A stretch of 64,000 nt of DNA from Anaerocolumna chitinilytica (GTDB lineage Bacteria; Bacillota; Clostridia; Lachnospirales; Lachnospiraceae), in contig NZ_AP023368.1 of the NCBI RefSeq assembly GCF_014218355.1, positions 3,786,001 to 3,850,000 of the forward strand. The letters are read 5' to 3'. Position numbers and translations under genes: made by a program. The stretch's first letter is position 1, and each line of letters begins with the position of its first letter. This document shows, piece by piece, positions 1 to 64,000 of the stretch. Below the pieces are notes generated by a model. The model was not told the origin of the DNA. It was given only the letters and a program-made list of their open reading frames with translations, and searched no databases.

Positions 1-3000
1 TGATACTGATTTTTCCATCTGTTACATCTACCGTATTACGATATACGGTGTTGGATATAAAAGTAATGGCATTTTTCTTCACACCATTAATATACAGGTC
101 GGCTTTCCTTGTGGAATTATTCCAAATATCATTAAAACCTGTATAAACCGTATAGGTTCCGTTCTTTACAGTAAAGGTATAGGTCAAATCCTTACCGGCA
201 CTGTCATTACCGGTATTATTACCCGCAAGATACCGAAGCGTTGTAAACAGATCTCCTGTTGCCGTACCGGAGGTTGCGGTGTTAGCACCATAACCCCATG
301 GATTGGAATTAATAGTACTGTAGGACTGGTCTACCACATCCGTATTAATAAGTGTATCCTGAAGGTAGGAAGCCATCAAGAGATAATCGTTTGTTTTTGC
401 ACCGCTGCAGTTAACAAAGAACATGGTTTTATCCGGGATGGAATAGACCCTGAAAGTTATTGTCTTATTGTTCATTTCCGTAAGGGATGCCTGTAAGGTG
501 TATAATCCTGGATTGGAGAACGTAATGCTGCCGTTTAAGACGGAAGAATTATATGACCAGGTTACAGGTGTTAATAGGTTATTTCCATTCATTGTTACCT
601 GAAGGTGGTCCGGCAGAGATAAGGTCCCTCCGGTTGCAAAGGTTTCGGGTAATTTTGTTTGAACCGCTACACTTGCTGCATAATTTAATGTACTCAGATC
701 CCAGCTGCCATACCATTTGATGGCCATATCGGAGCCCTGGCCGAATTCAATCGGCAAAAAGATGTATTTGGCAGCATCATTGGCAAAATTGCCGCCATTC
801 CAGTTATCACCCACATAGATGAATTTACCGTTTTTGGCGTCCACCGGAATAACACAGGTGGTCTGAGAGTTAAAGGCCAATAATGGATTCGGGTCGGAAG
901 GTAATGTTCTGACAAAGGGGTCTGTCAAAGTTGACCAGGTTCCAAAAAGACTGTCCGCCGTGGTATATTTATTCTGATTTGCACTCCATCCTGTTGCTCC
1001 GGATGTCAGCATATAATATTTTCCGCTGTATTTGAAAATGGCTGGAGCTTCACGCTGCGCACCGGGAAATACTCTGGTATAGTCCACGCCATATACTGCT
1101 TTATAGGTATTATCACGAATAGGAACACCATTATCATTATAACCGTTATCATCTTTATGCCATCCAGTAACATCCAGATAATCATCCGTCAATTTTGATA
1201 TATAAATGGTAAGATTTTCTTCACTGGAATAAATAATGTAAGCCGTACCATCATCATCCTTAAATAAGTTCATATCACGGGCATATCCCTTACTGCTGGG
1301 ATGATAATCTGTTTGATCCGCAGGGCACATATCCAGCCGGTAATCATCGATGTATTCAAAGGGTCCGGTAGGCGAATCACTGACTGCAACTCCGGCTTGT
1401 GCCTTGCCATAACTTGTATTCTGGGTTCCGTCTGCATTGGTGTAACCTTCCATATGCATCCACATAACATACTTTTTGGTCTTATCATTATAAATAACTT
1501 TCGGTCTTTCTACGATTCTGCCAACTCTCATTGACTCGAATATATCAGCTGTATCCGTTCTTCCTGCATAGATAGACGAAATCAGAGGATCCTTTGTAAA
1601 GGAGTCCATAGATGGAATCATGGTAAGTGCATCACCTTCATCCACCCAGTTCATTAAATCCGTAGAGGAATATACTCTAACGGAGGAACCGGGCCAGGTT
1701 CCCACATGATGCTCACCATACCAGTAATACTTCCCTGTTAAATCATCGTACATGATTCCGGCTCCGTGAGCATCGATTGCATTTCCATTCATATCTGTCC
1801 ATAAGGTATTCGGCGTAAATGCAGTTCTTAGCGTACTGGTTCCGATAGTATCGGATACTGCAGAGGAAACTCCATCAATTATAGCTGTAAGTCTGTAATA
1901 ATATCCTGTTCCCTGCGTTAAGCCAGTATCTTGAAAGGAAGTATTCGTTCCGCTATAGATGGTTGTAAATGTTCCCGACACACTGGTGGATTTTGAAAGA
2001 TTATAGGTAATAGCACTTCCGGTGGCTACCGAATCCCAGCTTACCGCTACAGACGAAGCATCCAATGCTGCTGCTTTAAAATTACCTGGGGCGTCATATC
2101 GGTAAGTTTTAGACTGAACTGCTGCCGGGGCTGATTCCCCCACTTTATTATAGGCCATGATATTATATGCATATTCGGTATCAGGAGCTAAACCGGTGTC
2201 CGTATAGGTTAAATTGCTGCCTTCATAAACCATGGATAACGCGCTGCCGGAAACAGCTCGGTAAACCCTGTATCCCTCTGCCTTTGTCACGGCTGCCCAG
2301 TTCAGTTTTATCTTTGATGAATTGATTGCTGTTGCCGACTGTCCTGAAGGAGCCGCTGGCGCAGCCAGAGCTGTGGTAAAACTGTACTCTGCCGAACTCT
2401 GGGATTCTGTTATACCCCCATATAGAAATGCTATTTTATAATAATACTTCGTATCAAAGGTCAATCCGGAATCCGTAAAGTTCGTTGTTGTACTGTTCCC
2501 AACATATGTATAACCGCTGCCGGAAGTGGCTGAACGGTATATATTATAGCTTGTAGCTCCCTCTACTGCATCCCAATTCAAGTCAATAGTAGTTGTTGTC
2601 TGGGATGGTGAGGTGATTACGGATGCATTCGGTACCGGAGCCTCTGTAACCATGACATCATCCAAATACATCGTCTGCCAATTATTTCTTACTCCGATCT
2701 TCCCCGATGTAAATTGGGTATCTGTCACATCGAATACCAGGGTATCAATACCATTTTTTACAATATAACCTTTTAAAGAGCTTCCTATCAATACCATCTT
2801 CAATGTATACCAGGTATTGCTGCTCATACTGTAGTCGACCGACTTTAAAGTTGTATCCGTACCATTTACTCGTTTACTCAGTACCAATTTTGATGTTGTC
2901 TGCATCTGAAAATAATAAAAATTCTTGGAATCCTGAAAACGTGTCAGAATTCCCGGATAAGCACCTCCCCCTGCCGTATTGAACCGCATCGTCACTGTAA

Positions 3001-3286
3001 TATCAGTCCAGGATGAATCTCCCGCGGAAATAATACCTTCCCCAGAGGTATAGGCATGTGACAGAGTCTTGTTACTGGAATCTTTAGGGTCATTGGCTAT
3101 GGTCCATGTACCAGAAGCTGCGGTCCAAGCAGGATTGGAATAATCCCCGTCCGAAAAATCATCCTGGAAATAGACTGCCGGCGCTGTGGAAGCTGCTGCT
3201 ACCTGAGATACCGGTGTTATAACACCTACCATCAGTGCTGCAACTATGACCCATGATAACATTTTGTTGATTTTGCCTTTCAACAT
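1..3286 (-). CDS. Secreted GH43-family glycoside hydrolase with fibronectin type III repeats, partial
   Basis: The frame is open for 1095 codons from an ATG with a strong GGAGGAGG ribosome site and runs off the window start, so the C-terminus is missing. In order: a signal peptide (residues 1-31, ending AAA), a concanavalin/DUF1080-like beta-sandwich (about 35-210), three FN3-like modules (about 215-300, 310-395, 397-485), a GH43-type five-blade region (about 490-800), then Ig-like and malectin-like sugar-binding segments. GH43-type signatures include NAIDAHGAGIMYDD, SRDMNLFKDDDGTAYIIYSS and QREAPAIFKYSGKYYML. These resemble the exo-beta-1,3-galactanase branch, so arabinogalactan side-chain attack is a reasonable guess, but the substrate is not proven. 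It is probably exported to act on plant polysaccharide. Three CcpA/LacI-like operators lie upstream, suggesting sugar-controlled expression. Confidence 0.88.
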   Translation of the reverse strand, partial: MLKGKINKMLSWVIVAALMVGVITPVSQVAAASTAPAVYFQDDFSDGDYSNPAWTAASGTWTIANDPKDSSNKTLSHAYTSGEGIISAGDSSWTDITVTMRFNTAGGGAYPGILTRFQDSKNFYYFQMQTTSKLVLSKRVNGTDTTLKSVDYSMSSNTWYTLKMVLIGSSLKGYIVKNGIDTLVFDVTDTQFTSGKIGVRNNWQTMYLDDVMVTEAPVPNASVITSPSQTTTTIDLNWDAVEGATSYNIYRSATSGSGYTYVGNSTTTNFTDSGLTFDTKYYYKIAFLYGGITESQSSAEYSFTTALAAPAAPSGQSATAINSSKIKLNWAAVTKAEGYRVYRAVSGSALSMVYEGSNLTYTDTGLAPDTEYAYNIMAYNKVGESAPAAVQSKTYRYDAPGNFKAAALDASSVAVSWDSVATGSAITYNLSKSTSVSGTFTTIYSGTNTSFQDTGLTQGTGYYYRLTAIIDGVSSAVSDTIGTSTLRTAFTPNTLWTDMNGNAIDAHGAGIMYDDLTGKYYWYGEHHVGTWPGSSVRVYSSTDLMNWVDEGDALTMIPSMDSFTKDPLISSIYAGRTDTADIFESMRVGRIVERPKVIYNDKTKKYVMWMHMEGYTNADGTQNTSYGKAQAGVAVSDSPTGPFEYIDDYRLDMCPADQTDYHPSSKGYARDMNLFKDDDGTAYIIYSSEENLTIYISKLTDDYLDVTGWHKDDNGYNDNGVPIRDNTYKAVYGVDYTRVFPGAQREAPAIFKYSGKYYMLTSGATGWSANQNKYTTADSLFGTWSTLTDPFVRTLPSDPNPLLAFNSQTTCVIPVDAKNGKFIYVGDNWNGGNFANDAAKYIFLPIEFGQGSDMAIKWYGSWDLSTLNYAASVAVQTKLPETFATGGTLSLPDHLQVTMNGNNLLTPVTWSYNSSVLNGSITFSNPGLYTLQASLTEMNNKTITFRVYSIPDKTMFFVNCSGAKTNDYLLMASYLQDTLINTDVVDQSYSTINSNPWGYGANTATSGTATGDLFTTLRYLAGNNTGNDSAGKDLTYTFTVKNGTYTVYTGFNDIWNNSTRKADLYINGVKKNAITFISNTVYRNTVDVTDGKISI

Positions 3287-3355
3287 TTTTTCCTCCTCCA
3301 ATTAAAATAAATTATATAATTGGCTAAAATACCAGCCAAAGATACCGTATAATAC

Positions 3356-3370
3356 TTGTAACCGGTTTCA
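3356..3370 (-). promoter_or_regulatory. cre/LacI-family-like operator 1 of the GH43 gene
   Basis: TTGTAACCGGTTTCA fits the catabolite-responsive consensus WTGNAANCGNWNNCW at every fixed base and is nearly palindromic around its central CG. It lies 70 bp upstream of the GH43 start codon and abuts a TATTAT (minus strand, 3349-3354) that could be the -10 element, so a bound regulator would overlap the promoter. Whether CcpA or a pathway-specific LacI protein binds is not decided by the sequence. Confidence 0.65.
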
Positions 3371-3452
3371 TAAACAGGCATAAAGCTTTTTGAATTTTTC
3401 CTTAAAATATACCTTAACCACCATTTTAGTCTATGATTATTTCAGCTTATTA

Positions 3453-3467
3453 ATGTAACCGATTTCA
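3453..3467 (-). promoter_or_regulatory. cre/LacI-family-like operator 2 of the GH43 gene
   Basis: ATGTAACCGATTTCA is a second full match to the same consensus. Its centre is 97 bp further upstream than that of operator 1, in the same orientation. The repeated spelling TGTAACCG-TTTCA makes a chance match unlikely. Confidence 0.62.
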
Positions 3468-3707
3468 TAATTATAATAAAAATAAGATTAATTTTATCCA
3501 ACAAAAATTTCTTCCTTGGTGAAAAATCAGAATATTGTAGAATATCACCATTTATCAAATATTAAATAAATAGTTTTTAGGGATATACCAAAAGAAATCC
3601 ATCAGAACAAATCTAATCCATATTACTATTGTATATATTATCGGATTATTTTCAAATCAAATTGTTACTTTTTACATCATGTACATTATACATTGTTTTC
3701 CATTTAT

Positions 3708-3722
3708 ATGCAACCGTTTTCA
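3708..3722 (-). promoter_or_regulatory. cre/LacI-family-like operator 3 of the GH43 gene
   Basis: ATGCAACCGTTTTCA is a third consensus match, 255 bp beyond operator 2. The region 3371-3790 is otherwise AT-rich without a credible ORF. All three sites lie between the polC terminator and the GH43 start, so they most likely serve the GH43 gene, possibly through DNA looping. Confidence 0.58.
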
Positions 3723-3793
3723 CAACATTATTTTCGTTATTCAATAAATTTACCAGCAGTGGTGATTTATAACTACATTCCGGCAATAAAAAA

Positions 3794-3841
3794 GCTCCAG
3801 GCCTTTCAAAAGCAAATATCGCTTCTGTAAAGGCCTGGAGC
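3794..3841 (-). terminator. Rho-independent terminator of the polC operon
   Basis: A perfect 13-bp stem (3794-3806 with 3829-3841, GCTCCAGGCCTTT) lies just past the polC stop codon. It is followed on the minus strand by a T-rich tract. A T-run also follows on the plus strand, so it could work in both directions. Confidence 0.9.
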
Positions 3842-3849
3842 CTATTTTT

Positions 3850-6800
3850 TTATTGCTGTAAAAAATCCATCAAGGATATCTGGTTGCTCTCCGGCAAGTC
3901 TCCAAAGAGGCCAAGATCATTCATCAAATCCACTACCGTGGAACTTACCTTACTGCGGCTTCTAAAATCATCCCTAGAAAGAAACTTTCCATCCTTAACT
4001 GCTTCTACTACCGCATCGGCGGCCTTATCTCCAAGTCCGTCAATCGTACTTAAAGATGGCATTAGTTTACCATCTATTATCTGAAAATGATGTGCTTTTG
4101 CAGTATAAATGTCAATAGGCAGAAATTCAAAACCTCTTGCATACATTTCCTGAACAATTCTCATATCCTTGTAGGTATCCTGTTCTTTTTTACTAAGTTC
4201 GTTTCCTCTGCGTTTATAATCTGCCATATGCCTCTCAAGCCTTTCTCTTCCAAGGCACATAAGCTCATAATTAAAGGCAGAAGCACGAATAGAAAAATAT
4301 GCGGCATAGTATGCCAGAGGATAATATACTTTAAAATAAGCGATACGAAAGGCCATCATAACATAGGCTGCTGCATGAGCTTTCGGAAACATATACTTAA
4401 TTCTCTTACAGGACCAGATATACCAGTCCGGTACTCCTGAGGCTAACATTTCCTCTTCCATCTCCGGTGTCAGACCTTTTCCCTTACGAACACTTTCCAT
4501 TATCTTAAAGGAGTGTCCGCTGTCTACCCCCATATTAATCAGGTAAGTCATAATATCATCACGGGTACAAATAGCCGAACCCAGAGTACACTTTCCTTCC
4601 GTAATAAGAGTCTGAGCATTGTTCAGCCAAACGTCGGTTCCATGGGATAATCCAGATATACGTACAAGGTCAGAGAAATTCTTTGGTTTTGTATCTCTTA
4701 ACATCTGCATAACGAAATCTGTACCGAATTCCGGAATTCCAAGGCAGCCAAGGTCACAGCCACCAAGATCCTCTGCTCTTACCCCTAAGGCGCTCAGATT
4801 GTCAAAGAGAGAAAGGACCTTCTCATCATCCAATCGAATAGCCTTTGCATCAAGGCCAGTAAGATCTTCAAGCATCCTTATCATAGTAGGATCATCATGC
4901 CCCAGAATATCCAGCTTTAATAGGTTATGATCAATGGAATGGTAATCAAAGTGAGTGGTTATGGTTTTAGTTGTCATATCATTAGCAGGACGCTGTACGG
5001 GTGTAAAGGAATAAATCTCTTCTCCATGAGGCAGAACAATAATACCGCCGGGATGCTGTCCGGTAGTTCTTCGCACTCCCACACACCCGGATACAATACG
5101 TTCAATTTCCGCTTTCCTTCTGTGCTGGCTGTGCTCCTCATAATATTTTAATACGAAGCCGTAGGCTGTCTTATCCGCTAATGTACCGATAGTCCCTGCA
5201 CGGAAGGTGTGCCCTTCCCCAAAGATTACTTCCGTATAATCATGTGCCTTACTTTGATATTCCCCGGAGAAATTTAAGTCAATATCCGGTTCCTTATCCC
5301 CATTAAACCCTAAGAAGGTTTCAAATGGAATATCATGTCCATCCTTACTCAAAGGCTGTCCGCATACCGGACAGTTCTTATCCGGCATATCACAGCCACT
5401 GCTGCCGGCATATGCCCGAACCTCTTCCGAATCAAAGTCTGAGTAGTGGCAATGGGTACAATAATAATGAGCTGCTAATGGATTTACCTCTGTTATTCCT
5501 GACATAGTGGCAACAAAGGAAGAACCTACTGAGCCTCTGGAACCAACCAGATAACCGTCTTCATTAGATTTCCACACTAATTTCTGGGCTATGATATACA
5601 TAACTGCAAAACCGTTAGTAATAATAGAATGCAGCTCATGCTCCAGACGTTCTTCCACCTGTTTCGGAAGGTCCGGTCCGTACATGGAATGTGCCTTATT
5701 ATAACAGATTTCTCTTAAGGTTTTATCCGAATCCGGAATAACGGGCGGACATTTATCCGGACGTACCGGTGAGATTTTCTCAATTCTGTCAGCAACTAGA
5801 TTGGTATTTGTAATAACCACTTCATAGGCTTTATCTTTTCCCAGATAAGTGAATTCCTCCAGCATCTCTTCTGTAGTCCGAAAGAAAAGCGGTGCCTGGT
5901 TATCTGCATCCTTCATACCCTTGCCATATAAAAGAATTCGCCTGTAAATCTCATCCTCCGGGTCCATAAAGTGTACATCACAGGTAGCAACCACCGGCTT
6001 ATTAAATTCCTCGCCAAGTCTTACTATCCGGCGGTTAATATCCATTAACTCTTCTCTGGAGTTGATATTGATTTTCTCACTTTCGATCATAAAATCATTG
6101 TTGCCAAGGGGTTGAATCTCCAGATAATCATAAAATTCCGCCAGTCGGTTAATCTCCTCCTGAGGCTGCTCCCTTAAGATAGCCTGATACAGCTCTCCTG
6201 CTTCACAGGCAGAGCCTATTAGTAGTCCTTCCCTGTTCTCCATAAAAACACTTTTTGGAATACGGGGTCTTTTCTGATAATACTCAATATGCGATAAGGA
6301 TATTAATTTATACAAATTGACTCTGCCGATATCATTCTGAGCCAATATAATAGCATGATAGGTAGGGAGCTTCTTAATAGCATCCGCTGACAGCTTTCCC
6401 ATAGGATCAATATCTTCCAATACACGAACGCCAAGTTCCGTAAGTTTAGGCAGCAGCTTTACAAATATCTCCGCAGTCGCACCAGCATCATCCACTGCTC
6501 TGTGATGATTTTCAAGAGATACTCCTAATGCCTTTGCTACGGTGTGAAGCTTATAATTATTTAGATCCGGAATTAGCATTCTTGCCATGCCTACTGTATC
6601 CACTACGGTAAAATCCGTCTGAATTCCAAGCATTTCTGACTTTTTACGAATGAAACTGGTATCAAAGGATGCATTATGGGCTACTAATACGGCATCTCCA
6701 CAAAATTCCAAAAATTGCGGTAAGATTACATCAATCTTGGGATATCCAATTACCATATCATCCGTAATGCTGGTCAGCTCTTCAATTTTTTGCGGTATTG

Positions 6801-8328
6801 GAATCTCCGGATTTATAAAGGTACTGAATTTATCAACTATAACTCCATTCTCTACCTTTACGGCACCAATCTCAATAATTTTATCTTTTACAGGTCCAAA
6901 ACCGGTGGTTTCAATATCAAAAACAATAAAGGTGCCATCTAGCGTCTGTCCTCTGGGGTTTACAACAATCTCTTTCAAATCGTCAACCAGATAAGCCTCA
7001 ACTCCATATATGACCTTGAATTCTTTTAGTCTGTCCCACTCGGATTCCGGATAGTCCTTCTTGCTTAAGGTATGATTGGCTTCCGGGAAAGATTGCACTA
7101 CACCATGGTCTGTAATGGCTACAGCTTTATGTCCCCATTCAAAGGCACGCTTTACCAAATCTTTTACATCAACAACTGCATCCATATCACTCATCATTGT
7201 ATGAGCATGAAGTTCCACCCGCTTTTCAGGACTGTTATCCATTCGTTTAACAGTAAAGGAGGGTATGGTTTTTATTCCGACAATTGAACCGATGGATACC
7301 TCTCTGTCGTACTTATCCAATAATGCCATGCCTTTCAGCTTTATAAACTTTCCCCTTTTTAATGTACTTGTAACCTCTTCAGCCTCTTCTGTCTTCAAAA
7401 ACAGCTTAGCAGATATAGAATCCGTAAAATCCGTAATGGTAAAGATAAATAAGGTCTTTTCATTGCGAAGTTCCCGGCTTTCTGTATTCAGAATTTTACC
7501 TCTTATGACTACCTCTCCTATTTCATCCTGTATGTCCGAAATAGGTATTGCTTCTCCTTCAAAACCTCTTCCAAAGATTGTATCCGGGTCATGTATGACT
7601 TTCTTGGCTGTATACTCTGATTTCGTATAAGACTTATCACTCTTTTTCTCATCTCGAAAGGACTTGGCAGCATTTGCAGGATTCTTATTCTGCAGGTGCT
7701 CCCCGCTGTTCTCATCCAAACGCGGCGCCATTCCCTCATCTCCACCTGCTTCATCATTTCCCATCACTTTATGTATATCGTTACCAACAGAGACAAACTC
7801 ATATTCTGGTGCATTTTCCCTCTTTACCGGTTCATAATAATCAAACAATATCGTAACCGGCAAGTTAAATTTTTCATAAATTGATGTCAGATGCCGTTTA
7901 AACTCCTCTGCCAATTTTCGAATCAGAAAGCTTTCCTCACATCGAAAAATAATCCGGTTTCCATCAAAGGTTATCTTAGAGAGTTCAAAGATATTATATT
8001 CTAATATACTTCTCTCCCGAAACTCAGCAAAGATACTCTCTTTATATACCTCATAGAGATTCTCCGGGGTATATTGAGCAGATAGATGGTAGCTTTCTTT
8101 TAATTTCAGTTTTTCGCTGGTCTCTGAAAAAAGAGTATATTTAATTAACTGTTCCATTCTGATGATATCTTTTCTCTGTATCAGCCTTCCACTTTCCATA
8201 TGAACTCTGATTTCACTTCTGACTTTGGAGACACAAACTTTTTCAATCACCACTTCTTTAAAAAGCTGTATCAAGTCCTGGGGAACTTCATTCAATTGGT
8301 CAAACACTTCAAAAAAAAGCATTCCCAT
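3850..8328 (-). CDS. polC: DNA polymerase III alpha subunit, PolC type
   Basis: This is the main replicative polymerase of low-G+C Gram-positives, carrying its own 3'-5' proofreading exonuclease. At 1492 aa it has the usual family length. In order: an N-terminal domain, an OB-fold segment (about 268-350), the PHP domain starting VELHAHTMMSDMD (about 371), the DEDDh exonuclease starting FIVFDIETTGFG (about 466) with HNASFD further on, a zinc-binding cysteine cluster (CTHC...CPVCG, about 956-990), and the polymerase palm with PDIDLNFSGEYQ (about 1014). The ATG has GAGG 8 nt upstream. It is the last gene of the ispG-polC run, 23 bp after ispG, and ends at a strong terminator. Confidence 0.98.
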   Translation of the reverse strand: MGMLFFEVFDQLNEVPQDLIQLFKEVVIEKVCVSKVRSEIRVHMESGRLIQRKDIIRMEQLIKYTLFSETSEKLKLKESYHLSAQYTPENLYEVYKESIFAEFRERSILEYNIFELSKITFDGNRIIFRCEESFLIRKLAEEFKRHLTSIYEKFNLPVTILFDYYEPVKRENAPEYEFVSVGNDIHKVMGNDEAGGDEGMAPRLDENSGEHLQNKNPANAAKSFRDEKKSDKSYTKSEYTAKKVIHDPDTIFGRGFEGEAIPISDIQDEIGEVVIRGKILNTESRELRNEKTLFIFTITDFTDSISAKLFLKTEEAEEVTSTLKRGKFIKLKGMALLDKYDREVSIGSIVGIKTIPSFTVKRMDNSPEKRVELHAHTMMSDMDAVVDVKDLVKRAFEWGHKAVAITDHGVVQSFPEANHTLSKKDYPESEWDRLKEFKVIYGVEAYLVDDLKEIVVNPRGQTLDGTFIVFDIETTGFGPVKDKIIEIGAVKVENGVIVDKFSTFINPEIPIPQKIEELTSITDDMVIGYPKIDVILPQFLEFCGDAVLVAHNASFDTSFIRKKSEMLGIQTDFTVVDTVGMARMLIPDLNNYKLHTVAKALGVSLENHHRAVDDAGATAEIFVKLLPKLTELGVRVLEDIDPMGKLSADAIKKLPTYHAIILAQNDIGRVNLYKLISLSHIEYYQKRPRIPKSVFMENREGLLIGSACEAGELYQAILREQPQEEINRLAEFYDYLEIQPLGNNDFMIESEKININSREELMDINRRIVRLGEEFNKPVVATCDVHFMDPEDEIYRRILLYGKGMKDADNQAPLFFRTTEEMLEEFTYLGKDKAYEVVITNTNLVADRIEKISPVRPDKCPPVIPDSDKTLREICYNKAHSMYGPDLPKQVEERLEHELHSIITNGFAVMYIIAQKLVWKSNEDGYLVGSRGSVGSSFVATMSGITEVNPLAAHYYCTHCHYSDFDSEEVRAYAGSSGCDMPDKNCPVCGQPLSKDGHDIPFETFLGFNGDKEPDIDLNFSGEYQSKAHDYTEVIFGEGHTFRAGTIGTLADKTAYGFVLKYYEEHSQHRRKAEIERIVSGCVGVRRTTGQHPGGIIVLPHGEEIYSFTPVQRPANDMTTKTITTHFDYHSIDHNLLKLDILGHDDPTMIRMLEDLTGLDAKAIRLDDEKVLSLFDNLSALGVRAEDLGGCDLGCLGIPEFGTDFVMQMLRDTKPKNFSDLVRISGLSHGTDVWLNNAQTLITEGKCTLGSAICTRDDIMTYLINMGVDSGHSFKIMESVRKGKGLTPEMEEEMLASGVPDWYIWSCKRIKYMFPKAHAAAYVMMAFRIAYFKVYYPLAYYAAYFSIRASAFNYELMCLGRERLERHMADYKRRGNELSKKEQDTYKDMRIVQEMYARGFEFLPIDIYTAKAHHFQIIDGKLMPSLSTIDGLGDKAADAVVEAVKDGKFLSRDDFRSRSKVSSTVVDLMNDLGLFGDLPESNQISLMDFLQQ

Positions 8329-8351
8329 TACTTACGCCTCTTTTCCTATCA

Positions 8352-9407
8352 CTAAAACTCTTGCATTGTCAGAAGTTCTTCTTTTAAAGCTTCCAAAAGC
8401 TTATCCTCCGGAACCTTCCTGATAACCTGTCCCTTCTTTATCAGGATACCCTCACCTCTGCCGCCGGCTATCCCTATATCTGCTTCCTTGGCTTCTCCGG
8501 GACCATTGACTGCACATCCCATTACTGCGACCTTAATATCCATATCAAATTCCTGTATCATATTTTCTACTTGTTCTGCAAGGCCAATTAAGTCTATCTG
8601 GGTTCTTCCGCAAGTAGGGCAGGAAACCAATTCTACCCCGCCTTTTCTAAGCCCCAATGTTTTCAAGATAAGCTTGGCTGACTTCACTTCTTCTACGGGG
8701 TCACCGGTTAAAGACACCCTTATGGTATCGCCAATTCCTTCATATAGCATAATTCCAAGTCCTACAGCTGACTTTATATTTCCGGACAATAGGGTACCTG
8801 ATTCTGTAATTCCGACATGCAGAGGATAATTTGTCTTATCAGCAATCAACTCATGGGCTTTTACACACATTAAGACATCGGAGGATTTAATACTGATTAC
8901 TAAATTATCATAGCCCATCTCTTCAATGGCTTTTACTTTATCCAAGGCACTTTCTACCAGCCCCTCCGGTGTAACACCGCCATACTTTTCAACCAATTCT
9001 TTTTCGAGAGAACCACTGTTGACTCCTACTCTAATAGGAATATTTCTTAGCTTTGCAGCATCGACCACTGCCTTTAACTTCTCGTACCCGCCGATATTGC
9101 CCGGATTTATCCGCACTTTATCTGCACCATTCTCAATAGCTGCAATAGCAAGGCGATAGTCAAAATGAATATCCGCTACTAAGGGAATATGAATGTTTTT
9201 CTTTATCTCTTTTATAGCCAGCGAGGCTTCCATTGTAGGGACCGCACAGCGTATAATATCACAGCCTGCCGCTTCCAGTTTTAAGATCTGGTCTGTGGTA
9301 CTTATGATATCCTCTGTTTTTGTATTAGTCATGGATTGGATTAAGATAGGATTACCGCCTCCTATAACCTTATTTCCAATCTTTATACTTCTTGTCACTC
9401 TATACAT
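8352..9407 (-). CDS. ispG: 4-hydroxy-3-methylbut-2-en-1-yl diphosphate synthase (flavodoxin/ferredoxin)
   Basis: IspG catalyses the penultimate step of the MEP isoprenoid pathway, converting MEcPP to HMBPP with a [4Fe-4S] cluster. The N-terminal TIM barrel opens MYRVTRSIKIGNKVIGGGNP. The C-terminal cluster motifs SCPTCGRTQ and VMGCAVNGPGEAKEADIG hold the three cysteine ligands. The length, 351 aa, fits the short bacterial form. The ATG follows AGGAG at good spacing. It is co-oriented with polC. In related genomes rseP directly precedes it, but here an AT-rich insert with a peptide gene separates them. Together with dxr in this window it shows that the organism uses the MEP route. Confidence 0.97.
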   Translation of the reverse strand: MYRVTRSIKIGNKVIGGGNPILIQSMTNTKTEDIISTTDQILKLEAAGCDIIRCAVPTMEASLAIKEIKKNIHIPLVADIHFDYRLAIAAIENGADKVRINPGNIGGYEKLKAVVDAAKLRNIPIRVGVNSGSLEKELVEKYGGVTPEGLVESALDKVKAIEEMGYDNLVISIKSSDVLMCVKAHELIADKTNYPLHVGITESGTLLSGNIKSAVGLGIMLYEGIGDTIRVSLTGDPVEEVKSAKLILKTLGLRKGGVELVSCPTCGRTQIDLIGLAEQVENMIQEFDMDIKVAVMGCAVNGPGEAKEADIGIAGGRGEGILIKKGQVIRKVPEDKLLEALKEELLTMQEF

Positions 9408-9619
9408 AATACTCCTATCTACTAATAATAAGCCTTAAGTCTATTAATAATCTAATAAATCAAAATAAATTCGACTTACAAAATACGTCGTAATACCCCA
9501 AAACTAAAACTGCTACATTTTTAATCTTCATTATCAATATTATCATTTTAGATGTTTTAGTCAAGTACTTTCTCATATTCTTAATTCACGCAAATATCTT
9601 TTAGGATAATTAAAAAAGG

Positions 9620-9659
9620 ACACATTACTTTCTAATTGAAGAGTTAGTAATGTATCCTT
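9620..9659 (-). terminator. Terminator of the double-glycine peptide gene
   Basis: GGACACATTACT (9620-9631) pairs with AGTAATGTATCC (9648-9659) with one mismatch. On the minus strand it is followed by TTTTTTAATT. It lies 13 nt past the peptide stop codon, giving the peptide its own transcription unit. Confidence 0.85.
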
Positions 9660-9672
9660 TCAAAATTTCTAG

Positions 9673-9873
9673 TTATTGATAGTCACGACCGTATACTAAG
9701 TTTGCCTTCTGACTAATTTCATAACTTACTTTGGCTGGTGTCCAAATGAGTCTTCCTAGCATATAACCATATATTCCCTGATACAAGACTTCCCCAATAC
9801 CACCACCATCAATCTTTTCCATTTCTTCAAGTGTTATTTCTTCAAGATTAACTGTTTCTAATACATTATTCAA
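9673..9873 (-). CDS. Double-glycine leader peptide (bacteriocin- or pheromone-like precursor)
   Basis: This is a small precursor with a classical double-glycine leader, ending EEITLEEMEKIDGG, and a predicted mature part of about 42 residues starting GIGEVLYQGIYGYMLG. Such leaders are cut by C39-peptidase ABC exporters. The core is hydrophobic and aromatic with a GxxxG motif, as in class II bacteriocins, and has no cysteines, so lanthionine or sactipeptide chemistry is unlikely. An ATG at 9888 lies inside the Shine-Dalgarno sequence itself, so the better start is TTG at 9873, 7 nt after GGAGGT, giving 66 aa. No immunity, C39 exporter or modification gene lies nearby. Function as bacteriocin or signal is not proven. 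Confidence 0.72.
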   Translation of the reverse strand: MNNVLETVNLEEITLEEMEKIDGGGIGEVLYQGIYGYMLGRLIWTPAKVSYEISQKANLVYGRDYQ

Positions 9874-9908
9874 GCTATTTACCTCCATTTAAACTATTTT
9901 GTCTATGT

Positions 9909-9949
9909 ACAAATAGCCTTTACACGTGTTTAGTACTAAAACTATTTGT
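9909..9949. promoter_or_regulatory. Inverted repeat upstream of the double-glycine peptide gene
   Basis: ACAAATAG (9909-9916) and CTATTTGT (9942-9949) form an inverted repeat. Inside it is the perfect palindrome TTTAGTACTAAA (9929-9940). It lies 36-76 bp upstream of the TTG start, where an operator could sit. The role is inferred from position only. Confidence 0.35.
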
Positions 9950-10574
9950 TATTATAAATTACCTCATTTTTACTTTTTTGTCAATATATATATTATATTT
10001 ACATTATAAACTTTATTATTACATATTTAAACATTAATTAAATATTTATTTTCTATTATAAAATTAGTAGAACTAATAGTCTAAAAGAATAAAGTATCTT
10101 CGACACTCTCAACTCCCTTGACCCCTCATTCATAAGGGAAAGGTGTTTCTTTTTTTTATAAAAACCACTTAATTAATTTTTATGTTCGCGCTAAACCTAA
10201 CTCCTGTAAAACGGATATCACAATAAACTAAATCTCCCACCATCTTGGTAGAGCTGTAATTACCTCTTCACATATTGATAATTGTGAATTGATAACTTTC
10301 ACTATAAACACTATTAAGATGATAAACGAAAAGCACCTTAAAATACTTCATTATTATGGACTATATAATCCAAGCACCACAAGTAAGAAAAAATGCTTTT
10401 TCGTTTTTAGTCAATAAAAAACATAAGTTTTTATCTTCCTTACAGGATTGGCGTAACTCTATCCTTTTATCCTTTGGATATGCTTCTCTGCGATACTTTA
10501 ATTGTGGTGTTTCCATGTTTTTCTGCAAGTATTCAACAAAAATATTAAAAGAGTACATTTTTGTTATATAAAAT
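9950..10574. other. AT-rich intergenic stretch with no convincing gene
   Basis: This region between rseP and the peptide gene is very AT-rich. Overlapping short frames exist on both strands around 10356-10571 (65 and 71 codons), but neither has a ribosome site or a recognisable domain. A weak terminator-like hairpin (TCCCTT 10114-10119 with AAGGGA 10134-10139, then a T-rich run to 10159) could end a short plus-strand transcript. The region looks like inserted or decayed DNA splitting the usual rseP-ispG junction. Confidence 0.45.
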
Positions 10575-10616
10575 ATATGTAGGGAAACACTAATTACTCA
10601 GTGTTTCCCTACATAT
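10575..10616 (-). terminator. Terminator after rseP
   Basis: A perfect 17-bp stem (10575-10591 with 10600-10616, core GTAGGGAAACACT) with an 8-nt loop directly abuts the rseP stop codon. It ends the pyrH-to-rseP operon. The flanks are A/T-rich on both sides, so it may act bidirectionally. Confidence 0.85.
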
Positions 10617-11965
10617 TAAAAAATCCTACTTAAATCGTTAAACATTACAAATACCATAAGAATCATTAGAGCAATAAAGCCTACCATATGCACAATGCCT
10701 TCCTTATTCTGATCCACCGGCTTTCCTCTGAATACCTCAATTATAAGAAACACCAGTCGGCCTCCGTCCAAAGCAGGAATAGGCAAAAGATTCATAACTC
10801 CAAGATTAGCACTAAGCAAAATGCTAAAGCTTGCAAGGCTTAAAAATACAGTAACGAAACCATCTGGAGCACTATCTTTATAAATACTTCCAATCATATC
10901 CACAATACCTATCGGACCAGACAAATCATTTGCCTTAACTTGATGAGTAGCCAACATCTTAAGACTATCAATAGTATATACAATTACATATTTTACTTCT
11001 GCTATGCTGTACTTTACAACTCCAACTCCATTAGTTTTAACTCTTCTGCCGTCAATACTAAAGCCCATTGAATACCCCTGGCCTGTAAGCTTTGGAGTGA
11101 CCGAGGCGGTATTGGAGACCCCATCCCTGGTATAAGTAATATTAATAACTTCTCCTGTCATGGGATTCTGCTTAAAATAATTCATGATATCATCTTTTTT
11201 CTGAACCCCGGTGCCATTGATTTCAGTTATAATATCACCCTTTTGTAAACCGGCTGCCTTCATGGGATAGTCATCTATTACGTCTTTTATAGCTGTGCTG
11301 TTACCGTCATCATAATAGAACCCCAATTTATAATCCTTAATATATTCAGGATTGACAGTCGCAGTATGCTTTTTTCCATCCCTCACATAAGTTAAGTTAA
11401 CACTCGCCTCACTTAAGGGATTGACAAAAAGATAAAGATCCAATTCTCTGGCAAGGTTTATATGTTTTCCGTTTATTTGGGTTATAACATCGCCATCCTG
11501 AAGACCTGCTTCTTTTGCCGGGGTGGCCACATTAACCACCTTAGCCGGATCATATCCGCGCATTCCCACAATAATAAGTGCCAGAATCAGAGCTAAAACA
11601 AAATTAAAGATGGGTCCTGCTAAAACAACGGAGATTCTTCCCCATACACCCTTTTTATTAAAGGCTCTTTCATCTTCGACATTCTCATCTTCACCAAGCA
11701 TCATACAGGAACCGCCGATTGGTAATAGCTTGATGGAATAAACGGTTGCTTCCAGTTCTCTGTTTGCAGCGGCGAAGTCTCCCGGTGTCATAAACGCTCT
11801 CAGCCGGTAACCCTTAACGGTCTTTACCATGGAAAGAATTCTGGGTCCCATACCAATAGAAAACTCTGTCACATATATTCCATTGGATTTGGCCAGAAGA
11901 AAATGTCCTAATTCATGGATAACAATAAGGACGCTAAATATCAAAATTGCAATTATTATATTCAT
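10616..11965 (-). CDS. rseP: RIP metalloprotease RseP/RasP (site-2 protease, M50)
   Basis: This is an intramembrane zinc protease that cuts anti-sigma factors and leftover signal peptides within the membrane. The catalytic HELGH lies in the first membrane segment (residues 17-21). The second metal motif, NLLPIPALDGGRL, is near residue 395-404. Between them are two PDZ-like domains (about 140-220 and 225-310) with the AGLQDGDVITQING and AGLQKGDIITEING signatures. At 449 aa it is slightly longer than single-PDZ relatives. It follows dxr, as in most Firmicutes, and is the last gene of this operon. Confidence 0.95.
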   Translation of the reverse strand: MNIIIAILIFSVLIVIHELGHFLLAKSNGIYVTEFSIGMGPRILSMVKTVKGYRLRAFMTPGDFAAANRELEATVYSIKLLPIGGSCMMLGEDENVEDERAFNKKGVWGRISVVLAGPIFNFVLALILALIIVGMRGYDPAKVVNVATPAKEAGLQDGDVITQINGKHINLARELDLYLFVNPLSEASVNLTYVRDGKKHTATVNPEYIKDYKLGFYYDDGNSTAIKDVIDDYPMKAAGLQKGDIITEINGTGVQKKDDIMNYFKQNPMTGEVINITYTRDGVSNTASVTPKLTGQGYSMGFSIDGRRVKTNGVGVVKYSIAEVKYVIVYTIDSLKMLATHQVKANDLSGPIGIVDMIGSIYKDSAPDGFVTVFLSLASFSILLSANLGVMNLLPIPALDGGRLVFLIIEVFRGKPVDQNKEGIVHMVGFIALMILMVFVMFNDLSRIF

Positions 11966-12092
11966 GCATTCTCCTATCTTAGTGTATCTACACCATATTT
12001 ATTGTTAATGGTAACAGAAAATGAATAAAACCGTTCCACCCTATTATCTTTTTTACATTATCAGAAATTATCCCATTCAAACTTAACACAGT

Positions 12093-13232
12093 CTATTTTC
12101 GCCTGAGGAATTCGTAAGTTTCCTTTTCTACCGTAAGAATCTCAGAAACCGTAGGATTCATTCTGTTTTTGTGTTCCTCCATAGCTTCTCTTATCATCTT
12201 TGTAATTTCCAGATAGGATATCTCCCTGTTTAAGAACTTCGCTACAGCATACTCATTGGCTGCATTATAGACCGTCGGAAGACTGCCACCCTTTTTTGCT
12301 GCCTCATATGCCAATGCCAGTCCCTCAAATGTTTCATAATCCGGTTCATAAAAATCCAGACGTCCCAGCTTAAAAAAATCAATTCGCTCTCCCGGAAGCG
12401 GCTTTCTTTCAGGATAATATAGAGCATATTGAATGGGAAGCTTCATATCCGGCATACCCATTTGTGCAATAATGCTCCCGTCAGCATATTCAACAGCAGA
12501 ATGAATAATGCTTTGAGGCTGAATAACTACTTGTATTTTCTCCAAATCCACATCAAATAACCATCTGGCTTCCATAACTTCGAGGCCTTTATTTACCATG
12601 GTAGAAGAATCAATTGTTATCTTTCTTCCCATAGTCCAATTCGGATGCTTCAGCGCATCTTCTACTTTGATATTCTTTAACTCTTCTCTTTTTTTACCTC
12701 GGAAAGGTCCGCCTGAGGCTGTAAGTATAATTCTTTCAATCTCATTCCTGCCTTCTCCGTTTAAAGCTTGAAAAATAGCAGAATGTTCACTGTCTACAGG
12801 AAGTATTTTAACACGGTGCTCTTTTGCAAGTGGCATGATAATATGTCCTGCTGTAACCAAGGTTTCTTTATTGGCAAGAGCAATATCTTTACCTGCCTTA
12901 ATTGCTTCCACTGTAGGAACAATACCAATCATGCCCACCAGTGCCGTTACGACAATACCAGTATGTACCTCTGTACTGCATGCGATTAAACCTTCCATAC
13001 CGGAAAGAATCTGAACATTTGTATCCTTTACTTTAAGTGATAGCTCCCGTGCTTTTTCTTCTGAATAGACAGCCGCTATAGCAGGCTTAAACTCCCTTAT
13101 CTGCTCTTCCAGCAATGCAATATTACTGCCCGCCGCAAGCGCTCTAACCTGTATTTCAGGATTTTCTCTTACAACTTCTAATGTCTGAGTACCAATAGAC
13201 CCGGTAGAGCCCAATATGGATATATATTTCAT
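12093..13232 (-). CDS. dxr: 1-deoxy-D-xylulose 5-phosphate reductoisomerase
   Basis: Dxr converts DXP to MEP with NADPH, the first committed step of the MEP pathway. The nucleotide-binding loop GSTGSIG is at residues 7-13. ANKETLV, ASGGPFRG and the Ser/Asn/Lys-rich active-site segment SSTMVNKG follow in the usual order. An upstream in-frame ATG at 13268 has no ribosome site. The ATG at 13232 puts the conserved MKYISILGSTG at the N-terminus and gives 379 aa, the usual length. It lies between cdsA (51 bp upstream) and rseP (127 bp downstream). Confidence 0.96.
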   Translation of the reverse strand: MKYISILGSTGSIGTQTLEVVRENPEIQVRALAAGSNIALLEEQIREFKPAIAAVYSEEKARELSLKVKDTNVQILSGMEGLIACSTEVHTGIVVTALVGMIGIVPTVEAIKAGKDIALANKETLVTAGHIIMPLAKEHRVKILPVDSEHSAIFQALNGEGRNEIERIILTASGGPFRGKKREELKNIKVEDALKHPNWTMGRKITIDSSTMVNKGLEVMEARWLFDVDLEKIQVVIQPQSIIHSAVEYADGSIIAQMGMPDMKLPIQYALYYPERKPLPGERIDFFKLGRLDFYEPDYETFEGLALAYEAAKKGGSLPTVYNAANEYAVAKFLNREISYLEITKMIREAMEEHKNRMNPTVSEILTVEKETYEFLRRK

Positions 13233-13282
13233 ATTAAAACCACGCCTTTCTAACCCGCCGGGGATCATACCGAATATCCCTA

Positions 13283-14080
13283 TTATAATATAGTTGCCAT
13301 AAAATAAACAATAGGCGCAACAAAAATGATACTGTCAAATCTGTCCAAAATTCCGCCATGTCCTGGTATTAACGTGCCATAATCTTTGATATCATGATTT
13401 CTCTTAATTGCAGAAGCCGCTAAATCTCCCAGCTGAGAGATCACACTGGCAGTAGCTGAAATCAATGCAAAAATAGGTCCAATATTATCAAATCCGGTAA
13501 TACGGTTTCTTATAATCAGAGCATATAAAAAGCCAATTAAAGCAGCTCCAATCACTCCGCCTATACAGCCTTCTATGGATTTCTTAGGACTTAATGATGT
13601 AAAATTCTTATGTTTTCCGAAAAGCATTCCTACACAATAAGCACTGGTATCAGAACCCCAGGCTCCAATAAATATGAGCCATACAATATAAAAACCACTC
13701 TCTAACATCCTGACCTGATATATAAAGCTTAACATAACCGTCACATAGAAAAGTCCAAAAAAGACAGCGGTTACTTCTTCTACTCTATATTTAGGATATC
13801 GGATAACATATAAAATCATAAGCGCTAATAAAAAGCCAATGAAAAGAAAAGTATTATACTCTGTTAAACCAAAGCGCAGCATGAAAAAGAATCCGACAGC
13901 TGCTATATAGCCAATTATACCAAGAGGTGTCTTTTGCAGCTTTGTTGTTTTATACAGCTCTGTCATCCCTATTATTGAAATGCCCAGTACCACGGTAAAT
14001 AATACATCTCCTCCCAATATTATTACCGCTAATGTGATTGCCATCAGTATGACTGAACTGCGAAATCTTACCCAAAACAT
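13283..14080 (-). CDS. cdsA: Phosphatidate cytidylyltransferase (CDP-diglyceride synthase)
   Basis: This integral membrane enzyme makes CDP-diacylglycerol from phosphatidic acid and CTP, the precursor of anionic phospholipids including cardiolipin. About eight hydrophobic segments are visible. The family signature is near the C-terminus (KDYGTLIPGHGGILDRFDS), preceded by SPKKSIEGCIGG. The start is the ATG at 14080, 6 nt after GGGAGG. The earlier in-frame TTG at 14110 overlaps the uppS stop and lacks a ribosome site. It follows uppS in a tight lipid operon. Confidence 0.95.
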   Translation of the reverse strand: MFWVRFRSSVILMAITLAVIILGGDVLFTVVLGISIIGMTELYKTTKLQKTPLGIIGYIAAVGFFFMLRFGLTEYNTFLFIGFLLALMILYVIRYPKYRVEEVTAVFFGLFYVTVMLSFIYQVRMLESGFYIVWLIFIGAWGSDTSAYCVGMLFGKHKNFTSLSPKKSIEGCIGGVIGAALIGFLYALIIRNRITGFDNIGPIFALISATASVISQLGDLAASAIKRNHDIKDYGTLIPGHGGILDRFDSIIFVAPIVYFMATIL

Positions 14081-14106
14081 GTATTTCCTCCCGATATTTC
14101 GATATT

Positions 14107-14859
14107 TCAATCTTCTTTGATACCGCCAAAATTTCTTTTCCGGTTTCCGTAATATTCAATGGCTTTTCGTAATTCTGCCTTGTTAAAGTCCGGCCATAAG
14201 GTATCTGTAAAATAAAATTCTGTATACGCCAGCTGCCACAACAAAAAATTAGATATTCTTTTCTCACCGCTTGTTCTTATCATTAAATCCGGATCCGGAA
14301 TTCCACGGGTATCCAAGTAACCGGAAAAATCATCCGCTTTTATACTATCAAGATTAACCTTACCGCTTTTGTAATCTTCTGCAAGCCTCTTGGCTGCTCT
14401 TAATATTTCATCTCTGCCGCCATAATTAAGTGCAACCTGAAAATTAAGCCCGGTGTTTGCAGCTGAAACCTTCTCAAGTTCTATCACACTATCTTGAATA
14501 TCTTTATTCAATCCGTCCAGTTCTCCTAAAACGCGGACCTTCATATTATTCTTACTGCTGGTCTTCTGACAATTCTTAAGATAACTTCTAAGGAGTTTCA
14601 TAAGAGCATCTACTTCTTCTTTGGGTCTCTTCCAGTTTTCAGTAGAAAAGGCATAAACTGTAAGATATTCCACTCCCATATTATATGCTTCTTCGCATAT
14701 GTTTTCAACTGTTTTACTTCCCTGCACATGCCCATAATTTCTTGGCATCATATGCTTTTTGGCCCAACGGCCGTTACCATCCAGAATAATTGCAACATGT
14801 TTTGGAATTTGTTTTGAGGATGAATCACCAAATAAATTCTCCATAATACTATCTCCCAT
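14107..14859 (-). CDS. uppS: Isoprenyl (undecaprenyl) diphosphate synthase
   Basis: This cis-prenyltransferase elongates farnesyl diphosphate with IPP to make the undecaprenyl carrier for peptidoglycan and other wall glycans. PKHVAIILDGNGRWAK carries the catalytic Asp. STENWKRP and the C-terminal DLMIRTSGEKRISNFLLWQ are family signatures. The start chosen is ATG 14859, which follows GGAGG at 5 nt. The in-frame TTG at 14871 overlaps that ribosome site. A short hairpin lies directly upstream, between frr and this gene. Confidence 0.96.
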   Translation of the reverse strand: MGDSIMENLFGDSSSKQIPKHVAIILDGNGRWAKKHMMPRNYGHVQGSKTVENICEEAYNMGVEYLTVYAFSTENWKRPKEEVDALMKLLRSYLKNCQKTSSKNNMKVRVLGELDGLNKDIQDSVIELEKVSAANTGLNFQVALNYGGRDEILRAAKRLAEDYKSGKVNLDSIKADDFSGYLDTRGIPDPDLMIRTSGEKRISNFLLWQLAYTEFYFTDTLWPDFNKAELRKAIEYYGNRKRNFGGIKED

Positions 14860-14876
14860 AGACTCCTCCAACCAAA

Positions 14877-14899
14877 AGGGACTGCTTGGAGCAGTCCCT
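14877..14899 (-). terminator. Intercistronic hairpin between frr and uppS (attenuator-like)
   Basis: AGGGACTGCT (14877-14886) pairs perfectly with AGCAGTCCCT (14890-14899) around a 3-nt loop, followed on the minus strand by TTTT and then the uppS ribosome site. It could end part of the frr transcripts or stabilise mRNA ends. The T-run is short, so read-through is likely. Confidence 0.6.
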
Positions 14900-14916
14900 G
14901 TAAAATATCCTTAAGC

Positions 14917-15471
14917 TTACACCGTAAGTATTTCCTTGGATTTTTCCTCAGTAAGTTTATCTACATCAACAATAAACTTATCTGTTGCTTTCTGAATGCT
15001 GTCTTCTAATACTTTAACCTCATCTTCGGAGATTTCATTGTTTTTATTCATTTTCTTGATTGCATCATTTCCATCTCTTCTGATGTTACGAATGGCAACC
15101 TTGGCATTCTCCGCTTTTTTCTTAACATCCTTAACCAGATCTTTTCTTCTGTCTTCTGTTAGCTCAGGGAATACTAATCTGATAACCTTTCCATCATTAT
15201 TGGGTGTCAGTCCCAAATCGGAAGCTATAATTGCTTTCTCGATATCCTTAATCAGCTTGCTCTCCCAAGGCTGAATCTGAATTACTCTGGGTTCAGGAAC
15301 GGAAACGTTTGCAACGGACTGAAGAGCAGAAGGAGTTCCATAGTAATCAACCCTAAGTTTATCAAGCAGATGAGGATTTGCCCTTCCTGCGCGAATTGTA
15401 GAATATTCTTCTTTTAAATTATCCAGTGTTTTCGTCATTTTGCTTTCGTATTGTTCCAATCTAGCATCCAT
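14917..15471 (-). CDS. frr: Ribosome recycling factor
   Basis: RRF splits post-termination ribosomes together with EF-G. The protein is 184 aa, full length. The conserved ends are MDARLEQYESKMTKTLDNL at the start and VDKLTEEKSKEILTV at the C-terminus. The central RAGRANPHLLDKL and the helix-forming DVKKKAENAKVAIRNIRRD are typical. A GAGGAGA-like ribosome site precedes the ATG. It follows pyrH, the classical neighbour, after a 147-bp gap. Confidence 0.98.
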   Translation of the reverse strand: MDARLEQYESKMTKTLDNLKEEYSTIRAGRANPHLLDKLRVDYYGTPSALQSVANVSVPEPRVIQIQPWESKLIKDIEKAIIASDLGLTPNNDGKVIRLVFPELTEDRRKDLVKDVKKKAENAKVAIRNIRRDGNDAIKKMNKNNEISEDEVKVLEDSIQKATDKFIVDVDKLTEEKSKEILTV

Positions 15472-15618
15472 AAATCTTTCTCCTCTATCATAATATAGCT
15501 TATCAGAAATTGCATATCAATCTTCTGATAAAAAGCAGCTCATTCTACTGCTGTGCATCGATTATAGGAACGTCTTATGTTCCTATAATATTACTTATAG
15601 TTTACTAATATACCTCTT

Positions 15619-16323
15619 TTAAGCCGTTACAATGGTTCCGTCAGATTCGCCATGAACTGCTTTGATGATACTTTCATCCTGCTCTAAAGCAAACACAAGC
15701 ATTGGCATTTTGTTTTCCATTGCAAGTACCGTAGCTGATAAATCCACAACAGCAAGCTGCTTGTCTAAAGCTTCTTTAAGGCTTATTTCACTGTATTTTT
15801 TCGCATTTGGATTCTTCTTAGGATCACTGTCATAAACGCCATCTACCGCCTTTGCCATCAAGATGATATCTGCCTCCAGTTCCACTGCTCTTAGAACCAC
15901 ACCTGTATCGGTTGAAAAATAAGGGTGCCCTGTTCCTCCGGCTAAAAATACAACCATACCTTTTTCAAAATATTTATTGGCTCTATCTTTTGAAAAAAGC
16001 TTTGTCATAGAGCCGCATTCAAAAGGTGTAAGTACCTGAGTCTTCATTCCGGTAAAACGGAATATCTCGGAAACATAAATACAATTCATAATTGTTGCGA
16101 GCATACCAATTTGATCTGCTTTTGTTCGGTCAATCGTTTCACTGGTTCTTCCTCTCCAGAAGTTACCACCACCAATTACAATACCGACCTGAATTCCTTC
16201 CTCTACCAACTGCTTTACCTGATTGGCAACACGGATACAAGTAGCTTCATCGAATCCTGTTTTTTTATCACCGGCTAGAGCCTCTCCGCTCAGTTTCAGT
16301 AAGACTCTTTTATATCTGTTCAT
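15619..16323 (-). CDS. pyrH: Uridylate (UMP) kinase
   Basis: PyrH phosphorylates UMP to UDP in pyrimidine nucleotide synthesis and is an amino-acid-kinase-fold hexamer. Diagnostic segments are VLLKLSGEAL at the N-terminus, VIGGGNFWRG, FLAGGTGHPYFSTDT and the C-terminal ENKMPMLVF. The length of 234 aa is standard. It heads the pyrH-frr-uppS-cdsA-dxr-rseP group. In many Firmicutes rpsB-tsf immediately precede it; here four accessory genes intervene. Confidence 0.97.
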   Translation of the reverse strand: MNRYKRVLLKLSGEALAGDKKTGFDEATCIRVANQVKQLVEEGIQVGIVIGGGNFWRGRTSETIDRTKADQIGMLATIMNCIYVSEIFRFTGMKTQVLTPFECGSMTKLFSKDRANKYFEKGMVVFLAGGTGHPYFSTDTGVVLRAVELEADIILMAKAVDGVYDSDPKKNPNAKKYSEISLKEALDKQLAVVDLSATVLAMENKMPMLVFALEQDESIIKAVHGESDGTIVTA

Positions 16324-16384
16324 TAATAATAACCTCCATCTGCGTCCGGCTGATTAAAACAACCCGGTGGCGCTTCAATCAAAA

Positions 16385-16405
16385 GTGGAAACTGTATTTT
16401 TCCAC
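16385..16405 (-). terminator. Weak hairpin downstream of the bactofilin gene
   Basis: GTGGAAA (16385-16391) pairs with TTTCCAC (16399-16405) and is followed on the minus strand by TTTTGATTG. It lies 12 nt past the bactofilin stop. The stem is only 7 bp, so this may be a partial terminator before pyrH. Confidence 0.4.
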
Positions 16406-16416
16406 ATTGCTTTCAA

Positions 16417-17217
16417 TTATTCAAATATGTTATCAATGTTAACAGCAGCGTAAGATAAGGAGCAGTAACCTTCAATAACAGCACCGTTATTAATCTGAAT
16501 AGAGGCTGCTTTTATATTGCCTTTGATTATAGCAGATGAGTCGATTACGATAGGGCCGGTAATATCAATATCTCCTTTAACAGCTCCTGCAATAAATCCT
16601 GCTGTGCCAAGGATATCTCCGATAATAACCGTACCAAGACCGATTCTTACATTCCCTTCACTGGTAACCGTACCTTCGAACCTCTTTGCTCCAATATATA
16701 CATCCGGAGCAGAACAGTTACCATTCACCGTACCAATAATGGATAACTTTCCTTTACAGTCAATATCACCTTTAATCGTACCAATTACTTCTAAGGATCC
16801 ATCTGTAGTGATATTACCAGTAAGAATCGTGCTTTTTGCTATGACAGTTACTTCATCTGATACGTCTGTACCATCATTGCCGCTTTTATTCGGCTTCTCA
16901 TCCATAGTCTGTTCTTCGTCAACAAGCTGTTTCTCTTCCTTTAATAAATCCACATCAGAAGTAAGTAAAGCTTCTAAAAGTTCTTTGTCTACATTATCTT
17001 CCTCTGGCTGAGTATCTTCAATTTCCGTCTGAGTTTTTTTCGTCTCTTTCTCTTCCAAAGCGTCAGCCTGCAAAGTTTCAGAAGTCTCCTGCTCTTTAGC
17101 CGCCTCATCTTTTTCCTTAGTAGTATTTCCCTCTGTCTCGCCTGCTAAAACATCCTCAGGCAGTAATTCATTAACAGCCTGTGATAAATCTTCCTTAAAA
17201 TCTTTAAAAAAGCCCAT
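16417..17217 (-). CDS. Bactofilin-family polymer-forming cytoskeletal protein
   Basis: The C-terminal half (about 125-260) is a run of short hydrophobic/Gly strands such as SLEVIGTIKGDIDCKGKLSI and GDIDITGPIVIDSSAIIKGN. This is the right-handed beta-helix of bactofilins (DUF583), which polymerise without nucleotides and scaffold wall enzymes. The first 120 residues form a Glu/Lys/Thr-rich, probably disordered tail, longer than in typical bactofilins. The neighbouring polysaccharide deacetylase suggests a wall-remodelling role. The ATG follows a GGAGGA-type site. The specific process (shape, division or spore) cannot be told. Confidence 0.9.
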   Translation of the reverse strand: MGFFKDFKEDLSQAVNELLPEDVLAGETEGNTTKEKDEAAKEQETSETLQADALEEKETKKTQTEIEDTQPEEDNVDKELLEALLTSDVDLLKEEKQLVDEEQTMDEKPNKSGNDGTDVSDEVTVIAKSTILTGNITTDGSLEVIGTIKGDIDCKGKLSIIGTVNGNCSAPDVYIGAKRFEGTVTSEGNVRIGLGTVIIGDILGTAGFIAGAVKGDIDITGPIVIDSSAIIKGNIKAASIQINNGAVIEGYCSLSYAAVNIDNIFE

Positions 17218-17237
17218 TTACGGTTCCTCCTATGTAA

Positions 17238-18461
17238 TTAGTTATTATTAAGTTCTGATGAACTAAGCTTTATCTGTTGGATTGGTCTTACTGTATCATT
17301 AAGTGTCAGAAGCTTAGCACCGCTTTGGGTTAATGTACTTAATAAGCTATCAAGTGACTTGACGGTGTTTAATTTAGCATCTGTATCATGCATCAATACA
17401 ATAGACCTTGTATGATCTGCTATACCTTCCAGTGCATTATCGCAGAGCTGCTCAGGTGAATAAGTTATGCCGGTAGCATCACCACTCGCCACATTCCAGT
17501 CATAATAAACCACATTTTCCTTATTTAGGTAACGAATAAATACAGACATATCTGTACCACTAACCTGATTGCCGCTTCCTCCGGGAAATCGGTAAATGTC
17601 TGTCATCAAGCCGGTGGTATCATATATTAATTTCTTTATTCGTTTGTAATCATTTTCAAAATCCTTCAAGGATTTATAAATCTGGCTGTAATCATGAGAA
17701 TAGGAATGCATTCCAATAGAATGTTCTTCATCTACTATGCGTTTATACAATCTTCTGGACTGTTCATCTGTCTTTCCAATTACAAAAAAAGTTGCCTTAA
17801 CCTGGTACTTATTTAAAACATCAAGAATATCGTCTGTGTAACTACTCGGTCCATCATCAAAAGTTAGATAAACTTCTTTTCCTTCGTACTTTTCCTTTTC
17901 TTTAGTACCTACGTTTTTTTTAATTTCCGTATTAGAGGATGATTGTTTGTCCTTACTTTTTGTCTGGCTTTTATCATTTGCTTCTATGGCATTGGTCTTA
18001 CCAGCGGATGATTTTCCCGATGAAGTTTTTTTATTCGATGAGATAATAGTTTTTTTATCCGCTGCTAAAGTCCCATCTGCATTCTTTGAAGAGCTCGGAC
18101 TATCTTTGGCAGTCTTAGAGCTCTCACTATTTAAGTTAGCATCTACTGAATTGGGAGTAGATATCTCTTCCTCATTATAACTGTTTTTTTCTGATTCTTC
18201 AAGTGAAGATGAATAATCTTCTGCCTCATAATACAAATTTTTTTCAAATGTTTTGCTTACTTTTCCTTCCGTTTCAACCTGTCTCTCTGTTAAATTGTCG
18301 ATTTTTCTTTCTAAGGAATATATTTTGACGAATAAAACCGCACAAAGTAAACTTGGAAGGACCAAGCATAAAATTACTATAATAATAATCGCAGTCTTAA
18401 GATGCTTCACACGTTTTTTTCTACGAAGCACACTTTCTGATTCTGATTGAATATTTCCCAT
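17238..18461 (-). CDS. Membrane-anchored polysaccharide (peptidoglycan) deacetylase
   Basis: This protein removes N-acetyl groups from a cell-wall glycan outside the membrane. A single N-terminal membrane anchor (about residues 20-50) is followed by a Ser/Lys/Glu-rich linker (about 60-195) and a NodB domain. The metal and catalytic motifs are visible: TFDDGP (about 200), HSIGMHSYSHDY, YRFPGGSGN and a late IVLMHD. The family includes PdaA and PgdA, but the substrate is not fixed by the sequence. It lies 20 bp upstream of the bactofilin and is probably co-transcribed with it. Confidence 0.92.
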   Translation of the reverse strand: MGNIQSESESVLRRKKRVKHLKTAIIIIVILCLVLPSLLCAVLFVKIYSLERKIDNLTERQVETEGKVSKTFEKNLYYEAEDYSSSLEESEKNSYNEEEISTPNSVDANLNSESSKTAKDSPSSSKNADGTLAADKKTIISSNKKTSSGKSSAGKTNAIEANDKSQTKSKDKQSSSNTEIKKNVGTKEKEKYEGKEVYLTFDDGPSSYTDDILDVLNKYQVKATFFVIGKTDEQSRRLYKRIVDEEHSIGMHSYSHDYSQIYKSLKDFENDYKRIKKLIYDTTGLMTDIYRFPGGSGNQVSGTDMSVFIRYLNKENVVYYDWNVASGDATGITYSPEQLCDNALEGIADHTRSIVLMHDTDAKLNTVKSLDSLLSTLTQSGAKLLTLNDTVRPIQQIKLSSSELNNN

Positions 18462-18579
18462 ATTTAATAAATATCTCCCTCATTTATTGCCCCTTTGTTA
18501 TATTCTATCACAATATATCGAAAATTGAAAGAAAGCTCTTTAGTACTATTGGCCCATATGAACCCAGGTTAAGAACGCA

Positions 18580-18611
18580 AAAGAGAGTATTGCAATAGCA
18601 ATACTCTCTTT
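18580..18611 (-). terminator. Terminator after the Gly-Pro repeat protein gene
   Basis: A 14-bp perfect stem (18580-18593 with 18598-18611, AAAGAGAGTATTGC) with loop AATA begins 5 nt past the stop codon and is followed by TTTT on the minus strand. Confidence 0.85.
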
Positions 18612-18616
18612 ACAAT

Positions 18617-19513
18617 TTAGAAGCATAGGAAGAAAAATATTAATCTAAGATTAATTCTTTCATAAACCCAACCATTCCTTCTCCAGCGAAAACCTTCTAC
18701 ATGATTTCGTCCGATAAATGTCGGGAAAAACCAAAAATTACTGCCATTGATTAACCAAACATAGGTAAAACGATTAAAACAGGTCCATATATTATTGGAA
18801 CCAAATTGCCCACCGATCCTGAAAGTATCCGGACCTCTCATATCGGCAGGTAATTCCGGTATAAAGTTAGGCGGTGGTGTCATGGGCTGCGGCGGCCTTG
18901 GTCCTGGCCCTGGTGGTGGAAATGGCCCCGGTCCTGGCGGGAACGGTGGTCCTGGCGGGAATGGCGGTCTTGGCCCCGGTCCCGGTCCTGGAAATGGCGG
19001 CCTCGGTCCTGGTCCCGGTCCTGGCTGTGGTGGTCTTGGCCCCGGTCCCGGTCCTGGGAACGGCGGCCTCGGTCCTGGTCCTGGTCCCGGTCCTGGCTGT
19101 GGTGGCCTCGGTCCTGGTCCCGGTCCTGGGAACGGTGGCCTTGGTCCTGGTCCCGGCCCTGGTTGTGGCGGCCTTGGTCCTGGCCCCGGTCCTGGCTGTG
19201 GTGGTCTTGGTCCTGGTCCCGGTCCTGGTTGTGGCGGCCTTGGTCCTGGCCCCGGTCCCGGTCCTGGCTGTGGTGGTCTCGGTCCTGGTCCCGGTCCTGG
19301 TTGTGGCGGCCTTGGTCCTGGCCCCGGTCCCGGTCCTGGCTGTGGTGGTCTCGGTCCTGGTCCCGGCTGCATCGGTCCCGGTCCTTGATTGGGATTACGT
19401 CTTTGGTCTGAGCCAGGTGGAAGTACAAATTCTTCGCCGGATACAGTATAATTATCTTCTAAGGATTTATCCTCTTCATAACTTTGCTTACGGAAGAAGC
19501 TATAATCATCCAA
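18617..19513 (-). CDS. Gly/Pro-rich repeat protein of unknown function
   Basis: Three parts are visible. The head (about 1-40) is acidic with no signal peptide. The middle (about 45-205) has a dozen or more units of GPGPGPRPPQP or the RPPFP variant. The tail (about 210-298) is aromatic-rich and non-repetitive (GSNNIWTCFNRFTYVWLING). The middle should be an extended, polyproline-like stalk. The repeats are locally G+C-rich in an otherwise AT-rich genome. The best start is TTG at 19513, 8 nt after AAGGAG. Neighbours are the polysaccharide deacetylase and a YtvI-like protein, so a surface or spore-coat role is possible, but there is no family assignment. Confidence 0.75.
   Translation of the reverse strand: MDDYSFFRKQSYEEDKSLEDNYTVSGEEFVLPPGSDQRRNPNQGPGPMQPGPGPRPPQPGPGPGPGPRPPQPGPGPGPRPPQPGPGPGPGPRPPQPGPGPGPRPPQPGPGPGPRPPQPGPGPGPRPPFPGPGPGPRPPQPGPGPGPGPRPPFPGPGPGPRPPQPGPGPGPRPPFPGPGPGPRPPFPPGPPFPPGPGPFPPPGPGPRPPQPMTPPPNFIPELPADMRGPDTFRIGGQFGSNNIWTCFNRFTYVWLINGSNFWFFPTFIGRNHVEGFRWRRNGWVYERINLRLIFFFLCF
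18880..19385 (-). repeat. Coding tandem repeats of 33/39-nt Gly-Pro-Arg units
   Basis: About a dozen tandem units based on GGTCCTGG and CCCGGTCC words encode the PGPGPGPRPPQ stalk. Units differ by whole GP dipeptides (6 nt) and by Q/F at one position, the pattern left by slippage and unequal crossing-over. Copy number probably varies among strains. Confidence 0.85.
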
Positions 19514-19626
19514 CTTAGAGTCTCCTTGCTAATCTTTTACACTTATCATATGATATAATTCACAAAGTGTTAATTCATCTAAAGGAATAATCAGCTTCTA
19601 TTTTGGCGATTAAATATCATTCTCTA

Positions 19627-20691
19627 CTATATTTTAAACAAATGAATACTTCCCTCTTTATTCAGTTTAATTAAAATTGTGGCTGTTACAGGAAGTATTA
19701 AAAGTCCTAAAACTCCCATTAATTGAGCTCCCACATACATTAGTATCAGTGTAACAATCGGATAAAGTCCAATCTGTTGCCCTACAATTTTAGGTTCGAT
19801 AATCTGCCTTACTACAGTTATTACAATATATAGAACAAGCATGCCAATTCCTACCTTACTATTGCCCATGATCAACGCTACAATTGACCAAGGTAGTAAT
19901 ATCGCACCGGTTCCAAGGATAGGCATTATATCAATAATTGCTATCAGCAAACCAAAAAGAAAAGGTGTTGGAATACCTAGAATCCAGAAACCAATCGATA
20001 ATTCTGCAAAAGTTATAGAGATAATTGCAGAGTAAGCTTTTATAAAATTACCAAGTGAACCAATAATGTTATCTTTTAGTTTTATAATCATTTTCTGCTG
20101 TTCTTCTCGGAACTGACGAATGATAAAACGGGTTATCTTGTAATAATCAATTGTAAAAAAGAAGGAGGATACAATAGTAAATATCAGTTTTATCAATATT
20201 GTTGGTACCTGACTGGCAAGGCCAGTTGCCATGCCTACTACCTTCGTTGATATTTTGGAAAGGCTGTCAAATAATGACTGATCAATATTGTTCATGAAAT
20301 TATCTATATATGTTTTTGTACTTGGATATTTTTGAATCATGTTGTCTGTTACGGTCTGAACTGCAGGCAGGAAGGTCTCTTTATAAAGGGAAGGCAGGCT
20401 ATAGAATAAAGAGCTAATAAAATTAATCATCTTAACTCCGATGATACTAATAATAAAACCAAGCAAGCTATAAAAAACCAGTAATATAAACAAGGAAACA
20501 AAAACACGTTTTATATGTGTCTTCTTTTCGATCATGTCAATAATATTACGAAATGTCATAGCAATCACAATACCGACAACAAAGGGCATTAGTAAAGGAA
20601 ATACATATTTAATCCCAACATAGACCAGTAAAGTCAATATCAAAAAGAAGAAAAAATGGATAATAAAAGCTCTCTGTTTGTTCAAATTCAT
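19627..20691 (-). CDS. AI-2E/PerM-family membrane protein, YtvI-like
   Basis: A 354-residue membrane protein with about eight hydrophobic segments fits PF01594. Two N-terminal segments are followed by a soluble stretch (about 100-150) and then the C-terminal cluster with the signature EPKIVGQQIGLYPIVTLILMYVG. In spore formers this size class is usually annotated as sporulation membrane protein YtvI. Family members are linked to transport, but the substrate here is unknown. It is monocistronic by spacing and lies between tsf and the Gly-Pro protein. Confidence 0.85.
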   Translation of the reverse strand: MNLNKQRAFIIHFFFFLILTLLVYVGIKYVFPLLMPFVVGIVIAMTFRNIIDMIEKKTHIKRVFVSLFILLVFYSLLGFIISIIGVKMINFISSLFYSLPSLYKETFLPAVQTVTDNMIQKYPSTKTYIDNFMNNIDQSLFDSLSKISTKVVGMATGLASQVPTILIKLIFTIVSSFFFTIDYYKITRFIIRQFREEQQKMIIKLKDNIIGSLGNFIKAYSAIISITFAELSIGFWILGIPTPFLFGLLIAIIDIMPILGTGAILLPWSIVALIMGNSKVGIGMLVLYIVITVVRQIIEPKIVGQQIGLYPIVTLILMYVGAQLMGVLGLLILPVTATILIKLNKEGSIHLFKI

Positions 20692-20936
20692 AAATCAATT
20701 TACCCTTCCTGCATACGCAATGTTTCTTATGTAATGTAAACTCATCTAGTAACTAAAGTCTATACCAAAAAATACTGAAATTATTCTTCAGCTATGCTAT
20801 TATATCATTATTTTTTATAATATGAAACAATTAGCATGCGTGTTTATAAGTATTTCATAAATTCTTAATATAAATCACATTTTTATGAAACAAGATAAAA
20901 ACTTATACTGTTAAGAAAATATTTCCTTTCCATCAA

Positions 20937-20980
20937 AAAAGAGTGTGTGAATCAACAAATATAAATTCACACACTCTTTT
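20937..20980 (-). terminator. Terminator of the rpsB-tsf operon
   Basis: A 16-bp perfect stem (20937-20952 with 20965-20980, core GAGTGTGTGAAT) is flanked by A/T runs. It lies downstream of the duplicated tsf 3' end. The rest of the gap up to the YtvI-like gene (20692-20936) is AT-rich with no gene. Confidence 0.9.
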
Positions 20981-20996
20981 ATTTTATTAAATATAG

Positions 20997-21108
20997 CAAT
21001 CTTCTTTCGAAGAAGTTGCTTCTAGACTTTGATTACTGTCCCATCTGCTTTGCAATCTTCTCTCGAAGAAGTTGCCTCCAGACTTTGATTACTGTCCCAT
21101 CTGCTTTG
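20997..21108 (-). repeat. 56-bp tandem duplication of the tsf 3' end
   Basis: Copy 1 (20997-21052) and copy 2 (21053-21108) differ at only 3 of 56 bases. Copy 2 contains the last six sense codons of tsf, its stop codon and 3' flank. Copy 1 is a non-coding extra copy downstream. Each unit also holds a short CTTCTT/AAGAAG hairpin. The high identity points to a recent event. Confidence 0.92.
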
Positions 21109-22015
21109 CAACTTCTTCGGCAAAGTTTTCGGATTTCTTTTCGATACCTTCGCCAGTTTCAAAACGAACAAAGCTCTTTACAGTAATAGGAGCACCAATT
21201 TCTTTTGCTACTGTTTCAAGATATTTCTGAACAGTTAAATCACCATCTTTAACATATACCTGATCTACAAGGCAGATTTCTTTTAATTCTTTGTTTAAAC
21301 GGCCTTCAATCATCTTCTCAATGATATTTTCAGGTTTTCCGGTGTTTTCGTTCATAGCCTGAGCCTTTAAGATTTCTCTTTCGTGAGAGATGTAATCTTC
21401 AGGAATCTCTGTTCTCTGAACATATTTAGGAGAAATAGCTGCAATCTGCATCGCTACATTCTTAGCTGCTTCTTTTGCAATATCGTTGCATACGGTTGTT
21501 TCAAATTCAACTAAAACGCCGATTCTTCCGCCGCCGTGAATATAGGATTCAACAAAACCATTCTCAGCAACTACTTTCTGGAATCTTCTGATGTTCATAT
21601 TCTCGCCGATTACTGCTATCTGGCTGGATAATTCCTCTTTTACTGTTTTGGAAGCATCAAGAGACCATTTCTCAGCTAAAAATGCATCAATCTCAGTATT
21701 TTCTGTTACCATTGCCTGATTTACAACTGCCTTAACAAAGCTTCTGAATGTATCATTCTTTGCAACGAAGTCTGTTTCGCTGTTAACTTCAACGATAGCA
21801 GCTACTTTGCCGTCTTCGCTTACTGCAGTTTCACAAATACCTTCTGCTGCAATTCTGCCTGCTTTTTTCTCAGCAGCGGCAAGTCCTTTCTCTCTTAAGA
21901 ACTCAACTGCCTTATCCATATCTCCATCGGTAGCGGCAAGTGCTTTCTTACAATCCATCATGCCGGCTCCGGTCATTTCTCTTAAATCTTTAACCATTGC
22001 TGCTGTAATAGCCAT
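21089..22015 (-). CDS. tsf: Elongation factor Ts
   Basis: EF-Ts is the guanine-nucleotide exchange factor that recharges EF-Tu. The N-terminal UBA-like module reads MAITAAMVKDLREMTGAGMM, with DCKKALAATDGD following. The core contains IAAIVEVNSETDFVAKN. The 308-aa length is standard for Clostridia. It lies 72 bp after rpsB in the universal rpsB-tsf operon. The last six sense codons plus stop are part of a 56-bp tandem repeat, but the protein itself is intact. Confidence 0.98.
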   Translation of the reverse strand: MAITAAMVKDLREMTGAGMMDCKKALAATDGDMDKAVEFLREKGLAAAEKKAGRIAAEGICETAVSEDGKVAAIVEVNSETDFVAKNDTFRSFVKAVVNQAMVTENTEIDAFLAEKWSLDASKTVKEELSSQIAVIGENMNIRRFQKVVAENGFVESYIHGGGRIGVLVEFETTVCNDIAKEAAKNVAMQIAAISPKYVQRTEIPEDYISHEREILKAQAMNENTGKPENIIEKMIEGRLNKELKEICLVDQVYVKDGDLTVQKYLETVAKEIGAPITVKSFVRFETGEGIEKKSENFAEEVAKQMGQ

Positions 22016-22087
22016 TGTTTGTATTCCTCCGTTTTTTGATTATATTGTTCTTCTGCTATAAGCCTTTCAAGACTTACGACTTTCTTA

Positions 22088-22855
22088 TTATGCCTCTACG
22101 AATTCTTCGGAAGCTTCTTCTGCTGCTTCAACACCAGCTTCAGAAGTATCTTCGGAACTGTCAGTCATCTGAACACCCTGGTTAGCTTCGATAACAGCAT
22201 CTGCCATCTTAGCAACGATTAATTTAACTGCTCTGATAGCATCATCATTACCAGGAATTACATAATCAAGTTCTTCAGGATCACAGTTTGTATCTGCAAT
22301 ACCAATTAAAGGAATACCTAATGCATGAGCTTCCTGAACGCAGATTCTTTCCTTTTTAGGATCTACTACAAAGATAGCATCAGGAATATTCTTCATATTT
22401 TTAATTCCACCAAGGTTCTTTTCTAATTTCTCCCATTCTTTCTTTAACTCGATAACTTCTTTCTTGGGAAGAACTTCGAAAGTACCGTCCTGGGACATTG
22501 TTTCAATCAATTTTAATCTTGCAATTCTGCTCTGGATGGTCTTGAAGTTTGTTAACATACCACCTAACCATCTTTCATTTACATAGAACATACCGCTGCG
22601 TTCTGCTTCGGACTTAACAGAATCCTGAGCCTGCTTTTTCGTTCCAACAAAAAGAATCTTTCCGCCTTCAGCAACGATATCTTTAATTGCATAGTAAGCT
22701 TCATCTACTTTGCCTACAGATTTCTGTAAGTCAATAATATAGATTCCGTTTCTTTCTGTGTAGATGTACTCAGCCATCTTAGGGTTCCATCTTCTTGTCT
22801 GGTGTCCGAAATGTACACCTGCTTCTAATAACTGCTTCATTGATATAACGCTCAT
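22088..22855 (-). CDS. rpsB: 30S ribosomal protein S2
   Basis: S2 binds the neck of the 30S subunit late in assembly. Signatures are [22 protein letters not shown] at the N-terminus (the first block), [13 protein letters not shown], and [22 protein letters not shown]. At 255 aa it has an acidic C-terminal tail typical of the family. A strong GGAGGT site precedes the ATG. The 95-nt leader upstream can fold into a double-helix hairpin that may mediate autoregulation. Confidence 0.98.
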
Positions 22856-22883
22856 AAATTACCTCCATTTGGTTGTTTTCTTC

Positions 22884-22939
22884 CGTATGTATCATCTTTC
22901 TGACAGACCAGTAGGCACCAGGTCAGAAATCAACATACG
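22884..22939 (-). promoter_or_regulatory. Candidate structured leader of rpsB-tsf
   Basis: In the 5' leader, CGTATGT (22933-22939, minus strand) pairs with ACATACG (22884-22890), and inside it TTTCTGAC (22922-22929) pairs with GTCAGAAA (22897-22904). The result is a 15-bp two-part stem around a G/C-rich apical loop. It ends 28 nt before the S2 start codon, a plausible site for S2 feedback control. No Rfam comparison was possible. Confidence 0.5.
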
Positions 22940-22956
22940 TGCAATTTAGCATATGA

Positions 22957-22985
22957 ATTATACCACAGCTTTTTTTTAATAGCAA
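22957..22985 (-). promoter_or_regulatory. Sigma-A-type promoter of rpsB-tsf
   Basis: TTGCTA (-35, 22980-22985) and TATAAT (-10, 22957-22962) are separated by 17 bp on the minus strand. Transcription would start around 22950 and include the structured leader. Confidence 0.75.
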
Positions 22986-23080
22986 GTATAATTTTCCTGC
23001 TTTTCGACTATTTTTCATTGTTTCCTTGTTTTTCTCTATTTATTCATGGGATTTATAGCTTACTGATTGATTTTCTATTT

Positions 23081-24091
23081 TCACTTATTTTCTTTCTCTT
23101 CTTCTTTTGGATTTGAAATTGAATTTACTTTTTGAATCGGAGAAGCTTTTTTATCCTTTTTATAATATACCTTTATTGATATAAACACGGAGAGACCAAT
23201 AATTATTCCCCAGAACACGATATAAGGCAGATTCACTACAAACCAAATAACTACTTCAACAAAACCATCCCGCATATTTAAAAGAGAATTTGTAAATCCG
23301 GTCTTCATTCTGTCTCCGTTACTTCTGCTCTCCGGCGGTGATATTCTAAGGACTTCCTCAATATTTAATGTGATTGTAGCATATTCTACCAGATTGTCAT
23401 AAGTTCGTAAGGTTGATGCATTCTGTTCTAATTGATATCTTACGGTACTCATTCTATCTTCCAAGGTTATAATGTCTTCCAATTTAGTAGCCTTTTCCAG
23501 GAGAACCAATAATCTTTCCTGTTCCACCTTTAGGGCTTTTATCTTACTTTCTGTGTCAATATAATCAAGTGTAACATCCTTACTGCTCTCTTCCTTATGA
23601 ATCAGATTCATCTTATTGCCCATAATTTCAACAAAGCTGTCAGCTTGGTCTGCCGGTATTCTAAGTACATATTGTGCACTCCTGGAATCTCTGTCCTCCG
23701 CTTTGCTTCCATAGATGGAAGAACTCTCGACGTAACCGCCGGACTTTTGTATCTGTTCTGTTATCACTTTTTGAGTCTTATCAAATTCAAGAGTTTCTAA
23801 CGACAAATCAATTTTACGTATCCGTTTTCTATTGGTATCCGAATTATTAGAGGTGCTTTGATTATCCATTTCACCGGAGGCTGCATTCTTCGGTTCTTCC
23901 GCTGCTGTGGTATCAACTGAGTTGGTATAGCCGACATCACTTCCCTTGCCATTATCAGCGGACATTCCAGTACTCTCCCCGGTACTGCTATAGTCATAGC
24001 GCACGCTGCCAGAGTCCTTTTTACCGGCACTGCAGGCTGTCAGCAGCACTGACAACAGTATAAGTACATAACAAATACTTCTTTTTTTCAT
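23081..24091 (-). CDS. DUF4349 membrane lipoprotein
   Basis: The N-terminus MKKRSICYVLILLSVLLTAC is a lipoprotein signal with a lipobox ending at Cys20. A Ser/Asn/Asp-rich linker follows (about 22-88). Then comes the DUF4349 domain (about 89-270) with RKIDLSLETLEFDKT, GGYVESSSIYG and a coiled-coil segment, and a C-terminal membrane helix (about 285-308) with a charged tail. The fold is a lipid-tethered, membrane-spanning envelope protein of unknown role. It stands alone between rpsB and the NUDIX gene, and no clear terminator is visible after it. Confidence 0.88.
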   Translation of the reverse strand: MKKRSICYVLILLSVLLTACSAGKKDSGSVRYDYSSTGESTGMSADNGKGSDVGYTNSVDTTAAEEPKNAASGEMDNQSTSNNSDTNRKRIRKIDLSLETLEFDKTQKVITEQIQKSGGYVESSSIYGSKAEDRDSRSAQYVLRIPADQADSFVEIMGNKMNLIHKEESSKDVTLDYIDTESKIKALKVEQERLLVLLEKATKLEDIITLEDRMSTVRYQLEQNASTLRTYDNLVEYATITLNIEEVLRISPPESRSNGDRMKTGFTNSLLNMRDGFVEVVIWFVVNLPYIVFWGIIIGLSVFISIKVYYKKDKKASPIQKVNSISNPKEEEKENK

Positions 24092-24374
24092 AATTAGCTC
24101 CTGTCTGCGTGCTTAGCACGCGTAAAGACTGGTGAAAATGAAAGTTTATCCTCCTCATTAATCACCTTACATTGTTAAAAGTAATTATTTACTAGCAGTA
24201 TTCTTTCCCCATATTATATTATAATTAAATTGTTATACTTTTACAATATTTAATAGGGGTTTTAAGGAAATTGTAAGGAATTTTAGGCATTTTCAGATTA
24301 TTGTATTCGTATAATTTTTTTACTTTATTAATTTTCTAAGATCATCTTTTTATAATTATTCTCTGCACAATATA

Positions 24375-24418
24375 AAAAGGAACCGTAAGCTACAGAAAAA
24401 CTGCTGCCGGTTCCTTTT
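24375..24418 (-). terminator. Terminator of the NUDIX gene
   Basis: AAAAGGAACCG (24375-24385) pairs with CGGTTCCTTTT (24408-24418). The stem lies 37 nt past the stop codon. The remainder of the 24092-24374 gap is AT-rich and without a gene. Confidence 0.8.
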
Positions 24419-24455
24419 CTTCTTTATTTCGTATTATTACCATTAATGTAAAACG

Positions 24456-24908
24456 TCAGAAATACTTTTTATTTCCCCACAAATTACTCTTTTTCAAATC
24501 CAGATATTCGTTATAAGCGCGTTCTAGTATTTGCTTCTCATTTGAGAACTTTAACATATGATACGCTTCATGGAATTTATAATATCCGGAGTCCATAAAA
24601 TATTCTTCTCTTTGCGGTTTGCTGTAATAGCTATCAGACATCATTAAATACCAATGAACATCCTTTATTACTGTATTCTGTGGTGTACTGAATGTATACT
24701 GGCTTTTCCCAATATATTTAATTATAGAAGCATCCGTGCCTGTTTCTTCCTTCACTTCACGTATGGCCGTCTCCTTAAATTCTTCTCCTTCCTCCACAGT
24801 TCCTTTCGGTAGAACCCAACCTTCATACTTGTTTTTATAGTTCTTATACAGTAGTAAAATCTTTCCTCTGAAAATAACTACACCGCCACAGCTCGTTGCT
24901 TCAATCAT
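24456..24908 (-). CDS. NUDIX hydrolase
   Basis: This hydrolase of nucleoside-diphosphate-linked compounds has a complete Nudix box at about residues 38-60 (GTVEEGEEFKETAIREVKEETG, matching GX5EX7REUXEEXGU). The start is ATG 24908, 7 nt after AGGAGG. An upstream in-frame start at 24962 would add 18 residues without a ribosome site. The protein is 150 aa. The substrate cannot be told; similar short clostridial members are annotated as housecleaning or Ap4A-type hydrolases. Confidence 0.9.
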   Translation of the reverse strand: MIEATSCGGVVIFRGKILLLYKNYKNKYEGWVLPKGTVEEGEEFKETAIREVKEETGTDASIIKYIGKSQYTFSTPQNTVIKDVHWYLMMSDSYYSKPQREEYFMDSGYYKFHEAYHMLKFSNEKQILERAYNEYLDLKKSNLWGNKKYF

Positions 24909-25157
24909 CGCAATTCCTCCTGTATTATGGTGTGTCAAATAACTAATTTCAGTATACATCATTTTACATAATTGTTCAACTGATATTTATGCAATAGTTA
25001 CAAATCTCTTTACCATAAAGACAAATTCCCTATATTTTTCTGCTTATTAGACAAATTTTTTCACTTTTTATCTTATTTTCACCTTACATTTGTGCTGTAA
25101 ATATGGCAGTTACTAGCTAATTCAGGAAATTTTCTTCATAATTTCCTGCTGATTCAA

Positions 25158-26711
25158 TTATTTGTTTCCAAAATAAGTCTTAAAAATCTTATCTGCGATA
25201 GGAACTGCATAATCACTTCCAGTACCGACACCTTCTACTACAATGCTTACAGCTATCTCCGGTTTCTCAGCCGGAGCGAATCCAACAAACCAGGCATGAG
25301 CAGGCTTTCCTTCCATAAACTCTGCCGATCCGGTTTTCCCTGCTACTGTATAATGGTTATTCTTTAGTGAAACTGCTGTTCCGCTATTTACGGTTTCTGT
25401 CATAAAGGAGGTTAGTATCTCGGATTCCTTGGGAGTCATAACGGTCTTTACCATCTCTGGCAAATACTTTTTAACTGTTTCTCCGCTTTGACTTTCTATC
25501 CGGTCCACTACATAAGGTTTCATCATGACACCACCATTTGCAACAGCAGATACAATCAGTGCATTATGCAGCGGTGTTATCTGCGTCTGTCCCTGCCCTA
25601 TTGCTGTCTGAGGGATCTGGTCTTTGGGAGACTTTCCGTTTAATACAAAACTGCTTTTATTATATAACATATCAATAGGAATACTTTGGTTAAAGAGAAA
25701 GGCATCACAAAGTTTACGAAACGAAGACATATTTAAAGTTACGCCAATATTGGAAAAGGAGGAATTACAGGATTTCGCAAAGGATTCCTTCAAATCCACC
25801 TCTCCGTGGGCTTTGTTATTATAGCAATTGATTGTTACACTGTTAAATACACCCTTACCGGTACAGTCATATTGATAATCCTCATAATCTGGATTTTCCC
25901 GGACATACTCCAGTGTAGTCAAAATTTTGAAAGTTGAACCCGGTGGGTACAATCCCTGTGTGGCACGATTTACTAAAGGTGATGCTTTATCTGTGTCCCC
26001 TGTATCTTCCTTCGTAAGTTCATCCCAGATATCATTTATTTCATTGGGATTATAATCAGGCTTAGAGACCATAGCCAGAATCTTACCGGAGGAGGGATCC
26101 ATTACAACAACTGCTCCTCTATGGCTACCAAGGGCATCATATGCTGCTTTTTGCAATCTGGTATCCAAAGTAGTTACTACACTGTCACCGATATTCTTTC
26201 CTCCGGACAGTTCTTTCACAATCTTACTGATTGTGTTGATATGTGAAGTTAAAAGATGAAAATTCTCGGAAGACTCCAGGCCAGTTTTACCTTTGGAAAA
26301 CCTTCCGACAACATGTGCATACATATTTTTAAAGGGGTAATCCCTGGTTTCATTCCCGTCAGAATCTACAAGCGTATGTGCAAGGACTTTTCCGTCTGCA
26401 GAAAGAATATCTCCCCGGACTATCTGCTCTGCCAATAAATCCTGCCGCTTATTATAAGGGTTATTAATGACTTCTTCACTGTCCCTTAGCATAAAATTCA
26501 CATAATATCCTATTATCAATAAAAATAGTCCCGCAAATAGATAGGTTATTAATATGATCTCTCTGTTGACGGATTTTTCATTTTTATTCCTGTCTTTTAT
26601 ATCCTTATCCCTTGTACCGTTTTCCTTCCTTCCTTTTCTTTGGTTAACTCTGGCTGGCAGCAGAAGGAACTTCTTTTCTTTTTTGTTTTTTTCTTGTTTT
26701 TCCATCTTCAT
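25158..26711 (-). CDS. Penicillin-binding transpeptidase (class B PBP)
   Basis: This D,D-transpeptidase cross-links peptidoglycan outside the membrane. A very basic N-terminal tail (1-50) precedes one membrane anchor (about 51-72). The catalytic motifs are in order: SxxK in PPGSTFK (about 258), SxN in SCNSS (about 317) and KTG in VAGKTGSAEF (about 457). It resembles the PbpA/PBP2 type encoded with an FtsW/RodA partner and lacks PASTA domains. Its start overlaps the end of the FtsW-like gene by 68 bp, so the two are translationally coupled and probably form one glycan polymerase-transpeptidase pair. Confidence 0.93.
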   Translation of the reverse strand: MKMEKQEKNKKEKKFLLLPARVNQRKGRKENGTRDKDIKDRNKNEKSVNREIILITYLFAGLFLLIIGYYVNFMLRDSEEVINNPYNKRQDLLAEQIVRGDILSADGKVLAHTLVDSDGNETRDYPFKNMYAHVVGRFSKGKTGLESSENFHLLTSHINTISKIVKELSGGKNIGDSVVTTLDTRLQKAAYDALGSHRGAVVVMDPSSGKILAMVSKPDYNPNEINDIWDELTKEDTGDTDKASPLVNRATQGLYPPGSTFKILTTLEYVRENPDYEDYQYDCTGKGVFNSVTINCYNNKAHGEVDLKESFAKSCNSSFSNIGVTLNMSSFRKLCDAFLFNQSIPIDMLYNKSSFVLNGKSPKDQIPQTAIGQGQTQITPLHNALIVSAVANGGVMMKPYVVDRIESQSGETVKKYLPEMVKTVMTPKESEILTSFMTETVNSGTAVSLKNNHYTVAGKTGSAEFMEGKPAHAWFVGFAPAEKPEIAVSIVVEGVGTGSDYAVPIADKIFKTYFGNK

Positions 26712-28023
26712 TCCTATCCTGACTCAAAACATAGAGTCCCTGAATCACACTAAACATAATTACACTGCTTAATACCGAACTTCCTCCGCTGCTGACAAAG
26801 GGTAACGTAACACCAGTGGAGGGAATTAGCTTTATCGCACCGCCCAGGGAGAGAAATACCTGAACTGCATACATTACACCAAAGCCGAGAGCTATGAGTT
26901 TATAAAATTCCTTTTCAAAATGCATGGCAATATTAATAGTAAGTATAAAAAAGTTCAAGCATATTAAGACCAGACAGACTGCAAAAAAGCCACCCATTTC
27001 TTCTGCCAGGGCAGAAAATATGAAATCACTGTCTGCAACAGGAATACTGGTTGGAAGTCCTTTCGTAAGTCCCATTCCAAACCAACCTCCTGTACCAATG
27101 GCAAAAAGTGATTGAGCCACTTGATAGCCTTCTTTATCAATTAAAGTCCAGGGGTCTTTCCAGGCTTTTACTCTGACCCTGACATGGTAAAAGAAGTGGT
27201 AAGCCAGGACAGAGGCCATACTTCCCGCTACGAAACCGGCAGCAAGGTATAGAGGTTTCGCCGTTGCTGTATAAAGCATCATCAGATACGTTATGAAAAA
27301 GATAAAAGCGCCTCCCAAATCCTTCTCTGCTACCAATATGATTACATGAACTGCCGCCAGCCCTGTTACAATTACAATGTACTTAAAATCCTTCCGTCTG
27401 GAAAGAAGGGAAGCGAAGCAGAAAACAAACAATATCTTAACGAATTCCGAGGGCTGAAAAGTAAACCCCTTGATATTAATCCAATTAGTTGCACCGTAAT
27501 TTTCAACTCCCCAAAAGAGAACTGCTAATAACATTAGAATTCCAAGAATTCCATATATCCAACCCAAATGCCTTAAATATTCCAGCTTTTCTATGATTAT
27601 CGGCACTACTAGACACAACAGTAGAGCTGCTGTAGCAATAATCAGATGCTTGAAAGCCTTCTCATAATATGTTTTTGCAGACAGTCTGGCTATCATGATA
27701 TATCCGGTGACCAACATGATGATCATATTATATAGAAGAGGTTTTGAAAGATTTACATAGACCCATTGATAGAAGCCTAAAATCATAAACAGTGATATAA
27801 TCTGAGCTACATAAAGTACTATCAACCAAGTGCTTTTCATGTTAATATAAAGAATTGCATAACTGATAAAATGAAATACGAAGATCAATAGCTTCATATT
27901 CGTATATATTCCACTTTGTCTTACTTTATCTGAAATGCCAAGCACCCGGTAAGATAGGTAAGTATAGATAGCTACCAGAATAATAATAATGTATTTTGAC
28001 ATTTCCGATAAGAGATTAACCAT
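26644..28023 (-). CDS. FtsW/RodA/SpoVE-family peptidoglycan glycosyltransferase
   Basis: A SEDS-family membrane protein that polymerises lipid II together with a cognate PBP. About ten hydrophobic segments are visible. The family core includes FQPSEFVKILFVFCFASLL, the large extracellular loop with a GGWFGMGLTKGLPTSIPVADSDFIFS motif spread near residue 300-330, and GVTLPFVSSGGSSVL near the C-terminus. The start has GAGGGTG 9 nt upstream. Whether it acts in elongation, division or sporulation is not fixed. The paired PBP follows with overlap. Confidence 0.93.
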   Translation of the reverse strand: MVNLLSEMSKYIIIILVAIYTYLSYRVLGISDKVRQSGIYTNMKLLIFVFHFISYAILYINMKSTWLIVLYVAQIISLFMILGFYQWVYVNLSKPLLYNMIIMLVTGYIMIARLSAKTYYEKAFKHLIIATAALLLCLVVPIIIEKLEYLRHLGWIYGILGILMLLAVLFWGVENYGATNWINIKGFTFQPSEFVKILFVFCFASLLSRRKDFKYIVIVTGLAAVHVIILVAEKDLGGAFIFFITYLMMLYTATAKPLYLAAGFVAGSMASVLAYHFFYHVRVRVKAWKDPWTLIDKEGYQVAQSLFAIGTGGWFGMGLTKGLPTSIPVADSDFIFSALAEEMGGFFAVCLVLICLNFFILTINIAMHFEKEFYKLIALGFGVMYAVQVFLSLGGAIKLIPSTGVTLPFVSSGGSSVLSSVIMFSVIQGLYVLSQDRNEDGKTRKKQKRKEVPSAASQS

Positions 28024-28182
28024 CTTGTATCACCCTCTTTCTGTCCCCGTAATCTATTTCTTTTAATATGCTTTCGAATAATTCTTACTAACAAGCTTGT
28101 TCTTTCAATGTGCCTTCTTGTTTGAGCGAAGGCTTTCCCAGGCCCGACATGGAATTGAATTATACTTCCTAATAATTTATTT

Positions 28183-28264
28183 TGAATGAATTAGGCTTTT
28201 TTATAATTCATGAATGAATTAGGCCTTTTATAATTCATGAATGAATTAGGCTTTTTATAATTCA
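28183..28264 (-). repeat. Three tandem 27/28-bp repeats at the end of the U32 gene
   Basis: Units at 28183-28210, 28211-28237 and 28238-28264 share TGAATGAATTAGGC and TTTATAATTCA. Each can fold as TAATTCA/TGAATTA. The third unit includes the U32 stop codon. There is no spacer between copies, so this is not CRISPR. Confidence 0.88.
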
Positions 28265-30706
28265 TTCTACGCCCCTCTTAAAATGCCCCCTGGTTATATC
28301 TGTCTCCTTTTCACTGAAAGGTTTATCCAAAATATAAGCATCTATAAAATTATTTAAGACATTTTTGGTTTCTGCTCTGCTTTCACCGGTGAAATCAAGC
28401 CTTATATAAGCTGGATTTAGCTTTTTCACATCTCCTGCCAGAGATAGTAAAGAGAAAGTCTTGCTGTTATAAATCACATTATAACATTCCCTGCAATGCC
28501 TCATAACCGGAAAAGCATTTTGGAAACGGTCATAAAGATAAGCTTCTTTAGAATCCCTTAAACAGCAGGCTTCTGCTGATATTCCATTTATCTGCTTCTT
28601 ATCCCTGTTATCTCCTGTCAGATAAAGACATTGGGCTGATATCATAACCGGAAGCTTTGAATATACGGTATAATACTGATACATCTCCGAAATCTCAGAC
28701 AGCTCCTGAAAATTCAACTCTAAGGGTGCTGTAATCCCCTGAAAACCTAATTTTTTCAGATACGCCGCCCCATGACGATTCATTGCATAGAGATAGGTGT
28801 CTCCAATCAGTCTTTTCTTGGTTTGAAAATTCATGTGAAGTAGTTCATACTCTTCCAGCGTTCTGACAAGATAGCCATCTATAGTATTATCTTCCAAATA
28901 GGATTTATTCTTTTGAAACAACTCATAGCTATTTCTCCTAAACACATGGGGAAGTGCAATAATAGCTTGTTTTCCCCTATTCTTTATTTCTTGGGTATAA
29001 TGTGTCAGTTCTGTAAAGGAATTCATATCACTCTCTAGTATAATTTCCTTAACATGAGGGTTGTCCCATACGGCTTCCAACTGGGTCTCTGTCTGAACCA
29101 GCACAGAAACCGCCAGACTCTTCTGCTCATTCGTTTCAGAATAAGTGAATATACTCTTCTCTGTAACTTCCTCTCTTCGATAGTAATCGGTTAGTTCGCG
29201 GATTAAGGTCTGTACCCCTTCTCTTCTTAGTTCATTAAGCTTGCCTACCGGTATAAAGAGATTACCTGTTATGTCTATTGTCAGAGTATCAAAGTAAACT
29301 TCTGTATCTCCTAATTTATCTAGCTGCTTATATAGTCGTTCCTTGGTAATTGGCTGATTCTCTGCCAGTTCGGGTATATCACCATACACTCTTATTTCCT
29401 TATCATAAGCACTTAAGATCAGGCACAAGGGTTCTCCCGCAGCAGCAATAAAGTGCCCTTTTATAGGAATTCTGCTCTTCTCCTCCAGATATTTTTCACT
29501 CAGCCTGCTTAATAAACTATTATTTCTGGTTCTGTAAACCGACAAACCCGGTAGGATTTTTAATCCTTTTTTATAATTTGCTGTTACCTTCTTACCCTTA
29601 CTCTCTCCGGTTTTAACAGTATATTCATAGAGTACCTCATTACCCTTTCTGACCTCCAGAATATCTTGGGCATTAATGTCTTCTGTTAATTCAATTATCA
29701 TATTATAGTCGGTATTTTTAACAACCTTGCCTACGGGTACGCCGCTATGGTTTGGCCGTTCAAGAGACATCATGGAGATACCATTCCTCATCTCATAATA
29801 ACCTCTTGAAAATCCTCCTCTATTGTAGATATCAGAAAGCTCTCTTACATCTTTTTCAAGTTCCCCGCTTCGATGCTTTTGATATTCCGCATAACCAGCT
29901 TCTCCAAGCTCATAATATAAATCCCTGTATTTTCGGTAAGCCGAGGTCACTGCGGCAGTGTATTCCGGGCTTTTCATCCTGCCTTCGATTTTAAAGGAAT
30001 CAATGCCGGCCTCAATCAGCTTTGGAAGAATTTCCAAGGTTTTTATATCCTTAGGACTTAGAAAATAACCATTCCCCTTATTCACGCCGTCAATCTGCAG
30101 CTGATAGGGCATCCTGCATGGCTGGGCACATCTGCCTCTGTTGCCGCTTCTCCCTCCAATCATACTGCTCATAAGACATTTTCCGGAATAGCAGTAACAT
30201 AAGGCTCCATGAACAAAAGATTCAATCTCAAGTTCTGTTTTGTCACGCATCTCCTTGATTTCTGCAAGACTCAGCTCTCTAGCATTTACAACTCTGGTAA
30301 CCCCCATATCCTTTAACACATTGGCTCCTTCACCCATGGTAAGGGACATCTGGGTACTGGCATGCAGGGGGAGTTTTGGAAAGTAAGTATGAAGAAAATG
30401 AAGTACACCAAGGTCCTGTACAATGACTGCGTCTACTCCCAATTCATAGTACCTCTTGATATATTCATAGAGCTCTTTTTCAAGCTCCGTATTCTTAAGG
30501 AGTGTATTCACTGTCATATATAACTTCTTTCCATGAAGATGTACAAAGTCAATCGCTTCTTTCATGGTATCCGGGGTAAAGTTATCGGCATAAGCCCTTG
30601 CTCCGAATTTCACGCCTCCTACGTAAACAGCATCACAGGAAGCATTCACTGCTGCCTTTAAACTGTCAAATGAACCTGCTGGAGACAATATTTCTACTGT
30701 TTTCAT
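28262..30706 (-). CDS. U32-family peptidase-like protein (RlhA/TrhP-type RNA hydroxylation family)
   Basis: The N-terminal U32 barrel starts with VEILSPAGSFDSLKAAVNAS and carries HGALCYCYSGKCLMSS and GRSGNRGRCAQPCRMPY, the conserved Cys motifs of this family. The central part contains the DUF3656 region, and late cysteines (MRHCRECYNVIYN) complete the set. At 814 aa it is a long two-part member. Relatives such as TrhP and RlhA act in prephenate-dependent RNA hydroxylation, while older annotations call them collagenases. RNA modification is the more likely role. It follows zapA by about 106 bp. Confidence 0.9.
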   Translation of the reverse strand: MKTVEILSPAGSFDSLKAAVNASCDAVYVGGVKFGARAYADNFTPDTMKEAIDFVHLHGKKLYMTVNTLLKNTELEKELYEYIKRYYELGVDAVIVQDLGVLHFLHTYFPKLPLHASTQMSLTMGEGANVLKDMGVTRVVNARELSLAEIKEMRDKTELEIESFVHGALCYCYSGKCLMSSMIGGRSGNRGRCAQPCRMPYQLQIDGVNKGNGYFLSPKDIKTLEILPKLIEAGIDSFKIEGRMKSPEYTAAVTSAYRKYRDLYYELGEAGYAEYQKHRSGELEKDVRELSDIYNRGGFSRGYYEMRNGISMMSLERPNHSGVPVGKVVKNTDYNMIIELTEDINAQDILEVRKGNEVLYEYTVKTGESKGKKVTANYKKGLKILPGLSVYRTRNNSLLSRLSEKYLEEKSRIPIKGHFIAAAGEPLCLILSAYDKEIRVYGDIPELAENQPITKERLYKQLDKLGDTEVYFDTLTIDITGNLFIPVGKLNELRREGVQTLIRELTDYYRREEVTEKSIFTYSETNEQKSLAVSVLVQTETQLEAVWDNPHVKEIILESDMNSFTELTHYTQEIKNRGKQAIIALPHVFRRNSYELFQKNKSYLEDNTIDGYLVRTLEEYELLHMNFQTKKRLIGDTYLYAMNRHGAAYLKKLGFQGITAPLELNFQELSEISEMYQYYTVYSKLPVMISAQCLYLTGDNRDKKQINGISAEACCLRDSKEAYLYDRFQNAFPVMRHCRECYNVIYNSKTFSLLSLAGDVKKLNPAYIRLDFTGESRAETKNVLNNFIDAYILDKPFSEKETDITRGHFKRGVE

Positions 30707-30812
30707 TTAATGCTCCTATCTAAATAATCTTCTATTGTAATTTATATCCGAAATAAGAAACAGGCTGGTGCAACGATGGGTTATTCCCCTGGTGATTGCA
30801 GCAGCCTTGTAA

Positions 30813-31226
30813 TTAACCTTTTGTATGTTTATTTCCTAATTCTGTTTCAAGCCTAATAATCTTTTTCTGGTTCTCATTAAGCTCTTCTTTCAAGGCAGCT
30901 ATGGTTTTTTCCGCCTCATTTAACTTAGTAGTAAGAGATACCAGTTCATGCTTTAATTCAAATATTTCTTTGGCTTTTTCTTCATTTTCCAGTTCGATTT
31001 CTTTAACCTGCTCCCGAACCTTAAAAAAGTCATCTGCTATATTAATCTCCATCAAGATGCTTTTCATATCGGAATCAAGCATTTTATAAAAATCCTGCTT
31101 TTTAAATTCACTGTTTTTACTATTTATATAAGATGCCACTCTCTGAAGATACTCTTCGCTCTCATAACCACGCAGTGTATATTTTTTATTATTTATGATG
31201 ACTTCGATATTGTTCATCTTATTCAT
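30813..31226 (-). CDS. zapA: Cell division protein ZapA
   Basis: ZapA binds and bundles FtsZ at the division ring. The N-terminal globular part contains VIINNKKYTLRGYESEEYLQRVASYINSK (split around residues 8-36), typical of the family. The C-terminal two-thirds is a long Glu/Lys/Leu coiled coil (about 60-135). At 137 aa it is a slightly extended clostridial form. A GAGG ribosome site is 7-8 nt before the ATG. In related genomes it directly follows ruvB; here 900 bp with two palindromic elements intervene. Confidence 0.93.
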   Translation of the reverse strand: MNKMNNIEVIINNKKYTLRGYESEEYLQRVASYINSKNSEFKKQDFYKMLDSDMKSILMEINIADDFFKVREQVKEIELENEEKAKEIFELKHELVSLTTKLNEAEKTIAALKEELNENQKKIIRLETELGNKHTKG

Positions 31227-31399
31227 GTGGCTGCCTCATTCTATCTGAACCTGTCCGGTACAGCATACCTTCCTTGTATTTCCTGTTTTTCTTCTATTTG
31301 TTCATTATAATATATACTCGAAACGAAGGCAAGCTTTTCTTGTCCGCAAGGCTTTAAACGTAACAGTTTTGCATATATTTTAATACAAGGTGTCTTGAA

Positions 31400-31640
31400 G
31401 GCGGACGATGGTTTCTGAGTCCATTCATTCATTTTCTCGTTCTGTGCTGCGAATTCCACTAAAATGCCAGCAGCTATTCCTGGAAGGTAAAATTACACCA
31501 AACTCGCATAAAGGTTATTGGCTATGTGACACTGTGAGCTCAGACATGGTGTGATTTTACCTAGTCATAACTGCTGCCATTTAAGTGTCATACACAGCCC
31601 CTCAATATAAAATGCCTGAATGGACTCAGAAACCATCTGT
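31400..31640 (+). repeat. Large palindromic element, copy A (candidate structured RNA or MITE-like)
   Basis: This 240-bp element folds along almost its whole length. The outer stem is a perfect 21 bp (31407-31427 with 31617-31637). Next come CAGCAGCTAT (31468-31477) with ATAACTGCTG (31567-31576), then a 16-bp inner stem (31485-31500 with 31547-31562). The apical loop contains the palindrome TGAGCTCA. Shared with copy B are GGCGGACGATG at the start, AATTCCACTAAAA, CCAAACTCGC, ACCTAGTC and TTTAAGTGTCAT. Stems differ in sequence between copies but keep pairing. A minus-strand frame of 72 codons crosses it and looks spurious. Confidence 0.8.
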
Positions 31641-31730
31641 TCTTGGCTATAGAATTCTTTTGTGTAAAATAAAGCTGAACTGTTGCTAAATTTTCTAAAT
31701 ACAAAGCATTAAGCCAGTTCAAGCCCCTGT

Positions 31731-31816
31731 ATATCTATATAATCTTTTTACTATATTATCTTTTTATCATATTATCTTTTATCAAATTATCAATTTTTTA
31801 TATCATCAATATAATC
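31731..31816. repeat. AT-rich degenerate tandem repeats between the palindromic elements
   Basis: Units like TATTATCTTTTTATCA recur four to five times with slippage. No gene is visible. The rest of the spacer (31641-31880) is AT-rich and featureless. Confidence 0.5.
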
Positions 31817-31881
31817 AGCTTATCCCATTAACCGTACCCATAGCTCTGTGCAGAAATATGACACTAGTCTTTCAGAAATAC

Positions 31882-32123
31882 CCAGATGATTCTTGTTTAT
31901 ATTTTTCTATGTTCTATTGAAGGGCTTTTAATGACACTTAAACGGCAGCAATTGCGACTAGGTGAAAGGGTACCATTGTGTGAGCTCACAGCCTAATCCA
32001 GCGATAACCTCCAAAGCGAGTTTGGCATCCTTTCACCTGTCAGGAGCAATTGTTGGCGTTTTAGTGGAATTTAAAGTCCTGAACAAGAACATGAAAAAAT
32101 ATAAACCGGAATCATCGTCCGCC
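31882..32123 (-). repeat. Large palindromic element, copy B (inverted relative to copy A)
   Basis: This is the same architecture as copy A but on the opposite strand. The outer stem is about 30 bp (31885-31914 with 32087-32116) with a few mismatches. The inner 16-bp stem is 31960-31975 with 32023-32038. A 12-bp palindrome TGTGAGCTCACA (31979-31990) lies at the apex. The outer stem has a wholly different sequence from A's, yet pairs; the inner stem has paired substitutions. It begins about 14 nt past the ruvB stop, so ruvB transcripts would carry it in this orientation. Confidence 0.8.
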
Positions 32124-32137
32124 CCCAAAGACTTCCG

Positions 32138-33148
32138 TCATACAATACCCTCCGACTTCTCCGCAAGCCCAAAATGCCTGTACCCAAGCCCCGACACCAT
32201 TCGTCCTCTGGGTGTCCGGAGTATCAATCCATTCTGTACAAGATAAGGCTCATACACCTCTTCTATTGTTCCGGGATCTTCACCCAGGGTAGCTGCCACT
32301 GTCTCAATACCTACGGGTCCTCCGTTAAATTTCTCAATCATGGCGAGAATGATTGCCCTGTCCATATTATCAAGGCCAAGCTTGTCTACTTCCAGTAAAT
32401 CCAAAGCAAAGTCGGCTACTTCTTTCGTGATATGTCCGTCATATTTTACCTGGGCAAAATCTCTAACCCTCTTAAGCAGCCGGTTGGCAAGCCTTGGGGT
32501 ACCTCTGGAACGCCTCGCCAGTTCATAGGCTCCTTCACCGTCAATGTCCACTTTTAAGACAACCGCCGAGCGGCATATGATTTCTTTTAATTCCTCATTG
32601 GTGTAAAATTCAAGACGGCTTACAACTCCGAAACGATCTCTTAAAGGAGGTGTTAACATTCCCGCTCTGGTAGTTGCTCCTACCAATGTGAATTTTGGTA
32701 AATCCAAGCGGATTGATTTGGCTGCCGCTCCCTTACCGATGACAATATCTATAGCAAAGTCTTCCATGGCTGGATATAATAGTTCTTCAACCTGACGGTT
32801 CAAGCGGTGGATTTCGTCTACAAAGAGTACATCCCCTTCTTTTAGATTACTTAATATTGCAGCCATTTCTCCGGGCTTTTCTATAGCAGGACCGGAGGTA
32901 ACCTTCATATTTACAGACATTTCATTGGCTATAATGCCGGCCAGTGTTGTCTTTCCAAGGCCGGGAGGTCCATAGAAAAGTACGTGATCCAGAGATTCTC
33001 CTCTTTGTTTTGCCGCTTCTATATAAATCTTGAGATTTGACTTAGCCTTTTCCTGCCCTATGTAATTCTCTAATAGCTGGGGTCTAAGTGTATTCTCTAT
33101 TCGCTTATCTTCATCTGTCAATTCTGTGCTTATAATACGCTTTTCCAT
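32138..33148 (-). CDS. ruvB: Holliday junction branch-migration helicase RuvB
   Basis: RuvB is the hexameric AAA+ motor that pulls DNA through the RuvA-bound junction. [20 protein letters not shown] opens the domain. The Walker A is [13 protein letters not shown] and Walker B is [12 protein letters not shown]. Sensor and winged-helix parts follow, ending near RTPRGRM. The protein is 336 aa, full length. It lies 20 bp after ruvA in the standard pair. Confidence 0.98.
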
Positions 33149-33168
33149 TTAAACCTCCACCCTTAAAA

Positions 33169-33798
33169 CTATAAGAAATTCAAGTTCTTTAAGGACAGCT
33201 TAAGCACATCCTCCACCGTCATATCTTCTTTTATTTCAACAGCACCTATGGCTTTCGCAGCTTCTGCCCCAGAATATCCCAGCGCTGTTAAAGCTTCAAT
33301 TCCTTCTTTTCTAATTTCATAAATAGCATTGCCCTCATTTTTATTGGGAAGGTCTCCTCCAAGATTCTTTGCCAGCCGTTCTTCAAAGGCATCACTTAAT
33401 TTTAGCTTGTCCTTTAATTCAATTATCAGCTTACCGGCTGTTTTAGCTCCAATTCCAGGTGCTTTGGCTATTGTCTTGGTATCCTCAGAAAGGACTGCAA
33501 ACCTTAAATCATCCGGTGTAATAGAAGAAAGAATTCCAAGTGCACCTTTAGGACCGATTCCATTTACTGTAATTAAGAGCTTAAAAATATTCAAGTCCTC
33601 TCTTGTCAGGAAACCGAATAATCCCACATTGTCTTCTCTTACATACAAGTAAGTATAAATTGTTACTATATTTCCAATTCTGGGAAGATTGCTTAAACTG
33701 GATAGAGGCATCTTAATGTCATAACCAAGGCCGCTCGCCTCAACTATAACTCCATCTTCCGCTACCAGAATAAGCTCTCCCTTCACATATGCTATCAC
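33169..33798 (-). CDS. ruvA: Holliday junction DNA helicase subunit RuvA
   Basis: RuvA is the tetrameric junction-binding partner of RuvB. The N-terminal OB fold begins [10 protein letters not shown]. Two HhH motifs are visible around [19 protein letters not shown] and [19 protein letters not shown]. The C-terminal domain III that contacts RuvB ends [14 protein letters not shown]. At 209 aa the length is typical. It heads the ruvAB pair. Confidence 0.97.
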
Positions 33799-33846
33799 TT
33801 CTACAAAACCTCCATACTGCCATTAGCCTAACTTATGGGTATCAGT

Positions 33847-33875
33847 GTAGGAATTATGCCTTTCATAATTCCTAC
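33847..33875 (-). terminator. Perfect hairpin between the beta-mannosidase and ruvA
   Basis: GTAGGAATTATG (33847-33858) pairs perfectly with CATAATTCCTAC (33864-33875) around a 5-nt loop. No T-run follows on either strand, so it may be a weak terminator, an mRNA-stabilising hairpin or an operator-like palindrome. Confidence 0.4.
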
Positions 33876-33953
33876 TATCCTACCACTTCCAACGCACTGA
33901 AAATATAATCGTCAGCTTATGTTTGCGTAAAAATTATCTCTTTTTAATACTTC

Positions 33954-36413
33954 CTACATAAAACTGCCAATGTCATATACTGAGCGGACTCTGATATTTT
34001 CCTTACTGCCGGAAAGTATGTCCACACAGATTTCTTCACCATTCACGTCAAAATAATTATCAGAGAGCTTTAAATCACCTGCTATATTGGAAATCTCCAC
34101 ACTTCTGGCATAAGCTTTTGAATTGATATAAAGCTTATCTCCTTCTGTCCTTACATTAAGTTCCGGGTCCTCAAATCCAAAATGCTTTGGAGCAGTAAAA
34201 AGACAGCTTCCCTTAGAGCTTACTTTGTTGTCCATAATAAATTCAAAAGTCAGGTACACCTTTAGTTCATCATAACTGCTAAAATCAAGCTTCCTAAGCC
34301 ATACGCTGGTAAGGGCAGGAACTGTTATCTCTTCTTCCCCCTGTAAAATAATCTCTGCTTTGGGATTTCTTAATGCCCAACGTACCGTCCCTGTTACATC
34401 TTCCCTGGTCTCATTGGCTACGTTAAGTCTGGCAGACTTCTCGATATCATGGGGCTCCTCAATACAGTGAGGTCTCTTCGTCATTTCCCCTTCTTCTTCG
34501 CAGGATATCATTATCGGTGCAAAAAATCTCTTCTCAGAATAATGCAGAGCCTTCCATCTACCATAATAATCAATGCTTGCCCAGGAAGCCACTGGCCAGA
34601 TATCATTCAACTGCCATACTATCGCACCCATACATCTGCCTCTATGCCTTCTCCAGTGCTCTACTCCATAACGGATAGCGTCCGCCTGCAGAAGCTGTGA
34701 AGTATAAATTAAATGGTCAAAATCTTTAGGATAAAGGTAATTATCAGAAATATAGTTAAGTATCTTTCCATTGGCAGCAGTATTTCTCTGGTGCATCTCC
34801 ATAACCCTGGAGAATATATTTCTATCCTTCTTTTCCGTAAAACTCTCAATTGTCTGTATGCAGGGGAAGGACTGAAAACCAAACTCCGAAGCATAACGGA
34901 AATGGAACTTTCGATATTCCGAGAAAGGTTTATTACCATGCCAAACATCCCAATAGTGAGTATCCCCCTTGTTAGGATTCCAGGAATCCTCATAATTTCC
35001 TCCGGAAGAAGGTGATGAGGGCCAGTAAAAGGTCATTGGGTCATATTCTTTCAGAATGCTTGGTATGATATATTCATATATTTTAATATAGTCCATTACC
35101 TGTTTGGGAGACGGCTTCCAGGCTTTATCCTGTACCTGTGTTTCCATCTCGTTATTGCCGCACCAAAGGGCAAGGCAGGCATGATGTCTGATACGAAGAA
35201 CATTATCTATGGTTTCCTGTCTGATGTTTGCTTCAAACTTATCATCCAGCTCATAGCTAGCACATGCATACATAAAATCAAGCCAAACCATAAGTCCCAA
35301 TTCATCACAGATATCAAAGAAAAAGTCATCCGGATAGTAACCGCCGCCCCATACTCTGATACTATTAAAGTTAGCGGCTATACAGTCATCAAGTAAGGCT
35401 CTGGTACGTTCTTTTGTTACTCTGCCAAGAATATTATCCTCCGGGATATGATCCGCTCCCATAGCAAAAACCGGTACACCATTTACTACATGACAGAAAC
35501 TCTCTCCCCATTCATCTTTTTCTCTCTTTACTGTCAGGGTGCGAAGTCCGATTCTCTTCTCCCAAAGATCAAGTACCTCTCCCTTTTCATTCCTAACTTC
35601 ACCTCTTACGGTATACAAAGGCTGTTTTCCATATCCGTTAGGCCACCAAAGGTCAGGCTCCGTTATGAGAACATTACCGTCTTCGGTCTGATTATAGATA
35701 TCACCCTTTGGTCCGATTACCTGAAATTCTACCTCAGTTAAGGTCTCCTCACCAAATAACTCCAGACTCCAATCGATATCAAGCAGCACACCTTCCGACT
35801 TATGCTGTTGTCTTACATAGACTTGTTCAAAACGGCATTCTTGAATACCTAATACATTTACATCTCTGAATATTCCCGCATCCGGCAGCCTAGGACCCCA
35901 ATCCCAACCAAACATACAATGAGCTTTCCTAATATGAGGAAAACCATCCATACACTCATGACTGCCGCCGGTATAGCATTTTTGCTGTTCTTCCTTAATA
36001 AACTTTGTTGGTGAATATAATACAACTCTTAATTCATTTTCCCCTGCTCTTACAAGGTCTTTTATATCAAATTCCCAAATACGGTGCATATTTTCTGTTT
36101 TTCCAATAGAGGAACCGTTTAAAAACACTCCCCCCAAGGTATCAATGCCGTCAAAGCGAAGAAGAAGTCCATCCAGCTCAAGCATATCCTCTGTCAGATT
36201 AAAAACCGTCTGATAAGTAAAATCCTGCTCCATCAGTTTAAGAGCATTAAGTTCATTATCCCGGTAATACGGATCCGGCATTTTTCCTAAATCCATTAAT
36301 GTTTCATAAACTGAGCCCGGTACTTTGGCAGGCATATAATCATTGCTGATTCCATACACATTTTCTCCGTTTATTTTCATAGCCCACATGCCATTTAGAC
36401 TGATTTTCTTCAT
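33954..36413 (-). CDS. Beta-mannosidase (GH2 family)
   Basis: The enzyme releases beta-linked mannose from manno-oligosaccharides. The N-terminal jelly roll and Ig-like domains (about 1-300) precede the TIM barrel. GWDWGPRLPDAGI and SIRVWGGGYYP are typical of beta-mannosidases. The acid/base Glu is in WCGNNEMETQ (about 419) and the nucleophile Glu in SEFGFQSFP (about 509). No signal peptide is present, so it acts inside the cell on imported oligosaccharides. At 819 aa it has the usual length. It follows the lipid synthase fusion by 15 bp, an unexpected partner. Confidence 0.95.
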   Translation of the reverse strand: MKKISLNGMWAMKINGENVYGISNDYMPAKVPGSVYETLMDLGKMPDPYYRDNELNALKLMEQDFTYQTVFNLTEDMLELDGLLLRFDGIDTLGGVFLNGSSIGKTENMHRIWEFDIKDLVRAGENELRVVLYSPTKFIKEEQQKCYTGGSHECMDGFPHIRKAHCMFGWDWGPRLPDAGIFRDVNVLGIQECRFEQVYVRQQHKSEGVLLDIDWSLELFGEETLTEVEFQVIGPKGDIYNQTEDGNVLITEPDLWWPNGYGKQPLYTVRGEVRNEKGEVLDLWEKRIGLRTLTVKREKDEWGESFCHVVNGVPVFAMGADHIPEDNILGRVTKERTRALLDDCIAANFNSIRVWGGGYYPDDFFFDICDELGLMVWLDFMYACASYELDDKFEANIRQETIDNVLRIRHHACLALWCGNNEMETQVQDKAWKPSPKQVMDYIKIYEYIIPSILKEYDPMTFYWPSSPSSGGNYEDSWNPNKGDTHYWDVWHGNKPFSEYRKFHFRYASEFGFQSFPCIQTIESFTEKKDRNIFSRVMEMHQRNTAANGKILNYISDNYLYPKDFDHLIYTSQLLQADAIRYGVEHWRRHRGRCMGAIVWQLNDIWPVASWASIDYYGRWKALHYSEKRFFAPIMISCEEEGEMTKRPHCIEEPHDIEKSARLNVANETREDVTGTVRWALRNPKAEIILQGEEEITVPALTSVWLRKLDFSSYDELKVYLTFEFIMDNKVSSKGSCLFTAPKHFGFEDPELNVRTEGDKLYINSKAYARSVEISNIAGDLKLSDNYFDVNGEEICVDILSGSKENIRVRSVYDIGSFM

Positions 36414-36428
36414 CTGTATCTCCTTTGT

Positions 36429-38951
36429 CTACATTAAAGTTGAAAAAAGATTTAATACCCTTTGACAGGCTTTCAAATGCCATGGACGATGTTTCCATTC
36501 ATCTAGAGTAATTTCTTTACTGATGTCCATAGTCTGCAGCAGATCCTTCTTTATAACATCTATTGTCTCTCTGTTACACATCCAAAGTCCGCATTCATAA
36601 TGAAGAAAGAAGCTTCTATAATCCATATTGATTGTACCGACTATACCGCAGTCTTCATTAATAATGGTCTTTGCATGGATAAAACCGGGAGTATATTCAT
36701 AAATTTTTACTCCGCCTTCTAATAATTGCCCGTAATTATAATTAGTAAGACGTTTTACATTCTTTTTATCGGGAATATTCGGCGTTATGATTCTTACATC
36801 AATCCCGCTTTGTGCGGCCTCAATCAATGCTTGCTTCATATCGTCTTCAATAACGAGATAAGGTGTTGTGATATAAACATATTTCTTGGCATAATGTATT
36901 ATCTGCTTATAAATGCTCTCAATAGGATTATTGGGCCTGTTCGCTGGACCATCGGAGATCACATGGCAATATACTTCACTTTCCGGAAATACTACTGTCG
37001 GCCGGTAGGTATTGTAATCCATCCATTCCCCGCTCTTACAAATCTCCCACATCTGTAAAAAGGTAACTGTAAGTCCCCATACAGCATCACCTTCTACTCG
37101 AACAGCATTATCCTTCCATTTACCAAAGCGTTCTATGAGATTCACATATTCATCTGCCAGATTCATACCGCCTGTATAACCTATGTTACCGTCAATTACA
37201 ATGATTTTCTGATGACTGCGGTAGTTCATATAAAGTTTATCCGTATATTTATGAATAGGATTAAAAACCGCTGTCTGAATTCCTTCTGCCTCCAGATTCT
37301 TTCTGAAACCATTGGAGGTACGAAGAGAAGCCCCAAAATCATCATACATAAATCGGATTTCTACACCTTCGCTTTTTTTCTTTAAAAGGACAGTTTTCAT
37401 TCTATCCCATAAAACCCCTTCTCCAACAATAAAGAAGTTGAGAAAAATGAACTTCTTCGCCTGGGCTATATCCTTAAATATCGCTTCAAAGGTATCTTCC
37501 CCCATAGGATAATAAGTAACCTGATTGTTTTTATACAAAGGAAAACTTTGAGATTCCATGTATCTTGACATTCTGCTCTTGGTTGGGTATCTCTTCGCAT
37601 AGGATACAGCGGTCTCAGTGTCATAGCTTAAAAAGGTATTGCCATGTTCGATACAGGCTAATATCTTACGTTCGATTTTTTTTGTAGAACCGGATTTTCC
37701 CCATAGTGCATACATAATATGCCCTGTTACCGGCAGTAATAATATAATGCAGATCCAGGCTATTTTATAGGATGAATTTCTGTTATCATTCACTAATCCT
37801 ACAATTATAAAAATACTTGCAATTTCAATAAAAAGATAAATATATACACCGGAACCGCTAAGCCAATATCCCAGCACAACAATAATTGCCATCTGTATTA
37901 GAACCAAGATGCCAACCAGGGAAACTCTAAAAAATCCGCTTATATAGCTTTTCGTAGTTCCTATCAAATTATCATTTGTATTCATATCTGCCCACCTGAT
38001 GTTTCTCTCTTCCTTCCCAATAGTATACTCTGCCGCTTCGACCACGCTGTCCGCACCAGAAGAGCTTTTATCTTCTTTCTTATTTCTTCTTATTATCTGT
38101 AAATTAGGGAAAGCTGCCAATAGACGTCTTTGTATATGTGTAGCCGTCCCAGACATGGTTTGAATTTTCGTAATATATTCAACAATATGGTGTTCAACTT
38201 CCTGTCTCAGGCTCTTAAAATCAAAATCCACCTGATTATGGTTGCGTTCCAACAGCTTTTCTTTGTTCTCATCCATAAACTTTCTTATTCTGTCTGAAAG
38301 TTCAAAAATCTTATATCCCGTAAGTTTTTTCTTGATTTCTTCTTTTGTCTCATAGATTCTGGTTTTTTCTATGTATTCATTAAATTCATCCTTAAGCCGT
38401 AGCATCTCAGCAAATATCTTATCCATTCTCAAGGTCTGAACCACCGTTATCCATGTATCTATTATAAACAGTATAGACAAGATGGATACAGCATATATCC
38501 CTGCAATTCTTGGAATAATGTAAAAAAGCTCTACTACCTTAGGTTGCAGCAGTGAAATTTCAAGAACCGACAAAATACCCCAGACAGTTGCCGAAAGCAG
38601 ACATATTCTTCCTTTTATATTCCACCGATTGTCACTGTAGTCCCACCATCTCGCATGAAAAACCACTTCCATAATCCAAGAAGTGAAATACTCTAAGAGA
38701 CTGGCAAGTACCATACCACCAAAAAAAACAACTGGTAAGACATTTCTTATCTGCCAGAAAAATATGTAAACAATTGTAGCTCCTAAACCATAAATCGGAA
38801 TTACAGGACCATTTAAAAACCCTCTGTTGACAAAAGACCGTTTCTTCACTGATACTAACGTACTTTCATAAACCCAGCCAAATACAGAATATAAAAAGAA
38901 ATTATAAAAGATATGTAATAAATCTAACCCGAAAATTTTAACATCAAACAT
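36429..38951 (-). CDS. Fusion of a CmpB-type membrane domain (PF06541-like) and cardiolipin synthase
   Basis: This protein is 840 aa, against about 480-510 for a normal cardiolipin synthase. The N-terminal part (about 1-330) has several membrane segments with FGWVYESTLVSVKKRSFVNRG and NGPVIPIYGLGA, the hallmark of the putative ABC transporter type IV/CmpB family, and a coiled coil. The C-terminal part is a cardiolipin synthase with two TM helices and two phospholipase D motifs, HQKIIVID (about 580) and HAKTIINED (about 760). The second has Glu where Asp is usual, with Asp next to it. It would condense phosphatidylglycerol. The start is ATG 38951 after AAGGGTGG; an upstream TTG is less likely. 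Confidence 0.88.
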   Translation of the reverse strand: MFDVKIFGLDLLHIFYNFFLYSVFGWVYESTLVSVKKRSFVNRGFLNGPVIPIYGLGATIVYIFFWQIRNVLPVVFFGGMVLASLLEYFTSWIMEVVFHARWWDYSDNRWNIKGRICLLSATVWGILSVLEISLLQPKVVELFYIIPRIAGIYAVSILSILFIIDTWITVVQTLRMDKIFAEMLRLKDEFNEYIEKTRIYETKEEIKKKLTGYKIFELSDRIRKFMDENKEKLLERNHNQVDFDFKSLRQEVEHHIVEYITKIQTMSGTATHIQRRLLAAFPNLQIIRRNKKEDKSSSGADSVVEAAEYTIGKEERNIRWADMNTNDNLIGTTKSYISGFFRVSLVGILVLIQMAIIVVLGYWLSGSGVYIYLFIEIASIFIIVGLVNDNRNSSYKIAWICIILLLPVTGHIMYALWGKSGSTKKIERKILACIEHGNTFLSYDTETAVSYAKRYPTKSRMSRYMESQSFPLYKNNQVTYYPMGEDTFEAIFKDIAQAKKFIFLNFFIVGEGVLWDRMKTVLLKKKSEGVEIRFMYDDFGASLRTSNGFRKNLEAEGIQTAVFNPIHKYTDKLYMNYRSHQKIIVIDGNIGYTGGMNLADEYVNLIERFGKWKDNAVRVEGDAVWGLTVTFLQMWEICKSGEWMDYNTYRPTVVFPESEVYCHVISDGPANRPNNPIESIYKQIIHYAKKYVYITTPYLVIEDDMKQALIEAAQSGIDVRIITPNIPDKKNVKRLTNYNYGQLLEGGVKIYEYTPGFIHAKTIINEDCGIVGTINMDYRSFFLHYECGLWMCNRETIDVIKKDLLQTMDISKEITLDEWKHRPWHLKACQRVLNLFSTLM

Positions 38952-39137
38952 GGTAACCCACCCTTGCCTCAATGTACTGTTAACATTCTAGCATATCCAA
39001 ATAAGAAAATATAGCCTAATTTTACTCTTATTCCAGAGAACTACTATTGATATTTACTGAATTCCTTTACTTCTGCTAAAAACAATCGGTAATACAGCAT
39101 ACACCTTATACTTACGCCATTCAGATAATTATCCCAC

Positions 39138-39165
39138 TTGTAAACCTGTTATCTTATGATAAAAT
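39138..39165 (+). promoter_or_regulatory. Likely sigma-A promoter of the YprB-like gene
   Basis: TTGTAA (39138-39143) and TAAAAT (39160-39165) are 16 bp apart and 30 bp upstream of the start codon. It also marks the divergent boundary with the lipid synthase fusion. The intergenic stretch 38952-39137 holds nothing else clear. Confidence 0.55.
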
Positions 39166-39194
39166 AAGTATTATATGTAAAAAGGGCTGAAAAT

Positions 39195-40412
39195 ATGAAA
39201 ATAAAAAATACTCTGCTGCAAATAGAAGATACATACCCGATTCATGCTCCTTATAGTAAGGAAGAAGTTTTGTTTTTTGACATAGAAACCACAGGTTTTT
39301 CAGCCAAAACATCCTATGTTTATCTTATTGGCTGTATGTACTACAAGGAGGAAACCTGGCAAATTATCCAATGGCTGAACACGGAACCTTTAAAGGAGTC
39401 TGAGTTTATCCTTGCTTTCTTTGACTTTTTAAAGGATTACCGGCGTTTAATCCATTACAATGGCAGTGGATTTGATATTCCTTATCTCCAGAAAAAAGCT
39501 GAAATGTATGGATTAACTGACCCTTTTACCCTCATAGAAAGTCTTGATTTATATAAGCTGATCCTTCCACTTAAAAAATTATTATCCTTTGAAAGTGCAC
39601 GCCTGAAAGCAATAGAGAGCTATCTTCATCTGAAAAGACTAGATACCTATTCCGGTGAAGAACTAATCTCCCTCTATTCCTCTTATTTAGGAAGATTGAC
39701 CTATGAAAGACTAGCACTTCAGTCTGCCTCTGTCAATAACAGCAGTAACCCAAGTGCCGGTGAGTTGGAAGACATATTACTCTTACATAATCTGGAGGAT
39801 ATTAAGAATCTTCCCGCAATATCCGGTTTGCTGTACTACAAAGATATTTTAGAATACAATGCATTAACAAATTCTCAGTCCTTAACCACCTGCCGAATTA
39901 AGAATGAGCAAAACCACATTCTGTTATTCTGCCAATTACCCTTTCTCTTCCCGGCGGACTTTACTGTAACCTGTCCCTTAAAAGAAAAAGTCTCCCTAAA
40001 AGCCAATCAGGAGATTATAGAAGGCATGGAACTTGTTATTGATTTCAGAGATAATACAATAATATTTCATATTCCGGTATATACAGGGACTCTTAAATAT
40101 TATCTTTCACCGCCATCGGATTATTATTATCTTCCACTGGAGGATATGGCAGTGCATAAAAGCGTGTCCCAGTATGTGGATAAGGAGTACCGGAAAAAAG
40201 CGACACCTTCGACCTGTTATATTAAAAAGAATGGTTGCTTTATTCCTTACAGCATATCAAGTGAGACTTCAAAAGAAATCATTTTTAAAAAAAATTATTC
40301 GGATAAAATCACTTATATAGAATCTGAAAAGTTAAAAGAAATGACTCAGAAAGAGCTTGCGGCTTTTGGAGAACAATTACTTTTATTTATTAAAAATTAT
40401 TACCATCTGTAA
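39195..40412 (+). CDS. YprB-type ribonuclease H-like exonuclease
   Basis: One of the few plus-strand genes. The N-terminal half is a DnaQ/RNase H-like exonuclease: LFFDIETTGFSAKTSYVYLIG (residues 27-47) holds the first Asp-Glu pair, HYNGSGFDIPYL the second Asp, and DTYSGEEL/HNLEDIKNLP the later ones. This matches B. subtilis YprB and its relatives, suspected of nucleic-acid processing. The C-terminal 150 residues are unassigned. The ATG follows AAGGG. The protein is 405 aa and has its own promoter. Confidence 0.85.
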   Translation: MKIKNTLLQIEDTYPIHAPYSKEEVLFFDIETTGFSAKTSYVYLIGCMYYKEETWQIIQWLNTEPLKESEFILAFFDFLKDYRRLIHYNGSGFDIPYLQKKAEMYGLTDPFTLIESLDLYKLILPLKKLLSFESARLKAIESYLHLKRLDTYSGEELISLYSSYLGRLTYERLALQSASVNNSSNPSAGELEDILLLHNLEDIKNLPAISGLLYYKDILEYNALTNSQSLTTCRIKNEQNHILLFCQLPFLFPADFTVTCPLKEKVSLKANQEIIEGMELVIDFRDNTIIFHIPVYTGTLKYYLSPPSDYYYLPLEDMAVHKSVSQYVDKEYRKKATPSTCYIKKNGCFIPYSISSETSKEIIFKKNYSDKITYIESEKLKEMTQKELAAFGEQLLLFIKNYYHL

Positions 40413-40583
40413 TCCATACATAAAAAAGAGCGTTCAGGTCATACTAACATTGTTCACTAATAAATGCATAATTGTTATTATTAAATCACTGGCATATTCG
40501 ATGCAAATGAAAAAAATAGCTAAAACATTTAATGGTGAATGGTTCTTGTAAAAGAACGAAAAAAGTCTCAGAAGGAGTTTATG

Positions 40584-40775
40584 ATGGCAAACACGAAAAA
40601 TTGTAATTCTAAAAACAGTACTAAGAATAAGACAACTGGTAAGATGCAAGATGTGAGTGTCAACAAATCAAACACCAGCTTAGAATCTTCTATGAATGAT
40701 ATGCATACGGTGTCACAGGCATACGGGATATCTTCAGATGAATCCGAGCGCAGAGACGGCCCGGGAGGAAATTAA
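40584..40775 (+). CDS. Small polar protein of unknown function
   Basis: A 63-residue, Asn/Ser/Lys-rich hydrophilic protein (MANTKNCNSKNSTKNKTTG ... SSDESERRDGPGGN). The ribosome site AAGGAG is 8 nt before ATG 40584. An ATG three bases earlier would be too close. A strong terminator follows. It has no membrane segment or known domain. Composition and size recall small spore or stress proteins, but no GPR-site or SASP motif is visible, so no function is claimed. Confidence 0.65.
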   Translation: MANTKNCNSKNSTKNKTTGKMQDVSVNKSNTSLESSMNDMHTVSQAYGISSDESERRDGPGGN

Positions 40776-40796
40776 CATTTCAAACCGGTATTATTT

Positions 40797-40824
40797 AAGA
40801 CCTTCAGGGCAACCTGAAGGTCTT
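40797..40824 (+). terminator. Terminator after the small polar protein gene
   Basis: AAGACCTTCAGG (40797-40808) pairs perfectly with CCTGAAGGTCTT (40813-40824). The loop is the GNRA tetraloop GCAA, and T-rich sequence follows. Confidence 0.88.
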
Positions 40825-40862
40825 ATTTATATTTAATACTTTTTTATAGCTCCTTCTCTTGA

Positions 40863-40949
40863 TAGAAACTATTTTACTAGATACTATTTTATAGAAACTA
40901 TTTTTATAGATACTATTTTATAGAAACTATTTTTATAAATATTTATTAA
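40863..40949. repeat. Three tandem 29-bp AT-rich repeats
   Basis: Units at 40863-40891, 40892-40920 and a degenerate third (40921-40949) share TAGAAACTATTTT. The third unit contains the stop codon of the minus-strand gene that ends at 40946. There are no spacers. Confidence 0.85.
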
Positions 40950-41611
40950 TCGAAATCTTTTGAACAGGAATACTGAAAAGGCGGTTCTGTCTGTATATAG
41001 TAACCATTTCTTACCTGTCCGGTCCAGTTCTGGAAGATAGATTTCCAATCATTCTTTGCAAAAAAGCTATTGATAGGATCCGGTGCAGTGGAGTCCCACT
41101 CTAGAATCAAGAACGGTCCAATCCCAAATGACCAGATTCCATTCTGTTCTACTCCGGTTTCTCTGATCAGCAGCAGCGGCAAACCATATTGATAAGCCAT
41201 AGCCGGTTCTATCTGGGCAAATGGGCTCCCTTCCCAAATAGTTCCTGTTAATGGCTGGTTCAGATTATTCTGTATAAATGCTACCTCACGCTGACGTAAA
41301 TTAAGTGATACCATTCCATAACTTGATAATATCATCCGTCGGATATTGGTTAATGGTGTCTCCGGATACTGTTCCGATATGGGTAATGTCCTTGGGAACA
41401 ATAAAGCTTCCCTAATCTGCAGGATTATGGCATCAACAAACATTTGCTGAACAGAATTCAATCTGCTGGGATGGCTTAAAAATACCGGAATACGAAATAA
41501 TAGTCTTGATGATTCTCTCATCAAAGCAGTAGGTTCATATCTGCCGTAATCTAAATCAGATACTTGAGCTTTTGTTTCAATAATAGCTTTTTTAGCTATT
41601 TCTTCACTCAT
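40946..41611 (-). CDS. Unknown protein resembling TIR/nucleoside deoxyribosyltransferase-like folds
   Basis: This is a 221-aa soluble protein. A core strand RIPVFLSHPSRLN (about 38-50) is followed by RRMILSSYGMVSLNL. Then SPFAQIEPAMAYQYGLPLLLIRE (split across 125-150) looks like the alpha/beta pattern with a Glu before an alanine-rich helix seen in TIR, SEFIR and deoxyribosyltransferase folds. The similarity is by eye. The start is ATG 41611, 7 nt after AAGGAGG. It has no membrane segment and stands alone behind the rpmF terminator. A nucleotide- or NAD-processing role is speculative. Confidence 0.6.
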   Translation of the reverse strand: MSEEIAKKAIIETKAQVSDLDYGRYEPTALMRESSRLLFRIPVFLSHPSRLNSVQQMFVDAIILQIREALLFPRTLPISEQYPETPLTNIRRMILSSYGMVSLNLRQREVAFIQNNLNQPLTGTIWEGSPFAQIEPAMAYQYGLPLLLIRETGVEQNGIWSFGIGPFLILEWDSTAPDPINSFFAKNDWKSIFQNWTGQVRNGYYIQTEPPFQYSCSKDFD

Positions 41612-41710
41612 TGTCCTTACCTCCTTTCATTATAATTTATGAAAGAGACTAGACTTTCGTTCCATATATTGACTTTTATCGACATTTAGTAAGACAAGTG
41701 CACAAAAAAT

Positions 41711-41738
41711 AAGGCCCCCAGGAATCCCTGGAGGCCTT
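41711..41738 (-). terminator. Terminator of the pta-ackA-DUF177-rpmF operon
   Basis: AAGGCCCCCAGG (41711-41722) pairs with CCTGGAGGCCTT (41727-41738) with one mismatch. It is followed by A/T-rich DNA on the minus strand and lies 10 nt past rpmF. Confidence 0.88.
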
Positions 41739-41747
41739 GATTTTCAA

Positions 41748-41933
41748 TTATTTCTCTGTAGAAATGATTTCTTTCTTGTTATAAGAACCACAAGCTTTGC
41801 ACACTCTGTGAGGCATCATTAATTCACCGCACTTGCTGCACTTTACTAAATTAGGTGCAGACATTTTCCAGTTTGCCCTACGGCTGTCTCTTCTCGCTTT
41901 GGAATGTTTATTCTTCGGACAGATAGCTCCCAT
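41748..41933 (-). CDS. rpmF: 50S ribosomal protein L32
   Basis: L32 is a small zinc-ribbon protein of the large subunit. The sequence MGAICPKNKHSKARRDSRR is the clostridial form, and the four zinc cysteines occur as CSKC and CKAC. The protein is 61 aa, full length. It follows the DUF177 gene by 2 bp, the almost universal yceD-rpmF pair. Confidence 0.97.
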   Translation of the reverse strand: MGAICPKNKHSKARRDSRRANWKMSAPNLVKCSKCGELMMPHRVCKACGSYNKKEIISTEK

Positions 41934-41935
41934 GA

Positions 41936-42463
41936 TTACACCTCCTTAAAATTATTGAATATATCTCGGATTACTGACATTCTGGGATCGAGGACCTGTT
42001 TTTCACAAGAACACTCACCTTTATTTAAATCAGACCCGCATACCTTGCAAAATCCTTTACAATTCTCGTCGCACAGAACCTTCATGGGAAAGTCTATTAA
42101 TATTTCGTCATAGACCAGTAAATCAACATCAAGATTATATCCACTAATATAATTTGTTTCATCCAATTCCTTAATACGTTCCTCTGAATCCTTCATAAAA
42201 TCCAATTCCTTGGAAAATTCAAGATTTAAAGGGATGGTTACGTCTTTAAGGCATCTGCTGCACGGAATTAACAGAGAGACTTCACTTCTGCCTTCCAGTT
42301 TAACCTTACGGTCACCTAAATGGGTTATCTTTAAGTCTACCGGTTCCTTTTTTACAAAAGGATAGGATTCGCCTTCCATACAAAAATTCTCTGCTTCGAT
42401 GGGAGCTTGTACAGACACGACATTGCCTTTGACTGACATAATCTCTGACAAATTAATAATCAT
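41936..42463 (-). CDS. DUF177 family protein (YceD-like)
   Basis: This small protein is almost always encoded before rpmF and is linked to 23S rRNA or 50S assembly in some bacteria. Family traits are IPCSRCLKDV (the first Cys pair) and a C-terminal cysteine cluster CDENCKGFCKVCGSDLNKG. It is 175 aa, without membrane segments. Position between ackA and rpmF supports the call. Confidence 0.9.
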   Translation of the reverse strand: MIINLSEIMSVKGNVVSVQAPIEAENFCMEGESYPFVKKEPVDLKITHLGDRKVKLEGRSEVSLLIPCSRCLKDVTIPLNLEFSKELDFMKDSEERIKELDETNYISGYNLDVDLLVYDEILIDFPMKVLCDENCKGFCKVCGSDLNKGECSCEKQVLDPRMSVIRDIFNNFKEV

Positions 42464-42574
42464 AACAATCTCCTATCTTCAAAAATTCGCACTGTTACTA
42501 TTATAATCAGTGGTCTATTATTTGTCAATGTATATTTTAACTTTTCCTGATATATTTGGCAGAGTACAAGATTT

Positions 42575-43765
42575 TTATGCTAAGAGACTAACAGTCTCTC
42601 TTGCTATAGCAAGCTCTTCATTAGTAGGAATGATATATACTTTAACCTTGGATTCAGGTGTGGACAGCTCTATTTCCTTACCTCTGGTATTGTTGTTTGC
42701 TTCGTTTATTTCAACACCCAGATAACCTAAGTAGCTCATAGTTCCTTTTCTTACAGCCTTATCATTCTCACCAAGACCTGCTGTAAATACAATGGCATCA
42801 ACACCATTCATAGCTGCTACATAGGAACCGATGGTTTTTGCAACATGATAATTGAATACATCAACAGCCATTATTGCTTTTTCATTGCCTTCAGCCGTAG
42901 CATCTTCCAAATCTCTAAAGTCACTGGACAGTCCGGAAAGACCAAGAACACCGGATTTCTTATTTAAAACATCCATAACCTCATCAATGGTCATGCCTTC
43001 TTTTTTCATAAGATACTCAATAATGGCAGGATCGATGCTTCCGCTTCTGGTACCCATGATAAGTCCTTCCAAAGGAGTAAGACCCATGCTGGTATCAATA
43101 GATTTGCCATTTAATACTGCAGATACACTGGAGCCGTTTCCGAGATGGCATACGATTACTTTGGAGTTATTGGGGTCAAGTCCTAATAACTGAACTGCTC
43201 TCTTTGCTACAAAGCTGTGGCTGGTTCCGTGGAAACCGTATCTTCTGATTTTGTAGTTTTCATAATATGCGTAAGGAAGACCATACAAATATGCTTTCTG
43301 AGGCATTGTCTGATGGAAAGCTGTGTCAAACACGGCAACCATAGGTACACCGGGCATTAAATGCTGACATGCACGAATACCAATTAAGTTAGCAGGGTTG
43401 TGAAGAGGTGCAAGATCGCTGCATTCTTCAATTCCTGCAATAACATCATCTGTAATTACGATGGAAGAAGCAAATTTCTCACCGCCATGAACAACACGGT
43501 GGCCAACTGCACCGATTTCATCAAGATGTCCAATTACACCATACTCACTGCTTGTTAAAGCATCCAATACATATTTAATAGCAGCTTTATGATCCGGCAT
43601 ATCTGCTTCCATACGGATTTTTTCACCACCGGCAGGTGTATGAACTAATCTTCCGTCAATTCCAATTCTCTCACATATACCTACTGCTAAAGCCTTTTCT
43701 GTTTCTGAATCTATTAACTGATATTTTAATGATGAGCTACCACAATTAACCACTAATATTTTCAT
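42575..43765 (-). CDS. ackA: Acetate kinase
   Basis: AckA transfers the phosphate of acetyl-phosphate to ADP, the ATP-yielding last step of acetate fermentation. ASKHA-fold signatures: MKILVVNCGSSSLKYQL at the start, HRVVHGGEKF, CHLGNGSSVSAV, FTAGLGEN. The true start is ATG 43765, with GAAAGAGG upstream. A longer in-frame extension to 43864 overlaps pta and is not supported. The protein is 396 aa. It is 58 bp after pta, in the classical pair. Confidence 0.97.
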   Translation of the reverse strand: MKILVVNCGSSSLKYQLIDSETEKALAVGICERIGIDGRLVHTPAGGEKIRMEADMPDHKAAIKYVLDALTSSEYGVIGHLDEIGAVGHRVVHGGEKFASSIVITDDVIAGIEECSDLAPLHNPANLIGIRACQHLMPGVPMVAVFDTAFHQTMPQKAYLYGLPYAYYENYKIRRYGFHGTSHSFVAKRAVQLLGLDPNNSKVIVCHLGNGSSVSAVLNGKSIDTSMGLTPLEGLIMGTRSGSIDPAIIEYLMKKEGMTIDEVMDVLNKKSGVLGLSGLSSDFRDLEDATAEGNEKAIMAVDVFNYHVAKTIGSYVAAMNGVDAIVFTAGLGENDKAVRKGTMSYLGYLGVEINEANNNTRGKEIELSTPESKVKVYIIPTNEELAIARETVSLLA

Positions 43766-43823
43766 TTTAACCTCTTTCCTGAATATCCAATTCTCGATTG
43801 GATATTCGCAAAATTTTCCCAAT

Positions 43824-44819
43824 CTAGTTTGCAGCAGCCTGAACTGCAGTAATAGCGATAACACCTACGATATCTTCAGCTGTACAGCCTCTTGATAAGT
43901 CATTAACCGGTTTAGCAATACCCTGGGTAATAGGGCCGTAAGCTTCTGCTTTAGCAAGTCTTTGTGTAAGTTTGTATCCAATATTTCCTGCATCCAAATC
44001 AGGGAAAATAAGTACGTTAGCTTTTCCTGCAATATCACTTCCAGGTGCTTTTTGTGCACCTACGCTAGGAACGATAGCAGCATCTAATTGATATTCACCA
44101 TCTATTTTAACATCCGGATATGCTTCCTTAGCAAGCCTTGTTGCTTCCAGAACCTTGTCCACATCCGCATGCTTTGCACTTCCCTTTGTAGAATGTGAAA
44201 GCATGGCAACAACAGGTTCCTCTCCTACTAACAGCTGAAAACTCTTAGCAGAGCTTCCTGCGATAGCAGCTAACTCTTCTGCATTAGGATTCTGATTTAA
44301 TCCGGCATCGGAGAAAATGAAGGTACCATTGGCACCATATTCGCAATCAGGTACAACCATTACGAAGAAAGCAGAAACTAACTTCGTTCCAGGTGCTGTT
44401 TTCAAAATCTGAAGTGACGGTCTTAATACATTAGCGGTTGCATTGATAGCACCTGCTACCATTCCATCAGCATCACCGGCTTTAACCATTGTTACACCAA
44501 AGGTTAGAAAATCCTTCGTAAGTGCATCTTTTGCAGCTTCCGGTGTCATACCTTTACTTTTTCTAAGTTCAACCAAAAGGTCAACATAGCCGCTAAGCTT
44601 TTCCGTAGTAAAAGGATCAACGATAGTAGCCCCGGATATATTAAGGCCCTGTGCGCCTGCTTCAATATCTTCTTTTTTACCTACAAGAATGATATTAGCA
44701 ATCCCTTCCTCCAATATTTTGGCAGCAGCCTCCAGTGTTCTTCTGTCACTTGTCTCCGGCAGAACAATGGTTTTTTTATTCTGTTTTGCCCTTTCCTTAA
44801 TAGTGTCAATGAATCCCAT
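43824..44819 (-). CDS. pta: Phosphate acetyltransferase
   Basis: Pta converts acetyl-CoA and phosphate to acetyl-phosphate, feeding AckA. The short (331-aa) form has family blocks KKTIVLPETSDRRTLEAA, DGMVAGAINATANVLRPSL, and the C-terminal GYKLTQRLAKAEAYGPITQG. The start is ATG 44819 after AAAGGAG at about 9 nt. The longer frame to 44861 has no ribosome site. It heads the pta-ackA-DUF177-rpmF operon. A sigma-A promoter lies 115 bp upstream. Confidence 0.97.
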   Translation of the reverse strand: MGFIDTIKERAKQNKKTIVLPETSDRRTLEAAAKILEEGIANIILVGKKEDIEAGAQGLNISGATIVDPFTTEKLSGYVDLLVELRKSKGMTPEAAKDALTKDFLTFGVTMVKAGDADGMVAGAINATANVLRPSLQILKTAPGTKLVSAFFVMVVPDCEYGANGTFIFSDAGLNQNPNAEELAAIAGSSAKSFQLLVGEEPVVAMLSHSTKGSAKHADVDKVLEATRLAKEAYPDVKIDGEYQLDAAIVPSVGAQKAPGSDIAGKANVLIFPDLDAGNIGYKLTQRLAKAEAYGPITQGIAKPVNDLSRGCTAEDIVGVIAITAVQAAAN

Positions 44820-44933
44820 TACAAAAATCTCCTTTCGTAATACAAACAATGTACTTTGCATACTCAGCCCAATATGTATACACCTGCCAGGTATATTAAT
44901 CCATGGGAAATGAGCGATAATATCTCAGCATAC

Positions 44934-44962
44934 ATTATAGACTAAAACTTTTTTCGTTACAA
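44934..44962 (-). promoter_or_regulatory. Sigma-A promoter of the pta-ackA operon
   Basis: TTGTAA (-35, 44957-44962) and TATAAT (-10, 44934-44939) are exactly 17 bp apart on the minus strand. The palindrome GTTACAAGTAAC (44956-44967) overlaps the -35 and might be an operator. The 5' leader is about 110 nt with no clear riboswitch. The rest of the gap, 44968-45143, holds no gene. Confidence 0.75.
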
Positions 44963-45143
44963 GTAACAAATTCCATCATTTTTATTATTTATTTTAATGT
45001 ACTTTTGTACTATTTATGGTATGTCTTTCATTTTTCCCACTTTTAACCGGTATTATAACAGGAAAAAATAATGATTAAAGCTAGGCATATAGTAACACAG
45101 TACGAAAAGTCTGGCAAGGAGGGATATTGCTGTTTTTCTACAA

Positions 45144-45181
45144 AAAAATACTGTTAGGCTATATGGCCTAACAGTATTTTT
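45144..45181 (-). terminator. Terminator of the agrD transcript
   Basis: AAAAATACTGTTAGGC (45144-45159) pairs perfectly over 16 bp with the segment at 45166-45181, loop TATATG. A-rich and T-rich flanks allow termination in both directions. It lies 38 nt past the agrD stop. Confidence 0.88.
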
Positions 45182-45218
45182 GCTGCTAAAAAATTGTAGG
45201 AGTGAATTTTGTAGCAAA

Positions 45219-45365
45219 TTAAAATTTTCTTAAGTTTTTCACTGACTCCGGAAGTTTAGCCTGATAGCCAACAAACACACATGCAGAATTAGCTGATTTC
45301 TTGGCATTATCCAAAGCTATCTTCGAAACTGCGTTTAGTAGTCTTTTTTCAAGCTGACTTTTCAC
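45219..45365 (-). CDS. agrD: Cyclic lactone autoinducer peptide precursor (AgrD-like)
   Basis: A 48-residue precursor starting with GTG at 45365, 7 nt after AAGGAGG. Three AgrD parts are visible: an amphipathic N-terminal helix (MKSQLEKRLLNAVSKIALD), a core with a single Cys (SANSACVFVGYQ), and an acidic/proline tail (AKLPESVKNLRKF). By comparison with clostridial AgrD, the predicted thiolactone is the five-residue ring CVFVG, cut before YQAKLPE. AgrB would remove the tail and close the ring, and AgrC would sense the product. It lies 188 bp after agrB behind its own promoter. The short length and GTG start make it easy to miss. Confidence 0.9.
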   Translation of the reverse strand: MKSQLEKRLLNAVSKIALDNAKKSANSACVFVGYQAKLPESVKNLRKF

Positions 45366-45410
45366 AAAAACCTCCTTATAAAATTGTCTGTGATAACTAT
45401 TTCAATCGTT

Positions 45411-45439
45411 ATTATATAGGATAATGAATTTTTTATCAA
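45411..45439 (-). promoter_or_regulatory. Sigma-A promoter of agrD
   Basis: TTGATA (45434-45439) and TATAAT (45411-45416) are separated by exactly 17 bp, close to consensus, 46 bp upstream of the GTG start. The paired boxes at 45448-45478 lie 8 bp upstream of the -35. Confidence 0.82.
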
Positions 45440-45447
45440 TATGCCAT

Positions 45448-45478
45448 GTCTATTCTACATTTTTTTTGTCTATTCTAC
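45448..45478 (-). promoter_or_regulatory. Direct-repeat box upstream of agrD (candidate AgrA/LytTR site)
   Basis: GTAGAATAGAC occurs twice (45448-45458 and 45468-45478, minus strand) with a 20-bp period. LytTR regulators typically bind two such repeats about two turns apart just upstream of a -35. The partner response regulator in this locus is a LytTR protein. Confidence 0.78.
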
Positions 45479-45553
45479 GATAAATAGGTACCAATTAATA
45501 CTAATTATTTTTCATTTTGTCAGAATATTAGCTCGAATATCCAAATTGTTCTG

Positions 45554-46135
45554 TCAATTTTTTCCTTTTTGCAGAATTATCTTACCAGTTACAGCTGCAA
45601 TCATCTCGTAAAATAACACTAATGCCAGCAAAAAGCTAAGAGAGAACTGATTGAGCATAAAGAGAAATAAGGATAATGTCAGTAATAGTACTATGATAAA
45701 GCCTGCCTTACTTTTAAAATATGCTCTTTCTGAATCATCCAAGGGTTTATTCTTTGATTCCACGGGTACTAAAAACAGAAGCAAAACCCCAGAAAATACT
45801 GCCAGATACATACTATTAGAATAATAAGCTGCAGGAAATACTCTTAGGATAAGCAACATCGAAAGTATGCATAAACAGGAAATAATGTAACATCCCTTTT
45901 TTGTTGCAGCATGGTATCCTCCGGCATATTCCCTAAGAGGTATGAAAGCAATAAGGAATATAATAAGCTCTATTGTTTTACCTAGGAGAAGGCCAAGAAT
46001 AAGATAGGATATCAGGTGAATTCCCTTTAAAAGTGCCGTTTCAATACCAAAGCGGTAAAGTTCACAGTCTTCCGCCTCTATAATTTTCATTTTAACCAAC
46101 TTATTCACCATGTTATCTGCTGCTTTGCTAAACAC
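45554..46135 (-). CDS. agrB: AgrB-like peptide-processing membrane endopeptidase
   Basis: AgrB cleaves the AgrD tail and forms the thiolactone in the membrane. The diagnostic block is REYAGGYHAATKKGCYI (about 68-84), with the catalytic His and Cys seven residues apart. About five hydrophobic segments follow, and the protein is 193 aa as in Clostridia. The start is GTG 46135 behind GGGGGG. It lies between agrC and agrD and has its own promoter and box. Confidence 0.93.
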   Translation of the reverse strand: MFSKAADNMVNKLVKMKIIEAEDCELYRFGIETALLKGIHLISYLILGLLLGKTIELIIFLIAFIPLREYAGGYHAATKKGCYIISCLCILSMLLILRVFPAAYYSNSMYLAVFSGVLLLFLVPVESKNKPLDDSERAYFKSKAGFIIVLLLTLSLFLFMLNQFSLSFLLALVLFYEMIAAVTGKIILQKGKN

Positions 46136-46168
46136 CCGAATCCCCCCTGATTCTATGTATACAGCTTT

Positions 46169-46198
46169 ATTATAGAATTCTCTCCTTTAAAAAATCAA
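46169..46198 (-). promoter_or_regulatory. Sigma-A promoter of agrB
   Basis: TTGATT (46193-46198) and TATAAT (46169-46174) are 18 bp apart, 33 bp upstream of the GTG start. The arrangement mirrors the agrD promoter, with a direct-repeat box 8 bp upstream of the -35. Confidence 0.78.
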
Positions 46199-46206
46199 GT
46201 GCTTAT

Positions 46207-46237
46207 GCATAATCGACAGGTTTTTTGTCTATTCTAC
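46207..46237 (-). promoter_or_regulatory. Direct-repeat box upstream of agrB (candidate AgrA/LytTR site)
   Basis: GTAGAATAGAC (46227-46237) is identical to the agrD boxes. A weaker copy, GTCGATTATGC (46207-46217, 7 of 11 matches), lies 20 bp away. The box overlaps the last codons of agrC. Spacing to its promoter equals that at agrD. Confidence 0.72.
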
Positions 46238-47559
46238 ATTGCTCCGTGTCTTTTCCCTGTTTTCGATAAAACTATACTTACAGTAAAAACCCCTTCGTCT
46301 TTTTCCATATCAATGTCACCATTATATTTTGCGATAACAGCTTCAACATTCGGGATACCAATACCTCTATGTTTTGCCCTGATATTATGCTCAATTCCAC
46401 TTACTCCCACACAGGGTTCCGTTGTCTCTGCCATTGTATTTTTTATAGTTACCCCAATTAAATTATTAAAAGATCCCACCTTAAGATTAATACTTTTACT
46501 GCCGGGTGCGTTGGCACTGGCCTCTATAGCATTATCCAATAGATTGGCAAATATCGTCGTAAGATCCATGTTATCTATAAAACTTAGGTCAATCTCATCT
46601 ATCTTGCATTGAAAATCAATTTTATGACTTTCTGCAAGCTTCATTTTATCATTTAATATAACATTTAACATACGGTTGGAGGTATATTCATTTAATCGAA
46701 AAGAATCCAGTCTATTGTTAATGGTTATAGCATATTCCTTTGCCACATCCGTATCCTGATTCTTATATAGCTCTTCTATGGAGCGGATATGCCGTTTTAC
46801 ATCATGGATAATGCTTAAAGATTCCCGGTATTGCAGCTCCAATGCATCATAGTACTGGTACTGCATTTTCGACTGCTGTTCAAATAACCGGTTTTCATAT
46901 ATTAGGCGGTTATTTTCTGATTCATATTCCAAAATATTAAGAAAATAAATATTTATGATAACAATTCCCACATTGGTAACCAAAGCACAGATGAATTCCA
47001 CTTTGTTTGTAATTTTCAGACCAACAGAAAGGCAATAAATATTCATAATACTGAATACGGAATAAATAAAGGTAAATAGATATTGTTGTAAATTCAGATG
47101 ACTGATATCTTTTTTTCTGGCCAACCGGATAAGGAACAGATGGCTGACCAGGATAACAAACACCTGGCTTATTGTCATATCATAGAAATTACCCAATTTA
47201 TCTGAGGCAATGGAAACATCAGCCCAGTGATAAAAACTGTGCAATAGAATTAAGCCGACCGATTCGCAGGCACTCATACCAATAATCAGTATGATTATAA
47301 AAGAAAGCTTATGTATTATCTTCCCCTTGTACATCCTGACTGCCAGAAATCCTGCAAAAGCAAATACAGTAATAAGATTTAACCATGCATTTCCTATGGC
47401 GTTTACACCTGCCAAAATCAAAACAAAGACAGCTTCATAAAGTACATATACCCACTTTGTATATTTCCTCTCAAAACAAGTCTTTAAAAAATCCATTGTA
47501 ATATGTACTGTAACAAACCCCGACAGTAGCAATCCTATCACATAAATTGCTTCACTCAT
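46234..47559 (-). CDS. agrC: AgrC-like sensor histidine kinase (GHKL family)
   Basis: This is the membrane receptor for the cyclic peptide. Six or more hydrophobic segments fill residues 1-195. A phosphoacceptor-helix region contains SLSIIHDVKRHIRSIEEL, and the GHKL ATPase shows TTIFANLLDNAIEAS (N box) and HRGIGIPNVEAVIAKY (G box). The start is ATG 47559, AAAGGTG upstream; an earlier TTG at 47580 is less likely. At 441 aa it is a typical size. It follows agrA by 81 bp. Confidence 0.9.
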   Translation of the reverse strand: MSEAIYVIGLLLSGFVTVHITMDFLKTCFERKYTKWVYVLYEAVFVLILAGVNAIGNAWLNLITVFAFAGFLAVRMYKGKIIHKLSFIIILIIGMSACESVGLILLHSFYHWADVSIASDKLGNFYDMTISQVFVILVSHLFLIRLARKKDISHLNLQQYLFTFIYSVFSIMNIYCLSVGLKITNKVEFICALVTNVGIVIINIYFLNILEYESENNRLIYENRLFEQQSKMQYQYYDALELQYRESLSIIHDVKRHIRSIEELYKNQDTDVAKEYAITINNRLDSFRLNEYTSNRMLNVILNDKMKLAESHKIDFQCKIDEIDLSFIDNMDLTTIFANLLDNAIEASANAPGSKSINLKVGSFNNLIGVTIKNTMAETTEPCVGVSGIEHNIRAKHRGIGIPNVEAVIAKYNGDIDMEKDEGVFTVSIVLSKTGKRHGAM

Positions 47560-47640
47560 TTGAACACCTTTATAAGCCAAGACATTCTCTGGCCCTTTCC
47601 AATCTCATTTTTCTATTTCAAATTCTCATTTGGAATCGTG

Positions 47641-48378
47641 CTATAAGCTCTTATTCATTTGCTTCTGTAAAAAATCACGCATTACCTTTTTAAATTCCGA
47701 GGATCTTTTCTGGGCAACCGGAATGGTATCACTGTTCATCATTATAATTTCGTCCTTATAATAATCCTGCATCTGGTTGATATTTACTACAAAGCTTTGG
47801 TGGGGCATCACGAAATCAAAAGTCTTCAATTTCTGTTCTAAGGAAGATATGGTCTCATTTACAATAAAACTGCCCTTTTTTGTAACTGCTTTAATCTTAC
47901 GGTCATTTCTTTCAAAATAATAAATATCGTCAACAGCAATTCGTATAACGCTTTTACCAGCATTAATTTCCACAATCTCCTTCCGCTTTGCTTCAATCTG
48001 CTTGTTACGGGAAATCTTATCTAAAACCTCATCCATTTGCTGATAAAGAACTTCTTTACTGACAGGCTTTTCAAGATATTCAAAGGCATGTACAGCTAAA
48101 GCTTCTCTCGTTAATCCTATATGGCTGGTAATAAAGATAATTTCTACCTGCATATCCTTCTTGCGAATGCTTTTTGCTGCCTCCATTCCATCCATTCCAC
48201 TCATTCTGATATCCAAAAAAACAATGTCAAAATTCTCCCAATTGCCTATAAGTTCTTCCCCTCTTTTATAGGATGTTATCCGGAATGAAAGATTTCTCTC
48301 TTCTTCATATTGCTTTATGACTGTTTCCAATAAATTAAGTTCGTCCCTCTCATCATCGCACAATGCAATCCTAATCAT
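47641..48378 (-). CDS. agrA: AgrA-like LytTR response regulator
   Basis: The receiver domain (1-120) has the acidic pocket IALCDDE, phosphoacceptor Asp56 in VFLDIRMSGMDG, and the conserved Thr/Ser and Lys (EYLEKPVS). The LytTR DNA-binding domain follows (about 140-240: DDIYYFERNDRKI, PHQSFVVNINQM). These proteins bind paired direct repeats, which exist before agrB and agrD. A TATAAT lies 30-40 bp upstream of the start but has only a poor -35. It heads the order A-C-B-D, unlike the staphylococcal B-D-C-A. Confidence 0.93.
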   Translation of the reverse strand: MIRIALCDDERDELNLLETVIKQYEEERNLSFRITSYKRGEELIGNWENFDIVFLDIRMSGMDGMEAAKSIRKKDMQVEIIFITSHIGLTREALAVHAFEYLEKPVSKEVLYQQMDEVLDKISRNKQIEAKRKEIVEINAGKSVIRIAVDDIYYFERNDRKIKAVTKKGSFIVNETISSLEQKLKTFDFVMPHQSFVVNINQMQDYYKDEIIMMNSDTIPVAQKRSSEFKKVMRDFLQKQMNKSL

Positions 48379-48659
48379 GTAGTTCCCCCCTAACTAGTTA
48401 TCAATTCTATTATACCAATTACTTCTTGATTGTACATCCCTTTTATAGGCTGAAATTCTTACGTTTTCCTTATAAGCAGCTTAGGAGTTATCCTAAAAAA
48501 ACCTTAGCTGAGCAGAATTCGGATTAAATTTCATTCGTGCCTTTACTTCTATTGTTTTTTCCTCTATAGTAGGAAATATAAATGTGTAATATCGTAATAT
48601 TTATTGATAGATAAATGAAAAGGGATAATCAATAAGTTACCTGTCCCAAGGAGAATCGT

Positions 48660-49904
48660 ATGAAAGTCGTAGGATTAATAACCGAATATAATCCATTTCA
48701 CAATGGTCATTATCATCATATAAAAGAAGCCCGTAAACTGACCGGAGCAGATTACTGTATCGTAGTAATGAGCGGTAATTATGTACAAAGAGGCGCTCCT
48801 GCTCTCATGGATAAGTACAGTCGAACAAAAATGGCACTATCTTGCGGAGCCGATTTGGTATTAGAACTTCCTGTATGCTTTGCCAGTGCCAGTGCTGAAT
48901 ATTTTTCTATGGGTGCAGTTTCCATTCTGGAAGGTATCGGCGTAGTAGACTCTCTATGCTTTGGAAGTGAATGCGGAAACATCCAGACGCTGAAAGAAGC
49001 CTCTGAAATTCTTTTAGCGGAACCGCCGCTGTTTAAAAAGGTTCTTAATGATGCCCTAAAAACCGGCAAGACCTTCCCTCAGGCCCGTATGGAAGCCTTA
49101 AAAGTATATCTGAAAGGGGCAGATGATGACCTTTTTTCTTCTCCTAACAATATCCTGGGAATGGAGTATATAAAAGCTCTTACTTCACAAAACAGCAGCA
49201 TTGAACCAATCACAATTCCAAGGATTTCTTCCGGTTATCATAAGGATACTTTAAACCAAGGCAACGGTACCATTATCAGCAGTGCTACCGCTATAAGAGG
49301 GGCAGTACGTAACGGCTCGATGCTTACGGATCTTATTAATCATGTACCAAAGGAAATATTTCATATATTGAGTGCTTCTTACAAAAAGACTTGGCCGATT
49401 TTCGAAGAAGATTTTTCTCTTTTATTGCAATACAAACTTATGAACGAGACCAAATCATCCCTTTCAAGATATTTAGATGTTACACCGGATCTCGCTAACC
49501 GGATAAAGAGCCTGATGGAACCTGGTTTATCCTTTGCCGAAGCTGCCAAACTTATGAAATCAAAGCAATGGACCCTTACCCGGATAAACCGCTCTCTGCT
49601 TCATATACTGTTAAATATCACAGAGGATTCCATGAATCATTATAAAGTAAATGGCTATTCACAGTACGCACGAATCCTGGGAATTAAAAAAAATTCATCT
49701 CCTCTCCTTCGAACGGTAGCAAAAAAGAGCAGACTTCCTCTAATTACAAAAGTCGGAGGTATGGAGCACAAACTGCCAAAATCTGCTGAGTCTATGTTAA
49801 AAGAAGAATTTTTCTCAACCGCCCTCTATAATGAGGTGGTATATCATAAATTTGGCGTAATGCCAAAGGATGAATATAAACAGGGAATCATCCTGCAGGA
49901 CTAA
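48660..49904 (+). CDS. tmcAL: tRNA(Met) cytidine acetate ligase (YlbM/TmcAL family)
   Basis: TmcAL acetylates C34 of elongator tRNA(Met) using acetate and ATP. The nucleotidyltransferase HxGH-like signature is at the start, VVGLITEYNPFHNGHYHHI, and SGNYVQRGAPALMDKYSR follows. PNNILGMEYIKAL and ISSATAIRGAVR are further family blocks. At 414 aa it is full length. AAGGAGAATCGT precedes the ATG. In related genomes it lies next to pta; here the agr locus has come between. The last codons form the left arm of the terminator. Confidence 0.93.
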   Translation: MKVVGLITEYNPFHNGHYHHIKEARKLTGADYCIVVMSGNYVQRGAPALMDKYSRTKMALSCGADLVLELPVCFASASAEYFSMGAVSILEGIGVVDSLCFGSECGNIQTLKEASEILLAEPPLFKKVLNDALKTGKTFPQARMEALKVYLKGADDDLFSSPNNILGMEYIKALTSQNSSIEPITIPRISSGYHKDTLNQGNGTIISSATAIRGAVRNGSMLTDLINHVPKEIFHILSASYKKTWPIFEEDFSLLLQYKLMNETKSSLSRYLDVTPDLANRIKSLMEPGLSFAEAAKLMKSKQWTLTRINRSLLHILLNITEDSMNHYKVNGYSQYARILGIKKNSSPLLRTVAKKSRLPLITKVGGMEHKLPKSAESMLKEEFFSTALYNEVVYHKFGVMPKDEYKQGIILQD

Positions 49905-49925
49905 TATCTGCAGGATGATTCCCTG
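49881..49925 (+). terminator. Terminator overlapping the tmcAL stop codon
   Basis: An 18-bp perfect stem (49881-49898 with 49908-49925) holds the TAA stop (49902-49904) in its 9-nt loop and is followed by TTTTATTT. The left arm is coding, specifying the last QGIILQ residues. Confidence 0.9.
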
Positions 49926-49974
49926 TTTTATTTATATTCTAATTCTGTCTTGGTTCTTCTATAGCCCGATTTTA

Positions 49975-51780
49975 CTAACCCTGCAATTCTTCCATCTTAT
50001 CAAGAAGTTCCTCAAACAGATCCAAGGCCTGCCTGATAGGTTCTTTACTGCTCATATCAACACCGGCTTTTTTAAGAAGCTCTATAGGGTAATCAGAGCT
50101 GCCGCCCTGCAAGAACTTACCGATATAGTCTTTTACAGCACTCTCCCCTTCATTTAATATCTTTCTGGAAAGTGCAATGGCTGCAGAGTAACCGGTAGCA
50201 TATTGATAAACATAGAAAGGTGTATAAAAGTGAGGTATTCTGGACCATTCATAAGCAATTTCTTCATCCAGAACAAGTTCTTCCCCATAGTACAAGCCTA
50301 CCAGTTCTTTATACTTGGCACTTAAAGTCTCCGCAGTTAATGCTTCACCTCTCTGTGCCATTCCATGGGTAAGCATTTCAAATTCTGCAAACATTGTCTG
50401 CCTGTAAAGGGTTGTACGGAACTGCTCCAGGAAATGATTGATCAGATATGCTTTCTCCTTCTTATCCTCTGTGGAAGAAAGCATGTATTCCATCAACAAA
50501 GCCTCATTGCAGGTAGAAGCAACCTCTGCAACAAATATTTTATAATCCGAATAAGTAATCGGCTGGTGATTAAATGAGTAGTAGCTGTGCATAGCATGCC
50601 CCATCTCATGTGCCAGGGTAAATACATTATCCAGACTATTATTATAGTTTAACAATACATACGGATGAGTTCCATAGGCTCCCCAGGAATAAGCGCCGCT
50701 TCGCTTTCCCTGGTTTTCATACACATCAATCCACCTGTTCTCAAAGCCTTCCTGCAAGATTTTTAAATAACCCTCGCCCATAGGAGCCAATGCTTTCACC
50801 ACAAGGTCTTTTGCCTCTTCAAAACTATATTTTATGTCTACATCCTTTACAATAGGTGTATACAAATCATATACATGAAGCTCTTCCAAGCCCATCAATT
50901 TCTTTCTTAAGGCCACATAACGGTGCATAAGTGACATCTTTTCATGTACTGTCTCAATCAGATTCTTATACACCTCTACCGGTATATTACTTCCGTATAA
51001 TTTCATAGCCATAGTGGAAGGAAATTTTCTGGCTTTGGAATAAAAGGCTTCTTTCTTAACATTCGCGCTATAAACTGCCGCTAATGTATTCTTAAACTTC
51101 ATATAAGAAGAATAAATGCTCTGGAAAGCCTCTCTGCGAACGTTTCTGTCTGAACTTTCAAGAAACAGAATAAATCTGCCATGGGTAAGTTCTGTTAGCT
51201 CCCCGTTTTCATTCTTAATGGATGGGAACTTGATATCAGCATTGTTAAACATTGAAAAAATCGTCTGAGCAGAGGATGCCATATCTCCGGCCATAGCTAA
51301 GAGTTCTTCCATCTCACCATTTAAGGTATAAGGCTTATTGCGAAGGATTTCCTTTAACGCGAAGTCATATGCTGAAAGTCCCGGTGTATTTTTAATAAAA
51401 TTAAATAATATTTCTTCCGGCATAGATAGAATTTCTGCATTGGCAAAGGATACTGCTGCATCATACTCTACCGCCAGATTTCCTGCCTGCTCGGAAAATC
51501 CCTGGTATAAGCTATTACTTGTATCTTCATGGTATTTTTCATTTGCATACACATATACCCGCTGCAGATGAAAGTTTATATTATCCTGAAGTTTTAGAAA
51601 GTCAAGCATGATTTTGCCGGACTCAGATAATTTTCCTCTGTAATTTTTTACTTTTTCTATTTCTTCCTTGGTTTTGCTATATTCTTCTTTCCATAATTCG
51701 TCATTGGCAAATAAATCTTCTATGGACCATTTGTTTTCTGAATTCACTTCACTTCGTTTTTTAAGCGTAACCTGTTCCAT
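49975..51780 (-). CDS. pepF: Oligoendopeptidase F (M3 metallopeptidase)
   Basis: This cytosolic zinc peptidase degrades short peptides. The zinc motif HEMGHAMHSY is at about residue 388, with the third ligand Glu in FVAEVASTCNEALL downstream. The N-terminal part is the all-helical M3 oligoendopeptidase F domain, and TGYSAAIALS lies near the C-terminus. At 601 aa it is full length. A good GAAAGGAA ribosome site lies before the ATG. It is convergent with tmcAL and divergent from ylbJ. Confidence 0.95.
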   Translation of the reverse strand: MEQVTLKKRSEVNSENKWSIEDLFANDELWKEEYSKTKEEIEKVKNYRGKLSESGKIMLDFLKLQDNINFHLQRVYVYANEKYHEDTSNSLYQGFSEQAGNLAVEYDAAVSFANAEILSMPEEILFNFIKNTPGLSAYDFALKEILRNKPYTLNGEMEELLAMAGDMASSAQTIFSMFNNADIKFPSIKNENGELTELTHGRFILFLESSDRNVRREAFQSIYSSYMKFKNTLAAVYSANVKKEAFYSKARKFPSTMAMKLYGSNIPVEVYKNLIETVHEKMSLMHRYVALRKKLMGLEELHVYDLYTPIVKDVDIKYSFEEAKDLVVKALAPMGEGYLKILQEGFENRWIDVYENQGKRSGAYSWGAYGTHPYVLLNYNNSLDNVFTLAHEMGHAMHSYYSFNHQPITYSDYKIFVAEVASTCNEALLMEYMLSSTEDKKEKAYLINHFLEQFRTTLYRQTMFAEFEMLTHGMAQRGEALTAETLSAKYKELVGLYYGEELVLDEEIAYEWSRIPHFYTPFYVYQYATGYSAAIALSRKILNEGESAVKDYIGKFLQGGSSDYPIELLKKAGVDMSSKEPIRQALDLFEELLDKMEELQG

Positions 51781-52053
51781 CTGTTTTTCCTTTCTGCTTC
51801 ATATTTCTTAGTATTTCACAGCCCGTCCATGATTCATTCATGAACCTAAGAGATGTTCATGTTCTTCAATCCCCTCAGAATTTTTAGTATACTTCAAATT
51901 CCATACTGCTCTTTCATTATATCATGAATCCTCCGGAAAATTATACCTGTTTTTCAAAATGAAAGAAATTGCTTTTAAGGTATATCCTATATCTTTCTAA
52001 AATAGATTATAGTAATACAAGGAGGAGATAGATATATTTCTTATCAACCTATC

Positions 52054-53055
52054 ATGCAGCTTAAAAATACATTAAAAAGAAATATCCCCAGAGCCATCGT
52101 TTTATTTTTTCTAGCTATCATACTGATCTATCCCATCTCTTCCTTCCAGGGAGCAAAAAAAGGGTTGCTGCTATGGTTTAATACATTACTTCCTACTCTG
52201 CTGCCCTTTATGATCTTATCCAACCTGATTGTACAGATGAAAATCTCTGTGCTGTTAAGCAGAATATTGTATCCCATCTTTCACCGAATATTCCGGGTAT
52301 CAAAAAACGGCTGTTATCCGGTATTAATTGGCTTTCTTTCAGGAATTCCGGTAGGTGCCAAAACAACTTCCGATATGATAAAAAGAGGAGAGCTTAGTGT
52401 AGAAGAAGGACAATATCTCTTAGGTTTATGCAACAATGCGAGCCCAATGTTTATTATGAGCTATATCTCACTTACTCAGCTTAACAGGCCGGATATCCGA
52501 ATAGCTCTCCTCGTGATACTATATTCTTCTGCACTTTTCTCCACCTTCCTCTGGAGTGCTATTCGAAAAAAGCAGCTGTCTCATTATAGGAAAAAGCTCA
52601 CAGCCCTCAATATACAGGCAAGGAAATCTGCGGATTTAGCCGGATTTGTGAACCCACAAGAGGATAACAGCCGTTTTGATTTTAAGAAACTGGATAAAAG
52701 CATTATGGATGCTTTTGATATCATAACCCGTGTTGGTGGTTATGTTATCCTCTTTTCCATCAGTGCACAGATTATCTCAGATATCGGTTCCTCAAACAGT
52801 ACATTGAAGATTATAGTATTAGGGTTTATCGAGATTACAACGGGAATTAACAAAATCAGTAACGCAGCCTTTCCCATGGACATAAAAATAGCCCTGATTA
52901 CAATGATTACAGCATTCGGCGGTCTATCCGGTCTGGCTCAGACCAAAAGTGTAATCAATGATACAAGGCTATCTATACATACATATATTATACAAAAGCT
53001 GCTTCATATGACTGTAGCATTCCTATTAGCAGCCATTTATGTATATATTACTTAA
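52054..53055 (+). CDS. ylbJ: Sporulation integral membrane protein YlbJ-like
   Basis: A 333-aa multi-helix membrane protein with the nucleoside-recognition (Gate) motif LIGFLSGIPVGAKTTSDMIKRGELS and LCNNASPMFIMSYIS. YlbJ of B. subtilis is needed for spore cortex formation. The strong ribosome site GGAGGAG lies 26 nt before the ATG but only 8 nt before an in-frame ATT at 52036, so translation may start at a rare AUU and add six residues. It ends convergently with a 3-nt overlap with the coiled-coil gene. Gene order with coaD and rsmD is typical. Confidence 0.88.
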   Translation: MQLKNTLKRNIPRAIVLFFLAIILIYPISSFQGAKKGLLLWFNTLLPTLLPFMILSNLIVQMKISVLLSRILYPIFHRIFRVSKNGCYPVLIGFLSGIPVGAKTTSDMIKRGELSVEEGQYLLGLCNNASPMFIMSYISLTQLNRPDIRIALLVILYSSALFSTFLWSAIRKKQLSHYRKKLTALNIQARKSADLAGFVNPQEDNSRFDFKKLDKSIMDAFDIITRVGGYVILFSISAQIISDIGSSNSTLKIIVLGFIEITTGINKISNAAFPMDIKIALITMITAFGGLSGLAQTKSVINDTRLSIHTYIIQKLLHMTVAFLLAAIYVYIT

Positions 53056-53735
53056 TCAATACCATTTAAGAAAGTGTTTTCATCAAAGCCGAATTCTTCG
53101 AATTCCTCCTGTGTCACACCTTCTCTGCTCTGTGATGCTCTACCGGCTTCTGACGCTGCGGCACTTTGCTCATAGGGACTTTCATTTCTGGCAGATTCAT
53201 TTACCAGTTCTCTTTTGTTACTTGCAATAATTTCAAGATTTCCCTTCAGGGTAGTCAATAGGCTGTCATATTTAGATTTGCTGCTCTGATAAGCATTCTC
53301 CAGTATCTGTTCAGCATCCGTCAACATATCGGAGGTATAGGATAGAGCACTCTGGCGTATCTGAACCGCATCTTCATTGGCTTCATTTACAAGACGCTCA
53401 GCCTCTTCTTCCGCATTCTTTGCCAAAACCTCTGCGTGGTAGTAGGCTTGCTGCATAATTTCACTTTCTTCTAAAAGGGCATTTGCTCTCTCTCCGGCTT
53501 CGGCCAGAATAGCAGCTGCCTTTTCTTCTGCATCAGCGATAATCGCATCTCTGTTTGCTATAATTTTCTGATACCTTTTTATCTCATCCGGTGTACGAAG
53601 ACGTAATTCATCCAATAAATCATAGAGTTCATCTTTTGGAACGATTACTTTTGTGGATGATAAGGGCTGCATCCTGCAGCTTTCTACAAATTCGTAAATA
53701 TCTTCAATTAATTGTTCTATTCTACTAGCACCCAT
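53052..53735 (-). CDS. Coiled-coil protein (DivIVA/V-type ATPase subunit H-like)
   Basis: The central region (about 70-185) is a long Ala/Glu-rich coiled coil with repeated AEEKAAAILAEAGERANALL-type heptads. The N-terminal 60 residues are more globular, and the C-terminus is acidic. There is no catalytic motif. Homologues beside coaD in Lachnospiraceae are annotated ATPase subunit-like, but a DivIVA-like scaffold is just as likely. It is 227 aa. The stop codons of this gene and ylbJ overlap. Confidence 0.75.
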   Translation of the reverse strand: MGASRIEQLIEDIYEFVESCRMQPLSSTKVIVPKDELYDLLDELRLRTPDEIKRYQKIIANRDAIIADAEEKAAAILAEAGERANALLEESEIMQQAYYHAEVLAKNAEEEAERLVNEANEDAVQIRQSALSYTSDMLTDAEQILENAYQSSKSKYDSLLTTLKGNLEIIASNKRELVNESARNESPYEQSAAASEAGRASQSREGVTQEEFEEFGFDENTFLNGID

Positions 53736-53736
53736 C

Positions 53737-54228
53737 CTAAACTCTCCTTAACTCTTGATATTTATCATAAATCGCCTGGACAATAGGAGCCGGAACAAAT
53801 TTCTCAATATTCCCCCCATAGCTTGCTATTTCCTTTACAGTACTGGAGCTAAGATAAGCATATTCCATGCTGGTTGTAAGGAAAACCGTATCCACAGCCG
53901 CATTCAGTATATGATTCGTTTGTGCCAGCTGCAGTTCATATTCAAAATCTGTCACTGCTCTCAAACCTCTGAATATAACATTTGCCTGCTTTTCTCTGGC
54001 ATAATCCACCAAAAGTCCCTGATACTCTTCTATCTTTACATTACTGATATCTGCTGTTGCAATCTTTAGAAACTCTGCCCGTTCTTTTGTTGTAAATAAA
54101 GGGGCCTTGCTGCTGTTAGTCAGAACACCTATAATTAAGATATCCACCAGCCTGGAAGCACGTTTGATAATATCAATATGCCCAAAGGTTACCGGGTCAA
54201 AACTTCCCGGATATATCCCGATTCTCAT
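53737..54228 (-). CDS. coaD: Phosphopantetheine adenylyltransferase
   Basis: CoaD makes dephospho-CoA from 4'-phosphopantetheine and ATP. MRIGIYPGSFDPVTFGHIDII holds the TxGH nucleotidyl motif. FRGLRAVTDFEYELQLAQTN and the C-terminal YLSSSTVKEIASYGG are diagnostic. The length of 163 aa is standard. It overlaps rsmD by one base (TAATG), indicating translational coupling. Confidence 0.97.
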   Translation of the reverse strand: MRIGIYPGSFDPVTFGHIDIIKRASRLVDILIIGVLTNSSKAPLFTTKERAEFLKIATADISNVKIEEYQGLLVDYAREKQANVIFRGLRAVTDFEYELQLAQTNHILNAAVDTVFLTTSMEYAYLSSSTVKEIASYGGNIEKFVPAPIVQAIYDKYQELRRV

Positions 54229-54800
54229 TATATTTCCTTTCCAAGCTGCACTGGCTCTATAAAAACATGTTTATTTGTCTTATATACTTTTTCTTTTGTG
54301 ATACGAAAAGGTGTTTCTAAGAGATAATCAAAGCTTGTCTCCTTAGAAGCCTCTACGATGATTAAGGTATCACAGTAGACAATTCCTGAATTCTTCAAAG
54401 CATTTAAAACCTGCTGCTCATAGAGATGGTTATAGGGAGGATCCATAAATATAATATCAAATACCTTCCCTTGAATCTCGAGAGCACGGATGGCTGAAAC
54501 AGCATCCATTAAAAGCCTTTGTCCCTTTTCGTCAAGCCTGGTTGCATTCAAATTATATTTTATGCACTCCATGGCATGTTTATTGTTTTCAACAAAAACA
54601 GCGGAACCCGCGCCTCTGCTTAATGCTTCAATCCCAATGGCTCCGCTCCCGCTGAATAAATCTAAAAAATCGCAGTCAGTCAGCCTGTTATTGACCATAT
54701 TGAACAGAGTCTCTTTAATTCTGTCCGTAGTCGGTCTTGTCTCTAACCCTTCCACTGTTCTTAATGGTATTCTCTTAGCTGTTCCTGCAATTACTCTCAT
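54228..54800 (-). CDS. rsmD: 16S rRNA (guanine(966)-N2)-methyltransferase
   Basis: RsmD methylates G966 of 16S rRNA. MRVIAGTAKRIPLRTVEGLETRPT is the family N-terminus, FLDLFSGSGAIGIEALSRG the SAM site, and FIMDPPYNHLY the catalytic NPPY-type motif. The protein is 190 aa. It is coupled to coaD in the classical rsmD-coaD pair. The gap to the SASP gene (54801-55110) holds only the SASP terminator. Confidence 0.95.
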   Translation of the reverse strand: MRVIAGTAKRIPLRTVEGLETRPTTDRIKETLFNMVNNRLTDCDFLDLFSGSGAIGIEALSRGAGSAVFVENNKHAMECIKYNLNATRLDEKGQRLLMDAVSAIRALEIQGKVFDIIFMDPPYNHLYEQQVLNALKNSGIVYCDTLIIVEASKETSFDYLLETPFRITKEKVYKTNKHVFIEPVQLGKEI

Positions 54801-55051
54801 ATAAACTCCTGTTACAAATGCACTTCTGATGCGCTTGATTTCACTAAAATATCTAATAATATTGTATATTATTCTCTTGGTTTGTCAACCCAATTTTACG
54901 GCCTAGTACAAGTTTCCTAGTTTATATATGAATACTATTCTACTCCACAAATGCAAAATATTCAATCAATCTGTTAAAAAACCAAACATTGGCAGTATTT
55001 GAATAAATTAGAATTATAATGAATCACGTAAACTCTGTGCAAAAGAAAGAA

Positions 55052-55092
55052 GGGCTCTAAACCAATGGTCTAGAGCCTTTGGTTTAGAACCC
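55052..55092 (-). terminator. Terminator of the SASP gene, with two alternative hairpins
   Basis: The 14-nt arms 55052-55065 and 55079-55092 pair with one mismatch. The segment GGCTCTA (55053-55059) can alternatively pair with TAGAGCC (55071-55077). The two folds exclude each other. The first is probably the terminator. Confidence 0.7.
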
Positions 55093-55110
55093 AACTTTCA
55101 TCCCTCTATA

Positions 55111-55314
55111 TTACTGCTGGCCGGACATCTTCTTTTCCTGTTCGGCTATCATCTTTTTAACCATCATTCCACCGACGCTGCCGTTTTGGTAAGAAGTTAA
55201 GTCTCCGTTGTATCCCTGTTTTAAAGGTACACCGATTTCACTTGCTACTTCATACTTAAATCTGTTTAAGGCTTCTTTAGCCTGAGGTACTTCTGCTCTG
55301 TTTCTACTTGACAT
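55111..55314 (-). CDS. Alpha/beta-type small acid-soluble spore protein
   Basis: SASPs coat and protect DNA in dormant spores. The sequence EALNRFKYEVASEIGVPLK contains the germination-protease site EVASEIGV. The second conserved block is GDLTSYQNGSVGGMMVKKMI. The chosen start ATG 55314 has GGAGGAG upstream; an earlier start at 55329 lies before the ribosome site. It is 67 aa, monocistronic. It shows the organism forms endospores. Confidence 0.95.
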   Translation of the reverse strand: MSSRNRAEVPQAKEALNRFKYEVASEIGVPLKQGYNGDLTSYQNGSVGGMMVKKMIAEQEKKMSGQQ

Positions 55315-55532
55315 AATAAACTCCTCCATTTACTTATTCTTGCCGTCTTTTGTTTCGGCTTAAATAATTCTTTGTTGTTGTTTGTTACACTATTATTATG
55401 TTCCGTAAATCTTGAAATACTCAGGAAATTTATGTTAGTTGTTTCTTTAAGAGTATGTTTTTTATGGATGATAACGCTTTGTTTTCCTTATTAATATTGT
55501 TTTATCAATAAAAATAAGTCTTAAATTAACAT

Positions 55533-55580
55533 AAAATCCAGGCAGAATCATAAGCGAACCTACAATACTGCCTGGATTTT
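55533..55580 (-). terminator. Terminator of the DUF2298 gene
   Basis: AAAATCCAGGCAG (55533-55545) pairs perfectly over 13 bp with CTGCCTGGATTTT (55568-55580). It lies 36 nt past the stop codon. The rest of the gap up to the SASP gene (55315-55532) is AT-rich and holds no gene. Confidence 0.85.
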
Positions 55581-55615
55581 CTTTTATCTAAAAACTATAA
55601 AAAATAAATTTTACT

Positions 55616-57958
55616 TTAGTCAGAAACTTTAATTAAAAATGATTCATAACTCTTATCCGAGGTTTCAGCATAGTCAAGAACTATACTGCCAAGACTTTTT
55701 ATGAAACTTTGGTTCATCTCAGGGAACTTATCCTGCTCCAGCTTTCCTACATAAATATATTGAATATGATACTTTTCAATAATGTCCTGCGCAATACTTC
55801 TGTCTGTTGCTGTATATAGATTCTTGATATCATCAATTCTCTCGTTTAAAACAGCCGTATCGCCACGCCAGAGCCACTCATGAACATACCAGCCAAGAAC
55901 TGTCGGAAGTCCCGTTGCCATGGATATGCGTTCATTATCCGTATAACTGTCACCGTTTGCTTCTAGCACCACAGGAGTACCGGATATATTTTCATTAAGC
56001 CATTTCACTGTCTCATAATCATCCGGCATTGTTTTTTCCATAAAGGCAATAGCATCAAGTCCCTTATAGTTTTTCACTGCAAAAATATTGCCATACCAGG
56101 CTTTTATGGATACTTCGCTGTACCACAAAGTACATAAGAATAAAATCAACGTGATAACAGTAAACTTCTTCTGCCAGGTGAAAACAGGTTTATGAATAAA
56201 TTTTGCAAAAATAAATCCGCTGCTGGTACCAAAGAGAATAAACGCCTGATAAGTTAACTTAAACATCGTATTCGCTCTTTTATAATCTCCGGTATAAATA
56301 TCCTTTACATAAATAATTTCCGGAATCAGTACCAACCCAATAGCACAAAGGCCAATAGTCAGAATAAATAATTCCGAAATTGTAAGGTGATACATAAAAC
56401 CTTTTATGCCGGTATATTTATTCTTATTTACCTCTTCTTGATAGATTATTTCACTATTTTCTGAAATCTGAAGGTTTAATCCTTTATCCCTTCTTCTTTG
56501 AAGCATTATAAGTTCAATCAGTAATCCAAGCACAACCGCAACCGGAAGCCCCCAAAGTATAATGAGCTGGTATAGAGGTGTATGGGTCTGGGCAATGTTA
56601 ATTTCCGTCGATATCTGATCAAAATTCAAGGTAAAAGGAAGTGCCGTAATTTCAGACAGTACCAGCACTACCGCTCCTTGCAGCGCAGTCACTCCATAGG
56701 CTCTTATATGAAACCCATAGAATATTAGATTGAAAAATAATATCACTGCCCCTGCTACTACAAAATATATGGGATAATCCCAAAAGTTCGTAGTATGAAA
56801 TACACCAATAAAAAATCCTACCAGTAAAATATGGGGATCAAAGATTTCCTTCAACAGCTTGGGATACTTTTCTTCCCCATAACCCTCATCCATGAGCTTC
56901 CTGCGCTTTAGCAGCCAGGCGAAAAGAACCGCTGTCACTGTCAATACCAACATAATGTTTAATACATGGGCATGAAGGTCTCCTAATACAAAAGAATAAC
57001 TTGGATATTCATGTATGGTCTTATCATGGGTATCCGGGTTATATCCGATATATCTTGTGGAATTCGGAAACCAATAATCCTTAAAATCTCCGGTTATGCC
57101 AAGAAAAGAACGAATCCCCGGTACTACCCAATAGAATATTACAAAGTGTATATTACCTGCCAAAGATACTCCGGCACCGGATAGAACACCAGCAAATGGA
57201 GCCTTCCATCTGCTTGCCGCCCCTTTATCTTTTAGATATCTTAAGGTCACATTGTATACAATTGCGTATGGCAGTACAAATCCAAAAGCAGCCAGCGTCA
57301 TAAGCATTAGGTTATAACCTTCATTGGCTTTGATAAATGAAAGCTTTGTCAAAAAGGTCGCCAGGAATTGTCCCACATAATAATAATTTATAGTACCTCC
57401 GGCAAACCACATATCCTTTGGCGGCATATAATCCGCTCTCATCATGGCAGCCATAAAGCCGTAATCCATAAACTTCTCAGTCCCATGAGCTTCCGGTTTA
57501 AAACCTCTGATATAAGTCCATACCAGAAAGATAAACAGAAACAAAAGTTCTTCTGTCAATACGGCTTTCAAATTCAACTTCGTAAAGGTAATCTTTTTCT
57601 TCTTCCATACCTTAAGCATCAAAATATTGACACCTAATAAGAGAATAAAAATCACGACACAGGAAATACCGGTAAATTTCAATATTCTAAGAGATGACAG
57701 CAGCCATACTAAATATCCGGTAATAGCAATTCCTATGGTTTTAGCGAATAAATATCCTTTATCATGAAAACTCTCAAACAGTATACCTGTAATCGGTAAA
57801 AATGCAAACCCTAATAACAACAGCACTCCCCACCATCTGAAAAAGGGTGTGAAGTCCTTCCCAAGCAGAAAAAAGCCGCAAAGAAATAAAGCTATTATTA
57901 ATATTATGGTCAAAGTCATTTGAAGGATATTTCCTACCATGTTCTTTTTTGTATCCAT
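55616..57958 (-). CDS. DUF2298 (YYY) multi-pass membrane protein
   Basis: A large membrane protein with a dozen or more hydrophobic segments and the DUF2298 hallmark GGTINYYYVGQFLATFL (about residue 190), preceded by GTEKFMDYGFMAAM. The C-terminal 120 residues are soluble. The architecture is that of GT-C-type glycosyltransferases, and DUF2298 proteins are known mostly in archaea and Chloroflexi-type bacteria. The start chosen is ATG 57958; a TTG at 57997 would overlap the GT2 gene. The sequence reads 780 aa from this start. The GT2 neighbour probably supplies a polyprenyl-linked sugar donor. Confidence 0.8.
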   Translation of the reverse strand: MDTKKNMVGNILQMTLTIILIIALFLCGFFLLGKDFTPFFRWWGVLLLLGFAFLPITGILFESFHDKGYLFAKTIGIAITGYLVWLLSSLRILKFTGISCVVIFILLLGVNILMLKVWKKKKITFTKLNLKAVLTEELLFLFIFLVWTYIRGFKPEAHGTEKFMDYGFMAAMMRADYMPPKDMWFAGGTINYYYVGQFLATFLTKLSFIKANEGYNLMLMTLAAFGFVLPYAIVYNVTLRYLKDKGAASRWKAPFAGVLSGAGVSLAGNIHFVIFYWVVPGIRSFLGITGDFKDYWFPNSTRYIGYNPDTHDKTIHEYPSYSFVLGDLHAHVLNIMLVLTVTAVLFAWLLKRRKLMDEGYGEEKYPKLLKEIFDPHILLVGFFIGVFHTTNFWDYPIYFVVAGAVILFFNLIFYGFHIRAYGVTALQGAVVLVLSEITALPFTLNFDQISTEINIAQTHTPLYQLIILWGLPVAVVLGLLIELIMLQRRRDKGLNLQISENSEIIYQEEVNKNKYTGIKGFMYHLTISELFILTIGLCAIGLVLIPEIIYVKDIYTGDYKRANTMFKLTYQAFILFGTSSGFIFAKFIHKPVFTWQKKFTVITLILFLCTLWYSEVSIKAWYGNIFAVKNYKGLDAIAFMEKTMPDDYETVKWLNENISGTPVVLEANGDSYTDNERISMATGLPTVLGWYVHEWLWRGDTAVLNERIDDIKNLYTATDRSIAQDIIEKYHIQYIYVGKLEQDKFPEMNQSFIKSLGSIVLDYAETSDKSYESFLIKVSD

Positions 57959-57989
57959 CTGCACGCCTGTCCTTCCCACAATTTTGCTA

Positions 57990-58697
57990 TTAGCCAATAT
58001 ACCGGTTGATGGCCGAAAAGTCCTTCAGAGCCTGTTTGCCGATACGGAATATCTTCTTCATATTAATTGAATTTACTCCTCCCTGCCGTGGCCGGAAAGT
58101 AATAGGAATATACTTTACTTTTTTATGTTTTTTTGCATAGATAACAGATATTATAACATTGGAAAGGTTATAGTTCTCTGGTATCAATTTAATGTTATCC
58201 TTTAGGACTTTACTCTCCATCAGACGGAAAGGGGTATTGGCATCTCTGACAGACACATGGAACACCAGCTGGAGCACGAATTTTAAGGTCTTCGTTACAA
58301 AGACCCTGGAAAAACCATCCTGTCTGCCTTTCCTGTGACCGATTATCATATCATAATTTTTTCTGTTCTTCCAGAATTCCCAGAATTCTTCCGGGAGTGT
58401 CTGTCCGTCTGAATCTGTTTGAAATATATAATCAGCGCCTTCTTTTATCGCATAATTATATCCATAAAGGATGGTGGCGCCATGACCTCCGTTGGGTTTG
58501 GTAAGAGGTAGAAAAGCTTCTCTTCCTGCTGCTGCATCTTTCATAATCTGAAAAGTCTTATCCTTGCTGCCATCATCAATAATCACCAGACGGCTGCCGT
58601 TACCGACTTTTTCTACCACCTGATACCATTCATCAATTACACTTACGATAGTTTCCTCTTCATTATAAGCAGGAATTACAATATAGAGTTTATCCAC
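57990..58697 (-). CDS. Family 2 glycosyltransferase (polyprenyl-phosphate sugar synthase-like)
   Basis: A GT-A-fold GT2 enzyme: LYIVIPAYNEEETIVSVI at the start, the DGS motif in IIDDGSKDKT, and the DXD-like QTDSDGQT (about 90). It resembles dolichol-phosphate mannose synthases, which load a lipid carrier. No C-terminal membrane domain is visible. The best start is GTG 58697, 5 nt after GAGGAGG, overlapping the glf end by 8 nt; ATG 58718 would overlap more. It lies between glf and DUF2298. Confidence 0.87.
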   Translation of the reverse strand: MDKLYIVIPAYNEEETIVSVIDEWYQVVEKVGNGSRLVIIDDGSKDKTFQIMKDAAAGREAFLPLTKPNGGHGATILYGYNYAIKEGADYIFQTDSDGQTLPEEFWEFWKNRKNYDMIIGHRKGRQDGFSRVFVTKTLKFVLQLVFHVSVRDANTPFRLMESKVLKDNIKLIPENYNLSNVIISVIYAKKHKKVKYIPITFRPRQGGVNSINMKKIFRIGKQALKDFSAINRYIG

Positions 58698-59784
58698 GGA
58701 AGCCTCCTCTGAAGGCATTTAATGCACGCCTTACCACTCCATCCATGTTATAATAGCGATACTCTGCAAGTCTTCCAAGAAAGACCGTCTTTTCTTCCTT
58801 TTCCATCTCTGTCTGATAGAGCTTAAACTGCTGCTGGTATTCCTTCGTAGGAAAAGGATAATAAGGCTCTCCCTCTCCGGTAGGAAATTCCTTCAAGATA
58901 GTGGTCTTTGTATGCTCTTGTCCTGTAAGCTTCTTAAATTCTGTAATTCTAGTAAAATCATAATCATTTGGGTAATTTACAACGGGAGCTTCCTGGTATT
59001 CGTCTTTGGAATAGGTCTCAAACTGGAACTCTAAGCTTCTGTAAGCCATCTTTCCGTGTTTATAATCATAGAAATAATCTGTCGGGCCGGTATAGATGAG
59101 TTTATCATATTCCAAATCACCAATTATTTCTTTATAGTCTGTATTTAATAGGATCTTGATATTCTTATTGCGGATCATATTCTCGCACATCTTAGTATAG
59201 CCGTATTTTGGCATACCCTGATATTTGTCACTGAAATATCTGGTATCCCTGTTTGCTCTGATAGGAATTCTGGATATAACAGCCGTATCCAACTCAGCTG
59301 GGTCAACGCCCCATTGCTTTCTCGTATAATTCTCAAATATTTTTTTATAAATATCTTCTCCAACCTTACTTAAGGCCACATCCTTACTGGTACGCACTTC
59401 ATCTACGGCTACGGCTTGTTTCTCTAGGAATTCCTCCACCTCAAAACAGCTCAAATTCAGGTTATACATTTTATTGATAGTCTCAACAGTAATAGGCATG
59501 GGAATCAGATTACCATCTACATAGGTTAAAACTCTGTGCCAAAAATGATACCAGGGAGTAAACTGGCTTAAATATTCATAAACTTCCTTATCATTGGTGT
59601 GAAAGATATGAGGGCCATAATTATGGATTAGGATACCGTCTTCATTATAAGAATCATAAACATTTCCACCGATATGACTTCTTTTCTCAATTACTAAAAC
59701 CTCTTCATCAAGTACTTCTGCTATTCTTTCTGCGGCTGTCAGTCCTGCCAATCCGGCTCCTACTACGACGTATTTGTATTTCAT
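58690..59784 (-). CDS. glf: UDP-galactopyranose mutase
   Basis: Glf interconverts UDP-galactopyranose and UDP-galactofuranose using FAD. The dinucleotide motif is KYVVVGAGLAGLTAAERIAE (residues 3-22), EKRSHIGGNVYD follows, and the active-site region has NYGPHIFHT. Other blocks are YTRKQWGVDP and EFPTGEGEPYYPFP. The length is 364 aa. It heads glf-GT2-DUF2298, a likely galactofuranose-containing surface-glycan module. Confidence 0.96.
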   Translation of the reverse strand: MKYKYVVVGAGLAGLTAAERIAEVLDEEVLVIEKRSHIGGNVYDSYNEDGILIHNYGPHIFHTNDKEVYEYLSQFTPWYHFWHRVLTYVDGNLIPMPITVETINKMYNLNLSCFEVEEFLEKQAVAVDEVRTSKDVALSKVGEDIYKKIFENYTRKQWGVDPAELDTAVISRIPIRANRDTRYFSDKYQGMPKYGYTKMCENMIRNKNIKILLNTDYKEIIGDLEYDKLIYTGPTDYFYDYKHGKMAYRSLEFQFETYSKDEYQEAPVVNYPNDYDFTRITEFKKLTGQEHTKTTILKEFPTGEGEPYYPFPTKEYQQQFKLYQTEMEKEEKTVFLGRLAEYRYYNMDGVVRRALNAFRGGFRG

Positions 59785-59867
59785 ACGCTTCTCCTTTATT
59801 CTACTGTTTTTTGATAAGCTTTTCTCTTCGTTTATCCTAATTCTTCATAATAATTCCGGTTTAAACT

Positions 59868-61433
59868 TTAATTCAGCTTATATATATCTTCCCTGCAAAT
59901 CACGGATACCTGCTCCTTCGTCGGTTTATCGCAGGCCGCCAAACGATTTGCCTGGTTAATCAATATCTTTTCATAAATATTTCGTATACCTCTGGCATTA
60001 CCAAATTCTTTTATCTTTATCCTATCCATATCCTCTAAAAAGCTCCTGATACTCGTAAGTGCCTCATCTTCCATGGTAAGTCCGGTCTTTTCTGCCATAC
60101 TTATAAGGATATCCGTTAATTCTTTCACTGTATAATCCGGAAATTCTATAAAACGGTTGAATCTTGATATCAGTCCGGTATTGGACTTTAAGAAGCTCTT
60201 CATTTCCTCGTGATATCCGGCCACTATTACTACCAGATTGTCCCTGTTATCTTCCATCAGTTTAACCAGGGCATCAATTGCTTCCTTACCAAAATCACCG
60301 GGAAGATTATCTCCCGCAAGGGAATAAGCCTCATCGATAAAAAGTACACCTCCTAAGGCTTCTTCTACCACTTCTTTTACCTTAAGTGCCGTCTGGCCCA
60401 CATAACCTGCCACCAGTCCGCTTCTGTCCGTCTCCACAAGATTTCCCTTGGATAAGATTCCAAGCTCTTTATAGATGGCTGCTACAAGTCTTGCTACTGT
60501 TGTCTTGCCAGTGCCGGGATTACCGGTATATACCATGTGGTATGATATATTCATAGCAGGCATACCGTATTCTTCTCTTATTTTCTTAACTTTAATCAAA
60601 TTAATAAGGGAATTAATCTCTTCCTTTACCTGCTCAAGTCCTATTAGACCATCTAACTCCGCCAAAAGTTCCTTCAGCTTATCCTCTTCGGCTATAAAGT
60701 CTGCCTCGCAGGAAATTTCTTGACTATTCTCTTTTGCCGTTCCTATCTCTTTCTTCCTGTCCGCTATATGAGTATCTCCTGAATTAATACGTCCGTCAGT
60801 GAGTTTATCTTCTCGTGTCATTCTCTGTGAGGTCTTTAGAAAAAGAAAAGCCGAACCAAATTCTTCACTGTTAATCTTACGAAAGACTTCTCTTTCGCTC
60901 ATATGATATATACAGGTATTATTGCTGTCATAAAAGACATTGACCTTTTTGTAAAAGGACATAAGATAAGAAGCACTTTCCCTATTCCTGGCCTGACAGA
61001 GGTCCGTAAGACTTAGAAGAATGTTAAACAGAGCATCCAGAAAATCTGCTCCCATACATTCCTTCTTCTCCCGGTCATAAAGATTGCATAGCTGAATAAG
61101 GATAGGCGGTGAATTAATCATTCTGCCCACAGCTTCCTTTACACTACTCTTAAGGTGACTGACATCATCTCCCTCTATACCAAGCATGTCCTTTTTTGTA
61201 ATAGTCAGTATATATTTTATACTTTCTTCCAGTTGAAGTTTGCAGGATAAGCTAAGCGACACACATACAGCCTGAACATACAGGATAAGCATATCCTCTA
61301 TATTTCTATGGAGGACACTTTGGGGGGTCTCCCAATAACCCTCTTCTAAAAGAACAGAGGACAGGCGGTTCAGTTTGTCAAAACTTTCATGTCCGATACG
61401 GTATAAGGTTTCTTTCGAATAGCAGCTTTGCAT
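59868..61433 (-). CDS. SpoVK/CbbX-type AAA+ ATPase with an unassigned N-terminal domain
   Basis: The C-terminal 290 residues are an AAA+ domain: GLIGLEQVKEEINSLINLI, Walker A GNPGTGKTT, Walker B VLFIDEAYSL, and SRFNRFIEFPDY. They match SpoVK/CbbX. The first 210 residues form a helical domain of unknown family, followed by a polar linker. The start chosen is ATG 61433 behind GAGGGAGG; the longer frame to 61565 overlaps recG's end and lacks support. The protein is 521 aa. Its partner is not evident. Confidence 0.85.
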   Translation of the reverse strand: MQSCYSKETLYRIGHESFDKLNRLSSVLLEEGYWETPQSVLHRNIEDMLILYVQAVCVSLSLSCKLQLEESIKYILTITKKDMLGIEGDDVSHLKSSVKEAVGRMINSPPILIQLCNLYDREKKECMGADFLDALFNILLSLTDLCQARNRESASYLMSFYKKVNVFYDSNNTCIYHMSEREVFRKINSEEFGSAFLFLKTSQRMTREDKLTDGRINSGDTHIADRKKEIGTAKENSQEISCEADFIAEEDKLKELLAELDGLIGLEQVKEEINSLINLIKVKKIREEYGMPAMNISYHMVYTGNPGTGKTTVARLVAAIYKELGILSKGNLVETDRSGLVAGYVGQTALKVKEVVEEALGGVLFIDEAYSLAGDNLPGDFGKEAIDALVKLMEDNRDNLVVIVAGYHEEMKSFLKSNTGLISRFNRFIEFPDYTVKELTDILISMAEKTGLTMEDEALTSIRSFLEDMDRIKIKEFGNARGIRNIYEKILINQANRLAACDKPTKEQVSVICREDIYKLN

Positions 61434-61539
61434 ATGACCTCCCTCATGCTTTCTGAATCTGTCCAGGTAAATGCTAGAAATATTATACAATATACCAATT
61501 AAAATAAAAAGAGAAAAGTAACAGGCTTTGGTAAAATAA

Positions 61540-63582
61540 TCATAAAGTCCCACCTTTAAATTCAATTATTTTCATTTTGAGCTCAGGTGATTTTAGGAAT
61601 GCTTCTTCTAATTCTTCTTTTGATAATCTGGCAGCAGCTTCATTGGCTTCCATTAACACCTTGGCATCCTGATAAATATCACCCAGCTTGAATTCCATAT
61701 CTCCGCTTTGTCTGATGCCAAACATATCTCCGGGCCCCCTAAGTTTTAGATCTTCTCCTGCAATGTAAAAACCATCGTTGGACTGATTCATTATTTCAAG
61801 TCGTTTTTTAATATCCTTCCCTTCTCTGCCACAGACTAATATGCAATAAGACTGGTGTTTTCCTCTTCCGACCCTTCCTCTTAACTGATGAAGCTGTGCC
61901 AATCCGAAACGCTCTGCATTCTCAATCATCATAACAGTGGCATTGGGAACATTAACACCAACTTCTACTACCGTAGTAGAAACTAATATCTGTATATCCC
62001 CTCTTGAGAAATGCTCCATGATATCATTCTTTTCCTGGGCTTTCATCTTACCGTGAAGATATTCCACTGCTGCATGTGGCAGCGCTTCTTTGATTTTTTC
62101 CGTGTACTCGATGACATTTTCTGCTTCGATAACTTCACTTTCTTCAACCATGGGGCAGATGATGTATGCCTGACGTCCCTCTTCTATCTGCTTACCAATA
62201 AAACGGTAGGCAGTACTTCGGTATCCGGTATTAACTACACAATTCTTTATAGGCAGTCTTCCCACCGGAAGTTCGTCCACCAGGGAGATATCAAGATCTC
62301 CATATAATATGATTGCAAGGGTTCTGGGTATCGGAGTTGCACTCATTACAAGAACATGGGGATGTTCCCCTTTACCCGATAGCATTTCCCTTTGTCTTAC
62401 CCCAAAACGGTGCTGTTCATCGGTAACCACAAGGGCAAGCTTCTGATATTCCACCTTCTCCTGGATAAGAGCATGGGTACCAATTATAATCTGTACTTCC
62501 CCGTTCTTAATCTTCTCATAGACATCCCTTTTAGAAGCTGCCGTCATAGAGCCGGTAAGGAGTGCCGTTCTGATACCGTATTTAAGAAATTCATTATTTA
62601 TTGTTTCAAAATGCTGTCTGGCAAGAACTTCTGTTGGAACCATAAGGGAACCCTGATATCCATTAACAGCTGCTAACAACAACGAAAGAGCCGCAAGGAC
62701 AGTCTTACCGGAGCCTACATCTCCCTGTATCAGGCGGTTCATGGTATGTCCTGACTTTATATCCTTCTTTATCTCGTCCCAAGCTCTTTTTTGTGCTCCT
62801 GTTAATTGATAAGGTAGATTCTTCTCATAATCCAGGCATTCTTGCCTTTCCTCTAGCACAAAGTTATTTGTCCATTCCTTCTTACTTTCCTTTAAATAAG
62901 ATAAAGCCAGAGTAAACTGGAAGAATTCATCAAAGATAAGTCTTCTTCTCGCCTCAGAAAGCAACTCCTTATCCTTTGGGAAATGCAGTTCCAGAAGAGC
63001 ATTCTTACTGCTCATAAGTTTGTACTCTTTCAAAATACTCTTCGGCAGATACTCATTATTTAACTCCACTTCGTCAAGGGCTGTCCTGATTGCTTTCGTA
63101 AGGAGATTATTAGTAATTCCATCTGTTAAAGGATAAAGAGGCTGCAATATATTCATTTTTCTTTGATATTCTTCTCTGGTATAAATATCCGGCTGTTCAA
63201 TTACCAGCACACCGTTCTTATACACGGCTTTTCCTCGGAAAATATAGTGATAGCCTGACATTAACCTATTCTTTAGAAAGGGCATATTAAACCAGCTAAG
63301 GACCAGGCTACCGCTGGCATCTTTCACCCTGATAGAAATAATTTTTAAGTTCCTTACCTGTTTTACAAGTGGGGAAGTGATAACAGACGCCTCAATCGCT
63401 GCTTTTTCTCCTTCCCTTATAGAAGAAATAGGAATCGGCGGCTCAAAAGCATCATACCCCCTTGGATAGTGTCGGATTAAATCCGATACGGTAAAGATGG
63501 CTAATTTATTCAAGGACTTTTCCGTTTTCTCACCGATACCCTTAATCTTCGTAACAGAATCTGTAATCCTTAGTTCCTTCAT
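61540..63582 (-). CDS. recG: ATP-dependent DNA helicase RecG
   Basis: RecG remodels stalled forks and branched DNA. The N-terminal wedge/OB part (about 1-240) precedes helicase motifs: Walker A QGDVGSGKT, Walker B-like VVTDEQHRFGVRQREML, MSATPIPRTLA, and the motif VI QLRGRVGRGKHQSYC. At 680 aa it is full length. It follows a FakA/YloV-like gene, the common Firmicutes order. Confidence 0.97.
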   Translation of the reverse strand: MKELRITDSVTKIKGIGEKTEKSLNKLAIFTVSDLIRHYPRGYDAFEPPIPISSIREGEKAAIEASVITSPLVKQVRNLKIISIRVKDASGSLVLSWFNMPFLKNRLMSGYHYIFRGKAVYKNGVLVIEQPDIYTREEYQRKMNILQPLYPLTDGITNNLLTKAIRTALDEVELNNEYLPKSILKEYKLMSSKNALLELHFPKDKELLSEARRRLIFDEFFQFTLALSYLKESKKEWTNNFVLEERQECLDYEKNLPYQLTGAQKRAWDEIKKDIKSGHTMNRLIQGDVGSGKTVLAALSLLLAAVNGYQGSLMVPTEVLARQHFETINNEFLKYGIRTALLTGSMTAASKRDVYEKIKNGEVQIIIGTHALIQEKVEYQKLALVVTDEQHRFGVRQREMLSGKGEHPHVLVMSATPIPRTLAIILYGDLDISLVDELPVGRLPIKNCVVNTGYRSTAYRFIGKQIEEGRQAYIICPMVEESEVIEAENVIEYTEKIKEALPHAAVEYLHGKMKAQEKNDIMEHFSRGDIQILVSTTVVEVGVNVPNATVMMIENAERFGLAQLHQLRGRVGRGKHQSYCILVCGREGKDIKKRLEIMNQSNDGFYIAGEDLKLRGPGDMFGIRQSGDMEFKLGDIYQDAKVLMEANEAAARLSKEELEEAFLKSPELKMKIIEFKGGTL

Positions 63583-63737
63583 ACTGTAACCATGCCCTTT
63601 CCATTGCGCCTTAAGTTGTACCGTGAATTTTGAAGACGCAAACTAAAAAAGGTCCTATCCACAGATAAGAAAGGAAAACTTTCTCATTCAGCTTCAAGAA
63701 CCTTGTTTTTCTATTATGAATCAGAGGGTGAAGCGCC

Positions 63738-64000
63738 TTATTCTACTGACAGAACATAATAGTATATCGGCTGTCCGCCAAAATGTACTTCAACTTCCAC
63801 TTCAGGGAATTCTTCTCTGACACGATCTGCTAAAGCTTCGGCAGTCTCCTCTGCTATTTCTTCACCGTAATATAAACTGATTAATTCAGAATTCTCATCT
63901 GTTAGGCTGCATACCAGCTCATAGGTTGTTTGTTCAATATCTGAGCCAACAGAAAGAATGGTCTTCTCATCCAGACCCATAATATTACCCTGCTTGATTT
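63738..64000 (-). CDS. C-terminal end of a FakA/YloV-like (DAK domain) protein, partial
   Basis: The frame continues past the window end (…IKQGNIMGLDEKT), so the ATG at 63980 is internal. The visible 86 residues, with SLYYGEEIAEETAEALADR and VEVHFGGQPIYYYVLSVE, match the C-terminal domain of FakA/YloV-type fatty acid kinase proteins. Position before recG agrees. The kinase domain itself is outside the window. The gap to recG (155 bp) holds no clear terminator. Confidence 0.85.
   Translation of the reverse strand, partial: IKQGNIMGLDEKTILSVGSDIEQTTYELVCSLTDENSELISLYYGEEIAEETAEALADRVREEFPEVEVEVHFGGQPIYYYVLSVE

Follow-up and report, generated by a model that had tools for sequence, protein, structure and literature searches.

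The two inverted palindromic elements, A and B, that lie between zapA and ruvB of Anaerocolumna chitinilytica are probably (we estimate about 0.58) old copies of a palindromic mobile element, non-autonomous and mobilised in trans, that is recognised as folded single-stranded DNA. The family to which they belong is multicopy and dispersed, is patchily present among close relatives, and carries a constant apex. Its arms covary almost only by Watson–Crick pairs, and unpaired islands are conserved between the variable helices. In what follows, the window is the whole 64,000-nucleotide stretch of DNA that was analysed, and positions at the locus are those of the window.

Copies A and B

Copy A (31400..31639, plus strand) is a 240-bp palindromic element running from GGCGGACGATG to CATCTG; it is defined by its sequence and fold, by blastn, and by a covariance-model match (G000:C1:3817438-3817597+, 153.9 bits). 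Copy B (31883..32123, minus strand) is an inverted member of the same family, defined by sequence, fold and a covariance-model match (G000:C1:3817925-3818085-, 154.6 bits). The A+T-rich spacer between them (31640..31882) has no internal ORF of 60 or more amino acids. Pfam matches confirm the neighbours named in an earlier, sequence-only reading of this DNA: zapA (30813..31226, minus strand; PF05164) and ruvB (32138..33148, minus strand; PF05496 and PF05491) both lie outside the element, and copy B starts 14 bp past the ruvB stop codon.

That reading had described conserved islands common to A and B, and these are present: GGCGGACGATG at 31400(+) in A and 32113(-) in B, AATTCCACTAAAA at 31452 and 32059, CCAAACTCGC at 31498..31507(+) and 32016..32025(-), TTTAAGTGTCAT at 31580 and 31931, and CATCTG at 31634 and 31883. 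CCAAACTCGC makes up half of the constant motif at the apex. In the pairing map of A, the left arm of the outer stem (31407..31427, plus strand) forms 21 perfect pairs with the right arm (31617..31637, plus strand), as had been claimed; the outer stem of B is indeed longer, but it is slightly interrupted. The 16-bp inner stems are complementary to 94% in A and 88% in B. Both copies fold far better than shuffled sequences: measured against dinucleotide shuffles, the z-scores as RNA are -9.9 (A) and -7.6 (B) on the strand first described, and -10.7 (A) and -9.6 (B) on the opposite strand. Folding as DNA gives z-scores of -7.9 to -10.1.

Family size and spread

Further copies were found by blastn and by covariance model, both here and in other members of the genus, and the family proposed from A and B is therefore real. 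A blastn search with A revealed dispersed copies within the same genome. The covariance model, for which 39 core sequences from three species were used, gave 62 matches in this genome, which reduce to at least 34 distinct copies once 28 overlapping opposite-strand matches (one of them overlapping only partly) are dropped; this count is a lower bound, 150 of 1342 candidates having been scored. The model matches 8 of the 15 genus members, this genome included, and none of the other 7, with 1 to 74 matches per element-bearing member when both strands are counted. Under stricter filters it matches 12 of 397 sampled Lachnospiraceae genomes, again including this one. In a species-level genome collection, which may omit near relatives of the window's genome, the exact core pattern occurs in two other species, an Anaerocolumna MAG and Clostridium sp. 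KNHs205.

The length of the element is nearly constant, 238-247 bases in 20 of 21 copies and 217 in the remaining one, although the outer stems of these 21 copies are often unrelated in sequence. The copies end in GGACGATG and CATCTG. The distant Lachnospiraceae matches share the apex and some of the islands, and their arm sequences are mostly unrelated yet paired. The family is dispersed and is not tied to ruvB or zapA.

Gene context and retention of copies

The copies are strongly biased in their orientation relative to genes. Of the 54 Anaerocolumna copies with a left neighbour, 45 have the GGACG end toward the start of a gene and 9 toward the end of one; where the genes on both sides are co-directional, the numbers are 29 and 6. 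These counts are based on ORFs of at least 100 amino acids rather than annotated genes, include orthologs, and draw on 31 of the 34 copies of this genome and 24 from two other species. Inverted pairs recur as well, and with the dispersal of copies they support the earlier suggestion of a MITE- or REP-like element. This genome has four such pairs. All nine pairs less than 1 kb apart among the listed Anaerocolumna matches (two of the nine orthologous) have the same arrangement, with the GGACG ends outward, and pairs in three further genomes (G437, G677 and G414) are arranged in the same way by eye.

A role as a bidirectional regulator of ruvB and zapA, which had also been proposed, is unsupported, because copies adjoin many other genes and because, as judged by eye, the element is present in the ruvB-zapA gap of only 4 of 12 genus members with a zapA match; the other 8 have a short, element-free gap. 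A scan of 94 flanking proteins, out of 133 listed ORFs, showed no enriched family or shared function near the copies, and the 25 listed of the 153 families in flanking proteins include no transposase.

The strong bias relative to genes could nevertheless reflect a function. The copies might be DNA cruciforms that serve the host, as insulators or supercoiling sinks, upstream of promoters or after stop codons. The orientation split and the uniform arrangement of close pairs are what such a role would lead one to expect, some sites keep their copy across two or three species, and settled copies are under some constraint. We nonetheless consider a host cruciform unlikely: nearly half of the genus (7 of 15 members) has no match, the neighbouring genes have no common function among the flanking proteins scanned, and orthologous elements change about as fast as the sequence to their left. 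Over nine ortholog comparisons, the identity of the element averages 0.94 and that of the left flank, where present (8 of 9), 0.95.

The constant apex

The GAGCTC sequence that had been taken for a conserved apex is present in just 15 of the 45 core copies. It is thus not a family feature, and the idea that it mediates dimerisation lacks support. The constant apex is instead formed by CCAAACTCGC, found in 44 of the 45 core copies, and GCTCA[AG]ACA, found in 43; on the opposite strand it reads TGTYTGAGC-loop-GCGAGTTTGG or, in shorter form, TGTYTGAGC-loop-GCGAGTT. By hand sums, this pattern has 135 matches in 25 of 299 Bacillota genomes, as against 6 matches in 6 genomes for a reversed control.

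Among 59 distinct apices from outside this genus, 45 are flanked by arms whose complementarity exceeds the 99% shuffle level, and 14 have no complementary arms. Their three-base loops are GNA in 31 of 40 cases and their four-base loops GNNA in all 10, copies from one genome not being independent in any of these counts. In viral contigs, 22 of 42 distinct apices have arms and 39 of 41 three-base loops are GNA, the search pattern itself having fixed a purine and the final A. When a 30-base apex was used as BLAST query, 14 plasmid records and 33 phage records matched, many of them with E at chance level. Arms are present at 3 or 4 of 8 exact plasmid apices, depending on the run (the shuffle threshold differs), and in both runs at those of Ilyobacter, Butyrivibrio and Aureibacter, so the reach of the apex beyond Bacillota rests on few cases. 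A Chlorohelix plasmid match was dropped because it has no true apex. We suggest only tentatively, and at less than even odds, that there is a superfamily extending beyond Bacillota in which a single-stranded DNA fold would be inherited, comprising a TGTYTGAGC-GNA-GCGAGTT cap, unpaired islands and replaceable complementary arms, together with an enzyme that reads shape.

Beside ruvB in G407 and G398 (L135, L136), a second palindrome with unrelated arms, the same apex and a GAA loop occupies the position of B; in G404 (L137) the tip of this second palindrome is missing between inverted repeats. In a group of viral contigs (L249 and relatives), AACTCGCTTCGCTCAAACA lies in frame within a phage-like protein (NSLRSNK), which recalls palindromes inserted in genes. 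Other contigs (L266 and similar ones), inovirus-like by eye, carry the apex after GCGCCAG, and the sequence to the right of the apex varies among relatives, as at an integration end. G614 has 39 apices in all; of the 13 listed, at least 10 are no farther than ~170 bases from where a contig ends, as though hairpins interrupted the assembly.

Covariation and the nature of the fold

The compensatory change inferred from A and B alone is borne out across the family. Each copy has ~80 pairs, and 31 of the 44 core pairs have changed on both sides. The controls for covariation were shuffles and partner columns slid along the alignment: 95.2% of pairing cells are paired, compared with 80.9% in shuffles and 31-39% with partners slid by 1-3 columns, and 272 cells show double changes, compared with 82.6 in shuffles. 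The sequence-only reading had staked the family on the existence of further copies and of covariation, and the outcome was in its favour.

RNA that is selected for pairing is expected to keep GU pairs and to avoid AC pairs. Among 45 copies of the element (mean identity 0.69), there are 29 GU and 28 AC among 1844 pairs on the strand of the first reading, and 53 GU and 30 AC among 2024 pairs on the opposite strand. The large SRP RNA, taken from the best 30 of 37 matching Lachnospiraceae genomes (40 searched) and treated with the same alignment and folding script, has 473 GU and 14 AC among 2365 pairs, at a mean identity (0.76) similar but not equal to that of the element. GU pairs thus make up 1.6-2.6% of pairs in the element and 20% in SRP RNA, and the ratio of GU to AC is near 1-1.8 in the former and 34 in the latter; RNAalifold, which chooses the structure on the given strand, favours GU there for element and SRP RNA alike. 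That GU is rare and hardly favoured in the element points to a DNA fold, and suggests that preservation has acted on folded DNA and not on RNA.

As RNA, the opposite strand has the better fold in 17 of 21 copies, and in A and B it has the better fold as DNA as well; the strand reading TGTYTGAGC...GCGAGTT is thus the candidate for the folded one. A wobble test on crude arm alignments weakly favours the same strand when all loci are used (264 vs 217, p 0.036) and points in the opposite direction for this genome alone (86 vs 104).

The same data bear on the earlier proposal of a structured RNA family, which here would be an sRNA or leader with its fold on the strand directed toward the adjacent gene. 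Strong covariation of helices would be expected of such an RNA. Since 45 of 54 copies have their GGACG end toward the start of a gene, it is usually the strand with the better fold that reads in the direction of this gene, and the 53 GU and 30 AC pairs of the core alignment amount to some wobble preference on this strand. The near absence of wobble pairs, at most 2.6% where SRP RNA has 20%, nevertheless makes an RNA quite improbable, and two further observations argue in the same direction. Seven of the ten four-base loops found outside the genus are GNYA, not GNRA. The 64-kb window has no Rfam match at gathering score, and with E up to 10 a single match, at chance level (E 7.7), overlaps A. 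At gathering score, 20 related loci gave no Rfam match and 7 others gave a tRNA only; below threshold, five matches to microRNA precursors in related loci are of a kind that fits any long hairpin.

Divergence of orthologs and the search for an enzyme

In 13 overlapping comparisons of orthologs, one-sided changes outnumber Watson–Crick double changes by 69 to 13; nine non-overlapping comparisons give 55 and 10. By hand arithmetic, paired bases differ at 4.3% and unpaired bases at 8.5%, and the 13 double changes exceed the number expected from independent mutation. It might be supposed that mutation itself, by template switching or arm conversion in a quasi-palindrome, keeps the arms complementary with no selection on structure; double changes even between close orthologs and the scarcity of wobble intermediates are in keeping with this. 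The prevalence of one-sided changes in orthologs speaks against such upkeep, and copying of one arm onto the other would erase the unpaired islands and the apex, both of which are conserved. We regard this explanation as very unlikely. An ordinary MITE, in which a DDE transposase would recognise long terminal repeats in double-stranded DNA, is hardly credible, since the family is dispersed, non-coding, mostly intergenic and built of inverted repeats as a MITE would be, but has conserved positions at its apex and internal islands as well as at its ends, and stems that covary between copies.

Settled copies look weakly constrained, and divergent copies differ mainly by coordinated changes. From this combination we infer that selection acts mainly on the ability to move. 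Recent movement was not seen: all 10 of the KNHs205 copies tested have a counterpart in G407, for which both flanks were found in 6 cases and just the left flank in 4, and the ortholog comparisons yielded neither a target-site duplication nor a clean filled and empty pair for the family. A different palindromic repeat of ~170-190 bp (AGTACTGCCTTGC ... GCAAGGCAGTACT), with a GCGTAGC motif, is inserted in an element arm in KNHs205 (L048), probably with a short duplication near TAGT. The same site in G407 (L351, the G407:C1:2414211 region) is without this repeat, part of which matches several places in G404.

A search for Y1 transposases (PF01797) gave no match in element-rich G000 (this genome), G404 and G405. 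Element-rich G407 has 4 matches and G398 one weak match, and the element-free genomes G024 and G345 have 17 and 4. Weak, decayed Y1 fragments occur at G398:C3:822824-822946 and G407:C1:4198754-4198930, each with an element a few hundred bases away. The ORFs between the copies at 3171165(+) and 3176584(-), considered as a possible source of a transposase, look by eye like ordinary genes of the chromosome. On plasmid pAT2 of Aureibacter tunicatorum (L310), an apex palindrome has two tyrosine recombinase genes, next to each other, as its immediate neighbours; Cas genes adjoin the apex on the other Aureibacter plasmid, and there is thus no case for a tyrosine recombinase as partner.

Proposed mode of propagation

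The interpretation first given to A and B is partly supported, and the mobile element recognised as folded DNA can be set out as follows. The TGTYTGAGC...GCGAGTT strand would become single-stranded, during replication or by cruciform extrusion, and would fold into a capped, imperfect hairpin. A transposase or recombinase would then recognise the apex, the islands and the geometry of the stem, but not its sequence. Lineages that keep the fold would keep moving, so that stems would drift by coordinated changes between copies, and copies once settled would decay much like their surroundings.

Dispersed palindromes are of a known kind; what is new, in this reading, is covariation at the level of DNA, the mini-hairpin cap and the replaceable arms. 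No description of the element was found, by sequence or by topic, in the open-licence literature of PubMed Central, and one may exist elsewhere. In passages of a survey of stem-loop families that includes two Clostridium species (PMC2267715), nothing of the A/B element was seen. If the proposal is correct, large DNA hairpins form a widespread class whose members inherit pairing rather than sequence, and genomes use the ultrastable GNA mini-hairpin as a cap. The family would also be a clear case in which RNA-style covariation misleads RNA finders, and the comparison of GU with AC against a real RNA would offer a simple test to distinguish DNA-level from RNA-level structure. The apex motif could be used in the hunt for the enzyme.

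Comparison with known systems

Skipping-rope RNA occurs as a long hairpin in bacteria of several phyla. The A/B element shares the long hairpin with this RNA (RF02924), which, as described in PMC7779021, differs in having a pseudoknot; RF02924 was rejected after it gave no match at gathering score in the window or in 27 related loci, and none in 9 loci searched with E up to 1. The apex invites comparison with very stable DNA mini-hairpins, for which the reported rule is a GNA or GNNA loop on at least two G-C pairs (PMC4686876). These are the commonest caps among the short-loop apices outside the genus, but the mini-hairpins of that report were described for synthetic DNA, and the corresponding loop is longer in A, B and most Anaerocolumna copies.

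REP and BIME elements, which are paired with RAYT transposases of the IS200/IS605-like Y1 type, are described as dispersed, extragenic, imperfect palindromes, often in inverted doublets and noncoding (PMC2817692). The A/B family resembles them in these respects and differs in its length, ~240 bp rather than the few tens reported for REP, in its ends, GGACGATG and CATCTG without a GT(A/G)G head, and in arms that differ between copies with compensation. Membership in the REP/RAYT system was rejected on length and ends, and because Y1_Tnp was undetected in this genome.

The end boxes of integron attC sites are RYYYAAC and GTTRRRY; by inspection, these are absent from the ends of A and B. The A/B family is also much longer than attC, and no cassettes or integron integrase were seen. 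What the two have in common is that attC sites, according to PMC2727003, are recognised by structure over sequence with one strand preferred, and that the A/B family conserves structure rather than sequence. The element is most likely a passive one that would be read as a folded single strand, a logic resembling that of attC.
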